DNA of 42,594 nucleotides from Oscillospiraceae bacterium. GTDB taxonomy: Bacteria; Bacillota; Clostridia; UMGS1840. How positions within the stretch are numbered: position 1 is the first letter of the stretch; every line of letters begins with the position of its first letter. A model generated the notes under the pieces. That model was not told where the DNA came from and searched no databases. It saw only the letters and a program-made list of their open reading frames with translations. The translations under genes and the position numbers were made by a program. Below are positions 1 through 42,594 of this stretch, piece by piece. The stretch is from contig SVKD01000015.1 in the NCBI GenBank assembly GCA_015068645.1, forward strand, positions 1 through 42,594, written 5' to 3'.

Positions 1-82
1 TAAGATGTCTAAAGAGCATGTTAAATGTAGCGGAAAGGGCTAAAAAAGGTAAAAACCGCTATATATCAGGCTTTAGAGCGTG

Positions 83-127
83 TTCGGGACGAAGAGGCCG
101 CAGGTTCAAATCCTGTTATCCCGACCA
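83..127 (+). other. 3' half of tRNA-Pro(CGG), candidate integration (att) site
   Basis: The stretch reads as the 3' half of a tRNA. It has anticodon loop TTCGGGA (83-89, anticodon CGG, proline), 3' anticodon strand CGAAG, variable loop AGGCC, a T arm with stem GCAGG/CCTGT around loop TTCAAAT (100-116), acceptor 3' strand TATCCCG (117-123), discriminator A and an encoded CCA (125-127). The expected 5' partners (acceptor CGGGATA, anticodon strand CTTCG) are not found upstream, so this is not an intact gene. A tRNA 3' half joined to unrelated DNA is what a tyrosine-recombinase element leaves at one end of its insertion. A decayed tRNA pseudogene is the alternative. The tRNA identity is well supported; the att role is inference. 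Confidence 0.7.
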
Positions 128-593
128 AAAGAAAATGGGCAATACCGCAAGGTGTTGCCCGTTTTTTTGTAACAGGATTTGAACCTTAAGAAGGCAACGA
201 GCGTCAAGAAAACCGTTTGGGGAACGGTTTTTAGCGAAGTTGGTGCGCAAGGCGGGTACCGAAAGGCATCGCCTTTGGGTCGCCGAGCAACCAAGACGCC
301 ATTGGCGGCTGTATCCTGTTATCCCGACCAAAAGAAAATGGGTAACACCGCAAGGTGTTGCCCGTTTTTTTGTAACAAGATTTGAACCTTAAGAAGGCAA
401 CGAGCGTCAAGAAAACCGTTTGGGGAACGGTTTTTAGCGAAGTTGGTGCGCAAGGCGGGTACCGAAAGGCATCGCCTTTGGGTCGCCGAGCAACCAAGAC
501 GCCATTGGCGGCTGTATCCTGTTATCCCGACCATAAGAAAATGGGTGACACCGCAAGGTGTTGCCCGTTTTTTTGTAACAGGATTTGAACCTT
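111..593 (+). repeat. 203-bp tandem repeat carrying tRNA 3'-end copies and terminator hairpins (about 2.4 units)
   Basis: The 17-base tRNA 3' end TCCTGTTATCCCGACCA occurs at 111-127, 314-330 and 517-533, an exact 203-bp period. Each copy is followed by a terminator-like hairpin with a GCAA loop and a T run (137-168, 340-371, 543-574), then by a reverse complement of the T arm (near-identical in the second unit). About 125 bp of structured filler follows. It contains the hairpin AACCGTT/AACGGTT and a nested TTGGT/ACCAA stem around AAGGCG/CGCCTT. Copies are nearly identical. The third unit stops after the T-arm reverse complement. Short ORFs inside are by-products of the repeat. Confidence 0.9.
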
Positions 594-627
594 ATTTCAC
601 TTTCCGACACATTTTTTCCAAAAAGAC

Positions 628-656
628 TTGATTCTGCACCCTTCCTCTGCTATAAT
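628..656 (+). promoter_or_regulatory. Sigma-A-type promoter of the FGGY kinase gene
   Basis: TTGATT (628-633), a 17-base spacer and a perfect TATAAT (651-656) lie 33 bases before the kinase start codon. Transcription should begin near 663, leaving a leader too short for a riboswitch. Confidence 0.75.
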
Positions 657-688
657 AAAATCAAATAATAAAAAGGAGGATGTTTCCT

Positions 689-2167
689 ATGATTTTAGGC
701 GGCTTAGACGTGGGTACCACCGGTTGTAAAATCGCGTTGTACAACGAGAAAGCAGAATATTTGACCACTTACTATAAAGAATATGACATCATCCGTAAAA
801 ACGGTCAACACGAAATTGATTTTAACGACGTGAAAAACGGGGTATTATCCCTGCTAAAACAGGCAGTAGCCGAATATCAGATTGACGCATTGGGCGTTAC
901 CAGCTTTGGGGAAACCTTTGCAATGCTGGATGAGGACGACAATATTTTAGCGCCCTCGATGCTTTATACCGACCCCAGAGGAGAAGAAGAATGCAAACTG
1001 ATGTGCGATACTCTGGGAAAAGAACACTTAGCGATGATTACCGGGGTAGAACCCCATTCCCTTTACAGTTTCCCCAAAATTTTATGGTGGAAACACAATA
1101 AGCCTGAGCTTTACCAAAAATGTAAACACATTTTACTGGGCGAAGATTTCATTGTATACACCTTGACGGGCAATGCACAGACCGACTATTCGTTGGCAGC
1201 CCGTACCGGAATGTTTGATATTGAAAACCTTTGCTACTACGAAGAAGGTTTTGAAAAACTGGGAGTAGATATCTCTTTAATGTCCAAAGCAGTTCCCACA
1301 GGTTCTATTGCAGGCAAAGTGAAAGAGGAACTGAAAAAAGAACTGGGCATTTCTTATGATATCACCATTGTAAACGGCGGTCACGACCAGATTGGCGGAA
1401 TGATTGGTGCAAGAATTTTCTCCACCGATTCTGCTATGGACGGCACCGGTACCGTGGAATGTATTCCCGTTATGTTAAATGAAAAACCGCAGAATCCGGG
1501 CATTTACAAATGCGGATATTCCATTGTTCCTTATCTGAACGGCAGCTATGCTTGTTATGCACTTTCCTACACAGGCGGCGCAACCTTAAAATGGTTCCGT
1601 GATAATTTTGCGGAATTAGAAAACAAGCAGGCAGAAGAACAAGGCAAAAACGTGTATGCCGAATTGGACAAGGCTGCACCGGTGGGCCCCACAGGCATTT
1701 TGGTGCTTCCCCATTTTTCAGGAGCAGCAACTCCCTATATGGATAACGATTCCAAAGCCGCATTTGTGGGCGTTACTTTGGAAACTTCCAAATATGACTT
1801 ATACAAAGCCTTAATGGAAGGCACTTCTTATGAAATGCTCTTAAACTTCAACACCATGAAGGAAATGACAGGCCAGATTCAGGAAATTCGTGCAACAGGC
1901 GGCGGCGCAACCTCCGACTTATGGCTGCAGATTAAAGCAGATATCTTAAACACCGATATCACCGCGTTAGACTGCAAAGAAGTTGGTTCTGCAGGCACCG
2001 TGGCAATGACAGGGGTTGCAATGGGCGTTTGGAACACCTTAGAAGAAGCGGTTGACAAACTGGTAGCAGTGCGCAAAATCTTCCACCCCAACCCCGAAAC
2101 CGCAAAAGAATATCAAAAACACTACTTAAAATACGAAAATCTTTACAAAGCGATAAAATCCTTATAA
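689..2167 (+). CDS. FGGY-family carbohydrate kinase (xylulokinase-like)
   Basis: ATP-dependent cytoplasmic kinase that phosphorylates a ketose or polyol before it enters central metabolism. The 492-residue protein has the usual FGGY length. It opens with the phosphate loop GLDVGTTGCK (5-14) and carries GGHDQIGG with Asp233, at the position of the catalytic base in E. coli xylulokinase, and a Gly-rich C-terminal ATP-site segment ATGGGATSDLW. An in-frame ATG at 680 overlaps the ribosome binding site AAAGGAGG, so the ATG at 689, nine bases after it, is chosen. The gene has its own promoter and terminator. A fucose-isomerase-like gene and a mutarotase-like gene lie 3 kb downstream and probably act on the same sugar. 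Xylulose, fuculose, ribulose and other substrates cannot be told apart by eye. Confidence 0.88.
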   Translation: MILGGLDVGTTGCKIALYNEKAEYLTTYYKEYDIIRKNGQHEIDFNDVKNGVLSLLKQAVAEYQIDALGVTSFGETFAMLDEDDNILAPSMLYTDPRGEEECKLMCDTLGKEHLAMITGVEPHSLYSFPKILWWKHNKPELYQKCKHILLGEDFIVYTLTGNAQTDYSLAARTGMFDIENLCYYEEGFEKLGVDISLMSKAVPTGSIAGKVKEELKKELGISYDITIVNGGHDQIGGMIGARIFSTDSAMDGTGTVECIPVMLNEKPQNPGIYKCGYSIVPYLNGSYACYALSYTGGATLKWFRDNFAELENKQAEEQGKNVYAELDKAAPVGPTGILVLPHFSGAATPYMDNDSKAAFVGVTLETSKYDLYKALMEGTSYEMLLNFNTMKEMTGQIQEIRATGGGATSDLWLQIKADILNTDITALDCKEVGSAGTVAMTGVAMGVWNTLEEAVDKLVAVRKIFHPNPETAKEYQKHYLKYENLYKAIKSL

Positions 2168-2173
2168 GAAAGA

Positions 2174-2208
2174 AAAAAACCGTTCAGAGGCATTCTGAGC
2201 GGTTTTTT
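2174..2208. terminator. Bidirectional terminator between FGGY kinase and AraC regulator
   Basis: The hairpin AACCGTTCAGA/TCTGAGCGGTT is flanked by an A run on the left and a T run on the right. It can end both the plus-strand kinase transcript and the convergent ktrB-ktrA-regulator transcript. Confidence 0.85.
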
Positions 2209-2238
2209 GATGGATATTTTTCAGTATTTTATAAAAAA

Positions 2239-3072
2239 CTATCTTTGCCGATGGGATTTGCGATATTCGGTGGCGGTCCTTCCTTTAATATCCCGAAAAA
2301 TACGGGAGAAATGACCGTAATCGTAAAAGCCAACCCGATAGGCAATCTGATTTACCGATTCGTCGGTTTCTAAAAGCAAACGGCAAGCATGCTGAATTTT
2401 TTGCTTGCGGATATACTCGGCAATGGGGCATCCCAAATAGTCCTTTGCCACGCTGTAAAGACGAGTTCTTCGGATATGAAATTCGGCACAGATATCCTCC
2501 ACACCGATATTTTTTTCCAAATTTTTTTCAATGAATTTGTCCATATGACGGATAAATTCAGATTTTTGAGGAGTGACCCACTGGTTGGACAGCATATATG
2601 CCGCCAACGACTGCAACACCGTGATACAGGCAGAAAGCTCCGCCTTGGATTTGGCAGGAATTTTTTGGATTGCCTCCGAAATCCCGGGAAAATCCTCTTC
2701 CGCAAACTGTTTTGCCAACTGTTTTCTGGTAACATCTGCTTCCCCGTCGGGAAGCACCTGCCCAAACATCACATATCCGATAATACCGTTGTCATCATAG
2801 ATGGGCACAATACATTCCCAAAGCCCAAGATGGCAAAGGTATTTTACTGTCTTCTGCTCTCGGGAACAGATTTGCACGTTTTTTCTGTCACAGTTTTCAC
2901 ACTGTTTGGCCCAATGACCACTTTTGCAAATCAAATCACAAAAATTATGACGGGTGGAGGGATACTCCATCAGCTGCTCCTGCTCTTTACTGAACAAAAC
3001 CACCCGCATATTGGTGAGGGTGTAAAAATCACGGAATATTTTATATAAGTTTACCTGATTGATATTTAACAT
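2239..3072 (-). CDS. AraC-family transcriptional regulator with PocR sensory domain
   Basis: The 277-residue protein has two parts. Residues about 5-165 match a PocR-type ligand-sensing domain, with a Cys-rich segment (CDLICKSGHWAKQCENC, then VQIC, YLCHLGLWEC) and the GYVMFGQV strand typical of these domains. Residues about 175-275 are an AraC double helix-turn-helix ending in VGFYDYGHFSRIFRD. PocR domains sense small metabolites and were first described in the propanediol regulator. The gene starts 11 bases after ktrA and faces the FGGY kinase gene, so it may be expressed with the potassium transporter. Control of the nearby sugar genes is inferred from position only. Confidence 0.85.
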   Translation of the reverse strand: MLNINQVNLYKIFRDFYTLTNMRVVLFSKEQEQLMEYPSTRHNFCDLICKSGHWAKQCENCDRKNVQICSREQKTVKYLCHLGLWECIVPIYDDNGIIGYVMFGQVLPDGEADVTRKQLAKQFAEEDFPGISEAIQKIPAKSKAELSACITVLQSLAAYMLSNQWVTPQKSEFIRHMDKFIEKNLEKNIGVEDICAEFHIRRTRLYSVAKDYLGCPIAEYIRKQKIQHACRLLLETDESVNQIAYRVGFYDYGHFSRIFRDIKGRTATEYRKSHRQR

Positions 3073-3083
3073 CGTTTTTCTCT

Positions 3084-3734
3084 CTACTTCATACGGGATA
3101 AGGTGTTTTTATCGGCAATCACAATCATCTGTGTGCCACTCTCAAGCACTGTATCGGGACGGAATGAAATATCGGTTACCCCCTCTTTTTTTAGGGCAAC
3201 CACATTCATATTATACTTTTTACGAAGTTCCAATTCCAACAATGTTTTGCCAACCCATTCTTTTTTTACGGATATTTCCAGCACAGAAATATCTTCCGAA
3301 ATCTCCGCAATATCCACAAAGCCGGAGGAAACCAAATTTTTTGCCAAACGAATTCCTGATTCTGATTCGGGAATTACCACTTCATCTGCCCCCAATTTCA
3401 TTAAAATGGCACGATGAGCCTCATTGGCACATTTTACAATCACCCTTTCCACTCCTTGTTCTTTACACAAAAGAGTTGCCATTACACTTGCCTCGAAATT
3501 TTCCGCCATGGCAATTACCACCACATCGAACTCGGAAATTCCAAGCTGTTTTATCACAGCGGGATCAGTAGCATCAGCACATTTGACCAAGGGAATTTCA
3601 TCGGCTAATGCATCCACCGTTTTCTGGTTATAATCCACCGCCAAAACAGATGCTCCGTTCTCCAATAACTCTCTGACAACCGCCTTACCATATCTTCCTA
3701 ATCCAAACACTGCATAGCTTTTATGAAGTTTCAT
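3084..3734 (-). CDS. ktrA: Potassium uptake regulatory subunit KtrA (RCK domain)
   Basis: Cytoplasmic gating subunit of a Ktr-type potassium channel. Residues 1-130 form an RCK N-terminal Rossmann domain with the nucleotide motif GLGRYG and acidic VDYN at the end of strand 2. Residues about 135-216 form an RCK C-terminal domain, which in the family binds cyclic di-AMP or similar ligands. The 216-residue length is typical. It follows ktrB by 11 bases and has the binding site AAGGAG before its ATG. Gating by ATP/ADP and cyclic di-AMP is known for the family; nothing here tests it. Confidence 0.92.
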   Translation of the reverse strand: MKLHKSYAVFGLGRYGKAVVRELLENGASVLAVDYNQKTVDALADEIPLVKCADATDPAVIKQLGISEFDVVVIAMAENFEASVMATLLCKEQGVERVIVKCANEAHRAILMKLGADEVVIPESESGIRLAKNLVSSGFVDIAEISEDISVLEISVKKEWVGKTLLELELRKKYNMNVVALKKEGVTDISFRPDTVLESGTQMIVIADKNTLSRMK

Positions 3735-3745
3735 CTTTTTTCTCC

Positions 3746-5107
3746 TTATCCTACAATTACATCTTCTTGGGGATTGACCACCGAATTTTCTCTGCGTTTA
3801 TCCGTGCTGAACGCAAACGCCAGAGAAATAGGTCCTACCCTGCCGAAATACATCGTTAAAATAATAATCATTTTGCCAAAAAAATTCAAACCGCCCGTGT
3901 AATTACGTGTTAAACCAACCGTTGCGGTGGCGCTGACGGTTTCATAGAGGATATCCATAAGGTCTCCGCCCTGCACAACCAAAAGCAGGAAGGTGGAGCC
4001 AATTACCACCAACATGGAAAACAAGAAAACAGCCAGTGCCTTTTTCGCAATTTCCAAAGAAATCTGTCGATGAAACACATCCACCGTCCGTTTGGAGCGA
4101 ATCACTGCCAAAGTTGTCATAAACAAGACGAACAGCGTAACTGTTTTGACACCACCTGCCGTACCTGCGGGAGACCCGCCCACAAACATCAAAAGCAAGC
4201 TCAAAAACGAAGAACCTCCCGTCAGATTTTCCTGCGGGATTGTCGCAAATCCTGCGGTTCTTGTGGTCACCGACTGAAAGAGCGAAACCATCGCTTTCTC
4301 ACCAAATGAATAATTGCCGATCGTCAACGGATTATTGCACTCAAGCAAAAAGTAAACGATACCGCCGCCAATCAAAAGAACCGTAGTGACTGACAGCACA
4401 ATTTTGCTGTGCAGGCTTAAAAAGCGAATGCCACGTCTTCTTTTGTGGCGGAGATTTTCAAAAATGTCAAACCACACCACAAAGCCTAAGCCACCCGAAA
4501 TAATTAAAAACATGGTGGTAAAATTCACCACAGGATTCAACACGTACGGACAAAGGCTTGCACTTCCCAATAAATCAATCCCCGCATTACAGAATGCAGA
4601 AACAGAATGAAAAATGCCAAACCAGATACCCGTCAATCCAAATTCGGGAATAAACACCGTCATATAAAGCAAAGCTCCGATTCCTTCAATGGTGAAGGTA
4701 AGGGCAAGCACCTTTTTTACAAAAACGGCAATCCCGTCCATGGAACTCAAGTTAAAAGAATCGCTGATGAGTATCCTGTCATCCATACCCATTTTCTTTT
4801 TTAAGGAAATCATAAATGCCGCCATTACGGTGACCACACCCAAACCGCCAATCTGAATCAGCACTAAGATGACCGCCTGCCCGAACACACTCCAGGCAAA
4901 CGCAGTGGGCACAGTGACCAGCCCCGTCACACATACCGAGGTGGTGGCGGTAAATAAGGCGTCAATATATGGCACAGGCTGTCCGTTTTGAGAACTGATG
5001 GGCAGACTTAGCACAAAACTCCCCAACAGAACCAATCCGAAAAAACCCAGCAAGATAATCTGCACAGATGAAAATGTTTTTTTCCTTTTTTTCATAACTT
5101 GTTTCAT
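3746..5107 (-). CDS. ktrB: Potassium transporter membrane subunit KtrB (TrkH family)
   Basis: Integral membrane subunit that imports potassium, usually with sodium dependence. The 453-residue protein is almost wholly hydrophobic and shows the four pore-loop repeats with their selectivity glycines: SVCVTGL, SAFCNAGID, TTRTAGFAT and TATVGLTRN. A basic start (MKKRKK) precedes the first membrane segment. It is the first gene of ktrB-ktrA-PocR/AraC, with a strong promoter about 40 bases upstream. The leader of about 30 bases leaves no room for the ydaO-type cyclic di-AMP riboswitch that often controls ktr genes. Confidence 0.93.
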   Translation of the reverse strand: MKQVMKKRKKTFSSVQIILLGFFGLVLLGSFVLSLPISSQNGQPVPYIDALFTATTSVCVTGLVTVPTAFAWSVFGQAVILVLIQIGGLGVVTVMAAFMISLKKKMGMDDRILISDSFNLSSMDGIAVFVKKVLALTFTIEGIGALLYMTVFIPEFGLTGIWFGIFHSVSAFCNAGIDLLGSASLCPYVLNPVVNFTTMFLIISGGLGFVVWFDIFENLRHKRRRGIRFLSLHSKIVLSVTTVLLIGGGIVYFLLECNNPLTIGNYSFGEKAMVSLFQSVTTRTAGFATIPQENLTGGSSFLSLLLMFVGGSPAGTAGGVKTVTLFVLFMTTLAVIRSKRTVDVFHRQISLEIAKKALAVFLFSMLVVIGSTFLLLVVQGGDLMDILYETVSATATVGLTRNYTGGLNFFGKMIIILTMYFGRVGPISLAFAFSTDKRRENSVVNPQEDVIVG

Positions 5108-5145
5108 AGTGTTTCTCCCTATGAAATAATATTTTATACAAGCTG

Positions 5146-5174
5146 ATTATAACACGCTATGATAAAAAAGTCAA
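5146..5174 (-). promoter_or_regulatory. Promoter of the ktrB-ktrA-regulator operon
   Basis: Read on the minus strand: TTGACT (5169-5174), 17-base spacer, TATAAT (5146-5151). This is close to the sigma-A consensus. Transcription should start near 5139. Confidence 0.8.
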
Positions 5175-5244
5175 TTTGAAACCAAAAAATATATACAAAA
5201 TGTCATTTTGTGAACAAATGACACATAGTTTGCACAAATTTATC

Positions 5245-5273
5245 TTTTTTTCAAAAAAGATATTTGTTATAAT
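5245..5273 (+). promoter_or_regulatory. Probable promoter of the DUF4432/isomerase operon, weak -35
   Basis: A perfect TATAAT (5268-5273) lies 41 bases before the DUF4432 gene, but the -35 position holds only a T run. A good -10 with a poor -35 suits a promoter that needs an activator. The PocR/AraC protein encoded nearby is a candidate; no operator was identified. Confidence 0.45.
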
Positions 5274-5313
5274 AAAAGTAACAATCAAAAAAAGATGAGC
5301 CGAGGAAACCGCT

Positions 5314-6345
5314 ATGAGTGAAATCAATCGAAAAGATACCAAAAAATATATGGGAAACACCATTCAGATGGGCGGAACCCGTCATTACCGTTTAACCGAC
5401 GGTATCACCGACGGTTGCCGTTGTATTGACGTGAACACGGGAAGCGGTTTTTGCTATACCGTGGTGTGTGACCGTGGTTTAGACATTTCCTTGGCATCCT
5501 ATAAAGGCACCAACCTTGCCTTTTTAACCGAAAATATGGAAGCCCATCCTGCTCATTTTGATGCGTCTGGAATCGAATGGCTCCGTACGTTTTCCGCAGG
5601 CTTACTCACCACCTGCGGACCCACTCACCTAGGTCCTCCTTGCGAGGATAACGGCGAACTCTTAGGGCAGCACGGCAGATGGACTTCCCTTCCCGCTAAA
5701 AAAGTGTGTGATTTGTCCGATTACGAAGCAGGGATTTTAAAAATTACGGGGGAACTGCACGATAGCACTCCCTTTGGTCATAAAATCGGCATCAAACGAA
5801 GCATTTCTTCCCAATTCGGAAAATCGTCCGTGGTGATTGAAGATGAAATCACCAATGAGGGTGGCAAAGAATGTCCGTTCAACCTGCTTTATCATATCAA
5901 TTTCGGCTATCCCCTGTTATGTGAAGATGCCGTTGTTCACGTGCCCAGCAAAGAATGTGTTGGTTATGATGACTACACCAAAGAGCGAATGGATGAACAG
6001 GCGTCCATCAAAAAACCTGACGGTGCCAATGCAGAAAAAAATTATATGCACACTTTCGGTGGTGACACTGAAACCGTGTGGATTCATAACCCCGAATTAG
6101 AGGGCGGACTTGCCGTAGCCATCAGCTTTGACAGTAAGGATTTGCCCTACCTAACCCAGTGGGTATTGGAAGATGTGAAAGACTATGTATTGGCGTTAGA
6201 GCCTGCAAATGTGCCTTGCGAATCCCGTGATTATCTTAGAAAAAACGGCTTGCTCCCCTTCCTACAACCGGGAGAAACCAAAAAATTCCGTGTGGAAATC
6301 AACGTGATTTCGGGCAACGATGAAATCGAAAAAAAATTAGGTTAA
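5314..6345 (+). CDS. DUF4432 family protein, galactose-mutarotase-like
   Basis: The 343-residue protein fits the DUF4432 branch of the aldose 1-epimerase (galactose mutarotase) superfamily, beta-sandwich proteins that bind or interconvert sugar anomers. Visible features are VVCDRGLDIS near residue 55, TCGPTHLGPPC near 110, HGRWTSLPAK near 130 and LLYHINFGYP in the middle, with an LEPANVP segment near the end. It is followed after 32 bases by the fucose-isomerase-like gene, so the pair probably handles one sugar: anomer conversion, then aldose-ketose isomerisation. The exact reaction of DUF4432 proteins is not settled, so the activity is inference. Confidence 0.8.
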   Translation: MSEINRKDTKKYMGNTIQMGGTRHYRLTDGITDGCRCIDVNTGSGFCYTVVCDRGLDISLASYKGTNLAFLTENMEAHPAHFDASGIEWLRTFSAGLLTTCGPTHLGPPCEDNGELLGQHGRWTSLPAKKVCDLSDYEAGILKITGELHDSTPFGHKIGIKRSISSQFGKSSVVIEDEITNEGGKECPFNLLYHINFGYPLLCEDAVVHVPSKECVGYDDYTKERMDEQASIKKPDGANAEKNYMHTFGGDTETVWIHNPELEGGLAVAISFDSKDLPYLTQWVLEDVKDYVLALEPANVPCESRDYLRKNGLLPFLQPGETKKFRVEINVISGNDEIEKKLG

Positions 6346-6377
6346 AATATTAAAAACCAAAAAAGGAGAAAACCATT

Positions 6378-7757
6378 ATGTTAAAATCCAAAACTGCATT
6401 TGTCGTTTACGGTGTACATAAAGACGGTTTATTAGACCCGGACGGCAACTTATTCATTGACGAAAGCGTCATCGAAAATTCCAAAAAAGCACTGAAAGCT
6501 GAAGGCGTGGAATTAGTAGAAGAAAAATTGATCATTGCTACCAAAGAAGAAGCAAAAAATGTAATTCTTCCCTTAGCAAAAGATGATTCTATCGACACTT
6601 TAGTATTATTCTCCGGTACCTGGGTATGGGCAGCACACATGATCGGTGCTATCCGTGAATTCGCAAAAACCGGAAAAGGTATCGTAATCTGGACTCACGA
6701 CGGTTCTCAGGGCTGGCGTCCTGTTGGCGGCTTGGTATTAAGCGCAGCATTAAACGAAGTTGGCATCAAACACAAATTCGTTTACGGCGGTGTTTCCGAT
6801 ATCAATAACGTAAAAAGAGTAGCAAACTTCTGTAAAGCTTCCAAACTGAAAAAGAGCATGGAATTAACCACCTTAAGAGCATTCGGCGGACGTGGTATGG
6901 GTCAGACCTGCGGTGTTGCTGATCCTTCTCAGTGGATGAAAACCTTCGGTATCGATATCGACACCCGTGACACCATGGAACTGGTAGAAACTGCAAAAGC
7001 AATTCCCCAGGCAGAAGTTGACAAAGTTTGTGACTGGATTGACAATAACTTCACCTGCAAGGTAGAACGTAACGACGGTAACATCCGTTCCATCCGTTTA
7101 TACTTAGCATTAAAAACCTTAAAAGAAAAAGAAGGATTCGATTACTACACCATTCAGTCCTTCCCCGGCATGGGTGACTACTATGCTGCAACCTGTTTTG
7201 CACAGAGTATGATGTTAAACGACGGTGTTCCCACCGCTACCTTATCTGACTTCAACACCTGCTTAACCTCCATTATGATTATGGGACTTTCCAAAGACCC
7301 CATCTACTATGGTGACTTACAGCACGTGAACAAAGCTACCAACGAAATCAAAATCATCGGTGACGGTGCTGTTCCGCCCTGCTTAGCAAATGAAGACGGC
7401 GTGGGCTTAGCAGGTCATGGTATTCCCACCGAAGGGGAAGCCGGCGGCTTATCTATCGACTTAGTATGTAAGAGCGGTAAAGGGGTTCTTGCTCGTATCA
7501 GCAGAGTGGACGGCAAATTCAGAATTTGCGTGGCTCGTTGCGAAGTGTTCCAGCCTGCAAAAGAAGAACTGGAAGCTCGTCGTCACGAATGCGGTATTCC
7601 TTTCTGGCCCCACGCTTTTGTAAAAGTGGACGGCGATATCGGTGCTCTGGTTGAAAGCTGGAACAACGAATACGGCTGCTTGGGCTATGGCGAAGACCTG
7701 TATGACCAGATCGTTGAATTTGGTAACATTATGGGCATCGAAGTCCTCACCTTCTAA
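6378..7757 (+). CDS. L-fucose/L-arabinose isomerase-like protein
   Basis: The 459-residue protein resembles the FucI/AraA-type fold, cytoplasmic metal-dependent isomerases that convert aldoses to ketoses. The N-terminal half is a Rossmann-like region (LVLFSGTWVWAAHMIGAI, VIWTHDGSQGWRP). The C-terminal half holds the likely active site. By eye, Asp267 (GMGDYY) and Asp291 (TLSDFN) are 24 residues apart, the same spacing as metal ligands Glu337 and Asp361 of E. coli FucI; His412 (FWPHAF) may be the third ligand. The first position would then be Asp instead of Glu, so substrate or metal may differ. Strong site AAGGAG before the ATG; second gene of an operon with the DUF4432 protein. Confidence 0.75.
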   Translation: MLKSKTAFVVYGVHKDGLLDPDGNLFIDESVIENSKKALKAEGVELVEEKLIIATKEEAKNVILPLAKDDSIDTLVLFSGTWVWAAHMIGAIREFAKTGKGIVIWTHDGSQGWRPVGGLVLSAALNEVGIKHKFVYGGVSDINNVKRVANFCKASKLKKSMELTTLRAFGGRGMGQTCGVADPSQWMKTFGIDIDTRDTMELVETAKAIPQAEVDKVCDWIDNNFTCKVERNDGNIRSIRLYLALKTLKEKEGFDYYTIQSFPGMGDYYAATCFAQSMMLNDGVPTATLSDFNTCLTSIMIMGLSKDPIYYGDLQHVNKATNEIKIIGDGAVPPCLANEDGVGLAGHGIPTEGEAGGLSIDLVCKSGKGVLARISRVDGKFRICVARCEVFQPAKEELEARRHECGIPFWPHAFVKVDGDIGALVESWNNEYGCLGYGEDLYDQIVEFGNIMGIEVLTF

Positions 7758-7789
7758 AAAATGGAATAAAAGAACATAGAACGCAAAAG

Positions 7790-7815
7790 GCATGGGAATT
7801 TTCTCATGCTTTTTG
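7790..7815 (+). terminator. Terminator of the DUF4432/isomerase operon
   Basis: GCATGGGAA pairs with TTCTCATGC with one G-T wobble, followed by TTTTT. It lies 33 bases after the isomerase stop codon. Confidence 0.75.
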
Positions 7816-7860
7816 TATTTAAGGTGAAATTGTTTTGGCAAACAATTTGATTTAAATGCC

Positions 7861-7955
7861 TTTTGCTATGTACCAATCAAGCCTCTCGGCGTACCAATGT
7901 ACGCCTTCGGGTAACCCCTATGGGCTTGATTGATTCATTCTATGTCCTTTTCTTT
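7861..7955 (-). repeat. Family A modular palindromic element, copy 1
   Basis: Outer stem CAATCAAGC (7874-7882)/GCTTGATTG (7924-7932). Inside, read on the minus strand, are hairpin 1 CCC-ATAG-GGG, the linker TTACCCGAA and hairpin 2 GGCGTAC..GTACGCC. The flank ATTCATTCTATG.CC is shared with copy 2. No coding potential seen. Confidence 0.8.
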
Positions 7956-7996
7956 CCATTTTACAATGAGGTAAAAATGCGCATAAGCAAATGAAC

Positions 7997-8092
7997 TTCA
8001 CCCATCGGCGTACACTCGGTACGCCTTCGGGTTACCCCTACGGGCTTGATTGATTCATTCTATGCCCTTTTCTTTCCATTTTTAGCATAGCA
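7997..8092 (-). repeat. Family A modular palindromic element, copy 2
   Basis: Same plan as copy 1: hairpin 1 CCC-GTAG-GGG, linker TAACCCGAA, hairpin 2 GGCGTAC..GTACGCC. The outer arms AATGAA/TTCATT replace copy 1's CAATCAAGC/GCTTGATTG. About 40 bases of flank nearly match copy 1. The rest of the 450-base gap between the isomerase and ZIP genes holds no gene. Confidence 0.8.
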
Positions 8093-8172
8093 CACTATTG
8101 AAACGGTGTGCCGTTTTCTCCGCTTTTTGAATCATTTTTCCGCTCATTTTGGCTCTATTCAAGATAAACATA

Positions 8173-8207
8173 AAAAAAGGTATGGAAATCAATCCATACC
8201 TTTTTTG
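8173..8207 (-). terminator. Terminator of the ZIP transporter gene
   Basis: The perfect hairpin GGTATGG/CCATACC is flanked by A and T runs. It sits directly after the ZIP stop codon on the minus strand and could work in both directions. Confidence 0.85.
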
Positions 8208-8208
8208 T

Positions 8209-8961
8209 TTATCCTAATAATACGTCGGTCACAAGCATCACGCAGAAGCCAATTAAAAACGAATAGGTTGCACCCCGTTCATGTCCGTGGGCGTGAGTTT
8301 CGGGAATCATTTCATCGCTGATGACATAAAGCATTACCCCGCCTGCAAAGGCAAGCATAAAGGGCAGTACTGCAGTGGAAATGGATACCGAAAAATATCC
8401 CAGCAATGTGCCCACCACTTCCACCAAACCTGTGGCGAGGGCAATCATAAGGGTTCTGCCTTTGGAAACGCCTGCTGCCAGCATAGGTGCAATGATGACC
8501 ATTCCTTCGGGAATATTTTGAAGTGCAATCCCACCTGCGATCACCAACGCCTGCTCTATGTTATCCGTACCAAATCCAACCCCTGCGGCAAGACCTTCGG
8601 GCAGATTGTGAATGGCAATTGCCATTACAAACAGAAGCACTTTATTTAAGTTGGTCTGATGGTGACTTTCAATGTCTGCTCCCGCCAATTTATGTAAATG
8701 GGGAACCAGCTTATCTAACATATTTAAAAACAGCGCACCCACAAAAATGCCTGCAATGGTAATGAGAATACCATACTTTCCGCCATATTCCAAAGAGGGC
8801 ATAATGAGGCCGATTACCGCTGCACAGAACATGACACCTGCCGCAAAGGACAGCACGATATCCGAAAATTTATGAGTTTGTTTTTTAAAGAGGAAGCCGA
8901 GCAACGCCCCAATCATGGTGGCACCGCCAACGCCTAATGCCGTTAATAATACCATGGTCAT
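8209..8961 (-). CDS. ZIP-family divalent metal transporter
   Basis: The 250-residue membrane protein imports zinc or related divalent metals (iron, manganese). It has about eight hydrophobic segments and the two ZIP signature helices with metal ligands: HNLPEGLAAG near residue 142 and LQNIPEG near residue 170. A short His-containing loop (HLHKLAGADIESHHQ) precedes them, shorter than the long loop of eukaryotic members. The start is supported by AGGTG seven bases before the ATG. The nearest downstream minus-strand genes are metal-using oxygen-defence proteins, but a shared transcript is not evident. Confidence 0.9.
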   Translation of the reverse strand: MTMVLLTALGVGGATMIGALLGFLFKKQTHKFSDIVLSFAAGVMFCAAVIGLIMPSLEYGGKYGILITIAGIFVGALFLNMLDKLVPHLHKLAGADIESHHQTNLNKVLLFVMAIAIHNLPEGLAAGVGFGTDNIEQALVIAGGIALQNIPEGMVIIAPMLAAGVSKGRTLMIALATGLVEVVGTLLGYFSVSISTAVLPFMLAFAGGVMLYVISDEMIPETHAHGHERGATYSFLIGFCVMLVTDVLLG

Positions 8962-8993
8962 AAGATTTCACCTGCCTGCTGGAAAATTACACA

Positions 8994-9014
8994 AGGGAGG
9001 AGCACGCTCCTCCC
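8994..9014. repeat. GC-rich hairpin (family C-like)
   Basis: GGGAGGAGC/GCTCCTCCC is a perfect palindromic hairpin beside the family B element. It resembles the GGGGCAGG-type hairpins near 35400 and 41620-41715. Confidence 0.6.
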
Positions 9015-9018
9015 CTGC

Positions 9019-9130
9019 AATGAATAATGAATCGTGAAAAATGAAGAATTGTGGTGGCAGGCAAAGCCTGCATTAAAATGCATCCGCAAGATGCCACCAT
9101 TTTTATTCTTTATTCTCTATTATTGATTCG
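9019..9130. repeat. Family B MITE-like palindromic element, copy 1
   Basis: Imperfect terminal inverted arms of about 35 bases (starting AATGAATAATGAATCG, closing TATTATTGATTCG) meet at GGTGGCA/TGCCACC. They enclose two hairpins, GCAGGC-AAA-GCCTGC and GCATC-CGCAA-GATGC. A second copy lies at 32664-32790. No transposase is encoded. Confidence 0.8.
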
Positions 9131-9142
9131 TTTCTTCATTTC

Positions 9143-9679
9143 TTAATAGTTTTCTGCATGAATCTCAAAATAACTCTGAGGATGCGCACAAGTAGGACAA
9201 ATTTCAGGCGCACTGTCACCGGTTACTAAGTGACCGCAGTTACGGCATTCCCAAACTTTGGTTTCTGCTTTTTTGAATACTTCTTTGGATTCCACGTTCT
9301 TTAATAATGCACGGTATCTTTCTTCGTGGCTTTTTTCGATTGCCGCAACCAAACGGAATTTTTCTGCCAGTTCGGTGAATCCTTCTTTTTCAGCAGTTTC
9401 TGCGAAACCTGCATACATATCGGTCCATTCATAGTTTTCGCCGTTTGCTGCTGCAACTAAGTTATCAGCAGTATCGCCGATGCCTTCCAATTCTTTGAAC
9501 CACAGTTTTGCGTGTTCTTTTTCGTTATCAGCAGTTTTTAAGAATAACGCTGCAATCTGTTCGTAACCATCTTTTTTTGCTTTGGATGCAAAATAGGTGT
9601 ATTTATTTCTTGCTTCGCTTTCACCGGAAAATGCTGCCATTAAGTTTTTTTCAGTCTGAGTTCCTTGATATTTGGACAT
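9143..9679 (-). CDS. rbr: Rubrerythrin
   Basis: Cytoplasmic peroxide reductase of anaerobes. Residues 1-145 are the diiron four-helix domain, with ligand motifs [16 protein letters not shown] and EKSHEERY. Residues about 150-178 are a rubredoxin-like FeS4 domain (CRNCG and CPTC). The 178-residue length is standard. It receives electrons through rubredoxin, encoded 67 bases upstream, and removes hydrogen peroxide formed when the cell meets oxygen. GGAGG stands eight bases before the ATG. Confidence 0.96.
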
Positions 9680-9746
9680 GATAAATTCCTCCGTTGTTGT
9701 GATATAATAAAAAATTTAATTTAAATTACTAAAAATACGAAAAAAA

Positions 9747-9905
9747 TTATTCTTCGGAAAAGCTGTCTTTCCCAACGCCGCATAAGGGACAAACGAAATC
9801 TTCGGGCACGTTTTCCCAGGTGGTTCCTGCATCGATTCCTGCATCGGGAGCGCCTTCTGCTTCGTCATATACCCATCCGCATACGTCACATACATATTTT
9901 TTCAT
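9747..9905 (-). CDS. rd: Rubredoxin
   Basis: The 52-residue one-electron carrier has a mononuclear FeS4 site formed by two knuckles, CDVCGW (Cys6, Cys9) and CPLCG (near residue 39). A longer frame starts at 9932, but the family N-terminus [10 protein letters not shown] and the site GGAGG nine bases upstream fix the start at 9905. It lies between the flavodiiron and rubrerythrin genes and is the likely electron donor to both. Confidence 0.96.
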
Positions 9906-9972
9906 TGTTTCATACCTCCATAATGATATCATAATTATTTGTTTAGTTTATATTAGCTGAAAATTTCAGCTC

Positions 9973-11760
9973 TTACACAATTTTCTCAAAGTCCGAAGCA
10001 CCGTGTTTACATAAGGGGCAGATAAAATCGTCAGGCAGGGGTTCCCCCTCATAAACATATCCGCAGATTTTGCAGACATAGCCTTTTTTATCCGTTTGGG
10101 GCTTTGGTTTCACGTGCTGATGATAATAGGAATAAGTCATAGACTCATTCTGATTGATGACTCTTGCCTCGGTCACGGAGCAGATAAACATGCCGTGGGT
10201 ATCCAAATCCACGTAGTTTTCCACTTTTAAAGACAGGAAAGAGTTGATATTTCTGGATAAGAATACCAGACCGTTATCGGAGCGAAGCACATCGGCTCCC
10301 TCGAATTTATCCACGTTTCTGCCACTCTGGAAACCAAATTGTTGGAATACCGAGAAGGGAGTGTCGGTTGTTAAGCAATTCATATTCATTTTGCCTGTCT
10401 GCTTAATCACGTGGTGAGAATAATTTTCTTTATTGATGGTCACAGCAATCCGATTGGGAGTGTTGGTCACCTGAGTTACGGTATTTACGATTAAACCGTT
10501 GTCTTTTTTGCCGTCATTGGATGTAATCACATATAAACCGTAACCAATGTTAAACAGGGCAGATAAATTGTTTTTATCCACATCTTCGCCCTGCTGTGCC
10601 AGATAGTCACCGCAAAGCTCGTCGGATAATTGGTTAAGCTGTGCCTGAGAGTCTTCATTGAGCGCTGACAAAATAGTTACTTCATTTTCGCAGAAGGTTA
10701 AGTTTTTAGATTTGGCAAACAGTTCTTTCATCACTTTGGTAGCTAAGGGTGCCCAGCTTCCGTTCTGAATGAATGCCACCGTTCTGTTCTGGAAATTCCG
10801 CTCAGTTAAATGATTGATAAATTCTTTCATAAAGGGGAAAATTTCCGCATTGTAGGTGGTGGTGGCAAGCACCAGTTTACTGTAACGGAAAGCATCTTCC
10901 ACCGCTTCTGCCATATCGCATCTTGCCAGATCGTTTACCACCACTTTGGGGCAACCTTTGGCTTTTAATTGGTCTGCTAATTTCAACACCGCTTTTTTGG
11001 TGTTGCCATACACAGAAGTGTATGCAATCATAATGCCTTCTTCTTCAGGCTGATAGCTTGACCAGATGTTATATAAATTAAGATAATATCCTAAATTTTC
11101 CGTTAACACAGGACCATGGAGGGGACAGATTTTTTCAATATCCAGTCCTGCCGCTTTTTTTAATAAATTCTGCACCTGAGCACCGTATTTTCCAACGATG
11201 CCGATGTAGTAACGACGAGCTTCGCAAGCCCAGTCTTCTTCTACGTCCAACGCTCCGAACTTGCCGAACCCGTCTGCAGAAAACAGCACTTTATCAGTGG
11301 AATCGTAGGTCACGATTACTTCGGGCCAATGCACCATAGGAGCGGTGACAAAGGTAAGGTTATGTTTTCCTAAAGATAGGGTGTCTCCTTCTCCAACCAC
11401 AATCTGTTTGTCGGAAAAATCCATGCCGAAAAACTGATTCATCATAGTGAACGCCTTAGAAGATGACACGATTTTCGCATCGGGATACGCTTTCAAAAAA
11501 TTTACGATGTTTGCAGAATGGTCAGGCTCCATATGCTGGATGATCAGATAATCGGGTTTTCTGCCTGATAAGGTGTTCTGCAGATTGTCCAGCCACTGAT
11601 GGGTGAAATTGATATCCACCGTGTCCATCACCGCAATTTTATCATCTAAAATCACATAGGAATTGTAAGACATTCCGTTGGGAACGTCATACTGCCCTTC
11701 AAATAAGTCCACAATGTGGTCGTTTACGCCGATGTATTTAATATCTTTGGTAATTTCCAT
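9973..11760 (-). CDS. fprA: Flavodiiron protein with C-terminal flavin-reductase and rubredoxin domains
   Basis: Cytoplasmic oxygen (or nitric oxide) reductase of 595 residues with four parts. The metallo-beta-lactamase-like diiron domain (1-250) has HMEPDH, VHWPE, SADGFG and CPLHGP. A flavodoxin domain (about 255-395, IAYTSVYGNTKKAV) binds FMN. A flavin-reductase-like domain spans about 415-555. A C-terminal rubredoxin (CKICGYVYEG, CPLCKHG) fills about 560-595. The minimal enzyme has only the first two. Carrying its own reductase and rubredoxin suggests internal electron transfer. A longer frame starts at 11796, but GAGGTG seven bases before the ATG at 11760 and homology favour 11760. Confidence 0.93.
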   Translation of the reverse strand: MEITKDIKYIGVNDHIVDLFEGQYDVPNGMSYNSYVILDDKIAVMDTVDINFTHQWLDNLQNTLSGRKPDYLIIQHMEPDHSANIVNFLKAYPDAKIVSSSKAFTMMNQFFGMDFSDKQIVVGEGDTLSLGKHNLTFVTAPMVHWPEVIVTYDSTDKVLFSADGFGKFGALDVEEDWACEARRYYIGIVGKYGAQVQNLLKKAAGLDIEKICPLHGPVLTENLGYYLNLYNIWSSYQPEEEGIMIAYTSVYGNTKKAVLKLADQLKAKGCPKVVVNDLARCDMAEAVEDAFRYSKLVLATTTYNAEIFPFMKEFINHLTERNFQNRTVAFIQNGSWAPLATKVMKELFAKSKNLTFCENEVTILSALNEDSQAQLNQLSDELCGDYLAQQGEDVDKNNLSALFNIGYGLYVITSNDGKKDNGLIVNTVTQVTNTPNRIAVTINKENYSHHVIKQTGKMNMNCLTTDTPFSVFQQFGFQSGRNVDKFEGADVLRSDNGLVFLSRNINSFLSLKVENYVDLDTHGMFICSVTEARVINQNESMTYSYYHQHVKPKPQTDKKGYVCKICGYVYEGEPLPDDFICPLCKHGASDFEKIV

Positions 11761-11844
11761 ATGATCACCTCTTATATACAAGTTTATTGTCTCCAATGCA
11801 GGAAGTTTTAAAACAGAAAATTGCGAAATGATTCTATTTTGTTT

Positions 11845-11873
11845 ATTATATCATACCAAAAAAAATTTTACAA
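11845..11873 (-). promoter_or_regulatory. Promoter of the flavodiiron gene
   Basis: Minus strand: TTGTAA (11868-11873), 17-base spacer, TATAAT (11845-11850), giving a leader of roughly 80 bases. Confidence 0.7.
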
Positions 11874-11950
11874 TATTTTTTGAAAAAATTCTATCAAAAA
11901 TCCACGCGCACATTTCGAAATAGCAAACTATCGTATGTTTTTCGTTATAC

Positions 11951-11988
11951 AAAAAGCCCGAAACAGCAATTTTGGTTTCAGGCTTTTT
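11951..11988 (-). terminator. Terminator of the four-helix-bundle gene
   Basis: AAAAAGCCCGAAAC pairs with GTTTCAGGCTTTTT around a short loop. It begins right at the stop codon of the minus-strand gene and could also stop plus-strand transcription. Confidence 0.85.
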
Positions 11989-12339
11989 TCATTTAGATTT
12001 AACTGTTTTTAGTGATGATATTAACATTCTGCGAATAGCACCACATTCATTTTGCATTTTCTTATATTTTTCTTCTTCCATACGATTTGTTTCGTATAGC
12101 AATTCCAACCAATACTCTGTTTCGTAGCACTCCTTTTGTGCTATTTCAAGCTTTGATATGAAATCATTTTTGCTTTGAGCGTATTGCGCTTCGTGAAGAT
12201 TGGCACCAATTGAAGTTGCCGAACGAAGTAGCTGGTTCACCAATACCGATTCTTTATGATTAGATTTAATCTCTCTGCATAGAAAAACCATATCTTTCGC
12301 AAATTGCTTTGCTTTATCTCTCAAAACACTATCTGCCAC
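11989..12339 (-). CDS. Four-helix-bundle protein (S23 / 23S rRNA intervening-sequence family)
   Basis: The 116-residue helical protein matches the four-helix-bundle family first found in intervening sequences of 23S rRNA genes and related to the Avd accessory protein of diversity-generating retroelements. Typical segments are LRSATSIGANLHEAQ and FISKLEIAQKECYETEYWL. No ATG fits. A GTG at 12348 falls inside the binding site, so the GTG at 12339, six bases after AGAGGTG, is the better start. No reverse transcriptase or split rRNA gene is visible. Its 5' flank is an unusual array of micro-hairpins. Function unknown. Confidence 0.85.
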   Translation of the reverse strand: MADSVLRDKAKQFAKDMVFLCREIKSNHKESVLVNQLLRSATSIGANLHEAQYAQSKNDFISKLEIAQKECYETEYWLELLYETNRMEEEKYKKMQNECGAIRRMLISSLKTVKSK

Positions 12340-12379
12340 TACTATCACCTCTACAATAATTATACGACAAAATCGTTAC

Positions 12380-12551
12380 TTTTTCAAGTGATATTCTGTA
12401 CTTTGTACAGAGTGATATTTTTGATAAATCAAAAGTGTTATTAAAACCTTTGGTTTTAGTGGTATTTTATTCGCTAACAAACTGCCGAAGGCAATACAAC
12501 TGCTTAGCAATATCACTTGCAACAGCAAATACCACTCGCCATAAGGCAAAT
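12380..12551. repeat. Array of micro-hairpins joined by AGTGATATT-type spacers
   Basis: Short hairpins with 2-4 base loops follow one another: CTGTAC-TTT-GTACAG (12396-12410), TTGAT-AA-ATCAA, AAAACC-TTT-GGTTTT (12443-12457), TGCC-GAA-GGCA (12483-12493), GCC-ATAA-GGC. The spacers read AGTGATATT, AGTGTTATT and AGTGGTATT on the left and, inverted, AATATCACT and AATACCACT on the right, so the whole array is roughly palindromic. An 83-codon frame through it has no binding site and looks spurious. Confidence 0.75.
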
Positions 12552-12586
12552 AAAACTGCCGAGTGTCCTTAAGAACACTCGGCAAT
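12550..12586 (-). terminator. Terminator of the efp operon
   Basis: The strong hairpin TGCCGAGTGT/ACACTCGGCA is followed on the minus strand by GTTTTATTT, 29 bases past the stop codon of the CD1247-like gene. Confidence 0.75.
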
Positions 12587-12614
12587 TTGCATACCTTTTT
12601 CTTGCTAAAAAGAA

Positions 12615-13046
12615 TTAGTCCTCGCAATCACAGTCACAATCGCAACCGCAGTCACAACCTTCGGGCAGATCCAGTTCAATCTGCTGACGGCAAGAAGGAC
12701 AGTAAATGTCTTCGTTTTCTAAGGTTTCGCCGTCTACATACACTTCTTCGCCACAGTTGGGGCAGGTGATTTCATAAACGTCTTCATCGTCACAGCAATC
12801 GCAGTTACAATCGTCTTCGTCTTCTTCAAATACGATGTCTTCCACGTCTGCCAAATCATCAGACATATTGTCCATTTCTTCCTGAACCATTGCCAGATCG
12901 TCATCGATTTCTTCAATGTAATCGTTCATTTCTGCTAAAACGTCCAGAATGCCTTTGATGATTTTGCCTTCATTGGTGGATTCGTCCACTTTTAAGCCTT
13001 CAGCCAAGCCTTTTAAGTATGCGATTTTTTCGCCGATATTTTCCAT
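12615..13046 (-). CDS. CD1247-type acidic zinc-ribbon protein with Cys/Asp-rich tail
   Basis: The 143-residue protein has three parts. A helical N-terminus (about 1-70, MENIGEKIAYLKGLAEGL) is typical of proteins named after Clostridioides difficile CD1247. A very acidic middle holds the Cys cluster CNCDCC. A zinc ribbon CPNCGE..CPSCRQ (about 93-122) is followed by an alternating Cys/Asp tail (GCDCGCDCDCDCED). The tail could bind metal like a metallothionein, which is inference. It follows efp by 33 bases in one operon. The role of the family is not known to me. Confidence 0.8.
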   Translation of the reverse strand: MENIGEKIAYLKGLAEGLKVDESTNEGKIIKGILDVLAEMNDYIEEIDDDLAMVQEEMDNMSDDLADVEDIVFEEDEDDCNCDCCDDEDVYEITCPNCGEEVYVDGETLENEDIYCPSCRQQIELDLPEGCDCGCDCDCDCED

Positions 13047-13079
13047 AGGAATTCTCCTTTCAAATAAGGAAGCAAGAGC

Positions 13080-13637
13080 CTACGCTCTTTCCATATAGCT
13101 TCCGTCTCTGGTGTCGATTCTTAAAACGTCACCAATGTTGATAAACAGAGGCACGTTGATGGTTGCACCGGTTTCTAAGGTTGCAGGTTTGGTTGCACCC
13201 TGAGCGGTGTTACCAGCTAAGCCGGGTTCAGTTTCGGTAACTTCCAATTCCACAAAGTTGGGGGGTTCAATACCGAATACGTTACCATTGTGAGATAAGA
13301 TTTTAACGCATTCGTTTTCTTTTACGAATTTTAATGCGTCTCCCACCTGACTTGCATTGATGGGAATCATATCGAAGGTTTCCTGATCCATAAAGTAATA
13401 CAGGTCACCATCGCTGTAGGAATACTGCATATCTTTTCTTTCGATATGAGCTTTCGGGAATTTATCAGTGGGTCTGTAAGTTTTTTCAACTACAGAACCG
13501 GTAATGATATTTTTGATTTTGGTTCTAACGAACGCTGCACCTTTCCCGGGTTTTACATGCTGAAATTCAACAACCTGAAAAATGTTTCCATCTTCCTGGA
13601 AAGTAACGCCGTTTCTGAAATCGCCGGCACCGATCAT
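13080..13637 (-). CDS. efp: Translation elongation factor P
   Basis: Rescues ribosomes stalled on polyproline by entering the E site. The 185-residue protein has the KOW-like N-terminal domain with the ribosome-contact loop PGKGAAFVR, whose lysine is the residue modified in many bacteria, a middle OB domain (about 65-125) and a C-terminal OB domain ending [18 protein letters not shown] frame six codons longer exists, but AGGAG eight bases before the ATG at 13637 and the family start [10 protein letters not shown] fix the start. No lysine-modifying enzyme is in the window. Confidence 0.97.
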
Positions 13638-13708
13638 AGTGAATTCTCCTCTCAATCGGAAATAAATTCCGTTTATAGTTCTTAATTATATTACAATATA
13701 ACAAGTAT

Positions 13709-13737
13709 ATTATAGCAAAGGTCTTTGAAAATTGCAA
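13709..13737 (-). promoter_or_regulatory. Promoter of the efp operon
   Basis: Minus strand: TTGCAA (13732-13737), 17-base spacer, perfect TATAAT (13709-13714), about 75 bases before the efp start. Confidence 0.75.
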
Positions 13738-13789
13738 GTTATTTTTTCAATATTTTTCGTGTTTTGGATATTTTTAGCAGATTTTTTTG

Positions 13790-14260
13790 TTAATATCCCA
13801 AAGATTTGCGTTCTTTGCGGAGTTCTTTGCGCTTCACGGCAGCTTCCCACTCCATCTGTTCGGTGACGGTTTCCACCACCAATTCAGGCACTTTGACGGG
13901 ATTTTGATTCTGATCAATAGCAACCATCACAAGGTAGGCGGTGTTAATCAGACGCAGTCTTCCGTTATCACGCTCCCGAAAGGTGTCCACACGGATTTCC
14001 ATAGAGGTATTCCCCGCATAGGTGATGCGTCCCCGCAGGACTAAAGTATCTCCGGGAAATGCACCTTCTTTAAACTGCAAGCGGTCAATGGAAGCGGTAG
14101 TTACATTACAGCCTGCGTGGCGACGGGCAGTGATTGCTGCCACAATATCAATCCAGGCGAGCAGTCTTCCGCCAAACAGCCTCCCCGACGGATTTAAATC
14201 TTCGGGCAGAATCAGCTGAACCTGCTCGGTTTCGGAATCTTTGACTTTTTTTTGATGCAA
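13790..14260 (-). CDS. Acyl-CoA thioesterase (hotdog fold, YciA/YkhA-like)
   Basis: The 156-residue single-domain hotdog protein hydrolyses acyl-CoA thioesters in the cytoplasm. The family motif NPSGRLFGGRLLAWID (about residues 23-38) carries the active-site acid, and TASIDRLQFKEGAFPGD follows. The C-terminal tail is Lys/Arg-rich. The only suitable start is TTG at 14260, nine bases after AAGGAGG, so initiation uses a rare codon. It is the last gene of the lipoprotein/PPC/thioesterase operon, 14 bases behind the PPC gene. The natural acyl chain cannot be read from sequence. Confidence 0.88.
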   Translation of the reverse strand: MHQKKVKDSETEQVQLILPEDLNPSGRLFGGRLLAWIDIVAAITARRHAGCNVTTASIDRLQFKEGAFPGDTLVLRGRITYAGNTSMEIRVDTFRERDNGRLRLINTAYLVMVAIDQNQNPVKVPELVVETVTEQMEWEAAVKRKELRKERKSLGY

Positions 14261-14274
14261 GGTTTGTCCCCTCC

Positions 14275-14700
14275 TTATGCTGTGGGAAAATGGATAAGAT
14301 TGATGCCGTCTTCATTAGGGGTTCTCTCGGTTTTTATGTCGGAGCAAATCACCGTAATTTCTGCTGTGACACTAATCACACAACGGCTTAAATGTCCGCC
14401 AATTACCTGATTGGATTCGTCTGCCACTTGAATATGCAGATGTAAGTATGGTTCCCCGTTTTTTCTGGAAATATTCCCCGTAAGCGAGGTGATTTCCATA
14501 TCCCCCGTGCAGGTGTTGGAAATGTACATCTTTTTCTCGGTATCAAACAAACCCACGGTTACATCATTGGTGGCACCAATACCCAAAACCATACCTGCCT
14601 GAATATCTTCTTTTTTGCACAAAGCAGTAAGTGCTTCTAAAAGTTCTTCCCCTTTCTCCAGGCGGAGAAAGAGGAAGTTTTCATTTCTTTGGTATTCCAT
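14275..14700 (-). CDS. PPC (DUF296) domain protein
   Basis: The 141-residue protein consists of one plant-and-prokaryote-conserved (PPC/DUF296) domain, a trimer-forming fold linked to AT-rich DNA binding in plants and of unclear role in bacteria. Signatures are GMVLGIGATNDVTVGLFD near residues 36-53 and HLHIQVAD..VIGGHL near 88-104; their histidines may bind metal. It starts 12 bases after the lipoprotein gene with only a weak binding site, so translational coupling is likely. Confidence 0.87.
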   Translation of the reverse strand: MEYQRNENFLFLRLEKGEELLEALTALCKKEDIQAGMVLGIGATNDVTVGLFDTEKKMYISNTCTGDMEITSLTGNISRKNGEPYLHLHIQVADESNQVIGGHLSRCVISVTAEITVICSDIKTERTPNEDGINLIHFPTA

Positions 14701-14712
14701 TGTTCTTTCAAA

Positions 14713-15207
14713 TTATTCGCCAACAACGATGGAAACGCTCTTCACAATTTTAATACCGTTTTCATCCACGGTGTAGGATAAATCAACTAAAGTGCCTTCA
14801 GAGATTCCCATTGCTTCCAAATCAATTTCGGGAGAAATCTGATAAGATTTTTCCTGCTGACCGTCTTCAGGATTTGCTTCGATAATTACCATCAGATTGC
14901 TGTCTGCCATACCCAGATACATACCGGTAGTCTGATAGCTTTCTCCTTCGGGAGTGGGAGCTTCGGTGGTGGTTGCATCAGGAATGTTGGAGCCCGGTCT
15001 GGGAGTTGCTTCTGCGTTTACAGCGGGTTCTTGGGAACCATCGTCAGACGCGGTATCTTCTGCTGCAGCGTCGGCTGCAACTTCAGTTTTTGTGTTGTTT
15101 GCAGCTGCAGTTTTAGAAGACTTGTCTTTTTCTGCCTGAGTAGAGCCGCAAGCGGAGAGACACAGTAATGCTGCCAACAAAAGTGCTAAAATTTTTAAGT
15201 TTTTCAT
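14713..15207 (-). CDS. Hypothetical secreted lipoprotein
   Basis: The 164-residue protein starts with a lipoprotein signal: basic MKNLK, a hydrophobic core and lipobox LSAC with the acylated Cys near residue 20. A low-complexity Ala/Thr/Asp/Glu linker (about 22-95) should extend it from the membrane, and a compact 70-residue C-terminal domain ends the chain. No family is recognised. It leads an operon with the PPC and thioesterase genes and has a consensus promoter with an overlapping palindrome. Confidence 0.8.
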   Translation of the reverse strand: MKNLKILALLLAALLCLSACGSTQAEKDKSSKTAAANNTKTEVAADAAAEDTASDDGSQEPAVNAEATPRPGSNIPDATTTEAPTPEGESYQTTGMYLGMADSNLMVIIEANPEDGQQEKSYQISPEIDLEAMGISEGTLVDLSYTVDENGIKIVKSVSIVVGE

Positions 15208-15264
15208 AATTTTAAATCCTTTCTTTCTTAAAAACTGACATTTTTTCTTTTTTTATTTTTTTAT

Positions 15265-15308
15265 ATTATATTTTGCTTTTTGCAATTTGTCAACTGTTTT
15301 CACAGTTG
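15265..15308 (-). promoter_or_regulatory. Consensus promoter with overlapping palindrome (possible operator)
   Basis: Minus strand: perfect TTGACA (15288-15293), 17-base spacer, perfect TATAAT (15265-15270), driving the lipoprotein operon. The -35 overlaps the perfect palindrome CAACTGT-GAAA-ACAGTTG (15291-15308). Without a T run it is a poor terminator for dnaE and could be a repressor site. Confidence 0.75.
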
Positions 15309-15320
15309 TTTTCTTTTGCA

Positions 15321-18300
15321 CTAATCGGAAACCAATTTCACATTGTCGGCACCCAACAGCGCGGAAAGTTTTTCAATTAAGATATTATTTTCCATAACCC
15401 AGAGTTTTTTGGGCGCAACGGTAAGCCGCTTTTCTTTCTCAAAATACACATAAACGGGAGTTTCTCCCGAAAAGAAGGTGAGCAGCTTCTTAACATCTGT
15501 CATGAGGGGAGATGCTTCTTCAGGCAACCGCAAATACAGCTTTAAGTAGGTTAAATCGGTGGAGAATCTGCGAAGACCTGTCAAGATGAATTTGAAGGTG
15601 TCTTCTCCCTCTAACACCAGTCTTCCGTCTGCCACCACAATGTTGTCTTCCAAAATGGCATCTGTATTTTTCACATATAAATCAGGGAATGCAATCGAGC
15701 TGACTACTCCCGACATATCCTCTAAACTGAAAAACGCCATTCGGGTTCCCTGCTTGGTGCGACGGACATCCAGATTGGAAATCACACCGATTACCGTGAT
15801 ATTCTTTTCCGAAATTCCCTCTTCCAACATAGATTCCTTGGTTGCAACAATGGGGTCTCCGCCCATAGAACGGATTTTCTTCTGAAATTGCTCCAACGGA
15901 TGCCCCGATACATAAAGACCAAGCACCTGTTTTTCCATTTTTAAATCGTCCGGCGTTGGCTTGTAACGCTCTTTCTTTTTCGGACTTTTCCGGATGGGTT
16001 CGGGAGAAGGCTCCCGAAGAGAAATTCCAAATAAATCCAACTGACCGCTGACGTGAGTCTGCAACACATGAGCTTGCTCGTCCATTAAGGGTTCGTAAGC
16101 CAAAAGCAGTTCACTTCGCTTGTCAAATTCGTCAAAGCAGCCTGACAGGATTAAGGATTCCATGGCTTTTTTGTTGAGCTGTTTGCCTAAAAGACGTTTG
16201 ATAAAATCTTCCAAGGATTGAAAATCACCATGGTTCTGCCGTTCTCTCACAATGGCTTCTGCCAGTTGTTTGCCAATGCCCTTGATGGCGGTTAAGCCGA
16301 ACACAATGTCATCATTTTTCACGGTAAAGGTCACATTTCCCGTATTGATGCCGGGAGAATGGACACGAATTCCCCGTTCTCTTGCGGACTGGATATAATA
16401 GGAAACCTTTTCGGTAAATGCCATATAAGAAGTGAGAAGTGCCGCATAGAAATAAGCGGGATAATAACATTTTAAGTATGCAGTCTGATACGCTAACACC
16501 GAATAGCAGGCAGCGTGAGACTTATTGAACGCATAGGATGCAAAATCTTCAATTTCACGGAAAATGGATTCTGATATAGCAGGAGCAATTCCGTTTTTTA
16601 AGCATCCCTGCACAAATTTTTCTTTTTCTCTAAGCAGAACGTCTGCCTTCTTTTTGGAGATGGCGCGGCGAATGATATCTGCTTGACCCAGCGTGTATCC
16701 GGCTAACTGACGAAAAATTTCCATTACCTGCTCCTGATACACAATGCATCCGTAAGTCACGGATAAAATAGGCTCCAACTCTTTGCATTTATATTGGACG
16801 AGATCAGGGTTCTCTTTGTTCCGTATAAATTCAGGAATTTTTTTGGCAGGCCCCGGACGGTAGAGAGAAATTGCCGCAATCACATCTTCAAAAGTGCGAG
16901 GTTTAAACTCTTTTAAAAAGTTTTTCATCCCTGAAGATTCCAGCTGAAATACCCCGTCGGTATCTCCCGAGGATAATAAATCATACACCTTGGGGTCATC
17001 ATAGGTTAAACGGGTCAGAAGAATCTGTTTTCCCGTCTGACGGTAAATGGTGTTTAAGGTATCTTCAATTACCGTCAAATTACGAAGTCCCAAAAAATCC
17101 ATTTTCAGAAGTCCTAAGGATTCCAAGTGCGCCATTTCGTACTGGGTGGCAGCTGCATCGGTCACGTTGCATAAGGGCACTAAGTTGACTGCAGGCTCTC
17201 CTGTAATCAGAACCCCCGCTGCGTGAACGGTGGTATGACGGATATGTCCCTCCAGTTTTCGGGAGGTATCAATGAGCTTTTTGATGTCGGGATTTTCGTC
17301 ATACAGCTCTTTTAAGCGGTTATCCTTGCGACTCATCGCCTCATCTAAGGTGATGTTTAGCACCTTACATTTGGACAGCTCTTTGGTCACTTCATCCGCT
17401 AAATAGTACGGAATTCCCGTGGCACGGGCCACATCCTTTACGGCAGCTCTTGCCTTCATGGTACCAAACGCCACAATTTGCGCCACACGGTCAGAACCGT
17501 ATTTGGAAATGACATAATCTATCACTTCTCCACGGCGTTCGTTACAGAAATCAATATCAATATCGGGCATACTTACCCGTTCTTTGTTTAAAAAACGCTC
17601 AAACACCAACCCGTAACGAATGGGGTCCACGGTGGTGATATTTAAGCAATAGGCAACCAAGCTCCCTGCGGCAGACCCTCTGCCGGGGCCAACGGGAATG
17701 CCCTTCCCCTTAGCGTAGGCAACAAAATCCCACACAATGAGAAAATAGTCGCAAAAACCCATGGAAATAATGGTTTTAAGCTCATATTCCAGCCGTTCTT
17801 TTAATTCTTCGGTAACGGTTTCATATTTGGCACAAAGTCCGTGATAACAAAGCTCCCGAAGATAAGTTTCCGAATTTTTTGGGGCAGGATATTTGGGGAA
17901 ACGAAATTCTCCAAACGGAATTTCTAAATTGCATTTTTCGGCAATTTCCAATGTATTCGCCAGTAACTCCTCGGGGAAAATTTCTGCCATTTGTTCGTAT
18001 GATTTTAAGTAAAATTCACGGGTTTCCAAACGGATTCTGTCTTCCTCGGATACTTGTCTTTGCATCTGGATACACATTAAAATATCCTGAATATCGTGGT
18101 CAGACTGCAGAATATAATGCACATCGTTGGCACAAACTGCAGGAATTCCCAGTTCACGGGATAATGCCAGAAGCTTTGGCATTACCTTTTTTTCATCGGG
18201 CAGATGATGGTTATGAATTTCAATATAGTAATCACCTTTGGCAAAGATTTTTTGGTAGAACCGTGCTGTTTTTTTTGCACTCTCCATATCATCTGCCAAA

Positions 18301-18728
18301 ATATTCTGAGAAAGCTCTCCTGCAATACAACCCGATAAGCAAATCAGCCCCTCGGTATGCTCTGCCAGAAGAGATTTATCAATTCTGGGTTTATAATAAA
18401 ACCCTTTTTTGTAGCTTTCGGTGGAAAGCTTGTATAAATTGCGAAGACCTGTTTCGTTTTTTGCCAAAAGAATCAGATGATGATACCCCGGCACGCTTCG
18501 GTCGGTCATATCGGAGTATGCCACATAAAACTCGCATCCGATAATGGGTTTTACACCTTGTGCCTTACATTCCTTATAAAACTCCATGGCACCGTACATG
18601 GCGCCGTGGTCGGTAATGGCAAGAGCAGTCTGCCCTAAGTTTTTGGCGCAAGAAACCAGCTCCCGAATCCGGCACAAGCCGTCCAGAAGGCTGTATTCGG
18701 TATGGACATGTAAGTGACAAAAATCCAT
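15321..18728 (-). CDS. dnaE: DNA polymerase III alpha subunit DnaE
   Basis: Replicative polymerase of 1135 residues. Order: PHP domain (1-200, starting HLHVHTEYSLLDGL), the palm with catalytic acids PDIDIDF near residue 386, fingers and beta-clamp-binding region (ISLYRPGPAKKIPEF), a helix-hairpin-helix around 800 and an OB fold about 950-1040. It lacks the exonuclease insertion of PolC, so it is DnaE type; Clostridia usually carry both. It is the last gene of the recX-to-dnaE operon, 12 bases after whiA. GAGG precedes the ATG. Confidence 0.97.
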   Translation of the reverse strand: MDFCHLHVHTEYSLLDGLCRIRELVSCAKNLGQTALAITDHGAMYGAMEFYKECKAQGVKPIIGCEFYVAYSDMTDRSVPGYHHLILLAKNETGLRNLYKLSTESYKKGFYYKPRIDKSLLAEHTEGLICLSGCIAGELSQNILADDMESAKKTARFYQKIFAKGDYYIEIHNHHLPDEKKVMPKLLALSRELGIPAVCANDVHYILQSDHDIQDILMCIQMQRQVSEEDRIRLETREFYLKSYEQMAEIFPEELLANTLEIAEKCNLEIPFGEFRFPKYPAPKNSETYLRELCYHGLCAKYETVTEELKERLEYELKTIISMGFCDYFLIVWDFVAYAKGKGIPVGPGRGSAAGSLVAYCLNITTVDPIRYGLVFERFLNKERVSMPDIDIDFCNERRGEVIDYVISKYGSDRVAQIVAFGTMKARAAVKDVARATGIPYYLADEVTKELSKCKVLNITLDEAMSRKDNRLKELYDENPDIKKLIDTSRKLEGHIRHTTVHAAGVLITGEPAVNLVPLCNVTDAAATQYEMAHLESLGLLKMDFLGLRNLTVIEDTLNTIYRQTGKQILLTRLTYDDPKVYDLLSSGDTDGVFQLESSGMKNFLKEFKPRTFEDVIAAISLYRPGPAKKIPEFIRNKENPDLVQYKCKELEPILSVTYGCIVYQEQVMEIFRQLAGYTLGQADIIRRAISKKKADVLLREKEKFVQGCLKNGIAPAISESIFREIEDFASYAFNKSHAACYSVLAYQTAYLKCYYPAYFYAALLTSYMAFTEKVSYYIQSARERGIRVHSPGINTGNVTFTVKNDDIVFGLTAIKGIGKQLAEAIVRERQNHGDFQSLEDFIKRLLGKQLNKKAMESLILSGCFDEFDKRSELLLAYEPLMDEQAHVLQTHVSGQLDLFGISLREPSPEPIRKSPKKKERYKPTPDDLKMEKQVLGLYVSGHPLEQFQKKIRSMGGDPIVATKESMLEEGISEKNITVIGVISNLDVRRTKQGTRMAFFSLEDMSGVVSSIAFPDLYVKNTDAILEDNIVVADGRLVLEGEDTFKFILTGLRRFSTDLTYLKLYLRLPEEASPLMTDVKKLLTFFSGETPVYVYFEKEKRLTVAPKKLWVMENNILIEKLSALLGADNVKLVSD

Positions 18729-18740
18729 AATAATTCCTCT

Positions 18741-19655
18741 TTACAAGGTTTCTGCAATCTGAATGAGTTTATTGAACCGATGATTCAACCCCGATTTTGT
18801 GATTTTGGTTTCGGATACTTGGCATAATTCAGACAGGGACATCGTGGGGTAAGCAAGGCGGAGCTTCATCGTTTCTTTTAAAGGCTCCGACAAGGTATCT
18901 GCCACCGAGCTTTGCATAATTTTCTGAATGGCTTGGGTCTGAATGAGTGCAGTATTGATGGTTTTGTTCTCGTTGGCACTTTCGCAGTTCATCTGACGGT
19001 TGATGCCGTTTTTTAGTTCCTTTTCCATTTTGATTTCGTGATAGAGGAACAGGCCCCGTTTCACGCCGATCATTCCCAGAAAATCACAGATGAGTTCATT
19101 GTTTTTTAAATAAATGACATATTTATTCTGGCGGGTGATGCTTTTGGCTTCAATACCAACTTCTTCAAAAATGTTTAAAATATCGGTAAATACCCGTTTT
19201 TTATGGGTTACAATTTCCAAATGATAAGATTTTTTCGGGCTGTTTATAAATCCGGATGCCAAAAAGGCAGTTTGCAGAACCGTCCGTTTGCAACAGTCCG
19301 ACACCGAAAAGGAGGGATCGATTCTGGAAGAAAAGATATTTGCCTTTTCGGAAATCATATGAAGCTCCTTTTTCAGGATTTCAATATTTTCTTTTCCCGA
19401 CACCACCAGATGAATCTGTTTTCTGCTTTTGGAGCTTGCAGAACGGATATCGGGCTTCAATTCCAATCCCAGAAGCTTTCGGGATAAGATAATAATACGT
19501 CTTGCAATGGTGATATTTTCGGTTTTTAAATGAATTTCGCTCCGCTTTTCTTCGCTGAGCATTGCATATAAGGTGGCTAATGCCGCCATTTCACAACAGG
19601 AACGTTTTGGCATAGCGCCGCTTAGTTCCCGTTTGATTTCTCCTGTAAAGGACAT
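18741..19655 (-). CDS. whiA: DNA-binding protein WhiA
   Basis: The 304-residue protein combines a LAGLIDADG-like N-terminal domain (MSFTGEIKRELSGAMPKR, about 1-190) with a C-terminal helix-turn-helix (about 220-304; LSELCQVSETKITKSGLNHR). WhiA controls sporulation septation in Streptomyces and affects division and chromosome segregation in Bacillus. It sits between murB and dnaE. In many Firmicutes rapZ and yvcK stand beside whiA, but both are absent here. Confidence 0.96.
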   Translation of the reverse strand: MSFTGEIKRELSGAMPKRSCCEMAALATLYAMLSEEKRSEIHLKTENITIARRIIILSRKLLGLELKPDIRSASSKSRKQIHLVVSGKENIEILKKELHMISEKANIFSSRIDPSFSVSDCCKRTVLQTAFLASGFINSPKKSYHLEIVTHKKRVFTDILNIFEEVGIEAKSITRQNKYVIYLKNNELICDFLGMIGVKRGLFLYHEIKMEKELKNGINRQMNCESANENKTINTALIQTQAIQKIMQSSVADTLSEPLKETMKLRLAYPTMSLSELCQVSETKITKSGLNHRFNKLIQIAETL

Positions 19656-19680
19656 GATTTTCCTCCTTTTGGGGGGATAT

Positions 19681-20601
19681 TTACAATTTGGCTTCGGGGC
19701 AGCCTCTCTTTAAGTAACGCACTTCGGCTTCCATCGTCACGCCGAATTCTTTTAGTACCCGCTCCCGTACAGCTTTGATTAAATCACAAACGTCTTTTGC
19801 CGTGGCATTGCCCCGGTTGATTACAAAACCGCAATGCTTTTCGGAAACCTGAGCTCCTCCCACCGAAAATCCGCGAAGATCGGAATCCTGAATCAGTTTC
19901 CCGGCAAAATAACCTTCGGGACGTTTGAAGGTGCTACCTGCATTAGGATATTCCAAGGGCTGTTTTTCATTTCGTTTTTTTAATAACTCCACGGTTGTTT
20001 CGTGAAGCTCATCACGGTTGGCAGGAGTCAGTTTGAAAGTGCTTTCCAAAACAATCCACTGCGGCTGTTTGTGGAAAATACTGTGTCGGTAAGACAATTC
20101 GTGTTCTTCGGCGGAAAGAGTTTGCAGTTCAAGATGTTCATTAAGATACAAGGAGCTTACCAGGGTATCTTTGATTTCGCCGCCGTAAGCACCGGCATTC
20201 ATATACACGCCGCCACCCACGGTGCCGGGAATCCCGGAAAGTTCCGCCAGTCCGCCTAAGCTATGCTCCTTGGCAACTTCGCAAAGGGTGGAAAGTCTTG
20301 CGCCTGCCTGAGCGGTGATTTCTTCCCCGTTGCAGGTAATCGTTTTCATTTCTGTGGTTTTCAAAACGATACCTTCAATCCCCTCATCTGCCACCAACAC
20401 ATTGGAGCCGTTTCCCAACACGGTAACACGGATATTTTCTTCTTTGGCAAATGATAAGATACTCTTCACTTCCTCCACGCTTTTGGGAAGCACCATATAA
20501 TCGCAGGGACCGCCGATTTTAAAGGTGGTATGCTTTGCCATAGGTTCCTGTTCCAACACACAGGAACAGATCTCTTGTAATCGTTCAAAGATTGTTTTCA
20601 T
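19681..20601 (-). CDS. murB: UDP-N-acetylenolpyruvoylglucosamine reductase MurB
   Basis: FAD enzyme that uses NADPH to form UDP-N-acetylmuramate, the second committed step of peptidoglycan precursor synthesis. The 306-residue protein has FAD-binding segments (TTFKIGGPCDYMVLP near 24-38, GNGSNVLVADEG, GIPGTVGGGVYMNAGAYG near 124-141) and the substrate/catalytic region NAGSTFKRPEGYFAGKLI with the acid-base Ser. AAGGAG precedes the ATG. Confidence 0.97.
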   Translation of the reverse strand: MKTIFERLQEICSCVLEQEPMAKHTTFKIGGPCDYMVLPKSVEEVKSILSFAKEENIRVTVLGNGSNVLVADEGIEGIVLKTTEMKTITCNGEEITAQAGARLSTLCEVAKEHSLGGLAELSGIPGTVGGGVYMNAGAYGGEIKDTLVSSLYLNEHLELQTLSAEEHELSYRHSIFHKQPQWIVLESTFKLTPANRDELHETTVELLKKRNEKQPLEYPNAGSTFKRPEGYFAGKLIQDSDLRGFSVGGAQVSEKHCGFVINRGNATAKDVCDLIKAVRERVLKEFGVTMEAEVRYLKRGCPEAKL

Positions 20602-20639
20602 AAAGAACTCCTTCCGGAATTTTTGTAAAAATACAGATA

Positions 20640-21590
20640 TTATGCATGAAAGAGCATTGCCGCACCAATTAATCCCGCATCATTTCCCAAAGATGCAATA
20701 GAAATGTCCGCATGGTGAATCAAATCGCCACCATAACATTTTGCAATAACCTGTTCTTTTAAGGGAACCAGCAATGCATCCCCTTCGTTACACACACCGC
20801 CGCCTAAAATAATGGCTTCCGGCGCAAAAATATTGATTAAATTGGCAACCCCTTCGGATAAATAATGCAAATAATTATCCACAACTTCTTTCGCAACCTG
20901 ATCGCCTTTTCTCATGGCATCAAAAGCAGTTTTGGCGCTGACTCTTCCGGTTTTTGCCACAACGGCATGCAAGATACTTTCGGGATGTTTTTCCATTGCC
21001 GCCTTGGTCTGATTCACTAATGCGGTGGCAGAAGAATAGGCTTCAAAACAACCTTTTCTTCCGCAGGTACATTCCGCACCGCCGATATGCACCACCATAT
21101 GGCCGATTTCGGCACCTGCACCTTCCAGCCCTTCCCAGAGCTTTCCATCTAAGATAATGCCACCGCCAACACCTGTGCCTAAGGTGACTAAAATAATGGA
21201 ATTATGCTCCTTACCGCTGCCGCAAACAAATTCACCTAATGCCGCACAGCTGGCATCATTGGCAAGATAAACGGGTTTTTGCAGTTGCTCCTGCATCATG
21301 GCACCAATGGGAGCACCGTCCATATCTAAATTGTTACAGTAAATTACTGTTCCGTTTTCCGCATTCACGGTACCGGGGATTCCCACGCCTACCGCTTCCA
21401 CGTCATCCATGGATACCTTGGCTTTTTCGACCAGTTCACGGCAAAGACCAACCATCTGGTCTGCTATTTTTTGGGCATCTCCTGCGGAATCGGTTCTGAC
21501 AGAAGTTTTTAAAAGAATATTCCCTGTTTCGTCGGTAATTCCTGCTTTAATATTGGTACCGCCTAAATCCACGCCTAAATAATACTTCAT
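20640..21590 (-). CDS. glk: ROK-family glucokinase
   Basis: Cytoplasmic ATP-dependent sugar kinase of 316 residues, most likely for glucose. It has the phosphate loop DLGGTNIKAG near residue 8, NDASCAALGE with the catalytic Asp near 106 and the ROK zinc motif CTCGRKGCFEAY near 177. An ATG two codons upstream lies only two bases from AGGAGG, so the ATG at 21590, eight bases away, is used. Fructose or N-acetylmannosamine kinase activity cannot be excluded, since ROK substrates are hard to predict. Confidence 0.88.
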   Translation of the reverse strand: MKYYLGVDLGGTNIKAGITDETGNILLKTSVRTDSAGDAQKIADQMVGLCRELVEKAKVSMDDVEAVGVGIPGTVNAENGTVIYCNNLDMDGAPIGAMMQEQLQKPVYLANDASCAALGEFVCGSGKEHNSIILVTLGTGVGGGIILDGKLWEGLEGAGAEIGHMVVHIGGAECTCGRKGCFEAYSSATALVNQTKAAMEKHPESILHAVVAKTGRVSAKTAFDAMRKGDQVAKEVVDNYLHYLSEGVANLINIFAPEAIILGGGVCNEGDALLVPLKEQVIAKCYGGDLIHHADISIASLGNDAGLIGAAMLFHA

Positions 21591-21613
21591 TGTCATATCC
21601 TCCTGTTGCCACG

Positions 21614-22336
21614 TTAAAACTGCGTTTTTACTTCCTTTAAATAAGCTTCAAAACTTTCTAAACTTGCATTTACAATCAATTCTTTGGGGAAATCCACTTC
21701 CGAAAGCATTTCAAACACCAGCTTATAGTTTCCGATACAGCCGGAATAGTGGGCATCGGAAGACACCGCCACGCGAGTGCCGTACTGTTTGCAGAGCTTT
21801 GCCACATTGGTGCAGAGCTCTTTGGAGCCGGGACGGATTCCCTCTAAAGAATGGTTATTTAATTCAATAATTTTATTTTGTTCTTTTGCCTTTTTTACCA
21901 CCGCTTCAAAATCGCAACGGTAATTTTGCTGCCCCATATGACCGATGCAGTGCACATAGGGATTTTCCAAAACGCGAAGATAAGATTCGGTAATTTCTTC
22001 GATAGAACCTTTGGGAAGGCAAGGTCCGTGAATGGAGGCAATCACCCAATCAAGCATAGCAAGTACGGTGTTGGGCAAATCCAAACCGCCCTTATAATCA
22101 ATGATATTCGCTTCTGCACCTTTGAAGAATCGGATCCCATCAATTTCATTTGGCAGAAATTTTAAGCAAGTGAAATGCACTTCTCCCGGGGCATCAGGAA
22201 TGGCAGGGGCATGATTGGTCATGCAAAGACCACGCATTCCGGCATCACGGGTTGCCTTGATATTTTCCTGCATGGTGGAGTATGCGTGCTTACTCACAAT
22301 GGTATGGCTATGGGTTTCCACATCAATCTGATACAT
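21614..22336 (-). CDS. PHP-domain phosphatase (YcdX-like)
   Basis: The 240-residue single-domain PHP hydrolase resembles YcdX-type phosphatases with a trinuclear metal site. Ligand motifs are DVETHSHTIVSKHAYST (6-22), TNHAP near 41, GAEANI near 73, ELNNHSLE near 155 and SSDAHYSG near 193. The substrate is unknown. It lies five bases after rimO and 23 before the glucokinase gene. Such PHP genes commonly neighbour murB in Clostridia, so a role around sugar phosphates or cell-wall precursors is possible but unproven. Confidence 0.88.
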   Translation of the reverse strand: MYQIDVETHSHTIVSKHAYSTMQENIKATRDAGMRGLCMTNHAPAIPDAPGEVHFTCLKFLPNEIDGIRFFKGAEANIIDYKGGLDLPNTVLAMLDWVIASIHGPCLPKGSIEEITESYLRVLENPYVHCIGHMGQQNYRCDFEAVVKKAKEQNKIIELNNHSLEGIRPGSKELCTNVAKLCKQYGTRVAVSSDAHYSGCIGNYKLVFEMLSEVDFPKELIVNASLESFEAYLKEVKTQF

Positions 22337-22341
22337 AATGA

Positions 22342-23658
22342 TTATCCTTTCACGGCAATGCCCGATAAATCATATTGGTCACAGCCGGTAATTTTCACAG
22401 TAATATATTCCCCGATATCCACAGGAAAATCCGCTTCAAAGTAAACTGTGCCGTCAATTTCGGGGGAATCCATATAGGTTCTGCCAAAATAAATGTTGTT
22501 GACGGTGTCTATCCCCTCAACTAACACCTCAAAGGTTTTGCCGATTTTCAGCTTATTCTTCTGCAACGATACCTGAGAAGAAAGCTTCATAATTTCATTG
22601 GAACGGCGCACTTTTTCATGGGTTTTTAATTTTCCTGTAATGCGGGCGGCACGGGTGCCTTCTTCGGTAGAATAGGGGAACACGCCAAGTCTGTCAAAAA
22701 AGCCTTGTTTCACAAAGTTCACCAGTTCTTTGTGTTCTTCCACGGTTTCCGAGGGAAATCCGCTGATTAAGGAAGTGCGGATGGTTGCATCGGGCATTTT
22801 TGTTTTGATTTTATGAAGTAGGGTTAAAATTTCATCTTTATCGGTGCGACGGTTCATTAGTTTTAAAATTCTGTTGTTACAGTGCTGAATGGGAATATCA
22901 AAATAATGCAGAATTTTCTTGGAATCCGCAATCAAATCCAACAGCTCGTCGGTTACCGATTCCGGATAAAGATAATGAAGACGAATCCAGCGGAGTTCTT
23001 CAATGGTTTCTAATTCCGAAAGCAGTGCAACCAATTTATTTTCGCCGTATAAATCTACGCCGTAACGGGTGGTATCCTGCGCAATCACAATCACTTCGGT
23101 TACCCCTTGGGTTGCCATCCATTTGGCTTCTTCGATAATGGATTCCATGGGTCTGGACACGTATTTTCCGCGAATTTTCGGAATGGCACAATAAGAACAG
23201 CCGTTGCTGCAGCCGTCTGCAATTTTTAAGAACGCATAATAAAACGGTGTGGTCAAAACACGCTCACAAAAGTTTGGTTCTTCCTCGCTTTTGGAAAAGT
23301 ACGCCACTCGTTCACCCTTTAGCACTTTGGAAACTGCTTCCACAATATTAGAAGTATCGTGAATCCCCAGCGCACCGTCCACTTCGGGAAAATTTTCTAA
23401 AATTTCATTCTGATATCGTCCTGATAAGCAACCTGCCACAATCACTTTTTTTCCATAAGATGCCGCATTTAAGATTTCCGAAATGGCTTCCTCTTTGGCA
23501 GCCTTAATAAACCCACAGGTGTTTATGATGATCACGTCGGCATCTTCCTCATTATCCACCATCACATAGCCTGCGTTTTGCAGATTGGTAATCATAATTT
23601 CGCCGTCCACCTTATTTTTGGAGCAGCCAAGTTGAATCCATAAAATCTTAGGCATCAT
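22342..23658 (-). CDS. rimO: Ribosomal protein S12 methylthiotransferase RimO
   Basis: Radical SAM enzyme that adds a methylthio group to an Asp of ribosomal protein S12. Order: N-terminal iron-sulfur domain (QLGCSKNKVDGEIM, with further Cys in NTCGF and AGCLSGRY), radical SAM core with CSNGCSYC near residue 150, and a C-terminal TRAM domain (about 375-438). LGCSKN at the start separates RimO from MiaB. The open frame begins at 23670, but the site GAGGA fits the ATGs at 23658 or 23655. The start overlaps the end of recX by 11 bases. Confidence 0.94.
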   Translation of the reverse strand: MMPKILWIQLGCSKNKVDGEIMITNLQNAGYVMVDNEEDADVIIINTCGFIKAAKEEAISEILNAASYGKKVIVAGCLSGRYQNEILENFPEVDGALGIHDTSNIVEAVSKVLKGERVAYFSKSEEEPNFCERVLTTPFYYAFLKIADGCSNGCSYCAIPKIRGKYVSRPMESIIEEAKWMATQGVTEVIVIAQDTTRYGVDLYGENKLVALLSELETIEELRWIRLHYLYPESVTDELLDLIADSKKILHYFDIPIQHCNNRILKLMNRRTDKDEILTLLHKIKTKMPDATIRTSLISGFPSETVEEHKELVNFVKQGFFDRLGVFPYSTEEGTRAARITGKLKTHEKVRRSNEIMKLSSQVSLQKNKLKIGKTFEVLVEGIDTVNNIYFGRTYMDSPEIDGTVYFEADFPVDIGEYITVKITGCDQYDLSGIAVKG

Positions 23659-24268
23659 AATCTTCCTCATAATCTTCTTCCAACACTTGGGACGAAAGAT
23701 TTCTCAAACAATCGGTAATATCCGAAAAGCGATATCCCTTTCGAATCAGACGACTGTATATTTTTGGGGTTTCGGTTTGTTTTGCTATAAGCAGTGCCAC
23801 CTGCTCTTTTAAATTTTCTTTTTCAGCGGTAAAATCATACTCTGAAGCATCCAGTGAAATTCCTTTCCCTAAAAGCTCCTGACGGATTTTATAAAAGCCC
23901 TGCTTTTTATAGGTTTGCCTGGAATATAAAAACTGCTCCTTGTAACTTTCGTCCGAAAGGTATCCGTTTTCTTTTAATCTTTCGATGATTTCCTCTGCCA
24001 CAGCAGGCGGACACCCCCGAAGCTTTAATTTCTCCCCCAATTCCTTCTCGGAATACATTCTGCGGGAGAGTAGCCCCAAACAATAATCATACTGCTCAGG
24101 AAATACACATTCTTTCTGAAATGCCTCCACACTTTCCGCTAAAAGCTCCTCTTTGCCCACCAATTTCTGATAGGTATACGAAGAAATGGAAAACAGATAA
24201 GTGTCTCCCATAAACACAGAAAAACGGTTTTTTCGTTTCAGTTGCGGCTTAAAAGTCAGTTTGATCAT
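23648..24268 (-). CDS. recX: Regulatory protein RecX
   Basis: The 206-residue all-helical protein is made of RecX three-helix repeats. Typical parts are CLGLLSRRMYSEKELGEKL and ERLKENGYLSDESY. RecX binds RecA filaments and limits recombination. It is the first gene of the operon running to dnaE and ends in an acidic tail (EEDYEEDYDA). The binding site before ATG 24268 is weak. recA is not in this window. Confidence 0.9.
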   Translation of the reverse strand: MIKLTFKPQLKRKNRFSVFMGDTYLFSISSYTYQKLVGKEELLAESVEAFQKECVFPEQYDYCLGLLSRRMYSEKELGEKLKLRGCPPAVAEEIIERLKENGYLSDESYKEQFLYSRQTYKKQGFYKIRQELLGKGISLDASEYDFTAEKENLKEQVALLIAKQTETPKIYSRLIRKGYRFSDITDCLRNLSSQVLEEDYEEDYDA

Positions 24269-24280
24269 CGTCTTTTAAAA

Positions 24281-24324
24281 AAACGAAAACCGAAAGCAGG
24301 GTTTTACCCCCACTTTCGTTTTCC
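24281..24324 (-). terminator. Terminator after the LCP gene
   Basis: Minus strand: long bulged hairpin (GAAAACGAAAG and GGG pairing with CCC and CTTTCGGTTTTC) followed by seven Ts. It separates the LCP transcript from recX. Confidence 0.75.
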
Positions 24325-24342
24325 TTTACTCCTATTTGGGAC

Positions 24343-25320
24343 TTAACGATAGTAATCGTCTAAAATCATATCCGCTTCTTCTTGGTTGATAATTACAAAA
24401 GGATCAGATATGGTAACGGGAAGTTCAAAGGTTTGCACTTCTCGATTGTCCATATTGGAAAGAACATCCACATATGATAAAATCTCAGCCAAACTCATAT
24501 TGGAACGGATATTTTTATTGATCAGATTGTAAATAGCGGGAACTTTTCCGATATACTTGGGCTTAAATTTCTGGGCAAATGCCTCTTGGAAAAATTGCTG
24601 CTGCACGCGATTTCGTTCCAAATCCCCCATCACATAGCTACGAAAACGCAACAAATCCACTGCATTTTCACCGTCTAAGAGCTGATCACCCTTTTTCAGA
24701 TTGATATATAAATCCTGCTCGGGGTCCGTGTAGTACATATTCTGGGGCACGTCAAACTGAACACCGCCCAACTCGTCAATAATGGTTTCCACCGCCTGGA
24801 AGTTCACAATCATATAGTCATGAATGGGAATATCCAGCTCATTGATAACGGTTTGAACCGCAAAGTTGTCACCGCCAACGCCAATAGCTGCATTGATTTT
24901 GTATGGTTCGTTTTCGTTGATATACTGATCGGGTTCTAAATCGTCATTGTCAAAATACACTTTAGTATCTCGGGGAACAGACAACAGTGATAAGGTGTTT
25001 TTATCGGGATCTACTGCAATCACCATAATCACATCGGAAAGTTTTCCGCTCTTATCCGTACCGAGAATCAAAAGATTACGTGCATCATCAAAGGTGCCTG
25101 CAGACAGCGTTTCCGTCATTTCGTCACCATCACCGATATTGCGGTGAAACGCACGGTACCCAATAATCCCTGCAACTACAAGTACCACTACCAGCAGTTC
25201 AATCAGCAAGGAGATACCAAAGGTTTTCCAAAATTTTTTCTGATTGAATCCGGTTTTTTGATTCACATATCCATTATAATTATGAGAATCCACCTGATTC
25301 ATCTGTCTTTTATGATTCAT
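24343..25320 (-). CDS. LCP-family cell-wall polymer ligase
   Basis: The 325-residue LytR-CpsA-Psr protein attaches wall teichoic acid or other polymers to peptidoglycan outside the membrane. A short cytoplasmic N-terminus is followed by one membrane helix (about 30-52) and an external LCP domain with ILGTDKSGKLSDVIMV, LLSVPRDTKVYF (the phosphate-binding Arg), the conserved ELGGVQFDVP and LRFRSYVMGDLERNRVQQ. It lies 86 bases after iorB on the same strand and ends at a clear terminator. Confidence 0.93.
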   Translation of the reverse strand: MNHKRQMNQVDSHNYNGYVNQKTGFNQKKFWKTFGISLLIELLVVVLVVAGIIGYRAFHRNIGDGDEMTETLSAGTFDDARNLLILGTDKSGKLSDVIMVIAVDPDKNTLSLLSVPRDTKVYFDNDDLEPDQYINENEPYKINAAIGVGGDNFAVQTVINELDIPIHDYMIVNFQAVETIIDELGGVQFDVPQNMYYTDPEQDLYINLKKGDQLLDGENAVDLLRFRSYVMGDLERNRVQQQFFQEAFAQKFKPKYIGKVPAIYNLINKNIRSNMSLAEILSYVDVLSNMDNREVQTFELPVTISDPFVIINQEEADMILDDYYR

Positions 25321-25406
25321 AAAACAGCCTCATTCTGCCTAAGATGAAAAGTGAGGACATCTTAAGCTTCTTTGTTTTGCTCTCTTGTTATTCCGATAAA
25401 ATCTTT

Positions 25407-25979
25407 TTATTGTTCGTAACCTTGTAAAAATGCTTTCTCGTTTGCTTCTTTGAATTTTTCGGGAACAGTGGCTAACACTGCATCTACCCAATCCTGCTTG
25501 TCAAATTCCAGATATTTTGCCAATACTCCCAACAGCACCACGTTGGTTACTTTGGAATTTAAGATGGATTCTGCAATTTCTAACGCATTGACGGAAACTA
25601 AATCCACTTCTTCTTTTTGTAAAGTATCTAAAATATTCTGGGGATATTCTGCCGCACCGATGATGACCGGCATAGGCATAATCTGCTGCACATTGGTGAT
25701 AAGTTTACCGCCTTTTTTAAGATAAGGCAACCAACGCAGCGCTTCTAATTCTTCAAAGGAAATAATAATGTCTGCCTCTCCCTGACAAATCACGGGAGAA
25801 TGAACTTTTTCACCGTATTTCACATAAGTTACCACGCTGCCGCCACGCTGGCTCATACCGTGCACTTCGGATACTTTTACGTCATAACCCTTTTCGATGG
25901 CTAAGTTTCCTAAAATTCTGCTGGCAAGTAAGGTACCCTGACCGCCAACACCTACAATCATAATAGATTTTGTGCTCAT
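25407..25979 (-). CDS. iorB: Indolepyruvate ferredoxin oxidoreductase, beta subunit
   Basis: The 190-residue gamma-type domain of a 2-oxoacid:ferredoxin oxidoreductase, with GVGGQGTLLASRILG near the N-terminus and SEVHGMSQRGGSVVTYVKYG near residue 40. With IorA it oxidises aryl pyruvates made from Trp, Phe and Tyr to aryl-acetyl-CoA while reducing ferredoxin. It starts 17 bases after iorA with GGGGAG before the ATG. Confidence 0.95.
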   Translation of the reverse strand: MSTKSIMIVGVGGQGTLLASRILGNLAIEKGYDVKVSEVHGMSQRGGSVVTYVKYGEKVHSPVICQGEADIIISFEELEALRWLPYLKKGGKLITNVQQIMPMPVIIGAAEYPQNILDTLQKEEVDLVSVNALEIAESILNSKVTNVVLLGVLAKYLEFDKQDWVDAVLATVPEKFKEANEKAFLQGYEQ

Positions 25980-25996
25980 CTTAGTCTCCCCCTTTC

Positions 25997-27721
25997 TTAC
26001 AGAGTGATGGCATCAAACTTACAGATGTTTTTACACAGTCCGCAGTTGGTACACAAGGTTTTGTTGATTTCGGGTTTGCCGTCTACAATGGAAATTGCAG
26101 GGCATCCGATTTTCATACACATCTTACAGTTTTTACATTTATCTTTAGAGATATTTACGTCAAAATCATATTTCACGCCTTTTAATAACACACAGGGACG
26201 GCGTGCAATAATCAAGGACGGCTCTTCCACGGAAATTTCTTCTTTGATAACCCGTTCGCATTCTTCCACATTGAAGGGATCCACCACTTTGATTCTGGTA
26301 TAGCCAACTGCTTCTGCAAATTTTTCCAAATTCACCGCCACGGTGGGCTCGCCTTTTAAGGTTTTGCCGGTGGTGGGATTCTGCTGATGGCCGGTCATAC
26401 CGGTGATGGAGTTATCCAAGATAATCACGGTGGAGGTGCCTTTGTTGTATGCGGTGGAGGCAAGACCTGTCATACCCGAATGGATGAAGGTGGAATCCCC
26501 GATGACCGCTACGGTTTTCTTGGATAATTCAGGATTTGCTTTGGAAATCCCGTGTGCCGCACTGACGGATGCACCCATACAGATGGTGGTATCCATTGCA
26601 GACAAGGGTGCCGCCGCACCTAAGGTGTAGCAACCAATATCCCCGGAAACAACCAGTTTCAGTTTGGACAGTACGTAGAACATACCTCTGTGGGGACAGC
26701 CGGGACACATTACGGGAGGTCGCATAGGCGGATTATAGTCGGGATAAGTTGCTTCGTCCTTCTTGCCGGAGATTGCTTCTCTTACAGACACGTTGGAGAA
26801 TTCGCCGAACATGGAGAAGGTGTCTTTTCCGTGAACTTCAATGCCCATTGCCTTGATGTGATTTTCAATATAGGGGTCTAATTCCTCTAAAACATAGAGT
26901 TTTTCCACTTTACTTGCAAATTCCTGAATCAGTTTGGTGGGCAGAGGCCAGAGCATACCCAGTTTCAGATAAGATGCTTCGGGGAAGGATTCTTTGGCAT
27001 ACTGGTAGGGAGCACCTGCGGTGATGATACCGATTTTGGTATCGTTTAATTCCATACGGTTAATACCGGAGGTTTCTGCATATTCCACCAGTTTGTCTTT
27101 TCTGTCTTCGATGACCAGACGGCGTTTTTTTGCCATACCGGGCATCATGACATATTTCATTACATCTTTTTGGTATTCTTTTAAGGGAACATCCACTCTG
27201 TCGCACTCTTCCACGATAGACTGAGAATGTGCAATACGGGTGGTTAATCTGAGTAGTACAGGAGTATCGAACTGCTCAGAGATTTCGTAAGCCAGTTTGG
27301 CATATTCCTTACATTCGGTGCTGTCGGCAGGTTCCAACATAGTCACCTTTGCCGCATTGGCATAGTTACGGGAGTCCTGCTCATTCTGAGAGGAGTGCAT
27401 TCCCGGGTCGTCTGCAACGCCAATAACCAAACCGCCGTTTACGCCGGTGTAAGACACGGTGAATAAGGGGTCAGCCGCCACGTTTAAGCCAACGTGCTTC
27501 ATGGCACAGAAAGAACGTGCACCGGAAATAGCAGCACCGATAGCAACTTCCATTGCCACCTTTTCATTGGCTGCCCATTCGGCGTCCACTTCGTTATATT
27601 TTGCAACAAATTCAGTGATTTCGGTGGAAGGAGTACCCGGATAACTGGATACCACGCTTACCCCTGCTTCATATAAACCTCTGGCAACGGCTTCGTTACC
27701 AATCATCAATCTTTTAGACAT
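25997..27721 (-). CDS. iorA: Indolepyruvate ferredoxin oxidoreductase, alpha subunit
   Basis: The 574-residue thiamine-diphosphate subunit has the pyrimidine domain (GNEAVARGLYEAGVSVVSS), a middle domain, the ThDP-binding domain (GDIGCYTLG, CMGASVSAAHG, IGDSTFIHSG, LDNSITGMTGHQ) and a C-terminal ferredoxin segment with two 4Fe-4S motifs (CKNCKMCMKIGC, CTNCGLCKNIC). The frame extends to 27760, but MSKRLMIGNEAV at 27721 follows AGGAGG and matches the family start. It follows the acyl-CoA synthetase gene by 16 bases. Confidence 0.96.
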   Translation of the reverse strand: MSKRLMIGNEAVARGLYEAGVSVVSSYPGTPSTEITEFVAKYNEVDAEWAANEKVAMEVAIGAAISGARSFCAMKHVGLNVAADPLFTVSYTGVNGGLVIGVADDPGMHSSQNEQDSRNYANAAKVTMLEPADSTECKEYAKLAYEISEQFDTPVLLRLTTRIAHSQSIVEECDRVDVPLKEYQKDVMKYVMMPGMAKKRRLVIEDRKDKLVEYAETSGINRMELNDTKIGIITAGAPYQYAKESFPEASYLKLGMLWPLPTKLIQEFASKVEKLYVLEELDPYIENHIKAMGIEVHGKDTFSMFGEFSNVSVREAISGKKDEATYPDYNPPMRPPVMCPGCPHRGMFYVLSKLKLVVSGDIGCYTLGAAAPLSAMDTTICMGASVSAAHGISKANPELSKKTVAVIGDSTFIHSGMTGLASTAYNKGTSTVIILDNSITGMTGHQQNPTTGKTLKGEPTVAVNLEKFAEAVGYTRIKVVDPFNVEECERVIKEEISVEEPSLIIARRPCVLLKGVKYDFDVNISKDKCKNCKMCMKIGCPAISIVDGKPEINKTLCTNCGLCKNICKFDAITL

Positions 27722-27737
27722 AATTCTAAAAAACCTC

Positions 27738-29372
27738 CTATATTTCGTTCTGCGCCGCAACCAAGCTTTCGCCGCAGTAGATTTGTCTTAGTTTCGGTTT
27801 TTCAATTTTGCCGGTGGGATTACGGGGCACTTCGGCAAAAATAATCTTACGGGGACGTTTGTATTTGGGAAGCGCTTTGCAGAAGTTATCCATTTCTTCT
27901 TCGGTGCAGCTCATATCTTCTTTCAATTCGATGATTGCTGCCGCCATTTCTCCCAAACGGGGGTCGGGTAAGCCAATTACTGCTACGTCCTTTACCTTAT
28001 GATTGGTGCGGATGAAATCTTCAATCTGAACGGGATATAAGTTCTCACCGCCGGAAATAATCACGTCTTTTTTACGGTCCACCAGGAAGATAAAGCCGTC
28101 TTCGTCTTCCTGGGCCATATCGCCGGTAAAGAGCCAACCGTCTTTTAACACATCGTTGGTGGCTTTTTCGTCATTGTAGTAACAGGTCATCACGCCGGGA
28201 CCTTTTACGGCAAGTTCACCCACTTCGCCTTTTTCCACGGTGTTGCCACGCTCATCCACGATTTTTACTTCCCAACCGTAACCTGCTTTGCCGATGGCAC
28301 CCACTTTATGGATGTTTTCTACCCCTAAATGCACACAGCCGGGTCCGATGGATTCGGATAAACCGTAGTTGGTGTCATACTGATGGTTGGGGAAAATGGA
28401 TTTCCATCTCTTAATCAGGCTGGGGGGAACAGGCTGTGCACCGATGTGCATCAGTCTCCATCTGGATAAATCCATCTGGTCAATTTTAATGGTACCATTA
28501 TCAATAGCATCTAAGATATCCTGTGCCCACGGTACCAACAGCCACACGATAGAACATTTTTCGTCTGCCGCAGTTTCCACAATCCATTCGGGTTTTACCC
28601 CTTTTAAAAGAACTGCTTTCGCGCCCACCACTAAGCAACCGAACCAATGCATTTTGGCACCGGTGTGATAAAGAGGCGGAATGCAAAGGAACACGTCCTC
28701 TTTGGTCTGGGAGTGATGGTTCTGCTCGGTTAAGCAAGCGTGCACCAGGCTTTCGTGGTTATGTAAAATCGCTTTGGGAAATCCTGTGGTACCCGAGGAG
28801 AAGTAAATTGCTGCATTATCGTCGGGGGTCAGCGGAATTTCGGGAGTTTTGGAGGTGCAATAAGTCACCAGTTTATCATAACTTTCTGCAAAGGAGGGGC
28901 AGTCTTTTCCCACATAGAATAACTGCTTCACATTGGGAATCATATCGCAGATTTCTTCCACACGACCGATAAACTCAGGTCCGAATACCAAAACATCAGA
29001 CTCAGAAAGTTCTAAACAATACTTAATTTCGTCGGAAGTGTAACGGTAGTTTAAGGGCACTGCCAGTGCGCCTGCTTTTAATGCTCCGAAATACACGGGA
29101 AGCCATTCTAAGCAGTTCATCATTAAAATGGCAACCTTGTCTCCTTTTTTGACGCCACGGGACAATAAAAGGTTCGCAAATCGGTTGGCTTTTTTGTTAA
29201 ATTCACACCAAGTAATTTCGCATCTTCCGCTTTCTTCGGAGTTGGTGGGAATCAAGCTGTATTCCTTCCAAGTGGTTCTCGCCTGGGAAATGATATTGGG
29301 CACAATTTCCACCAGTGCCACATCATCAGAAAATTTTTGGGCATTTTGTTCTAAAAAATCTGTAATTACCAT
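27738..29372 (-). CDS. AMP-forming acyl-CoA synthetase
   Basis: The 544-residue ANL-family ligase links a carboxylate to CoA through an acyl-adenylate. Motifs in order: IYFSSGTTGFPKAI near residue 188, YGLSES, GWLFTGDMAQEDEDGFI, DRKKDVIISGGENLYP, and the C-terminal catalytic Lys in NPTGKIEKPKL. The open frame runs 56 codons further upstream with no support; GGAGG ten bases before ATG 29372 fixes the start. As first gene before iorA-iorB it may act on aryl acetates, in either direction. That is inference from context; a fatty-acid substrate is possible. Confidence 0.9.
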   Translation of the reverse strand: MVITDFLEQNAQKFSDDVALVEIVPNIISQARTTWKEYSLIPTNSEESGRCEITWCEFNKKANRFANLLLSRGVKKGDKVAILMMNCLEWLPVYFGALKAGALAVPLNYRYTSDEIKYCLELSESDVLVFGPEFIGRVEEICDMIPNVKQLFYVGKDCPSFAESYDKLVTYCTSKTPEIPLTPDDNAAIYFSSGTTGFPKAILHNHESLVHACLTEQNHHSQTKEDVFLCIPPLYHTGAKMHWFGCLVVGAKAVLLKGVKPEWIVETAADEKCSIVWLLVPWAQDILDAIDNGTIKIDQMDLSRWRLMHIGAQPVPPSLIKRWKSIFPNHQYDTNYGLSESIGPGCVHLGVENIHKVGAIGKAGYGWEVKIVDERGNTVEKGEVGELAVKGPGVMTCYYNDEKATNDVLKDGWLFTGDMAQEDEDGFIFLVDRKKDVIISGGENLYPVQIEDFIRTNHKVKDVAVIGLPDPRLGEMAAAIIELKEDMSCTEEEMDNFCKALPKYKRPRKIIFAEVPRNPTGKIEKPKLRQIYCGESLVAAQNEI

Positions 29373-29384
29373 CAGGAAATTACC

Positions 29385-29559
29385 TCCGTTTCCACTAAGT
29401 CCATCCCCCGTTTTTTCAGGGGTTTTATGTAAAGTTCCAACAGAGGCATTCGGAATTTGCCTCTGATTTCTCATACAATTTTTCGCATACCAAAAAAAGG
29501 TGGCTACACCTATTGAGCATATCATTTTTAAGTTTAGCACAATCTTACCGCCTAGTCAA
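29385..29559 (-). promoter_or_regulatory. Promoter and structured leader of the acyl-CoA synthetase-ior operon
   Basis: Minus strand: TTGACT (29554-29559), 17-base spacer, TAAACT (29531-29536). The leader of about 150 bases contains three hairpins: AGGTG-TAGC-CACCT followed by a T run (29492-29511), CAGAGGC..GCCTCTG (29441-29465) and CCCCTG..CGGGGG (29405-29422). The first looks like an early terminator, so the leader may attenuate transcription. No known riboswitch or T-box sequence was recognised. Confidence 0.6.
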
Positions 29560-29661
29560 GAGAATTTTGTCATTTTTCAAGAAAAAGTGACCAAATTTTG
29601 GCAGTTTTTTTTACCGCCTTTTTTCATTTTCGTAAAAAATAGGAAAATATGGTTTTTTCTC

Positions 29662-29690
29662 TTTACTTTATGGGAAAAATATGTTAAAAT
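29662..29690 (+). promoter_or_regulatory. Promoter of the carD-ispD-ispF operon
   Basis: TTTACT (29662-29667), 17-base spacer, TAAAAT (29685-29690), 54 bases before the carD-like start codon. The 29560-29660 stretch between the divergent promoters is AT-rich and holds nothing else I can identify. Confidence 0.6.
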
Positions 29691-29743
29691 GAATGTAATT
29701 TGTAAGCTTTTCACCCTGGGACATTTTACAGGAGGACCATGGA

Positions 29744-30235
29744 ATGTACCAAATCGGCGACAAAATCGTTTATCCCATGCACGGCGCAGGCATCATCCGC
29801 GCCATTGAAGAAAAAGAAATTTTAGGGAGCATCAGTTCCTACTATATACTGGAAGTACCCATTGGAAATATTTCTCTGATGGTGCCCGTAAAAAATGCTG
29901 ACGAAATCGGAGTGCGAGGCGTAGTTGCCCCCACCGTGATTGACGAATTATTCTCTTTTATCGCCACCGCAGAAATTGCGGTGAATGATAACTGGAACAA
30001 GAGATATCGGGAAAATATGGCAAAAATCAAATCGGGAGATTTGTTTGAAATCGGCCCTATTTATCAGTATCTTCGGGAAAAAGACAAAGAAAAAGGTCTT
30101 TCTTCCGGCGAGAAAAAAATGTTTTTGTCTGCTCATCAGATTTTAGTTTCTGAAATTATGCTTTCGTTAAACATTTCTCTGCAGGAAGCAGAAGAATTGC
30201 TGGAAGCACGTCTTCCCGACGCTGTAACTGCATAA
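29744..30235 (+). CDS. CarD-family transcriptional regulator
   Basis: The 163-residue protein has the CarD N-terminal RNA-polymerase-interacting domain (MYQIGDKIVYPMHGAGII, residues 1-60, Tudor-like as in TRCF) and a helical C-terminal DNA-binding domain. CarD proteins bind RNA polymerase beta and steady open promoter complexes. AGGAGG stands eight bases before the ATG. It leads an operon with ispD and ispF, an arrangement seen in other Clostridia. Confidence 0.92.
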   Translation: MYQIGDKIVYPMHGAGIIRAIEEKEILGSISSYYILEVPIGNISLMVPVKNADEIGVRGVVAPTVIDELFSFIATAEIAVNDNWNKRYRENMAKIKSGDLFEIGPIYQYLREKDKEKGLSSGEKKMFLSAHQILVSEIMLSLNISLQEAEELLEARLPDAVTA

Positions 30236-30271
30236 TATATAACAATATGATATCAAACGAGGGAATTTACT

Positions 30272-31000
30272 ATGCTGGAAGGAATTAAAAGCCTTTTTGC
30301 ACCGGATGACCCTGACCCCCGATGTTCTGCCATTGTGGTAGCAGCGGGCAAAGGTTCCCGGATGCAATCGGAACTAAAAAAACAGTTTTTGCCCTTACTT
30401 GGGATGCCTGTGCTTTCCCACACACTGGAAGCCGTGGAAAAAAGCGATATGGTCAAAGAAATCATTTTAGTGGTTTCCGAAGACGATATCCTAACTGCCA
30501 AGGATATTGTGGCAGCAGCTGACCTGGAAAAAGTAACCAAAATTGTGGCAGGCGGCAAAAACCGTGCCGAATCCGTGGCAAAAGGATTGGCAGAAGTTTC
30601 CGAGGATGCTGAAATTATTATGATTCACGATGGGGTGCGTCCCTGTGTTTCGGAAGCACTCATGGAAGAATGCATCAAAAATGCAATGGAATATGACGCT
30701 TCTGCTCTGGGAGTGAAGCCGAAAAACACGATCAAGAGAGTTAACAAAGACGGATTTATCGAAGAAACCGTCAATCGGGATGAGCTGGTAGAAATCCAGA
30801 CACCCCAATGTTTCCGGGCAGATATCATCAAAAAAGCCTATGAGAATTTTGATTCCTCTGCCACCGATGACTGCGCATTGGTGGAAGCTCTCGGTGTTCA
30901 AATTCACATCACCGAAGGTAGCTATGCAAATCTGAAACTGACCACCAGAGAAGATATGTTAATGCTCTCTGCTTTGATTGATGCACAATACGAAGAATAA
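30272..31000 (+). CDS. ispD: 2-C-methyl-D-erythritol 4-phosphate cytidylyltransferase
   Basis: Third enzyme of the non-mevalonate isoprenoid pathway; joins CTP and MEP. The 242-residue protein has the nucleotide loop [13 protein letters not shown] (about 19-31), [26 protein letters not shown] near 119 and VEIQTPQCF near 168. About 16 residues precede the usual family start, but GAGGG supports the ATG used. It is followed 26 bases later by ispF. Confidence 0.96.
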
Positions 31001-31026
31001 ACCAAAACAAAAAGGAGGCCGAAGAG

Positions 31027-31503
31027 ATGAGAATCGGCTTTGGCTATGACGTACATAAACTGGTGCCTGAGCGAAAGCTCATTTTGGGCGGAGTGGATAT
31101 TCCCCACGAAATGGGGCTTTTGGGGCATTCTGATGCTGACGTTTTAGTGCACGCCCTGATGGATGCCATCTTGGGTGCACTGGCTTTAGGCGATATCGGA
31201 AAGCATTTCCCCGATACCGATGGCGCCTATAAAAATATTGACAGTATGATTCTTTTAGAAAGAGTAACTGCTCTGATGAAAGAACACGGCTATGAAATGG
31301 GCAATGCAGATTGCACCATTTGTGCCCAACGCCCGAAACTTGCACCTCATATTGAGGCAATGCGGGAAAATATCGCCCGTGTGCTTCAAACCAACAAAGA
31401 AAATATCAGTGTTAAGGCAACCACCACAGAAAAACTCGGCTTCCCCGGTCGCGAAGAAGGAATTTCAGCGTACGCGGTTTGTCTTCTCAGAAAAGGAGAA
31501 TGA
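31027..31503 (+). CDS. ispF: 2-C-methyl-D-erythritol 2,4-cyclodiphosphate synthase
   Basis: Fifth enzyme of the non-mevalonate pathway; a trimeric zinc enzyme forming the cyclic diphosphate. The 158-residue protein has GYDVHKLV with metal ligands Asp and His near residue 8, [19 protein letters not shown] near 35 and the C-terminal [15 protein letters not shown]. Spacing within the operon is 26 bases before and 5 after. Confidence 0.97.
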
Positions 31504-31508
31504 ACAGT

Positions 31509-32057
31509 ATGAGAAACAAAACCAAAAAAATCACTTTGACAGCACTGCTCACTGCATTGGCTATCGTTATTCCGATGTTTATGCCCATTAAAGTGATTCA
31601 ATTCTACCCATTTACAGCAACCCTGGCATCCCACACACCGCTCATTATTGCCATGTTTGTGAGTCCCCTTGCAGCTGCCTTTGCAGCGCTTGGTTCTGCT
31701 ATCGGATTCTTTTTCACCATTGATGGGATAGTAGCGGCAAGAGCGGCAACTCACGTGTTTTTTACCGTGGCAGGTGCAATGATGATTCGCAAAAGAATGA
31801 ATCCTGTGCTGACCATTCTTGTTACGATGGTATTACATACCCTGGCTGATATGTTCACCATATATTGGGCCGCAACCTTCTTCCATATGAGTTATCTTTT
31901 AAAAGGCAACTCTATGAAATTGGTACAACTCTGGATTGGTGTGGGCACTTCCCTGCATCATCTGCTGGACTTCTTTATTGCATTTGTGATTTTAAAGCCG
32001 TTAACCAAAGCAGGGTTAATGGATTCCAAACTGATTTGGGGGAGGAAAAAAACGTGA
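31509..32057 (+). CDS. Membrane protein resembling an ECF transporter substrate-binding (S) component
   Basis: The 182-residue integral membrane protein has about six hydrophobic segments. Its N-terminus (KKITLTALLTALAIVIPMF) matches the usual first helix of ECF-type S components, which capture a vitamin or similar small molecule and pair with shared EcfT/EcfA subunits. None of those subunits is in the window. The ligand is unknown. The ATG at 31509, nine bases after AGGAGA, is preferred over one ten codons upstream inside ispF. Its stop overlaps the rdgB start by four bases. Confidence 0.65.
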   Translation: MRNKTKKITLTALLTALAIVIPMFMPIKVIQFYPFTATLASHTPLIIAMFVSPLAAAFAALGSAIGFFFTIDGIVAARAATHVFFTVAGAMMIRKRMNPVLTILVTMVLHTLADMFTIYWAATFFHMSYLLKGNSMKLVQLWIGVGTSLHHLLDFFIAFVILKPLTKAGLMDSKLIWGRKKT

Positions 32058-32641
32058 AACTGTTAGTAGCAACCAATAATCAAGGCAAGTTAAAAGAATT
32101 CAATAAAATTTTGGGAGAGCTTGGCATCGAATGTGTGTCTCTTCGTGATATGGGTATCACCGCAGACGTGGAAGAAACAGGCACCACTTTTTTAGAGAAC
32201 GCTCTCTTAAAAGCAAAAGAAATTTATAAAATTGCAAAAATTCCCACCATTTCCGACGATTCGGGTCTTATGGTGGATGCGCTTGGCGGGGAACCGGGCG
32301 TGTATTCCGCACGATATGCGGGCGAACCCTCCGACGACAACAAAAATATGGACAAACTCCTTGCCAAATTGAAAGACGAACCCAACCGCACCGCAAGATT
32401 TAAAAGCGTGATTGCAGCGGTGTTTTCCGAGGATGATATTTTAGTGTCTGAGGGCGAATGCGAAGGCGTGATTATTGATGAAAAACGTGGTGACAACGGC
32501 TTTGGCTATGACCCGATTTTTTATGTGGAAGCTTTAGAAAAGACATTCGCTGAAATGACGGATTCCGAAAAAAACAGTTTGAGCCACAGAGGAAATGCCA
32601 TCCGCAATTTAAAAGAACAATTAAAGGAAAAGGAACTGTAG
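32054..32641 (+). CDS. rdgB: XTP/dITP diphosphatase (RdgB/HAM1)
   Basis: House-cleaning pyrophosphatase that removes inosine and xanthosine triphosphates from the nucleotide pool. The 195-residue protein opens MKLLVATNNQGKLKEF and carries SDDSGLMVDALGGEPGVYS near residue 69, GDNGFGYDPIF near 150 and LSHRGNAI near 176. The start is GTG at 32054, eight bases after GGAGG, in a GTGA overlap with the previous stop. A longer frame from 31865 is only overlap. It ends the operon at a strong terminator. Confidence 0.95.
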   Translation: MKLLVATNNQGKLKEFNKILGELGIECVSLRDMGITADVEETGTTFLENALLKAKEIYKIAKIPTISDDSGLMVDALGGEPGVYSARYAGEPSDDNKNMDKLLAKLKDEPNRTARFKSVIAAVFSEDDILVSEGECEGVIIDEKRGDNGFGYDPIFYVEALEKTFAEMTDSEKNSLSHRGNAIRNLKEQLKEKEL

Positions 32642-32663
32642 ATTCGTACAGTTCCTTTTTTTT
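32630..32663 (+). terminator. Terminator of the carD-rdgB operon
   Basis: AAGGAACTGT/ACAGTTCCTT with an eight-base loop and eight Ts. The hairpin includes the rdgB stop codon. Confidence 0.92.
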
Positions 32664-32790
32664 AATAAATAATGAATCGTGAAGAATGAATAATGATGGT
32701 GGGTTGGCATTGCCAACCATTGAAATATCTGATGCAACCGCAGGGTGCCACCGCAATTTTTCATTCTTCATTTTTCGTTTTTCATTACCC
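32664..32790. repeat. Family B MITE-like palindromic element, copy 2
   Basis: It starts AATAATGAATCGTGAAGAATG like copy 1 at 9019 and closes with the inverted arm ending TTCGTTTTTCATT. Inside are the hairpin GGTTGGC-ATT-GCCAACC and a second weaker stem around CCGCA. The junctions GGTGG/CCACC are shared with copy 1. Confidence 0.8.
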
Positions 32791-32805
32791 CTACCCCAAA
32801 ACGAG

Positions 32806-33028
32806 GAAAAATGGATGCAGAATTCGAAATTCGAATCAAAGCTTTGCTTTGACAAGCCCGAAGCTGTACCGAGCGGGTGGAATTTTCCTCCATCATAGGC
32901 AATCCCCCAAAAACGAGGAAAAATGGGAACAGAAATAAGAAAGCGAAGCAAAGCTATGCTTTGCGTTACCCGACGGCGTACGTGCTGTACGTCGAGGGTG
33001 AGCTTAATTATTTCTGACCCATTTTTAC
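32806..33028. repeat. Family A elements, copies 3a and 3b
   Basis: Two adjacent copies share the left frame GAGGAAAAATGG. Copy 3a (to about 32898) has hairpin 1 TCAAAGC..GCTTTGA and a decayed hairpin 2. Copy 3b (32913-33028) has hairpin 1 GCAAAGC-TAT-GCTTTGC, hairpin 2 CGTAC..GTACG and a long outer stem: AATGGG, CAGAAATAA and AAGC pairing with GCTT, TTATTTCTG and CCCATT. With the family B element these fill the 394-base gap between rdgB and the DUF378 gene; no gene is seen. Confidence 0.75.
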
Positions 33029-33035
33029 CGTTTTT

Positions 33036-33245
33036 TTAATCCCTGTGTTCCATGGGGACTTTGTCCTTAAACAGAATGGTAATCGCCCAAAGACCTGCAA
33101 TTCCCACTAAGGAGAAAATGATTCGGGTGAGCATGGAGCCTGCACCAAAGATGGATGAAACCAGGTCTACGTTAAAAAGACCGATGGCACCCCAGTTTAA
33201 TGCTCCCACAATCACCAAAACCAATGAAATGGTATCTAACAACAT
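33036..33245 (-). CDS. DUF378 small membrane protein (YuzA-like)
   Basis: The 69-residue protein has two hydrophobic helices (about 5-25 and 38-60) and the DUF378 signature LVIVGALNWGAIGLFNVDLV. The function of the family is unknown. GGAGG lies eight bases before the ATG. It follows fbp by 69 bases on the same strand and may be cotranscribed. Confidence 0.9.
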   Translation of the reverse strand: MLLDTISLVLVIVGALNWGAIGLFNVDLVSSIFGAGSMLTRIIFSLVGIAGLWAITILFKDKVPMEHRD

Positions 33246-33314
33246 ACATGACGCCTCCTGTTTTTCTGTCGATTTTTACTGAATCGACTGTTCTGATGTG
33301 TTTTTTCAACTTTA

Positions 33315-35297
33315 TTATATGGTAATTTTCTTGATTTTATACATTTTTTTTGGAGAGGGTGTTTCCGGCAGTGTTCCCGCCTGATAATGACTGATAAGAC
33401 GGCGAAGTTCCCGAATTCTTTTTTGAATCACAAATCCTGTGTCTGTATTGAAAACTCGGATTCGGTGATTACGATGGTCTCTCACCACCCTATGTGAACA
33501 AAATGCTTCGGAGGTGTTTACATTTTTAGTGCCATACGGTTGGTGAGCAGTCAGGAAAAAACCGTGAGAATTATACAATAGCGTATATCCGCCGATTCCC
33601 GTTTTTTCCTGGTAGGCAGGACTTAATCCGCCATCTATCATAAAAAGGATTCCACCGGCTTTCTGCGGACTTTCTCCACTGCTCTGACGAACAGGAACAT
33701 GTCCGTTTACAATTTTGGAATACTCTTCATACAATGAAAATTCTGACAAAATGATTCGGGCAATCTCTTTCCCTTGTTCTCCCTCTATGAGCCGATAATA
33801 CGGATTTTTAATTTCCCGATGAGCAGATTTGTCACAAACAAGGTATCGGGGCAGTGTTTTCATTTCGTTTTTTCCGAATAAAGGAGAATACTTTCCGGCA
33901 AACAAATACCAGAAAAAATCCACTGCAGACTTTTTTTCAGGATGATTTTCTTCCAGAAAATATGCTTTACGAACGGCTTTATCGCAAAAATCCATCAAAG
34001 CACGTCCCCGATACCCCAAAAAGGATGCAAACGAACCATCCTCTGTAAAAGGGATGCACCCGTGATACAACAGATTGTGATTCATCACCTGATACATTCT
34101 CCCTTTTGCAATTAGAAACCGAACGTGTCGGCTGAGTTTTTCCGAATGAGAAAAGCTTTGGCACAAATCCTGTAACACTTCCTCTTCTTCTGCCGTCAGT
34201 TCCCATGGTTTTTGAGGATCAACAGTGGGAAAATAGGTGTCGGAAAGGGGATAGGAAACCCCATCACAAAGAATGGTTTTGCCGTCCCGATCAATATGTT
34301 CCAGTGTGCAGGTATGCTCCAAGTCATAATGAAGATGGTTTTTTCGGAATGTGATCTCCAGCTTCCACAAAATTACTGAAATAATTTTGTGTGCACGAGC
34401 CACAGAAAAGCAATCGCCGTCAGCTTCCCCTTTGGGCAAAAAGCACGTGCAAGATGTTTCTCCATACAGTTTATCTGCCAGAAAAAACAGTTTTCTAAGA
34501 GGGATTCCATAATCTTGTTCCAGCAGTTTGGGATGATTATACCGCAAAGTAATCCGTACCGCCGAGGCAACACAAAGAGGATTTTTCAAGTTAGCGCCCA
34601 TCCAGAGAATATCGTGATTGCCCCAACAGATGTCCACACTGTGATAAGTCTCCAGGATATCTAAAATACGGTGGGGACCATTGCCACGGTCAAAAATGTC
34701 TCCTAAAATATGCAGATGATCCACCGCTAAACGACTGATTAATTCACAAAGAACACCAATAAACGAATCCGCCTGTCCTACACCGATAACGGCATCCAGA
34801 ATGCTTTTCTGATATGCCAGACGGTTAGGAGAATCGGGACGTCGGTGCAACAGCTCCTCTAAAATGTATGCATATTCTTCGGGAAGGGCTTTTCGCACTT
34901 TGGAACGGGTATATTTGTCCGCCACCGCCCGACACAGAAGAATCAATCGGGAAAAGGTTTTATGATACCAGAAAGCTGTTTTTTTCCGATTAGCCAAAAA
35001 TTCTTTCGGGTTGTATATCAGATGAGCAAGTTCATCCTGCTCTTTTTGGGAAAGTACTTCGGCTTGTTCTTTATTTTGTGAAAACACTTCGGAAATTTTT
35101 AATCGGATTTCCCCCGATGCATTTTTTAACAACTGACAAAATGCTTCATCTTCCCCGTGCAGGTCACTTAAAAAATGTTCGGTACCTTTCGGAAGGCCTA
35201 AAATGGCAGTTAAGTTGATAATTTCGGCAGCAGCAACCTTTTGAGTTGGAAATTGCATGGATAAAAGTTCCAAAAAACGGTCTCCCCCATGGTTCAT
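33315..35297 (-). CDS. fbp: Class III fructose-1,6-bisphosphatase
   Basis: Gluconeogenic enzyme converting fructose 1,6-bisphosphate to fructose 6-phosphate, of the Firmicutes-type class III. The 660-residue protein has a calcineurin-like metallophosphatase core: FLSDLHGEDEAF near residue 41, GDIFDRGNGPHRI near 198, CWGNHDILWMGA near 222 and a later NGHVPVRQ. The open frame starts three codons upstream at 35306, but AAAGGA fits the ATG at 35297 better. Confidence 0.94.
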   Translation of the reverse strand: MNHGGDRFLELLSMQFPTQKVAAAEIINLTAILGLPKGTEHFLSDLHGEDEAFCQLLKNASGEIRLKISEVFSQNKEQAEVLSQKEQDELAHLIYNPKEFLANRKKTAFWYHKTFSRLILLCRAVADKYTRSKVRKALPEEYAYILEELLHRRPDSPNRLAYQKSILDAVIGVGQADSFIGVLCELISRLAVDHLHILGDIFDRGNGPHRILDILETYHSVDICWGNHDILWMGANLKNPLCVASAVRITLRYNHPKLLEQDYGIPLRKLFFLADKLYGETSCTCFLPKGEADGDCFSVARAHKIISVILWKLEITFRKNHLHYDLEHTCTLEHIDRDGKTILCDGVSYPLSDTYFPTVDPQKPWELTAEEEEVLQDLCQSFSHSEKLSRHVRFLIAKGRMYQVMNHNLLYHGCIPFTEDGSFASFLGYRGRALMDFCDKAVRKAYFLEENHPEKKSAVDFFWYLFAGKYSPLFGKNEMKTLPRYLVCDKSAHREIKNPYYRLIEGEQGKEIARIILSEFSLYEEYSKIVNGHVPVRQSSGESPQKAGGILFMIDGGLSPAYQEKTGIGGYTLLYNSHGFFLTAHQPYGTKNVNTSEAFCSHRVVRDHRNHRIRVFNTDTGFVIQKRIRELRRLISHYQAGTLPETPSPKKMYKIKKITI

Positions 35298-35398
35298 AAA
35301 ATCCATCCTTTGTTCTCATTTTGATTTTTGTTTTTAATATTTTGGTTCTTTTAGTTTTTGCATTTTTTTATTTTTTATTTATTTTATTTTTTGAATTC

Positions 35399-35430
35399 AA
35401 ATGCGGCAGGAGCAAGCCCCTGCCCTACAA
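35399..35430. repeat. Family C hairpin
   Basis: GCAGGAGC-AAG-CCCCTGC followed by CCTACAA. It resembles the hairpins at 41618-41650 and 41680-41714, which also carry a GTAGGG/CCCTAC end. It lies in the AT-rich stretch upstream of fbp. Confidence 0.6.
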
Positions 35431-35465
35431 ATTTGGATTTTCGTCATTCAAAAACTGTTTGGGGA

Positions 35466-35578
35466 AACGATGAGAAAATGACGCAGAACGAACAAACTGA
35501 ACCCCGCAGGGGGTTATCCAAAGCTGTAGTACTGCGTACAGCATAACGGTACAGCGAGTGATGAAGTTTGTTCGTAAC
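35466..35578 (+). repeat. Family A element, copy 4
   Basis: Left frame GAGAAAATGACGCAGAAC. Outer stem ACGAACAAACT/AGTTTGTTCGT. Hairpin 1 CCCC-GCA-GGGG, linker TTATCCAA, hairpin 2 GCTGTA..TACAGC followed by the ATAACGGTACAGCG module also seen at 41705 and in copy 6. The rest of the gap 35298-35635 is AT-rich or terminator; a short frame here is not a gene. Confidence 0.8.
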
Positions 35579-35611
35579 AAAAAAAGCAATGGATTATCCA
35601 TTGCTTTTTTG
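35579..35611 (-). terminator. Terminator of the SLH-to-yebC operon
   Basis: A near-perfect palindrome, AAAAAAGCAATGG/CCATTGCTTTTTT, lies 25 bases past the yebC stop codon on the minus strand. Confidence 0.9.
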
Positions 35612-35635
35612 TGATCTGCGTTATTTTATCGAGTT

Positions 35636-36361
35636 CTATTCATTCCATGAATGATAAATATTCTGCACATCGTCGTTGTCTTCTAACATATCAATAAGTT
35701 TATTCATATTCTTGATGTGGTCTTCATCGGTTAAGGTAGTATAGTTATCGGGAATTTTGGAAACTTCCGCTTCTAAGATCGTATAACCTTTCTGTTCGTA
35801 TGCTTCACGGATAGCAGAAAAGGTGTCGGGAGAAGTGGTGATTTCGTAGCCTTCATCCAGCACTTCAATGTCCTCTGCATCCAGTTCCAGCGCTTCTAAG
35901 GTCATTTCCTCATCATCCATAGCATCTTCTTTTTCAATCACAATGATGCCTTTTTCCTGGAAGGACCAGCTTACACAACCGGTTGCACCCATATTGCCGC
36001 CGCATTTATCAAAAGCGTGACGCACGTCTGCTGCGGTACGGTTACGGTTATCGGTTAAGGTTTCCACAATTACCGCTACGCCTGCGGGGCCGTAACCTTC
36101 ATAGGTGATTGCTTCGTAGTTGGAGGTATCTTCGCCGCCTGCCGCTTTTTTAATACATCTCTGCACGTTTTCAGAGGGCATATTGTTAGCTCTTGCTTTT
36201 GCAATCAAATCACGGAGTTTTCCGTTAACCGTGGGGTCAGGGCCGCCTGCTTTTACCACTACTGCGATTTCTCTGCCGATTTTGGTGTATACCTTTGCTT
36301 TCTGGGCATCGGTTTTTCCTTTTTTGTGTTTGATGTTTGACCATTTAGAATGTCCGGACAT
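35636..36361 (-). CDS. yebC: YebC/PmpR-family regulator
   Basis: The 241-residue three-domain protein begins with the family hallmark MSGHSKWSNIKHKKGK. Members were described as DNA-binding regulators, and recent work links them to translation of proline-rich stretches on the ribosome; both roles are from family knowledge. Its start codon lies inside the end of the PHP gene (17-base overlap) with AAAGGAG also inside that gene, so the two are tightly coupled. Confidence 0.95.
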   Translation of the reverse strand: MSGHSKWSNIKHKKGKTDAQKAKVYTKIGREIAVVVKAGGPDPTVNGKLRDLIAKARANNMPSENVQRCIKKAAGGEDTSNYEAITYEGYGPAGVAVIVETLTDNRNRTAADVRHAFDKCGGNMGATGCVSWSFQEKGIIVIEKEDAMDDEEMTLEALELDAEDIEVLDEGYEITTSPDTFSAIREAYEQKGYTILEAEVSKIPDNYTTLTDEDHIKNMNKLIDMLEDNDDVQNIYHSWNE

Positions 36362-37178
36362 GGTTTTTAATCTCCTTTAAAAATGAGTATGGTATCCGAA
36401 GGTGGTTGGGGGTGAGTGGAATCTGAGGCTTCATTGCCCCGTGAAAATCGCTTCCGCCACTTTTTAGGAGTCCTAATTCCTCCACCAGTTCGGTATATAG
36501 CTTGGTTTGTTCGGGAGTGTATTCGGTGTAAATCACCTCTGCCCCCGCAAGTCCGCTTTTTTGAAAGCGGATGAGAAGATTTCGTAAATCTTCTTCTGAT
36601 AATTTCAAATAGTGCATATGGGCTAAAATGGGAACGCCACCTGCCGCACGGATGAGAGAAATGGCATCTTCCGGCTCAATACGGTCTTCGTTCACGTGAG
36701 CCACTCTGCCGTGTCCCAAATATTTCTGAAAACCCTCTTTCACGCTTGCCACATACCCCTTATCGCAAAGAAGCTTGGCAAAATGAGCTCTGCCCCAGAT
36801 GTTTCCCGTGGCAATTTGTTTCACTTCCTCCACGGTGATGGGCATTCCTAAGCTATTTAAAATTTCTAAGGTTTTTTGGTTTCTCTTTTCCCGATTTTTT
36901 GCAAGTTCCTTTAACTTTTCCACCAAGGGCGGATAATTGGGATCGATAAAAAGCCCGATTATATGAAGCTCTCTTTCATAGTTACAAGAAAGCTCAATCC
37001 CGGGAATGGTTTCAATCCCGAATTCATTTCCGGCTTGCATTGCTTCAAAAACTCCGTCCACCGTGTCATGGTCAGTCACGGCAATTGCCGAAAATCCTTG
37101 CTCTTTTGCTAATTTCACCAGTTCACGGGGAGTAAGGGACCCATCCGAATTGGTAGTGTGTGTATGCAAATCAACCAT
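36345..37178 (-). CDS. PHP-domain phosphoesterase (RNase AM/YciV-like)
   Basis: The 277-residue PHP hydrolase resembles proteins that cleave 3',5'-nucleoside bisphosphates or trim RNA 5' ends. Metal-ligand motifs: DLHTHTTNSDGS at the start, VTDHDTVDG near 34, PGIELSCNY near 60, LAHMHY near 193 and GGSDFHG near 247. The start overlaps the stop of the membrane-protein gene (ATGGTTGA, eight bases) and has a poor binding site, so translation is probably coupled. Confidence 0.87.
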   Translation of the reverse strand: MVDLHTHTTNSDGSLTPRELVKLAKEQGFSAIAVTDHDTVDGVFEAMQAGNEFGIETIPGIELSCNYERELHIIGLFIDPNYPPLVEKLKELAKNREKRNQKTLEILNSLGMPITVEEVKQIATGNIWGRAHFAKLLCDKGYVASVKEGFQKYLGHGRVAHVNEDRIEPEDAISLIRAAGGVPILAHMHYLKLSEEDLRNLLIRFQKSGLAGAEVIYTEYTPEQTKLYTELVEELGLLKSGGSDFHGAMKPQIPLTPNHLRIPYSFLKEIKNHVRTF

Positions 37179-37893
37179 TTTTCTTGGATCGATCTTTTAA
37201 GCTGTTCTGCTTCGTAGATTTTTTCATGCTATTTTGTTTGACAGACGTGCTCAGACTATTCTGTGCACGGGAACGTAACCGTTTTTTCTTGGGTAATGTT
37301 TTCTTCAGATTTTCATGGAAAATCAGGTAGGTACCGAATAACAGCACGGTGGTTGCAACAACCAGTACCCACATGACCATAGGATCCACGAAAGTGAAAT
37401 AGAAAGCCAACAACGCGGAAATTGCAGAAGCGTATCCGAAGATACGAAGCAAATTCAGCTGACGTCCCTGGGCAAACTGTCTGCCGTTTGTAGTGATATA
37501 AATCATAATATAAAAAGCGTTGATCGCCTGCACGATTACCGTGTCTAAATAATAGAACCAGCCTTCTTCATCTATCGTGGTAATCACAGTGTAAACCACG
37601 TTTACCGCCAGAATGGTAACCACCAAAATTCTGGAAAACAGAGATTGCCTGATCAGCTTCCTGTTCATTTTGTAAGTAAGGCAGTAGTAACACACAATAA
37701 AGAGCAGATAAAAATAGGTGGGAACCACAATGTGAAATACCGTAAAGGGGATATCCAGAGTATCGCTGAGGAACGTCAGCACATTGACGGACATCAACAC
37801 AATCTGCGCTAAAGTTGCATACAAAAGATGGTTTTTCACACGAAAAACACGTCGTTTTAAATAATTTTGAATCTTAGAAAAAGCATTTGTCAT
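37171..37893 (-). CDS. Hypothetical membrane protein with basic Ser/Lys-rich tail
   Basis: The 240-residue protein has about six hydrophobic segments between residues 22 and 195 and a strongly basic cytoplasmic-type tail. The tail contains repeated KQNS-like motifs (KQNSMKK, KQNSLKD). No family is recognised. GGGAG before the ATG. It sits 20 bases after the HPr-kinase-like gene and overlaps the PHP gene by eight bases, so it belongs to this operon. Confidence 0.75.
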   Translation of the reverse strand: MTNAFSKIQNYLKRRVFRVKNHLLYATLAQIVLMSVNVLTFLSDTLDIPFTVFHIVVPTYFYLLFIVCYYCLTYKMNRKLIRQSLFSRILVVTILAVNVVYTVITTIDEEGWFYYLDTVIVQAINAFYIMIYITTNGRQFAQGRQLNLLRIFGYASAISALLAFYFTFVDPMVMWVLVVATTVLLFGTYLIFHENLKKTLPKKKRLRSRAQNSLSTSVKQNSMKKSTKQNSLKDRSKKNG

Positions 37894-37913
37894 TTTTCTG
37901 TTTCTCCCGGCAG

Positions 37914-38858
37914 TTAATCATTACAAAATAATTCTTTTTTTACCGTTTCCACCGCATCACGGTCAGGACGGCATTTCAAAAGGTAACAAGGGGTATCGCT
38001 GAGTAACAAGTGAATCAAGGTAAAAAGTTTATCCATAAGTCCTTTTTCCACGGGGCGATTCACAGAGCCTAACAACCATTGAAGCGCCTGCAAGGTCTGC
38101 AAGCGAGAAATCTCATTTTTCTCACCCTGCTGCAAAAATACAATTGCTTTTAAGGGAACCACCACATTCTGCCCTTCTCCACTGGCACCTGCCCAGGGAG
38201 AACCGCAGGCATAGGCCTTGCCGTCTTCCAAAAAGCGGATGATAGGAGAATCATCATTCAAAATGAATGCAGAATCATAAGCTTCTTCCCACAGTTTGGT
38301 ATGGGTGGTTTTTCCGGTTCCGCTGGGAGCTGAAAATAAAATTCCATACCCATCATAACTGATTGCAGAGGCATGCACCATGAATCCGTTATGATGAAGT
38401 AATGCATATCGCATTGCCTGGTCGGTAGAATTGATTAACGGAAATTCCGGCTTAAACGCTGCTTTATCCGCATTTTTATATTCCTTGGGATTGGGCATAG
38501 TCTTTTTATATTCCCGCAGAGCTTCATTGATCAAGCGGATTTCCTGCTCATCTTCCAGACGGTAAAACTGAATGTCAATTTTATCTTTTTTGATTTTGGT
38601 AAGCAAGGTATGTTTGCCAATCTGCTCGTTAAAATCCCAATAACTGAAAGCACCGTTTGGCAACACTGCCCAGGTACGGTCATTGGTAACGGACAAAATC
38701 TGATAATCCAAGGGCAATTCCACATGGTCTTTCAAATGAAAATGAATGGTAATATCTGCCTTGAAAAAGGATGTCTCATAAGGTGTTGCACGCTCAATAA
38801 ACAAAGGATTTAAGTCCCCTGTGATTTCGATATGAAGATTGGCAATTTTCAGTTTCAT
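37914..38858 (-). CDS. HPr-kinase-like P-loop protein
   Basis: The 314-residue protein has an N-terminal domain of about 155 residues with no recognised motif. A C-terminal nucleotide-binding domain follows, resembling HPr kinase and PEP carboxykinase: GFMVHASAIS, Walker A SAPSGTGKTTHTKLW, acidic LNDDSPII and GSPWAGASG. Homologues phosphorylate HPr or, in some lasso peptide clusters, a precursor serine. No HPr, PqqD or precursor gene is adjacent, so the substrate is unknown. The open frame starts 18 codons earlier, but AGGAG before the ATG at 38858 and the clean spacing to the SLH gene fix the start. Confidence 0.75.
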   Translation of the reverse strand: MKLKIANLHIEITGDLNPLFIERATPYETSFFKADITIHFHLKDHVELPLDYQILSVTNDRTWAVLPNGAFSYWDFNEQIGKHTLLTKIKKDKIDIQFYRLEDEQEIRLINEALREYKKTMPNPKEYKNADKAAFKPEFPLINSTDQAMRYALLHHNGFMVHASAISYDGYGILFSAPSGTGKTTHTKLWEEAYDSAFILNDDSPIIRFLEDGKAYACGSPWAGASGEGQNVVVPLKAIVFLQQGEKNEISRLQTLQALQWLLGSVNRPVEKGLMDKLFTLIHLLLSDTPCYLLKCRPDRDAVETVKKELFCND

Positions 38859-38892
38859 ACCCGAATCTCCTAAACAAATGTTTCTTTTTCTT

Positions 38893-40398
38893 TTATTCGT
38901 AAATTGCATCAATGGTCAGCATTCCACCGTTGAAATTTGCGGAAGGAACCTGTGCATTGGTGTTAATATCACAGAAAAATTTATCTCCGGCTTTAATCGG
39001 TCTGTTTACTTTAGTCAAGCAAATATCTTCTAAGGTCAAACCGTCTTTTGCAGACAGAATTTCAATCTGCGCACGCATTACATATACGTTATCTTTGCGC
39101 ATTACTAAAGACGGATAGTAGCTGATCTGAATTTCCGCACCGTTATGCTGTGCAATAATAGCAAAATCATGCAGAGGATTTAAGAGGAAGCTCATCATTT
39201 CTCTTGCAAAATCATACGCTTCGCCCAAAGCGCTTCCCTGGAAGGGATATGCTGCTTCATAAATGCTGTTGGGAATTTCTTCTAAAATAGCCTGATACCG
39301 ACTTCTGTTTGCCGGATAGCTACCCAGGTCCTTACGGATTTCAGTGGGAATTTTGTTGGCAGAGGCACCGCTGGTAACATCCACTCTTACCAACATAGGA
39401 ATCTGTTCGTCAATTTCGGTAATCAACTGCGCAAAACGGAAATAGTTTAAGGGAGCGGTTAAATCGCTTCCTGCCATCAGTTTGGATTTATCAATGGTTC
39501 TCTTTAAGAAATCGTGTTTTTCTGCGTAGAATGCCATAACATCGATTGCTTCTTTTACGCTGATGGGAGTATCAATGTTCGCTTCGGTAACAATATTTGC
39601 ACCTAACACGTCTCTGCCGATAATCCAGAAGGATAAGGCATCGTCATGTTCGAAAGGACGTTTGCCAACAACGTCTCCTAAATTGTAGTATGCTAATTTA
39701 TATTCATTGTTGAACATACGAAGTGCTGCAGAAGACAATTCCCCGTAAGTGATTAAAGCATTGGCATCGTAACCTTTTTTGGTCAGTTTCGCCATTTTGA
39801 AAACTTCCCGATAGAGCGCTTCGCCAACATCCAGCTTAATCGCTCTGGATAATACAGTTGCAACCTCTGCACGGGTAATATTGTTTTTGGGACCAAAGCT
39901 ACCGTCGGGATAACCGGTGATAATACCTTGTTCTGCAACAGCTGCAACAGCATCCTGATATACTGCTGCAATATTTGCAGTGTCGGTAAAGGTTGCTGCA
40001 GCGGTAGGTGCATTTAAGTTTTTCGCTTTGTAAATGGCATATGCCACTTCTTCTCTGGTTGCAGGAGTATTGGGATTAAAAACACCTTCAGAGAGGAAAT
40101 AACTGCCGCTGACAGTTACATAATCATAAAACCAATCGTTTTCTGATACGTCGGTATAGGTTTTTTCTACACTTTCGCCAAATTGCAGAGAAAGAAGTTT
40201 GGAAAGCTCTGCACGGGTTACATTGGATTCGGGACGGTAAGAACCGTCTTCATACCCGTTTACAACACCATTTTCCACTAATTCATCCACATAAACATAT
40301 GCCCAGTGGCTTTCATTAAAGTCGGTGAAATTTGCCGCAAAGGCAACGCTTGAGAACATCATCATTACAAGCAGTAACGAAAGAATTTTTTTCATCAT
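38893..40398 (-). CDS. S-layer homology (SLH) domain protein
   Basis: The 501-residue exported protein has a signal peptide (about 1-21, cut after VAFAA) and three SLH repeats at about 25-68, 80-124 and 137-185. The repeats carry GYEDGSYRPESNVTRAEL, VFNPNTPATREEVA and GYPDGSFGPKNNITRAEV and bind pyruvylated cell-wall polymer. The remaining 310 residues belong to no family I recognise. AGGAGG is eight bases before the ATG. It leads the operon to yebC. Confidence 0.9.
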   Translation of the reverse strand: MMKKILSLLLVMMMFSSVAFAANFTDFNESHWAYVYVDELVENGVVNGYEDGSYRPESNVTRAELSKLLSLQFGESVEKTYTDVSENDWFYDYVTVSGSYFLSEGVFNPNTPATREEVAYAIYKAKNLNAPTAAATFTDTANIAAVYQDAVAAVAEQGIITGYPDGSFGPKNNITRAEVATVLSRAIKLDVGEALYREVFKMAKLTKKGYDANALITYGELSSAALRMFNNEYKLAYYNLGDVVGKRPFEHDDALSFWIIGRDVLGANIVTEANIDTPISVKEAIDVMAFYAEKHDFLKRTIDKSKLMAGSDLTAPLNYFRFAQLITEIDEQIPMLVRVDVTSGASANKIPTEIRKDLGSYPANRSRYQAILEEIPNSIYEAAYPFQGSALGEAYDFAREMMSFLLNPLHDFAIIAQHNGAEIQISYYPSLVMRKDNVYVMRAQIEILSAKDGLTLEDICLTKVNRPIKAGDKFFCDINTNAQVPSANFNGGMLTIDAIYE

Positions 40399-40490
40399 GG
40401 TTGGGTCCTCCTGTTATGTAAGTTATTTTTCACAAATAATTCTTAGGCAGAAAACGGGTAACATGCCCCCATTTTCAATATACCAAGTTC

Positions 40491-40521
40491 ATTATAGCAT
40501 ATCATTTCAAAAAAATCAACA
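40491..40521 (-). promoter_or_regulatory. Possible promoter of the SLH operon
   Basis: Minus strand TATAAT (40491-40496) is preceded by TTGATT (40516-40521) at a long 19-base spacing. The -10 is perfect; the -35 assignment is uncertain. Confidence 0.4.
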
Positions 40522-40592
40522 AAAACCACAGTTTTTTTCTTACCATTTTTTTGACAGTTTGCCACATCAGAAGAATAAAAAACTTTTCCGAT

Positions 40593-40633
40593 AAAAAAAC
40601 AGCTGCCTCCTTTAGGGAAACAGCTGTTTTTTT
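40593..40633 (-). terminator. Terminator of the MBL hydrolase gene
   Basis: AAAAACAGCTG/CAGCTGTTTTT with flanking A and T runs, overlapping the stop codon of the minus-strand gene. Confidence 0.85.
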
Positions 40634-41525
40634 ACTGAGCTTTCTCTTGCGGTGTCACACTCAGGTCTTCTCCGTCTGTTACCACCGTAATATTTCCGTG
40701 ATGATCGCTTCGGAACACTTCAATTCCTTTGGCACTGAGTAAATCAAGTACCTTTTTTGTGGGATGTCCGTAGTCATTTTCTCCTGTAGTAATGATTGCA
40801 TAGGAGGGCATCACCGCATTTAAAAAGTTTTTCGATGTGGAGCCTTTGGAACCGTGATGTCCCACTTTCAGCACGTCCGCATGAGGAACGGTTTTTTTAG
40901 AAAGCATATCGTTTTCCACGTCTGTGGTGGCATCTCCCATAAAGAGGAAACTCCGCTCGCCATAAGTCATGTATAGCACACCGCTGTAGTCATTTTTGTC
41001 ACCGTAATGCTCATACATGGGAGACAAAAATTCGGCTTTGACCGTTCCCTCACACACCATCACGCCCTGCTTGATTTCCACAAGGGGTATATTATGCTCC
41101 TCGATAATTCTCATGGATTCTTCGGTAGGGTCGTTAGCGATGGGAGATGTGGGCATATAAACGGTTTTCACCGTGTAATTTTCTAAAATTTCAGGAAATG
41201 AACCGATATGGTCATCATGCTGATGGGTAATTACAGCGTAGTCAATGGTGTCTTCCCCGAAGCTTTCCAATACCTGGGAAATAGCATCAAAATCGTCGGG
41301 TTTTCCTGCATCAATGAGCATAGTACGCTCGTCGGGAAAATGGACCACAATAGAATCGGAATTCCCGGTGTCCACATATACCACGGAAAGTTTCCCCTGC
41401 CAGTCTACATCAGCTAAAGGCGACGGCTTGGTATATTCGGGGATTTTTGTTGCAAAAAATGCCAGAACAAAGGCAATTACAACCCAAACAAACCCTTTAG
41501 GGTCCAATTTTTTTGCTCGTGCCAC
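40632..41525 (-). CDS. ComEC/Rec2-like MBL-fold hydrolase, membrane-anchored
   Basis: The 297-residue protein has one N-terminal membrane helix (about 11-28) and an external metallo-beta-lactamase domain with HQHDDHIGS near residue 100, MGDATTDVE near 198 and VGHHGSKGS near 221. It resembles the C-terminal hydrolase domain of the competence protein ComEC but lacks the channel domain. Stand-alone versions are common in Clostridia and may be secreted nucleases or other hydrolases. The start is GTG at 41525, seven bases after GGAAGG. Confidence 0.87.
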   Translation of the reverse strand: MARAKKLDPKGFVWVVIAFVLAFFATKIPEYTKPSPLADVDWQGKLSVVYVDTGNSDSIVVHFPDERTMLIDAGKPDDFDAISQVLESFGEDTIDYAVITHQHDDHIGSFPEILENYTVKTVYMPTSPIANDPTEESMRIIEEHNIPLVEIKQGVMVCEGTVKAEFLSPMYEHYGDKNDYSGVLYMTYGERSFLFMGDATTDVENDMLSKKTVPHADVLKVGHHGSKGSTSKNFLNAVMPSYAIITTGENDYGHPTKKVLDLLSAKGIEVFRSDHHGNITVVTDGEDLSVTPQEKAQ

Positions 41526-41617
41526 ATCTTCACCTTCCTTGTTTTTTGTTACTTTATTATACTACTATATTTGTCAAAAAATGTCAACGGATAAGGTGAG
41601 AATCGTATACAAAATTG

Positions 41618-41755
41618 TAGGGACAGATGACCATCTCTGCCCGTTTTAGGTACGGCAAAACGAAGCGTTCATCAAAATCATACAGCGGGACGGTGTGGGC
41701 ACCGTCCCCTACAACGTACAGCATAACGGTACGGCGAGTGATGCCGTTTATCTTG
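41618..41755. repeat. Family C hairpins with a partial family A end
   Basis: Two hairpins, GGGACAGA..TCTCTGCCC (about 41620-41641) and GGGACGGTG-TGGG-CACCGTCCC (41682-41704), are followed by the ACGTACAGCATAACGGTAC module and CGAGTGATG typical of family A right halves. No gene. Confidence 0.65.
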
Positions 41756-41784
41756 ATTCTAAGGTATTTTACATTAGAAAATAT

Positions 41785-41905
41785 TTGCGAAGAAAAATGA
41801 GAACAGAATTCGGAAATTGAATCAAGGCAACGCCTTGACGGAGCCCTCGGCTGTACCTAGTGTACGCCGAGGGTGAAATTCACGGATTATGCGCCGTTTT
41901 ACCTT
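41785..41905 (+). repeat. Family A element, copy 5
   Basis: Left frame AAAATGAGAACAGAA. Hairpin 1 TCAAGGC..GCCTTGA. Hairpin 2 CCCTCGGC-TGTAC-CTAG-TGTAC-GCCGAGGG. The outer stem is weak (GAATT/AATTC). The right end is TGCGCCGTTTT. Confidence 0.75.
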
Positions 41906-41916
41906 GAAAAAATTAT

Positions 41917-42030
41917 ACGAGGAAAAATGAGAACAGAACGGAGAAACTGAACCCGAAGGGGTTATCCGAAGGCGTAGTACTGCGTACAGCATAACGGTAC
42001 GCTGGGTGGTGAAGTTCATCCGTTTTGCCA
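41917..42030 (+). repeat. Family A element, copy 6
   Basis: Left frame GAGGAAAAATGAGAACAG. Outer stem AACGGA/TCCGTT plus TGAAC/GTTCA. Hairpin 1 CCC-GAAG-GGG, linker TTATCCGAA, hairpin 2 GCGTA..TACGC with the CAGCATAACGG module in its loop. Confidence 0.8.
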
Positions 42031-42047
42031 AATATATCGTTTTCTTG

Positions 42048-42165
42048 TGCAGAAAAACGGATGCAGAATGGAAAAACTGAAGTTGGGTGCGGATTTATCC
42101 GCCCCAACCGTAAGCCTGAAGGCGTACAGATGGTACGCCGAATGGTGAAGTTTTTTCATAGCGAA
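42048..42165 (+). repeat. Family A element, copy 7
   Basis: Left frame AAACGGATGCAGAA. Outer stem ATGGAAAAACT/AGTTTTTTCAT. Hairpin 1 is GTTGGG-TGCGGAT paired with ATCCGCC-CCAAC. Hairpin 2 is GGCGTAC..GTACGCC. Copies 5-7 fill most of the 725-base gap between the MBL gene and the rRNA operon. Confidence 0.8.
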
Positions 42166-42214
42166 TTTTTCTCTTAAAATTCGCGGTCTGCGCCGTTTTT
42201 CAAGCAACAAAAAG

Positions 42215-42243
42215 AAAAAGACCACCTTTAGGGTGGTCTTTTT
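42215..42243 (-). terminator. Terminator of the rRNA operon
   Basis: AAAAAGACCACC-TTTA-GGGTGGTCTTTTT lies just past the 3' end of 5S rRNA on the minus strand. Confidence 0.9.
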
Positions 42244-42249
42244 CATAAA

Positions 42250-42363
<114 letters not shown>

Positions 42364-42473
42364 ATGGTTAAAGGTATTTCTTGTACCTTCAAAACCGAAT
42401 AATACGAATTCTGCTTGGATAGTAAATTCTGTAACCTTGTTTCCTTGTATCACTTATGCATATCTTGTATGCT
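42364..42473 (-). other. 23S-5S intergenic spacer
   Basis: About 110 bases between the 23S and 5S genes. No tRNA gene is visible in it. Confidence 0.7.
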
Positions 42474-42594
42474 CTGGTCAAGTCCTCGAACTATTAGTAT
42501 CGGTTAGCTCAATACATTACTGCACTTACACCTCCGACCTATCAAACACATAGTCTACGTGCGTTCTTACCAGATTAACTCTGTGGGAAATCTT
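42474..42594 (-). rRNA. rrl: 23S ribosomal RNA, 3' end (partial)
   Basis: The reverse complement gives the conserved 23S 3' end (TACTAATAGTTCGAGGACTT, GACCA). The gene runs out of the window on the right; only about 121 bases are present. Confidence 0.93.

Follow-up and report, generated by a model that had tools for sequence, protein, structure and literature searches.

The locus described here raises the question of why a gene for a four-helix-bundle protein lies beside an array of tiny hairpins, and whether gene and array belong together. An earlier note on the window (the whole stretch of 42,594 nucleotides that was analyzed) had suggested that they may be one mobile or nucleic-acid-binding unit. 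We consider it likely that the gene with its array forms the left end of a small mobile element of gut Clostridia that targets transcription terminators, in which a pentamer of the encoded protein (IVP) would bind the linkers between the hairpins, while both this binding and the catalyst of the movement are inferred.

The gene proved real and its family assignment correct. In profile searches the window protein reached 95.7 bits against PF05635 (E 2e-27, curated cut-off 33.8) and 107.2 bits against TIGR02436 (E 5e-31, curated cut-off 24), and wherever conservation within the clade is at least 90%, it has the conserved residue. The AlphaFold model (pLDDT 95.5) matched the pentamer 2rld (TM 0.92, 48% identity), 2gsc (TM 0.85) and Avd of the ribonucleoproteins of diversity-generating retroelements (DGRs; TM 0.77-0.80, with 4dwl at 0.80), including Avd inside the DGR structures 8ube/8ub7, and by this comparison the window protein is predicted to be a pentamer like the solved family members. 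PF05635 has been linked to Avd in the literature (PMC10053308), and the kinship with Avd drawn in the earlier note holds for the fold; it stops there, as the genome has no reverse transcriptase. The reading frame is open from GTG 12348, with GTG 12339 as the likely start, which sits behind GAGGTG and a TTGAAA-17-TATAAT promoter. The intrinsic terminator behind the gene (Table 1) is element-borne, since a similar one is found 3' of the gene in many relatives.

The array occupies 12387-12583, 5' of the gene, and consists of eight linkers and eight hairpins arranged in two opposed halves. The segments between the linkers are indeed hairpins with loops of 2-4 nt, and the six spacers first listed, four in one orientation and two in inverted form, are all present; two degenerate ones, AATACAACT and AATAAAACT, had been overlooked, and the array runs past 12551 to a terminal palindrome (H0) that had also escaped notice. 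When AGTGN[TC]ATT and its complement are sought throughout the 42.6 kb, those six linkers are the only matches, all within 150 bp, where about three matches, scattered over the window, would be expected by chance. Read in the sense of the gene, H0 is followed by the four forward linkers AGTTTTATT, AGTGGTATT, AGTGATATT and AGTTGTATT, each with a hairpin behind it, then by the strand that closes the P1 stem and by the inverted linkers AATACCACT, AATAACACT, AATATCACT and AATATCACT with three hairpins between them; the inverted half leads into TTGAAA-17-TATAAT, GAGGTG and the start codon. This layout of four plus four linkers is the commonest form, found in 43 of 49 relatives.

Table 1. Features of the element and its surroundings in the window
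Feature	Position	Strand	Basis or remark
Junction expected to hold right end and right terminator arm	11797-11950	minus	neither recognizable
Intrinsic terminator after IVP gene, AAAAAAGCCTGAAAC..GTTTCGGGCTTTTT	11951-11989	minus	predicted from sequence
IVP gene, PF05635/TIGR02436 four-helix bundle	11989-12339	minus	profile matches and structure model
Promoter and ribosome-binding site of IVP gene	12346-12387	minus	predicted from sequence; same position in relatives
Ribosome-binding site GAGGTG	12346-12351	minus	predicted from sequence
-10 TATAAT	12359-12364	minus	17-bp spacer to -35
-35 TTGAAA	12382-12387	minus	overlaps last array linker
Inverted half of array	12387-12466	minus	linkers (plus-strand reading) at 12458 (AGTGGTATT), 12434 (AGTGTTATT), 12411 (AGTGATATT), 12387 (AGTGATATT)
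Inverted-half hairpins	H5 12443-12457, H6 12420-12433, H7 12396-12410	minus	
P1 stem closing strand, minus GCGAATAAAAT	12464-12474	minus	pairs with 12545-12557 (first linker)
Forward half of array	12484-12557	minus	linkers (plus-strand reading) at 12549-12557 (AATAAAACT), 12528-12536 (AATACCACT), 12509-12517 (AATATCACT), 12493-12501 (AATACAACT)
Forward-half hairpins	H1 12537-12548, H2 12518-12527, H3 12502-12508, H4 12484-12492	minus	
H0, left-end palindrome GCCGAGTGTTCTTAAGGACACTCGGC	12558-12583	minus	core recurs inverted at right end of intact elements
Host sequence with A-tract and the left arm of the preceding gene's split terminator	12584-12600	minus	terminator intact in G002, G001, G003, G004
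5S rRNA and 3' end of 23S rRNA, contig edge	42249-42594	minus	

Folded as single-stranded DNA, the window array was far more stable than its shuffles (z = -5.7, none of 200 as good). Across 49 homologous arrays aligned over about 200 nt the linkers are constant while the stems covary, in agreement with the earlier observation that stems change freely and the spacer is kept. RNAalifold recovered 47 pairs, 24 of which show compensatory double changes (the P1 stem, columns 44-157, has such a change inside it), and pairing is kept in 97% of the cells. The covariation score was 0.351, against a mean of 0.130 in shuffled alignments (none of 500 as high, a count that ignores relatedness) and 0.03-0.06 when partners were slid, a control generous to the structure because the structure was derived from the same alignment. 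Covariation of this kind points to a role for the array as single-stranded DNA or RNA, beyond any double-stranded binding sites, and together with the conserved 4+4 architecture and the controls it rules out chance hairpins.

The search of other genomes for the spacer near four-helix-bundle genes was positive. Eighty homologues with 71-90% identity, from mostly draft MAGs of Clostridia/Oscillospiraceae and mostly from the ruminant gut, carry both the gene and the same array, nearly always at other loci, as one mobile unit would. The relatives have several families of linkers (AGTGATATT, TCGATAT, AGCTAAATT, ATGATAT, GTGAAAT, GTGAAGT, ATGAATT and others), which were used in place of a generic 7-mer repeat score because the latter discriminates weakly (62-70% vs. 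9% in controls, yet 30% in distant IVPs). Protein identity averages 83% within a shared linker family and 51% between families, and a protein and its nearest neighbour agree in their linker 87% of the time vs. 14% expected, a comparison that covers 30 of the 49 clade genes (the script assigned no linker to the other 19) and that co-inheritance alone could explain. Taken with the Avd/IVP fold and the covarying array, this tracking of linkers by protein subfamilies makes nucleic-acid binding by the IVP plausible. The genome of the window holds a second IVP gene (L002/L173; contig 2, 28333-28629) with TCGATAT linkers, in which the inverted half-array lies upstream of the gene and the forward half behind it, an arrangement that suggests an array split or permuted around the gene. 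Two further IVP genes (L025, L027) have GAATAATGAAGAATGAATAATG-type repeats at their flanks in place of the hairpin array, and downstream of the first IVP gene at L040 a tandem repeat of another kind, ATGCAGA/TCTGCAT, occurs 13 times in 500 bp.

The unit has moved. Its flanks differ in nearly all 80 homologues, and the sister elements L150 and L154, closely alike in array and IVP, are preceded by different tRNA genes and followed by different genes directly after the IVP stop codon. To the left of H0 the host sequence presents an A-tract and a stem arm, while the complementary arm with a T-tract follows on the far side of the IVP gene, at a distance of 0.1-1.9 kb; an exact complementary arm of at least 12 nt was found in 15 of 63 loci vs. 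2 of 630 swapped controls. Just before the right arm stands a conserved right end (ACTGTCCTTAAGAGTAC or AACATCCTTATGAGAAGT) that repeats the H0 core in inverted form; the ends of the element are H0 and ACTGTCCTTAAG. For 21 elements both ends were recognized, the right-end motif being the sole criterion of choice, and in all 21 the host flanks, once joined, restore a single intrinsic terminator that is split in its loop: the rebuilt stem scored 11.7 on average vs. 1.9 when flanks were swapped between loci, the joined flanks had an MFE of -20.9 vs. -7.4, and loop bases were repeated on both sides over a mean of 3.3 vs. 1.9 nt (none of 5000 permutations as high), which suggests a short target-site duplication of variable length. 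Both ends are recognized in only about one third of the close homologues; some homologues have no H0, or lie at the end of a gene where there is no terminator. At L172 (G007 contig 15) an apparent RumA/RlmD gene ends in 33 nt, at 2873, that are repeated about 1 kb downstream, at 3919, and bracket an element, and the arrays at L046, L054, L056, L057 and L058 directly follow what seems to be the same RumA/RlmD gene. The right flanks of L202, L205 and L230 share a recurrent GGCATCTAAACCATTCGGCTCTTCCA, a possible right-end motif of the GTGAAAT family, which resembles a tRNA 3' end and is followed by tandem arrays. A shortened second copy of the 5' end of the element, H0 with the first hairpin only, lies about 1.2 kb downstream of the gene at L099.

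The copy in the window is intergenic, within the terminator of the gene that precedes it (12615-13046), and the comparison with mobile rRNA insertions does not hold for its location. Empty sites with an intact terminator occur in the four congeners of Table 1. In the closest of them, G002, AAAAAGGCGATGC-GTTA-TGCATCGTCTTTTTTT and no element stand behind the orthologue of this gene (97% identity), where the window has AAAAAGGTATGCAAAT and then H0; the empty site in G004 is syntenic on both sides. Since neither the right end nor the right arm can be recognized, the window copy is right-truncated, and although its ORF is intact it is probably immobile.

What travels with the IVP gene is variable: 89 downstream ORFs fell into 68 clusters, although where an element has no defined right end, the ORFs counted may belong to the host. 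Within defined ends the cargo includes a methyltransferase, a voltage-gated channel, GNAT, peptidase S51, an AraC-type regulator, Nudix and a Y1 transposase-like gene. The last was seen in L088 alone, where a Y1 (IS200-like) transposase relative accompanies an XRE-like regulator. Of 391 genomes, 10 have the left-end pattern, at 26 sites in total, while the reversed pattern used as a control gave 0; there were 12 sites upstream of an IVP gene or remnant, 12 without one and 2 cut by contig ends. The array can stand without the gene: about half of the array-pattern sites and most matches to the Gut-1 RNA family (see below) have no gene nearby. No relative was found among viral contigs with the query used, and a phage origin was dismissed.

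From these data a full element would comprise H0, two opposed Gut-1-like halves, the promoter, the IVP gene, optional cargo, its own terminator and a short right end of ACTGTCCTTAAGAGTAC type. The family of the window inserts into the loop of a terminator hairpin with a short duplication, other families sit directly behind the T-tract and often after tRNA genes, and non-autonomous copies, consisting of the array only or of the array with a decayed IVP gene, are scattered in the same genomes. With the array folded as single-stranded or cruciform DNA, the pentameric IVP would bind the linkers of its own family and bring the element ends to the terminator hairpin, while the cutting and joining of strands would fall to a separate enzyme, probably of the host or acting in trans. 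H0 and the AGTTTTATT behind it resemble a terminator and could act as one, so the element may replace the terminator that it splits, and its insertion would then be harmless.

The IVP itself may be a passenger or a regulator, because we know of no nuclease with its fold and most arrays have no gene; as the last linker overlaps the -35 box, it may regulate its own promoter. We see a smaller but appreciable chance that a conventional transposase or recombinase acting in trans moves the element and that the IVP is a passenger, or an autoregulator controlling the expression of cargo. Short target duplications and ends resembling inverted repeats would fit such an enzyme, as would the Y1-like gene of L088, and the gene-less copies imply that the IVP is dispensable in cis; the overlap with the -35 box speaks for autoregulation. 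Against this, the elements hold no recurrent transposase, the IVP being their sole recurrent gene, Y1 transposases went undetected in 3 of 12 element-bearing genomes (the element-rich G006, 98% complete, as well as G097 and G080), and a pure operator would have no need of covarying stems.

Further evidence came from Gut-1 (RF01706), an RNA described in 2010 from human gut metagenomes only and judged by its authors a probable noncoding RNA (PMC2864571), which Rfam places in the class sRNA and which has been an orphan ever since. Against the Rfam threshold of at least 50 bits in the covariance model, the window stays below with its forward half (12489-12558, 30.7 bits, E 2e-4) and its inverted half (plus strand, 12371-12446, 25.8 bits), while the homologous arrays L047, L155, L107, L119, L112 and L150 score 52-74 bits; by these model matches a half-array is a Gut-1-like unit. 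Gut-1 is present in 24 of 99 genomes of relatives, with up to 39 copies (G007) and only 1 match in the genome of the window, and many copies form opposed pairs, as expected of two-armed arrays. An IVP match accompanies it in 19 of these 24 genomes (one of them, G003, counted only through a weak Avd-like match) vs. 17 of the 75 others (p 1e-6; by family p 0.002), although only 3 of 54 copies above threshold lie within 700 bp of an IVP gene. Each of the 12 clear arrays among the inspected loci, a few others being out of register or at contig ends and hence not counted, has a terminator hairpin directly before it when read by eye; 7 follow tRNA genes and 2 (L226, L227) have an IVP gene. The unit proposed in the earlier note is real, while its ends, its insertion into terminators, its cargo and its identity with Gut-1 had been missed.

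That the array functions as a noncoding RNA, Gut-1, to which the IVP binds in the way that Avd takes part in DGR ribonucleoproteins, seems improbable to us. The sRNA class and the judgement of 2010, the covarying stems with their tetraloops and the match of the fold to Avd inside 8ube/8ub7 agree with it, but little transcription is expected of an array that lies behind a terminator and upstream of the promoter of the gene, and a dispersed multicopy repeat with two opposed halves looks like mobile DNA. A retroelement akin to DGRs or group IIC introns and moved by a reverse transcriptase is very improbable, for although the Avd-like fold and the adjacency to terminators, which recalls group IIC introns, would suit it, RVT_1 is absent from 11 of 12 element-bearing genomes, the window's included, which led us to reject a DGR- or reverse-transcriptase-driven element, and the Rfam scans gave no group II intron match. 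The one exception is G004, where a weak Avd-like PF05635 match lies beside a reverse transcriptase (C7:4283-5765), probably a separate and genuine DGR of this congener.

A mobile element directed to terminators would explain the orphan Rfam RNA Gut-1 as mobile DNA, give the widespread IVP/S23 family a context outside rRNA, and present an element that carries genes and, by inserting at transcription terminators, spreads between different families of gut bacteria. The present definition of linkers, ends, target and partner gene is precise enough to allow binding and mobility to be tested directly.

Among known systems, the intervening sequences (IVSs) of 23S rRNA in Leptospira and Coxiella resemble the unit in being small selfish elements with inverted-repeat ends, a hairpin site and a protein of the same family (IVP/S23p), the Coxiella IVS lying in helix 45 of 23S rRNA (PMC4990558); here, in contrast, the insertion is in or next to intrinsic terminators, and the element has its own promoter, an eight-linker array and cargo. 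Among distant homologues of the class, none of the 11 loci scanned for an IVP inside rRNA overlapped an rRNA family. On the analogy of protein family and published IVSs, we put forward as a hypothesis that the two insertion habits have a common origin. A wider reading, which we regard as speculative and rather doubtful, is that a nuclease-free pentameric IVP is the dedicated mobility factor of a class of mobile DNA and recognizes the folded array and the target hairpin and directs insertion at hairpin tips, terminator elements, Gut-1 and 23S IVSs being one process on different hairpins with a cutter supplied by the host. Gut-1 itself was described as a standalone RNA, and each array half shares its three hairpins and conserved linkers, but here it makes up one of the two arms of an array of mobile DNA, which has a partner gene. 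Dispersed multicopy palindromic repeats, few of them beside a partner gene, occur in the relatives as in REP/REPIN and RAYT systems, although the partner here is a PF05635 four-helix bundle without a Y1 domain, the array is larger and structured, the target is a terminator loop and there is cargo. Avd of DGRs has a similar fold (4dwl), while the genome of the window has no PF00078, no reverse transcriptase was found in the elements, and the PF05635 scores of Avd-like matches elsewhere are much lower. Group IIC introns insert directly behind intrinsic terminators; this adjacency is shared, but there is no ribozyme match and no reverse transcriptase here. For comparison with transposons and MITEs, which have inverted ends and a target-site duplication, the H0 core recurs inverted at the right end, and the duplication is significant yet short and of variable length; the variable single-gene cargo resembles integron cassettes. 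Searches of the open-access literature gave no description of a terminator-targeting unit of this kind, which apparently has not been described so far. As it lacks the defining features tested of DGRs, RAYT partners, group IIC introns and 23S IVSs, we propose that it is a new type of element; should a conventional transposase be at work in trans, the unit would be a novel sort of non-autonomous transposon instead.
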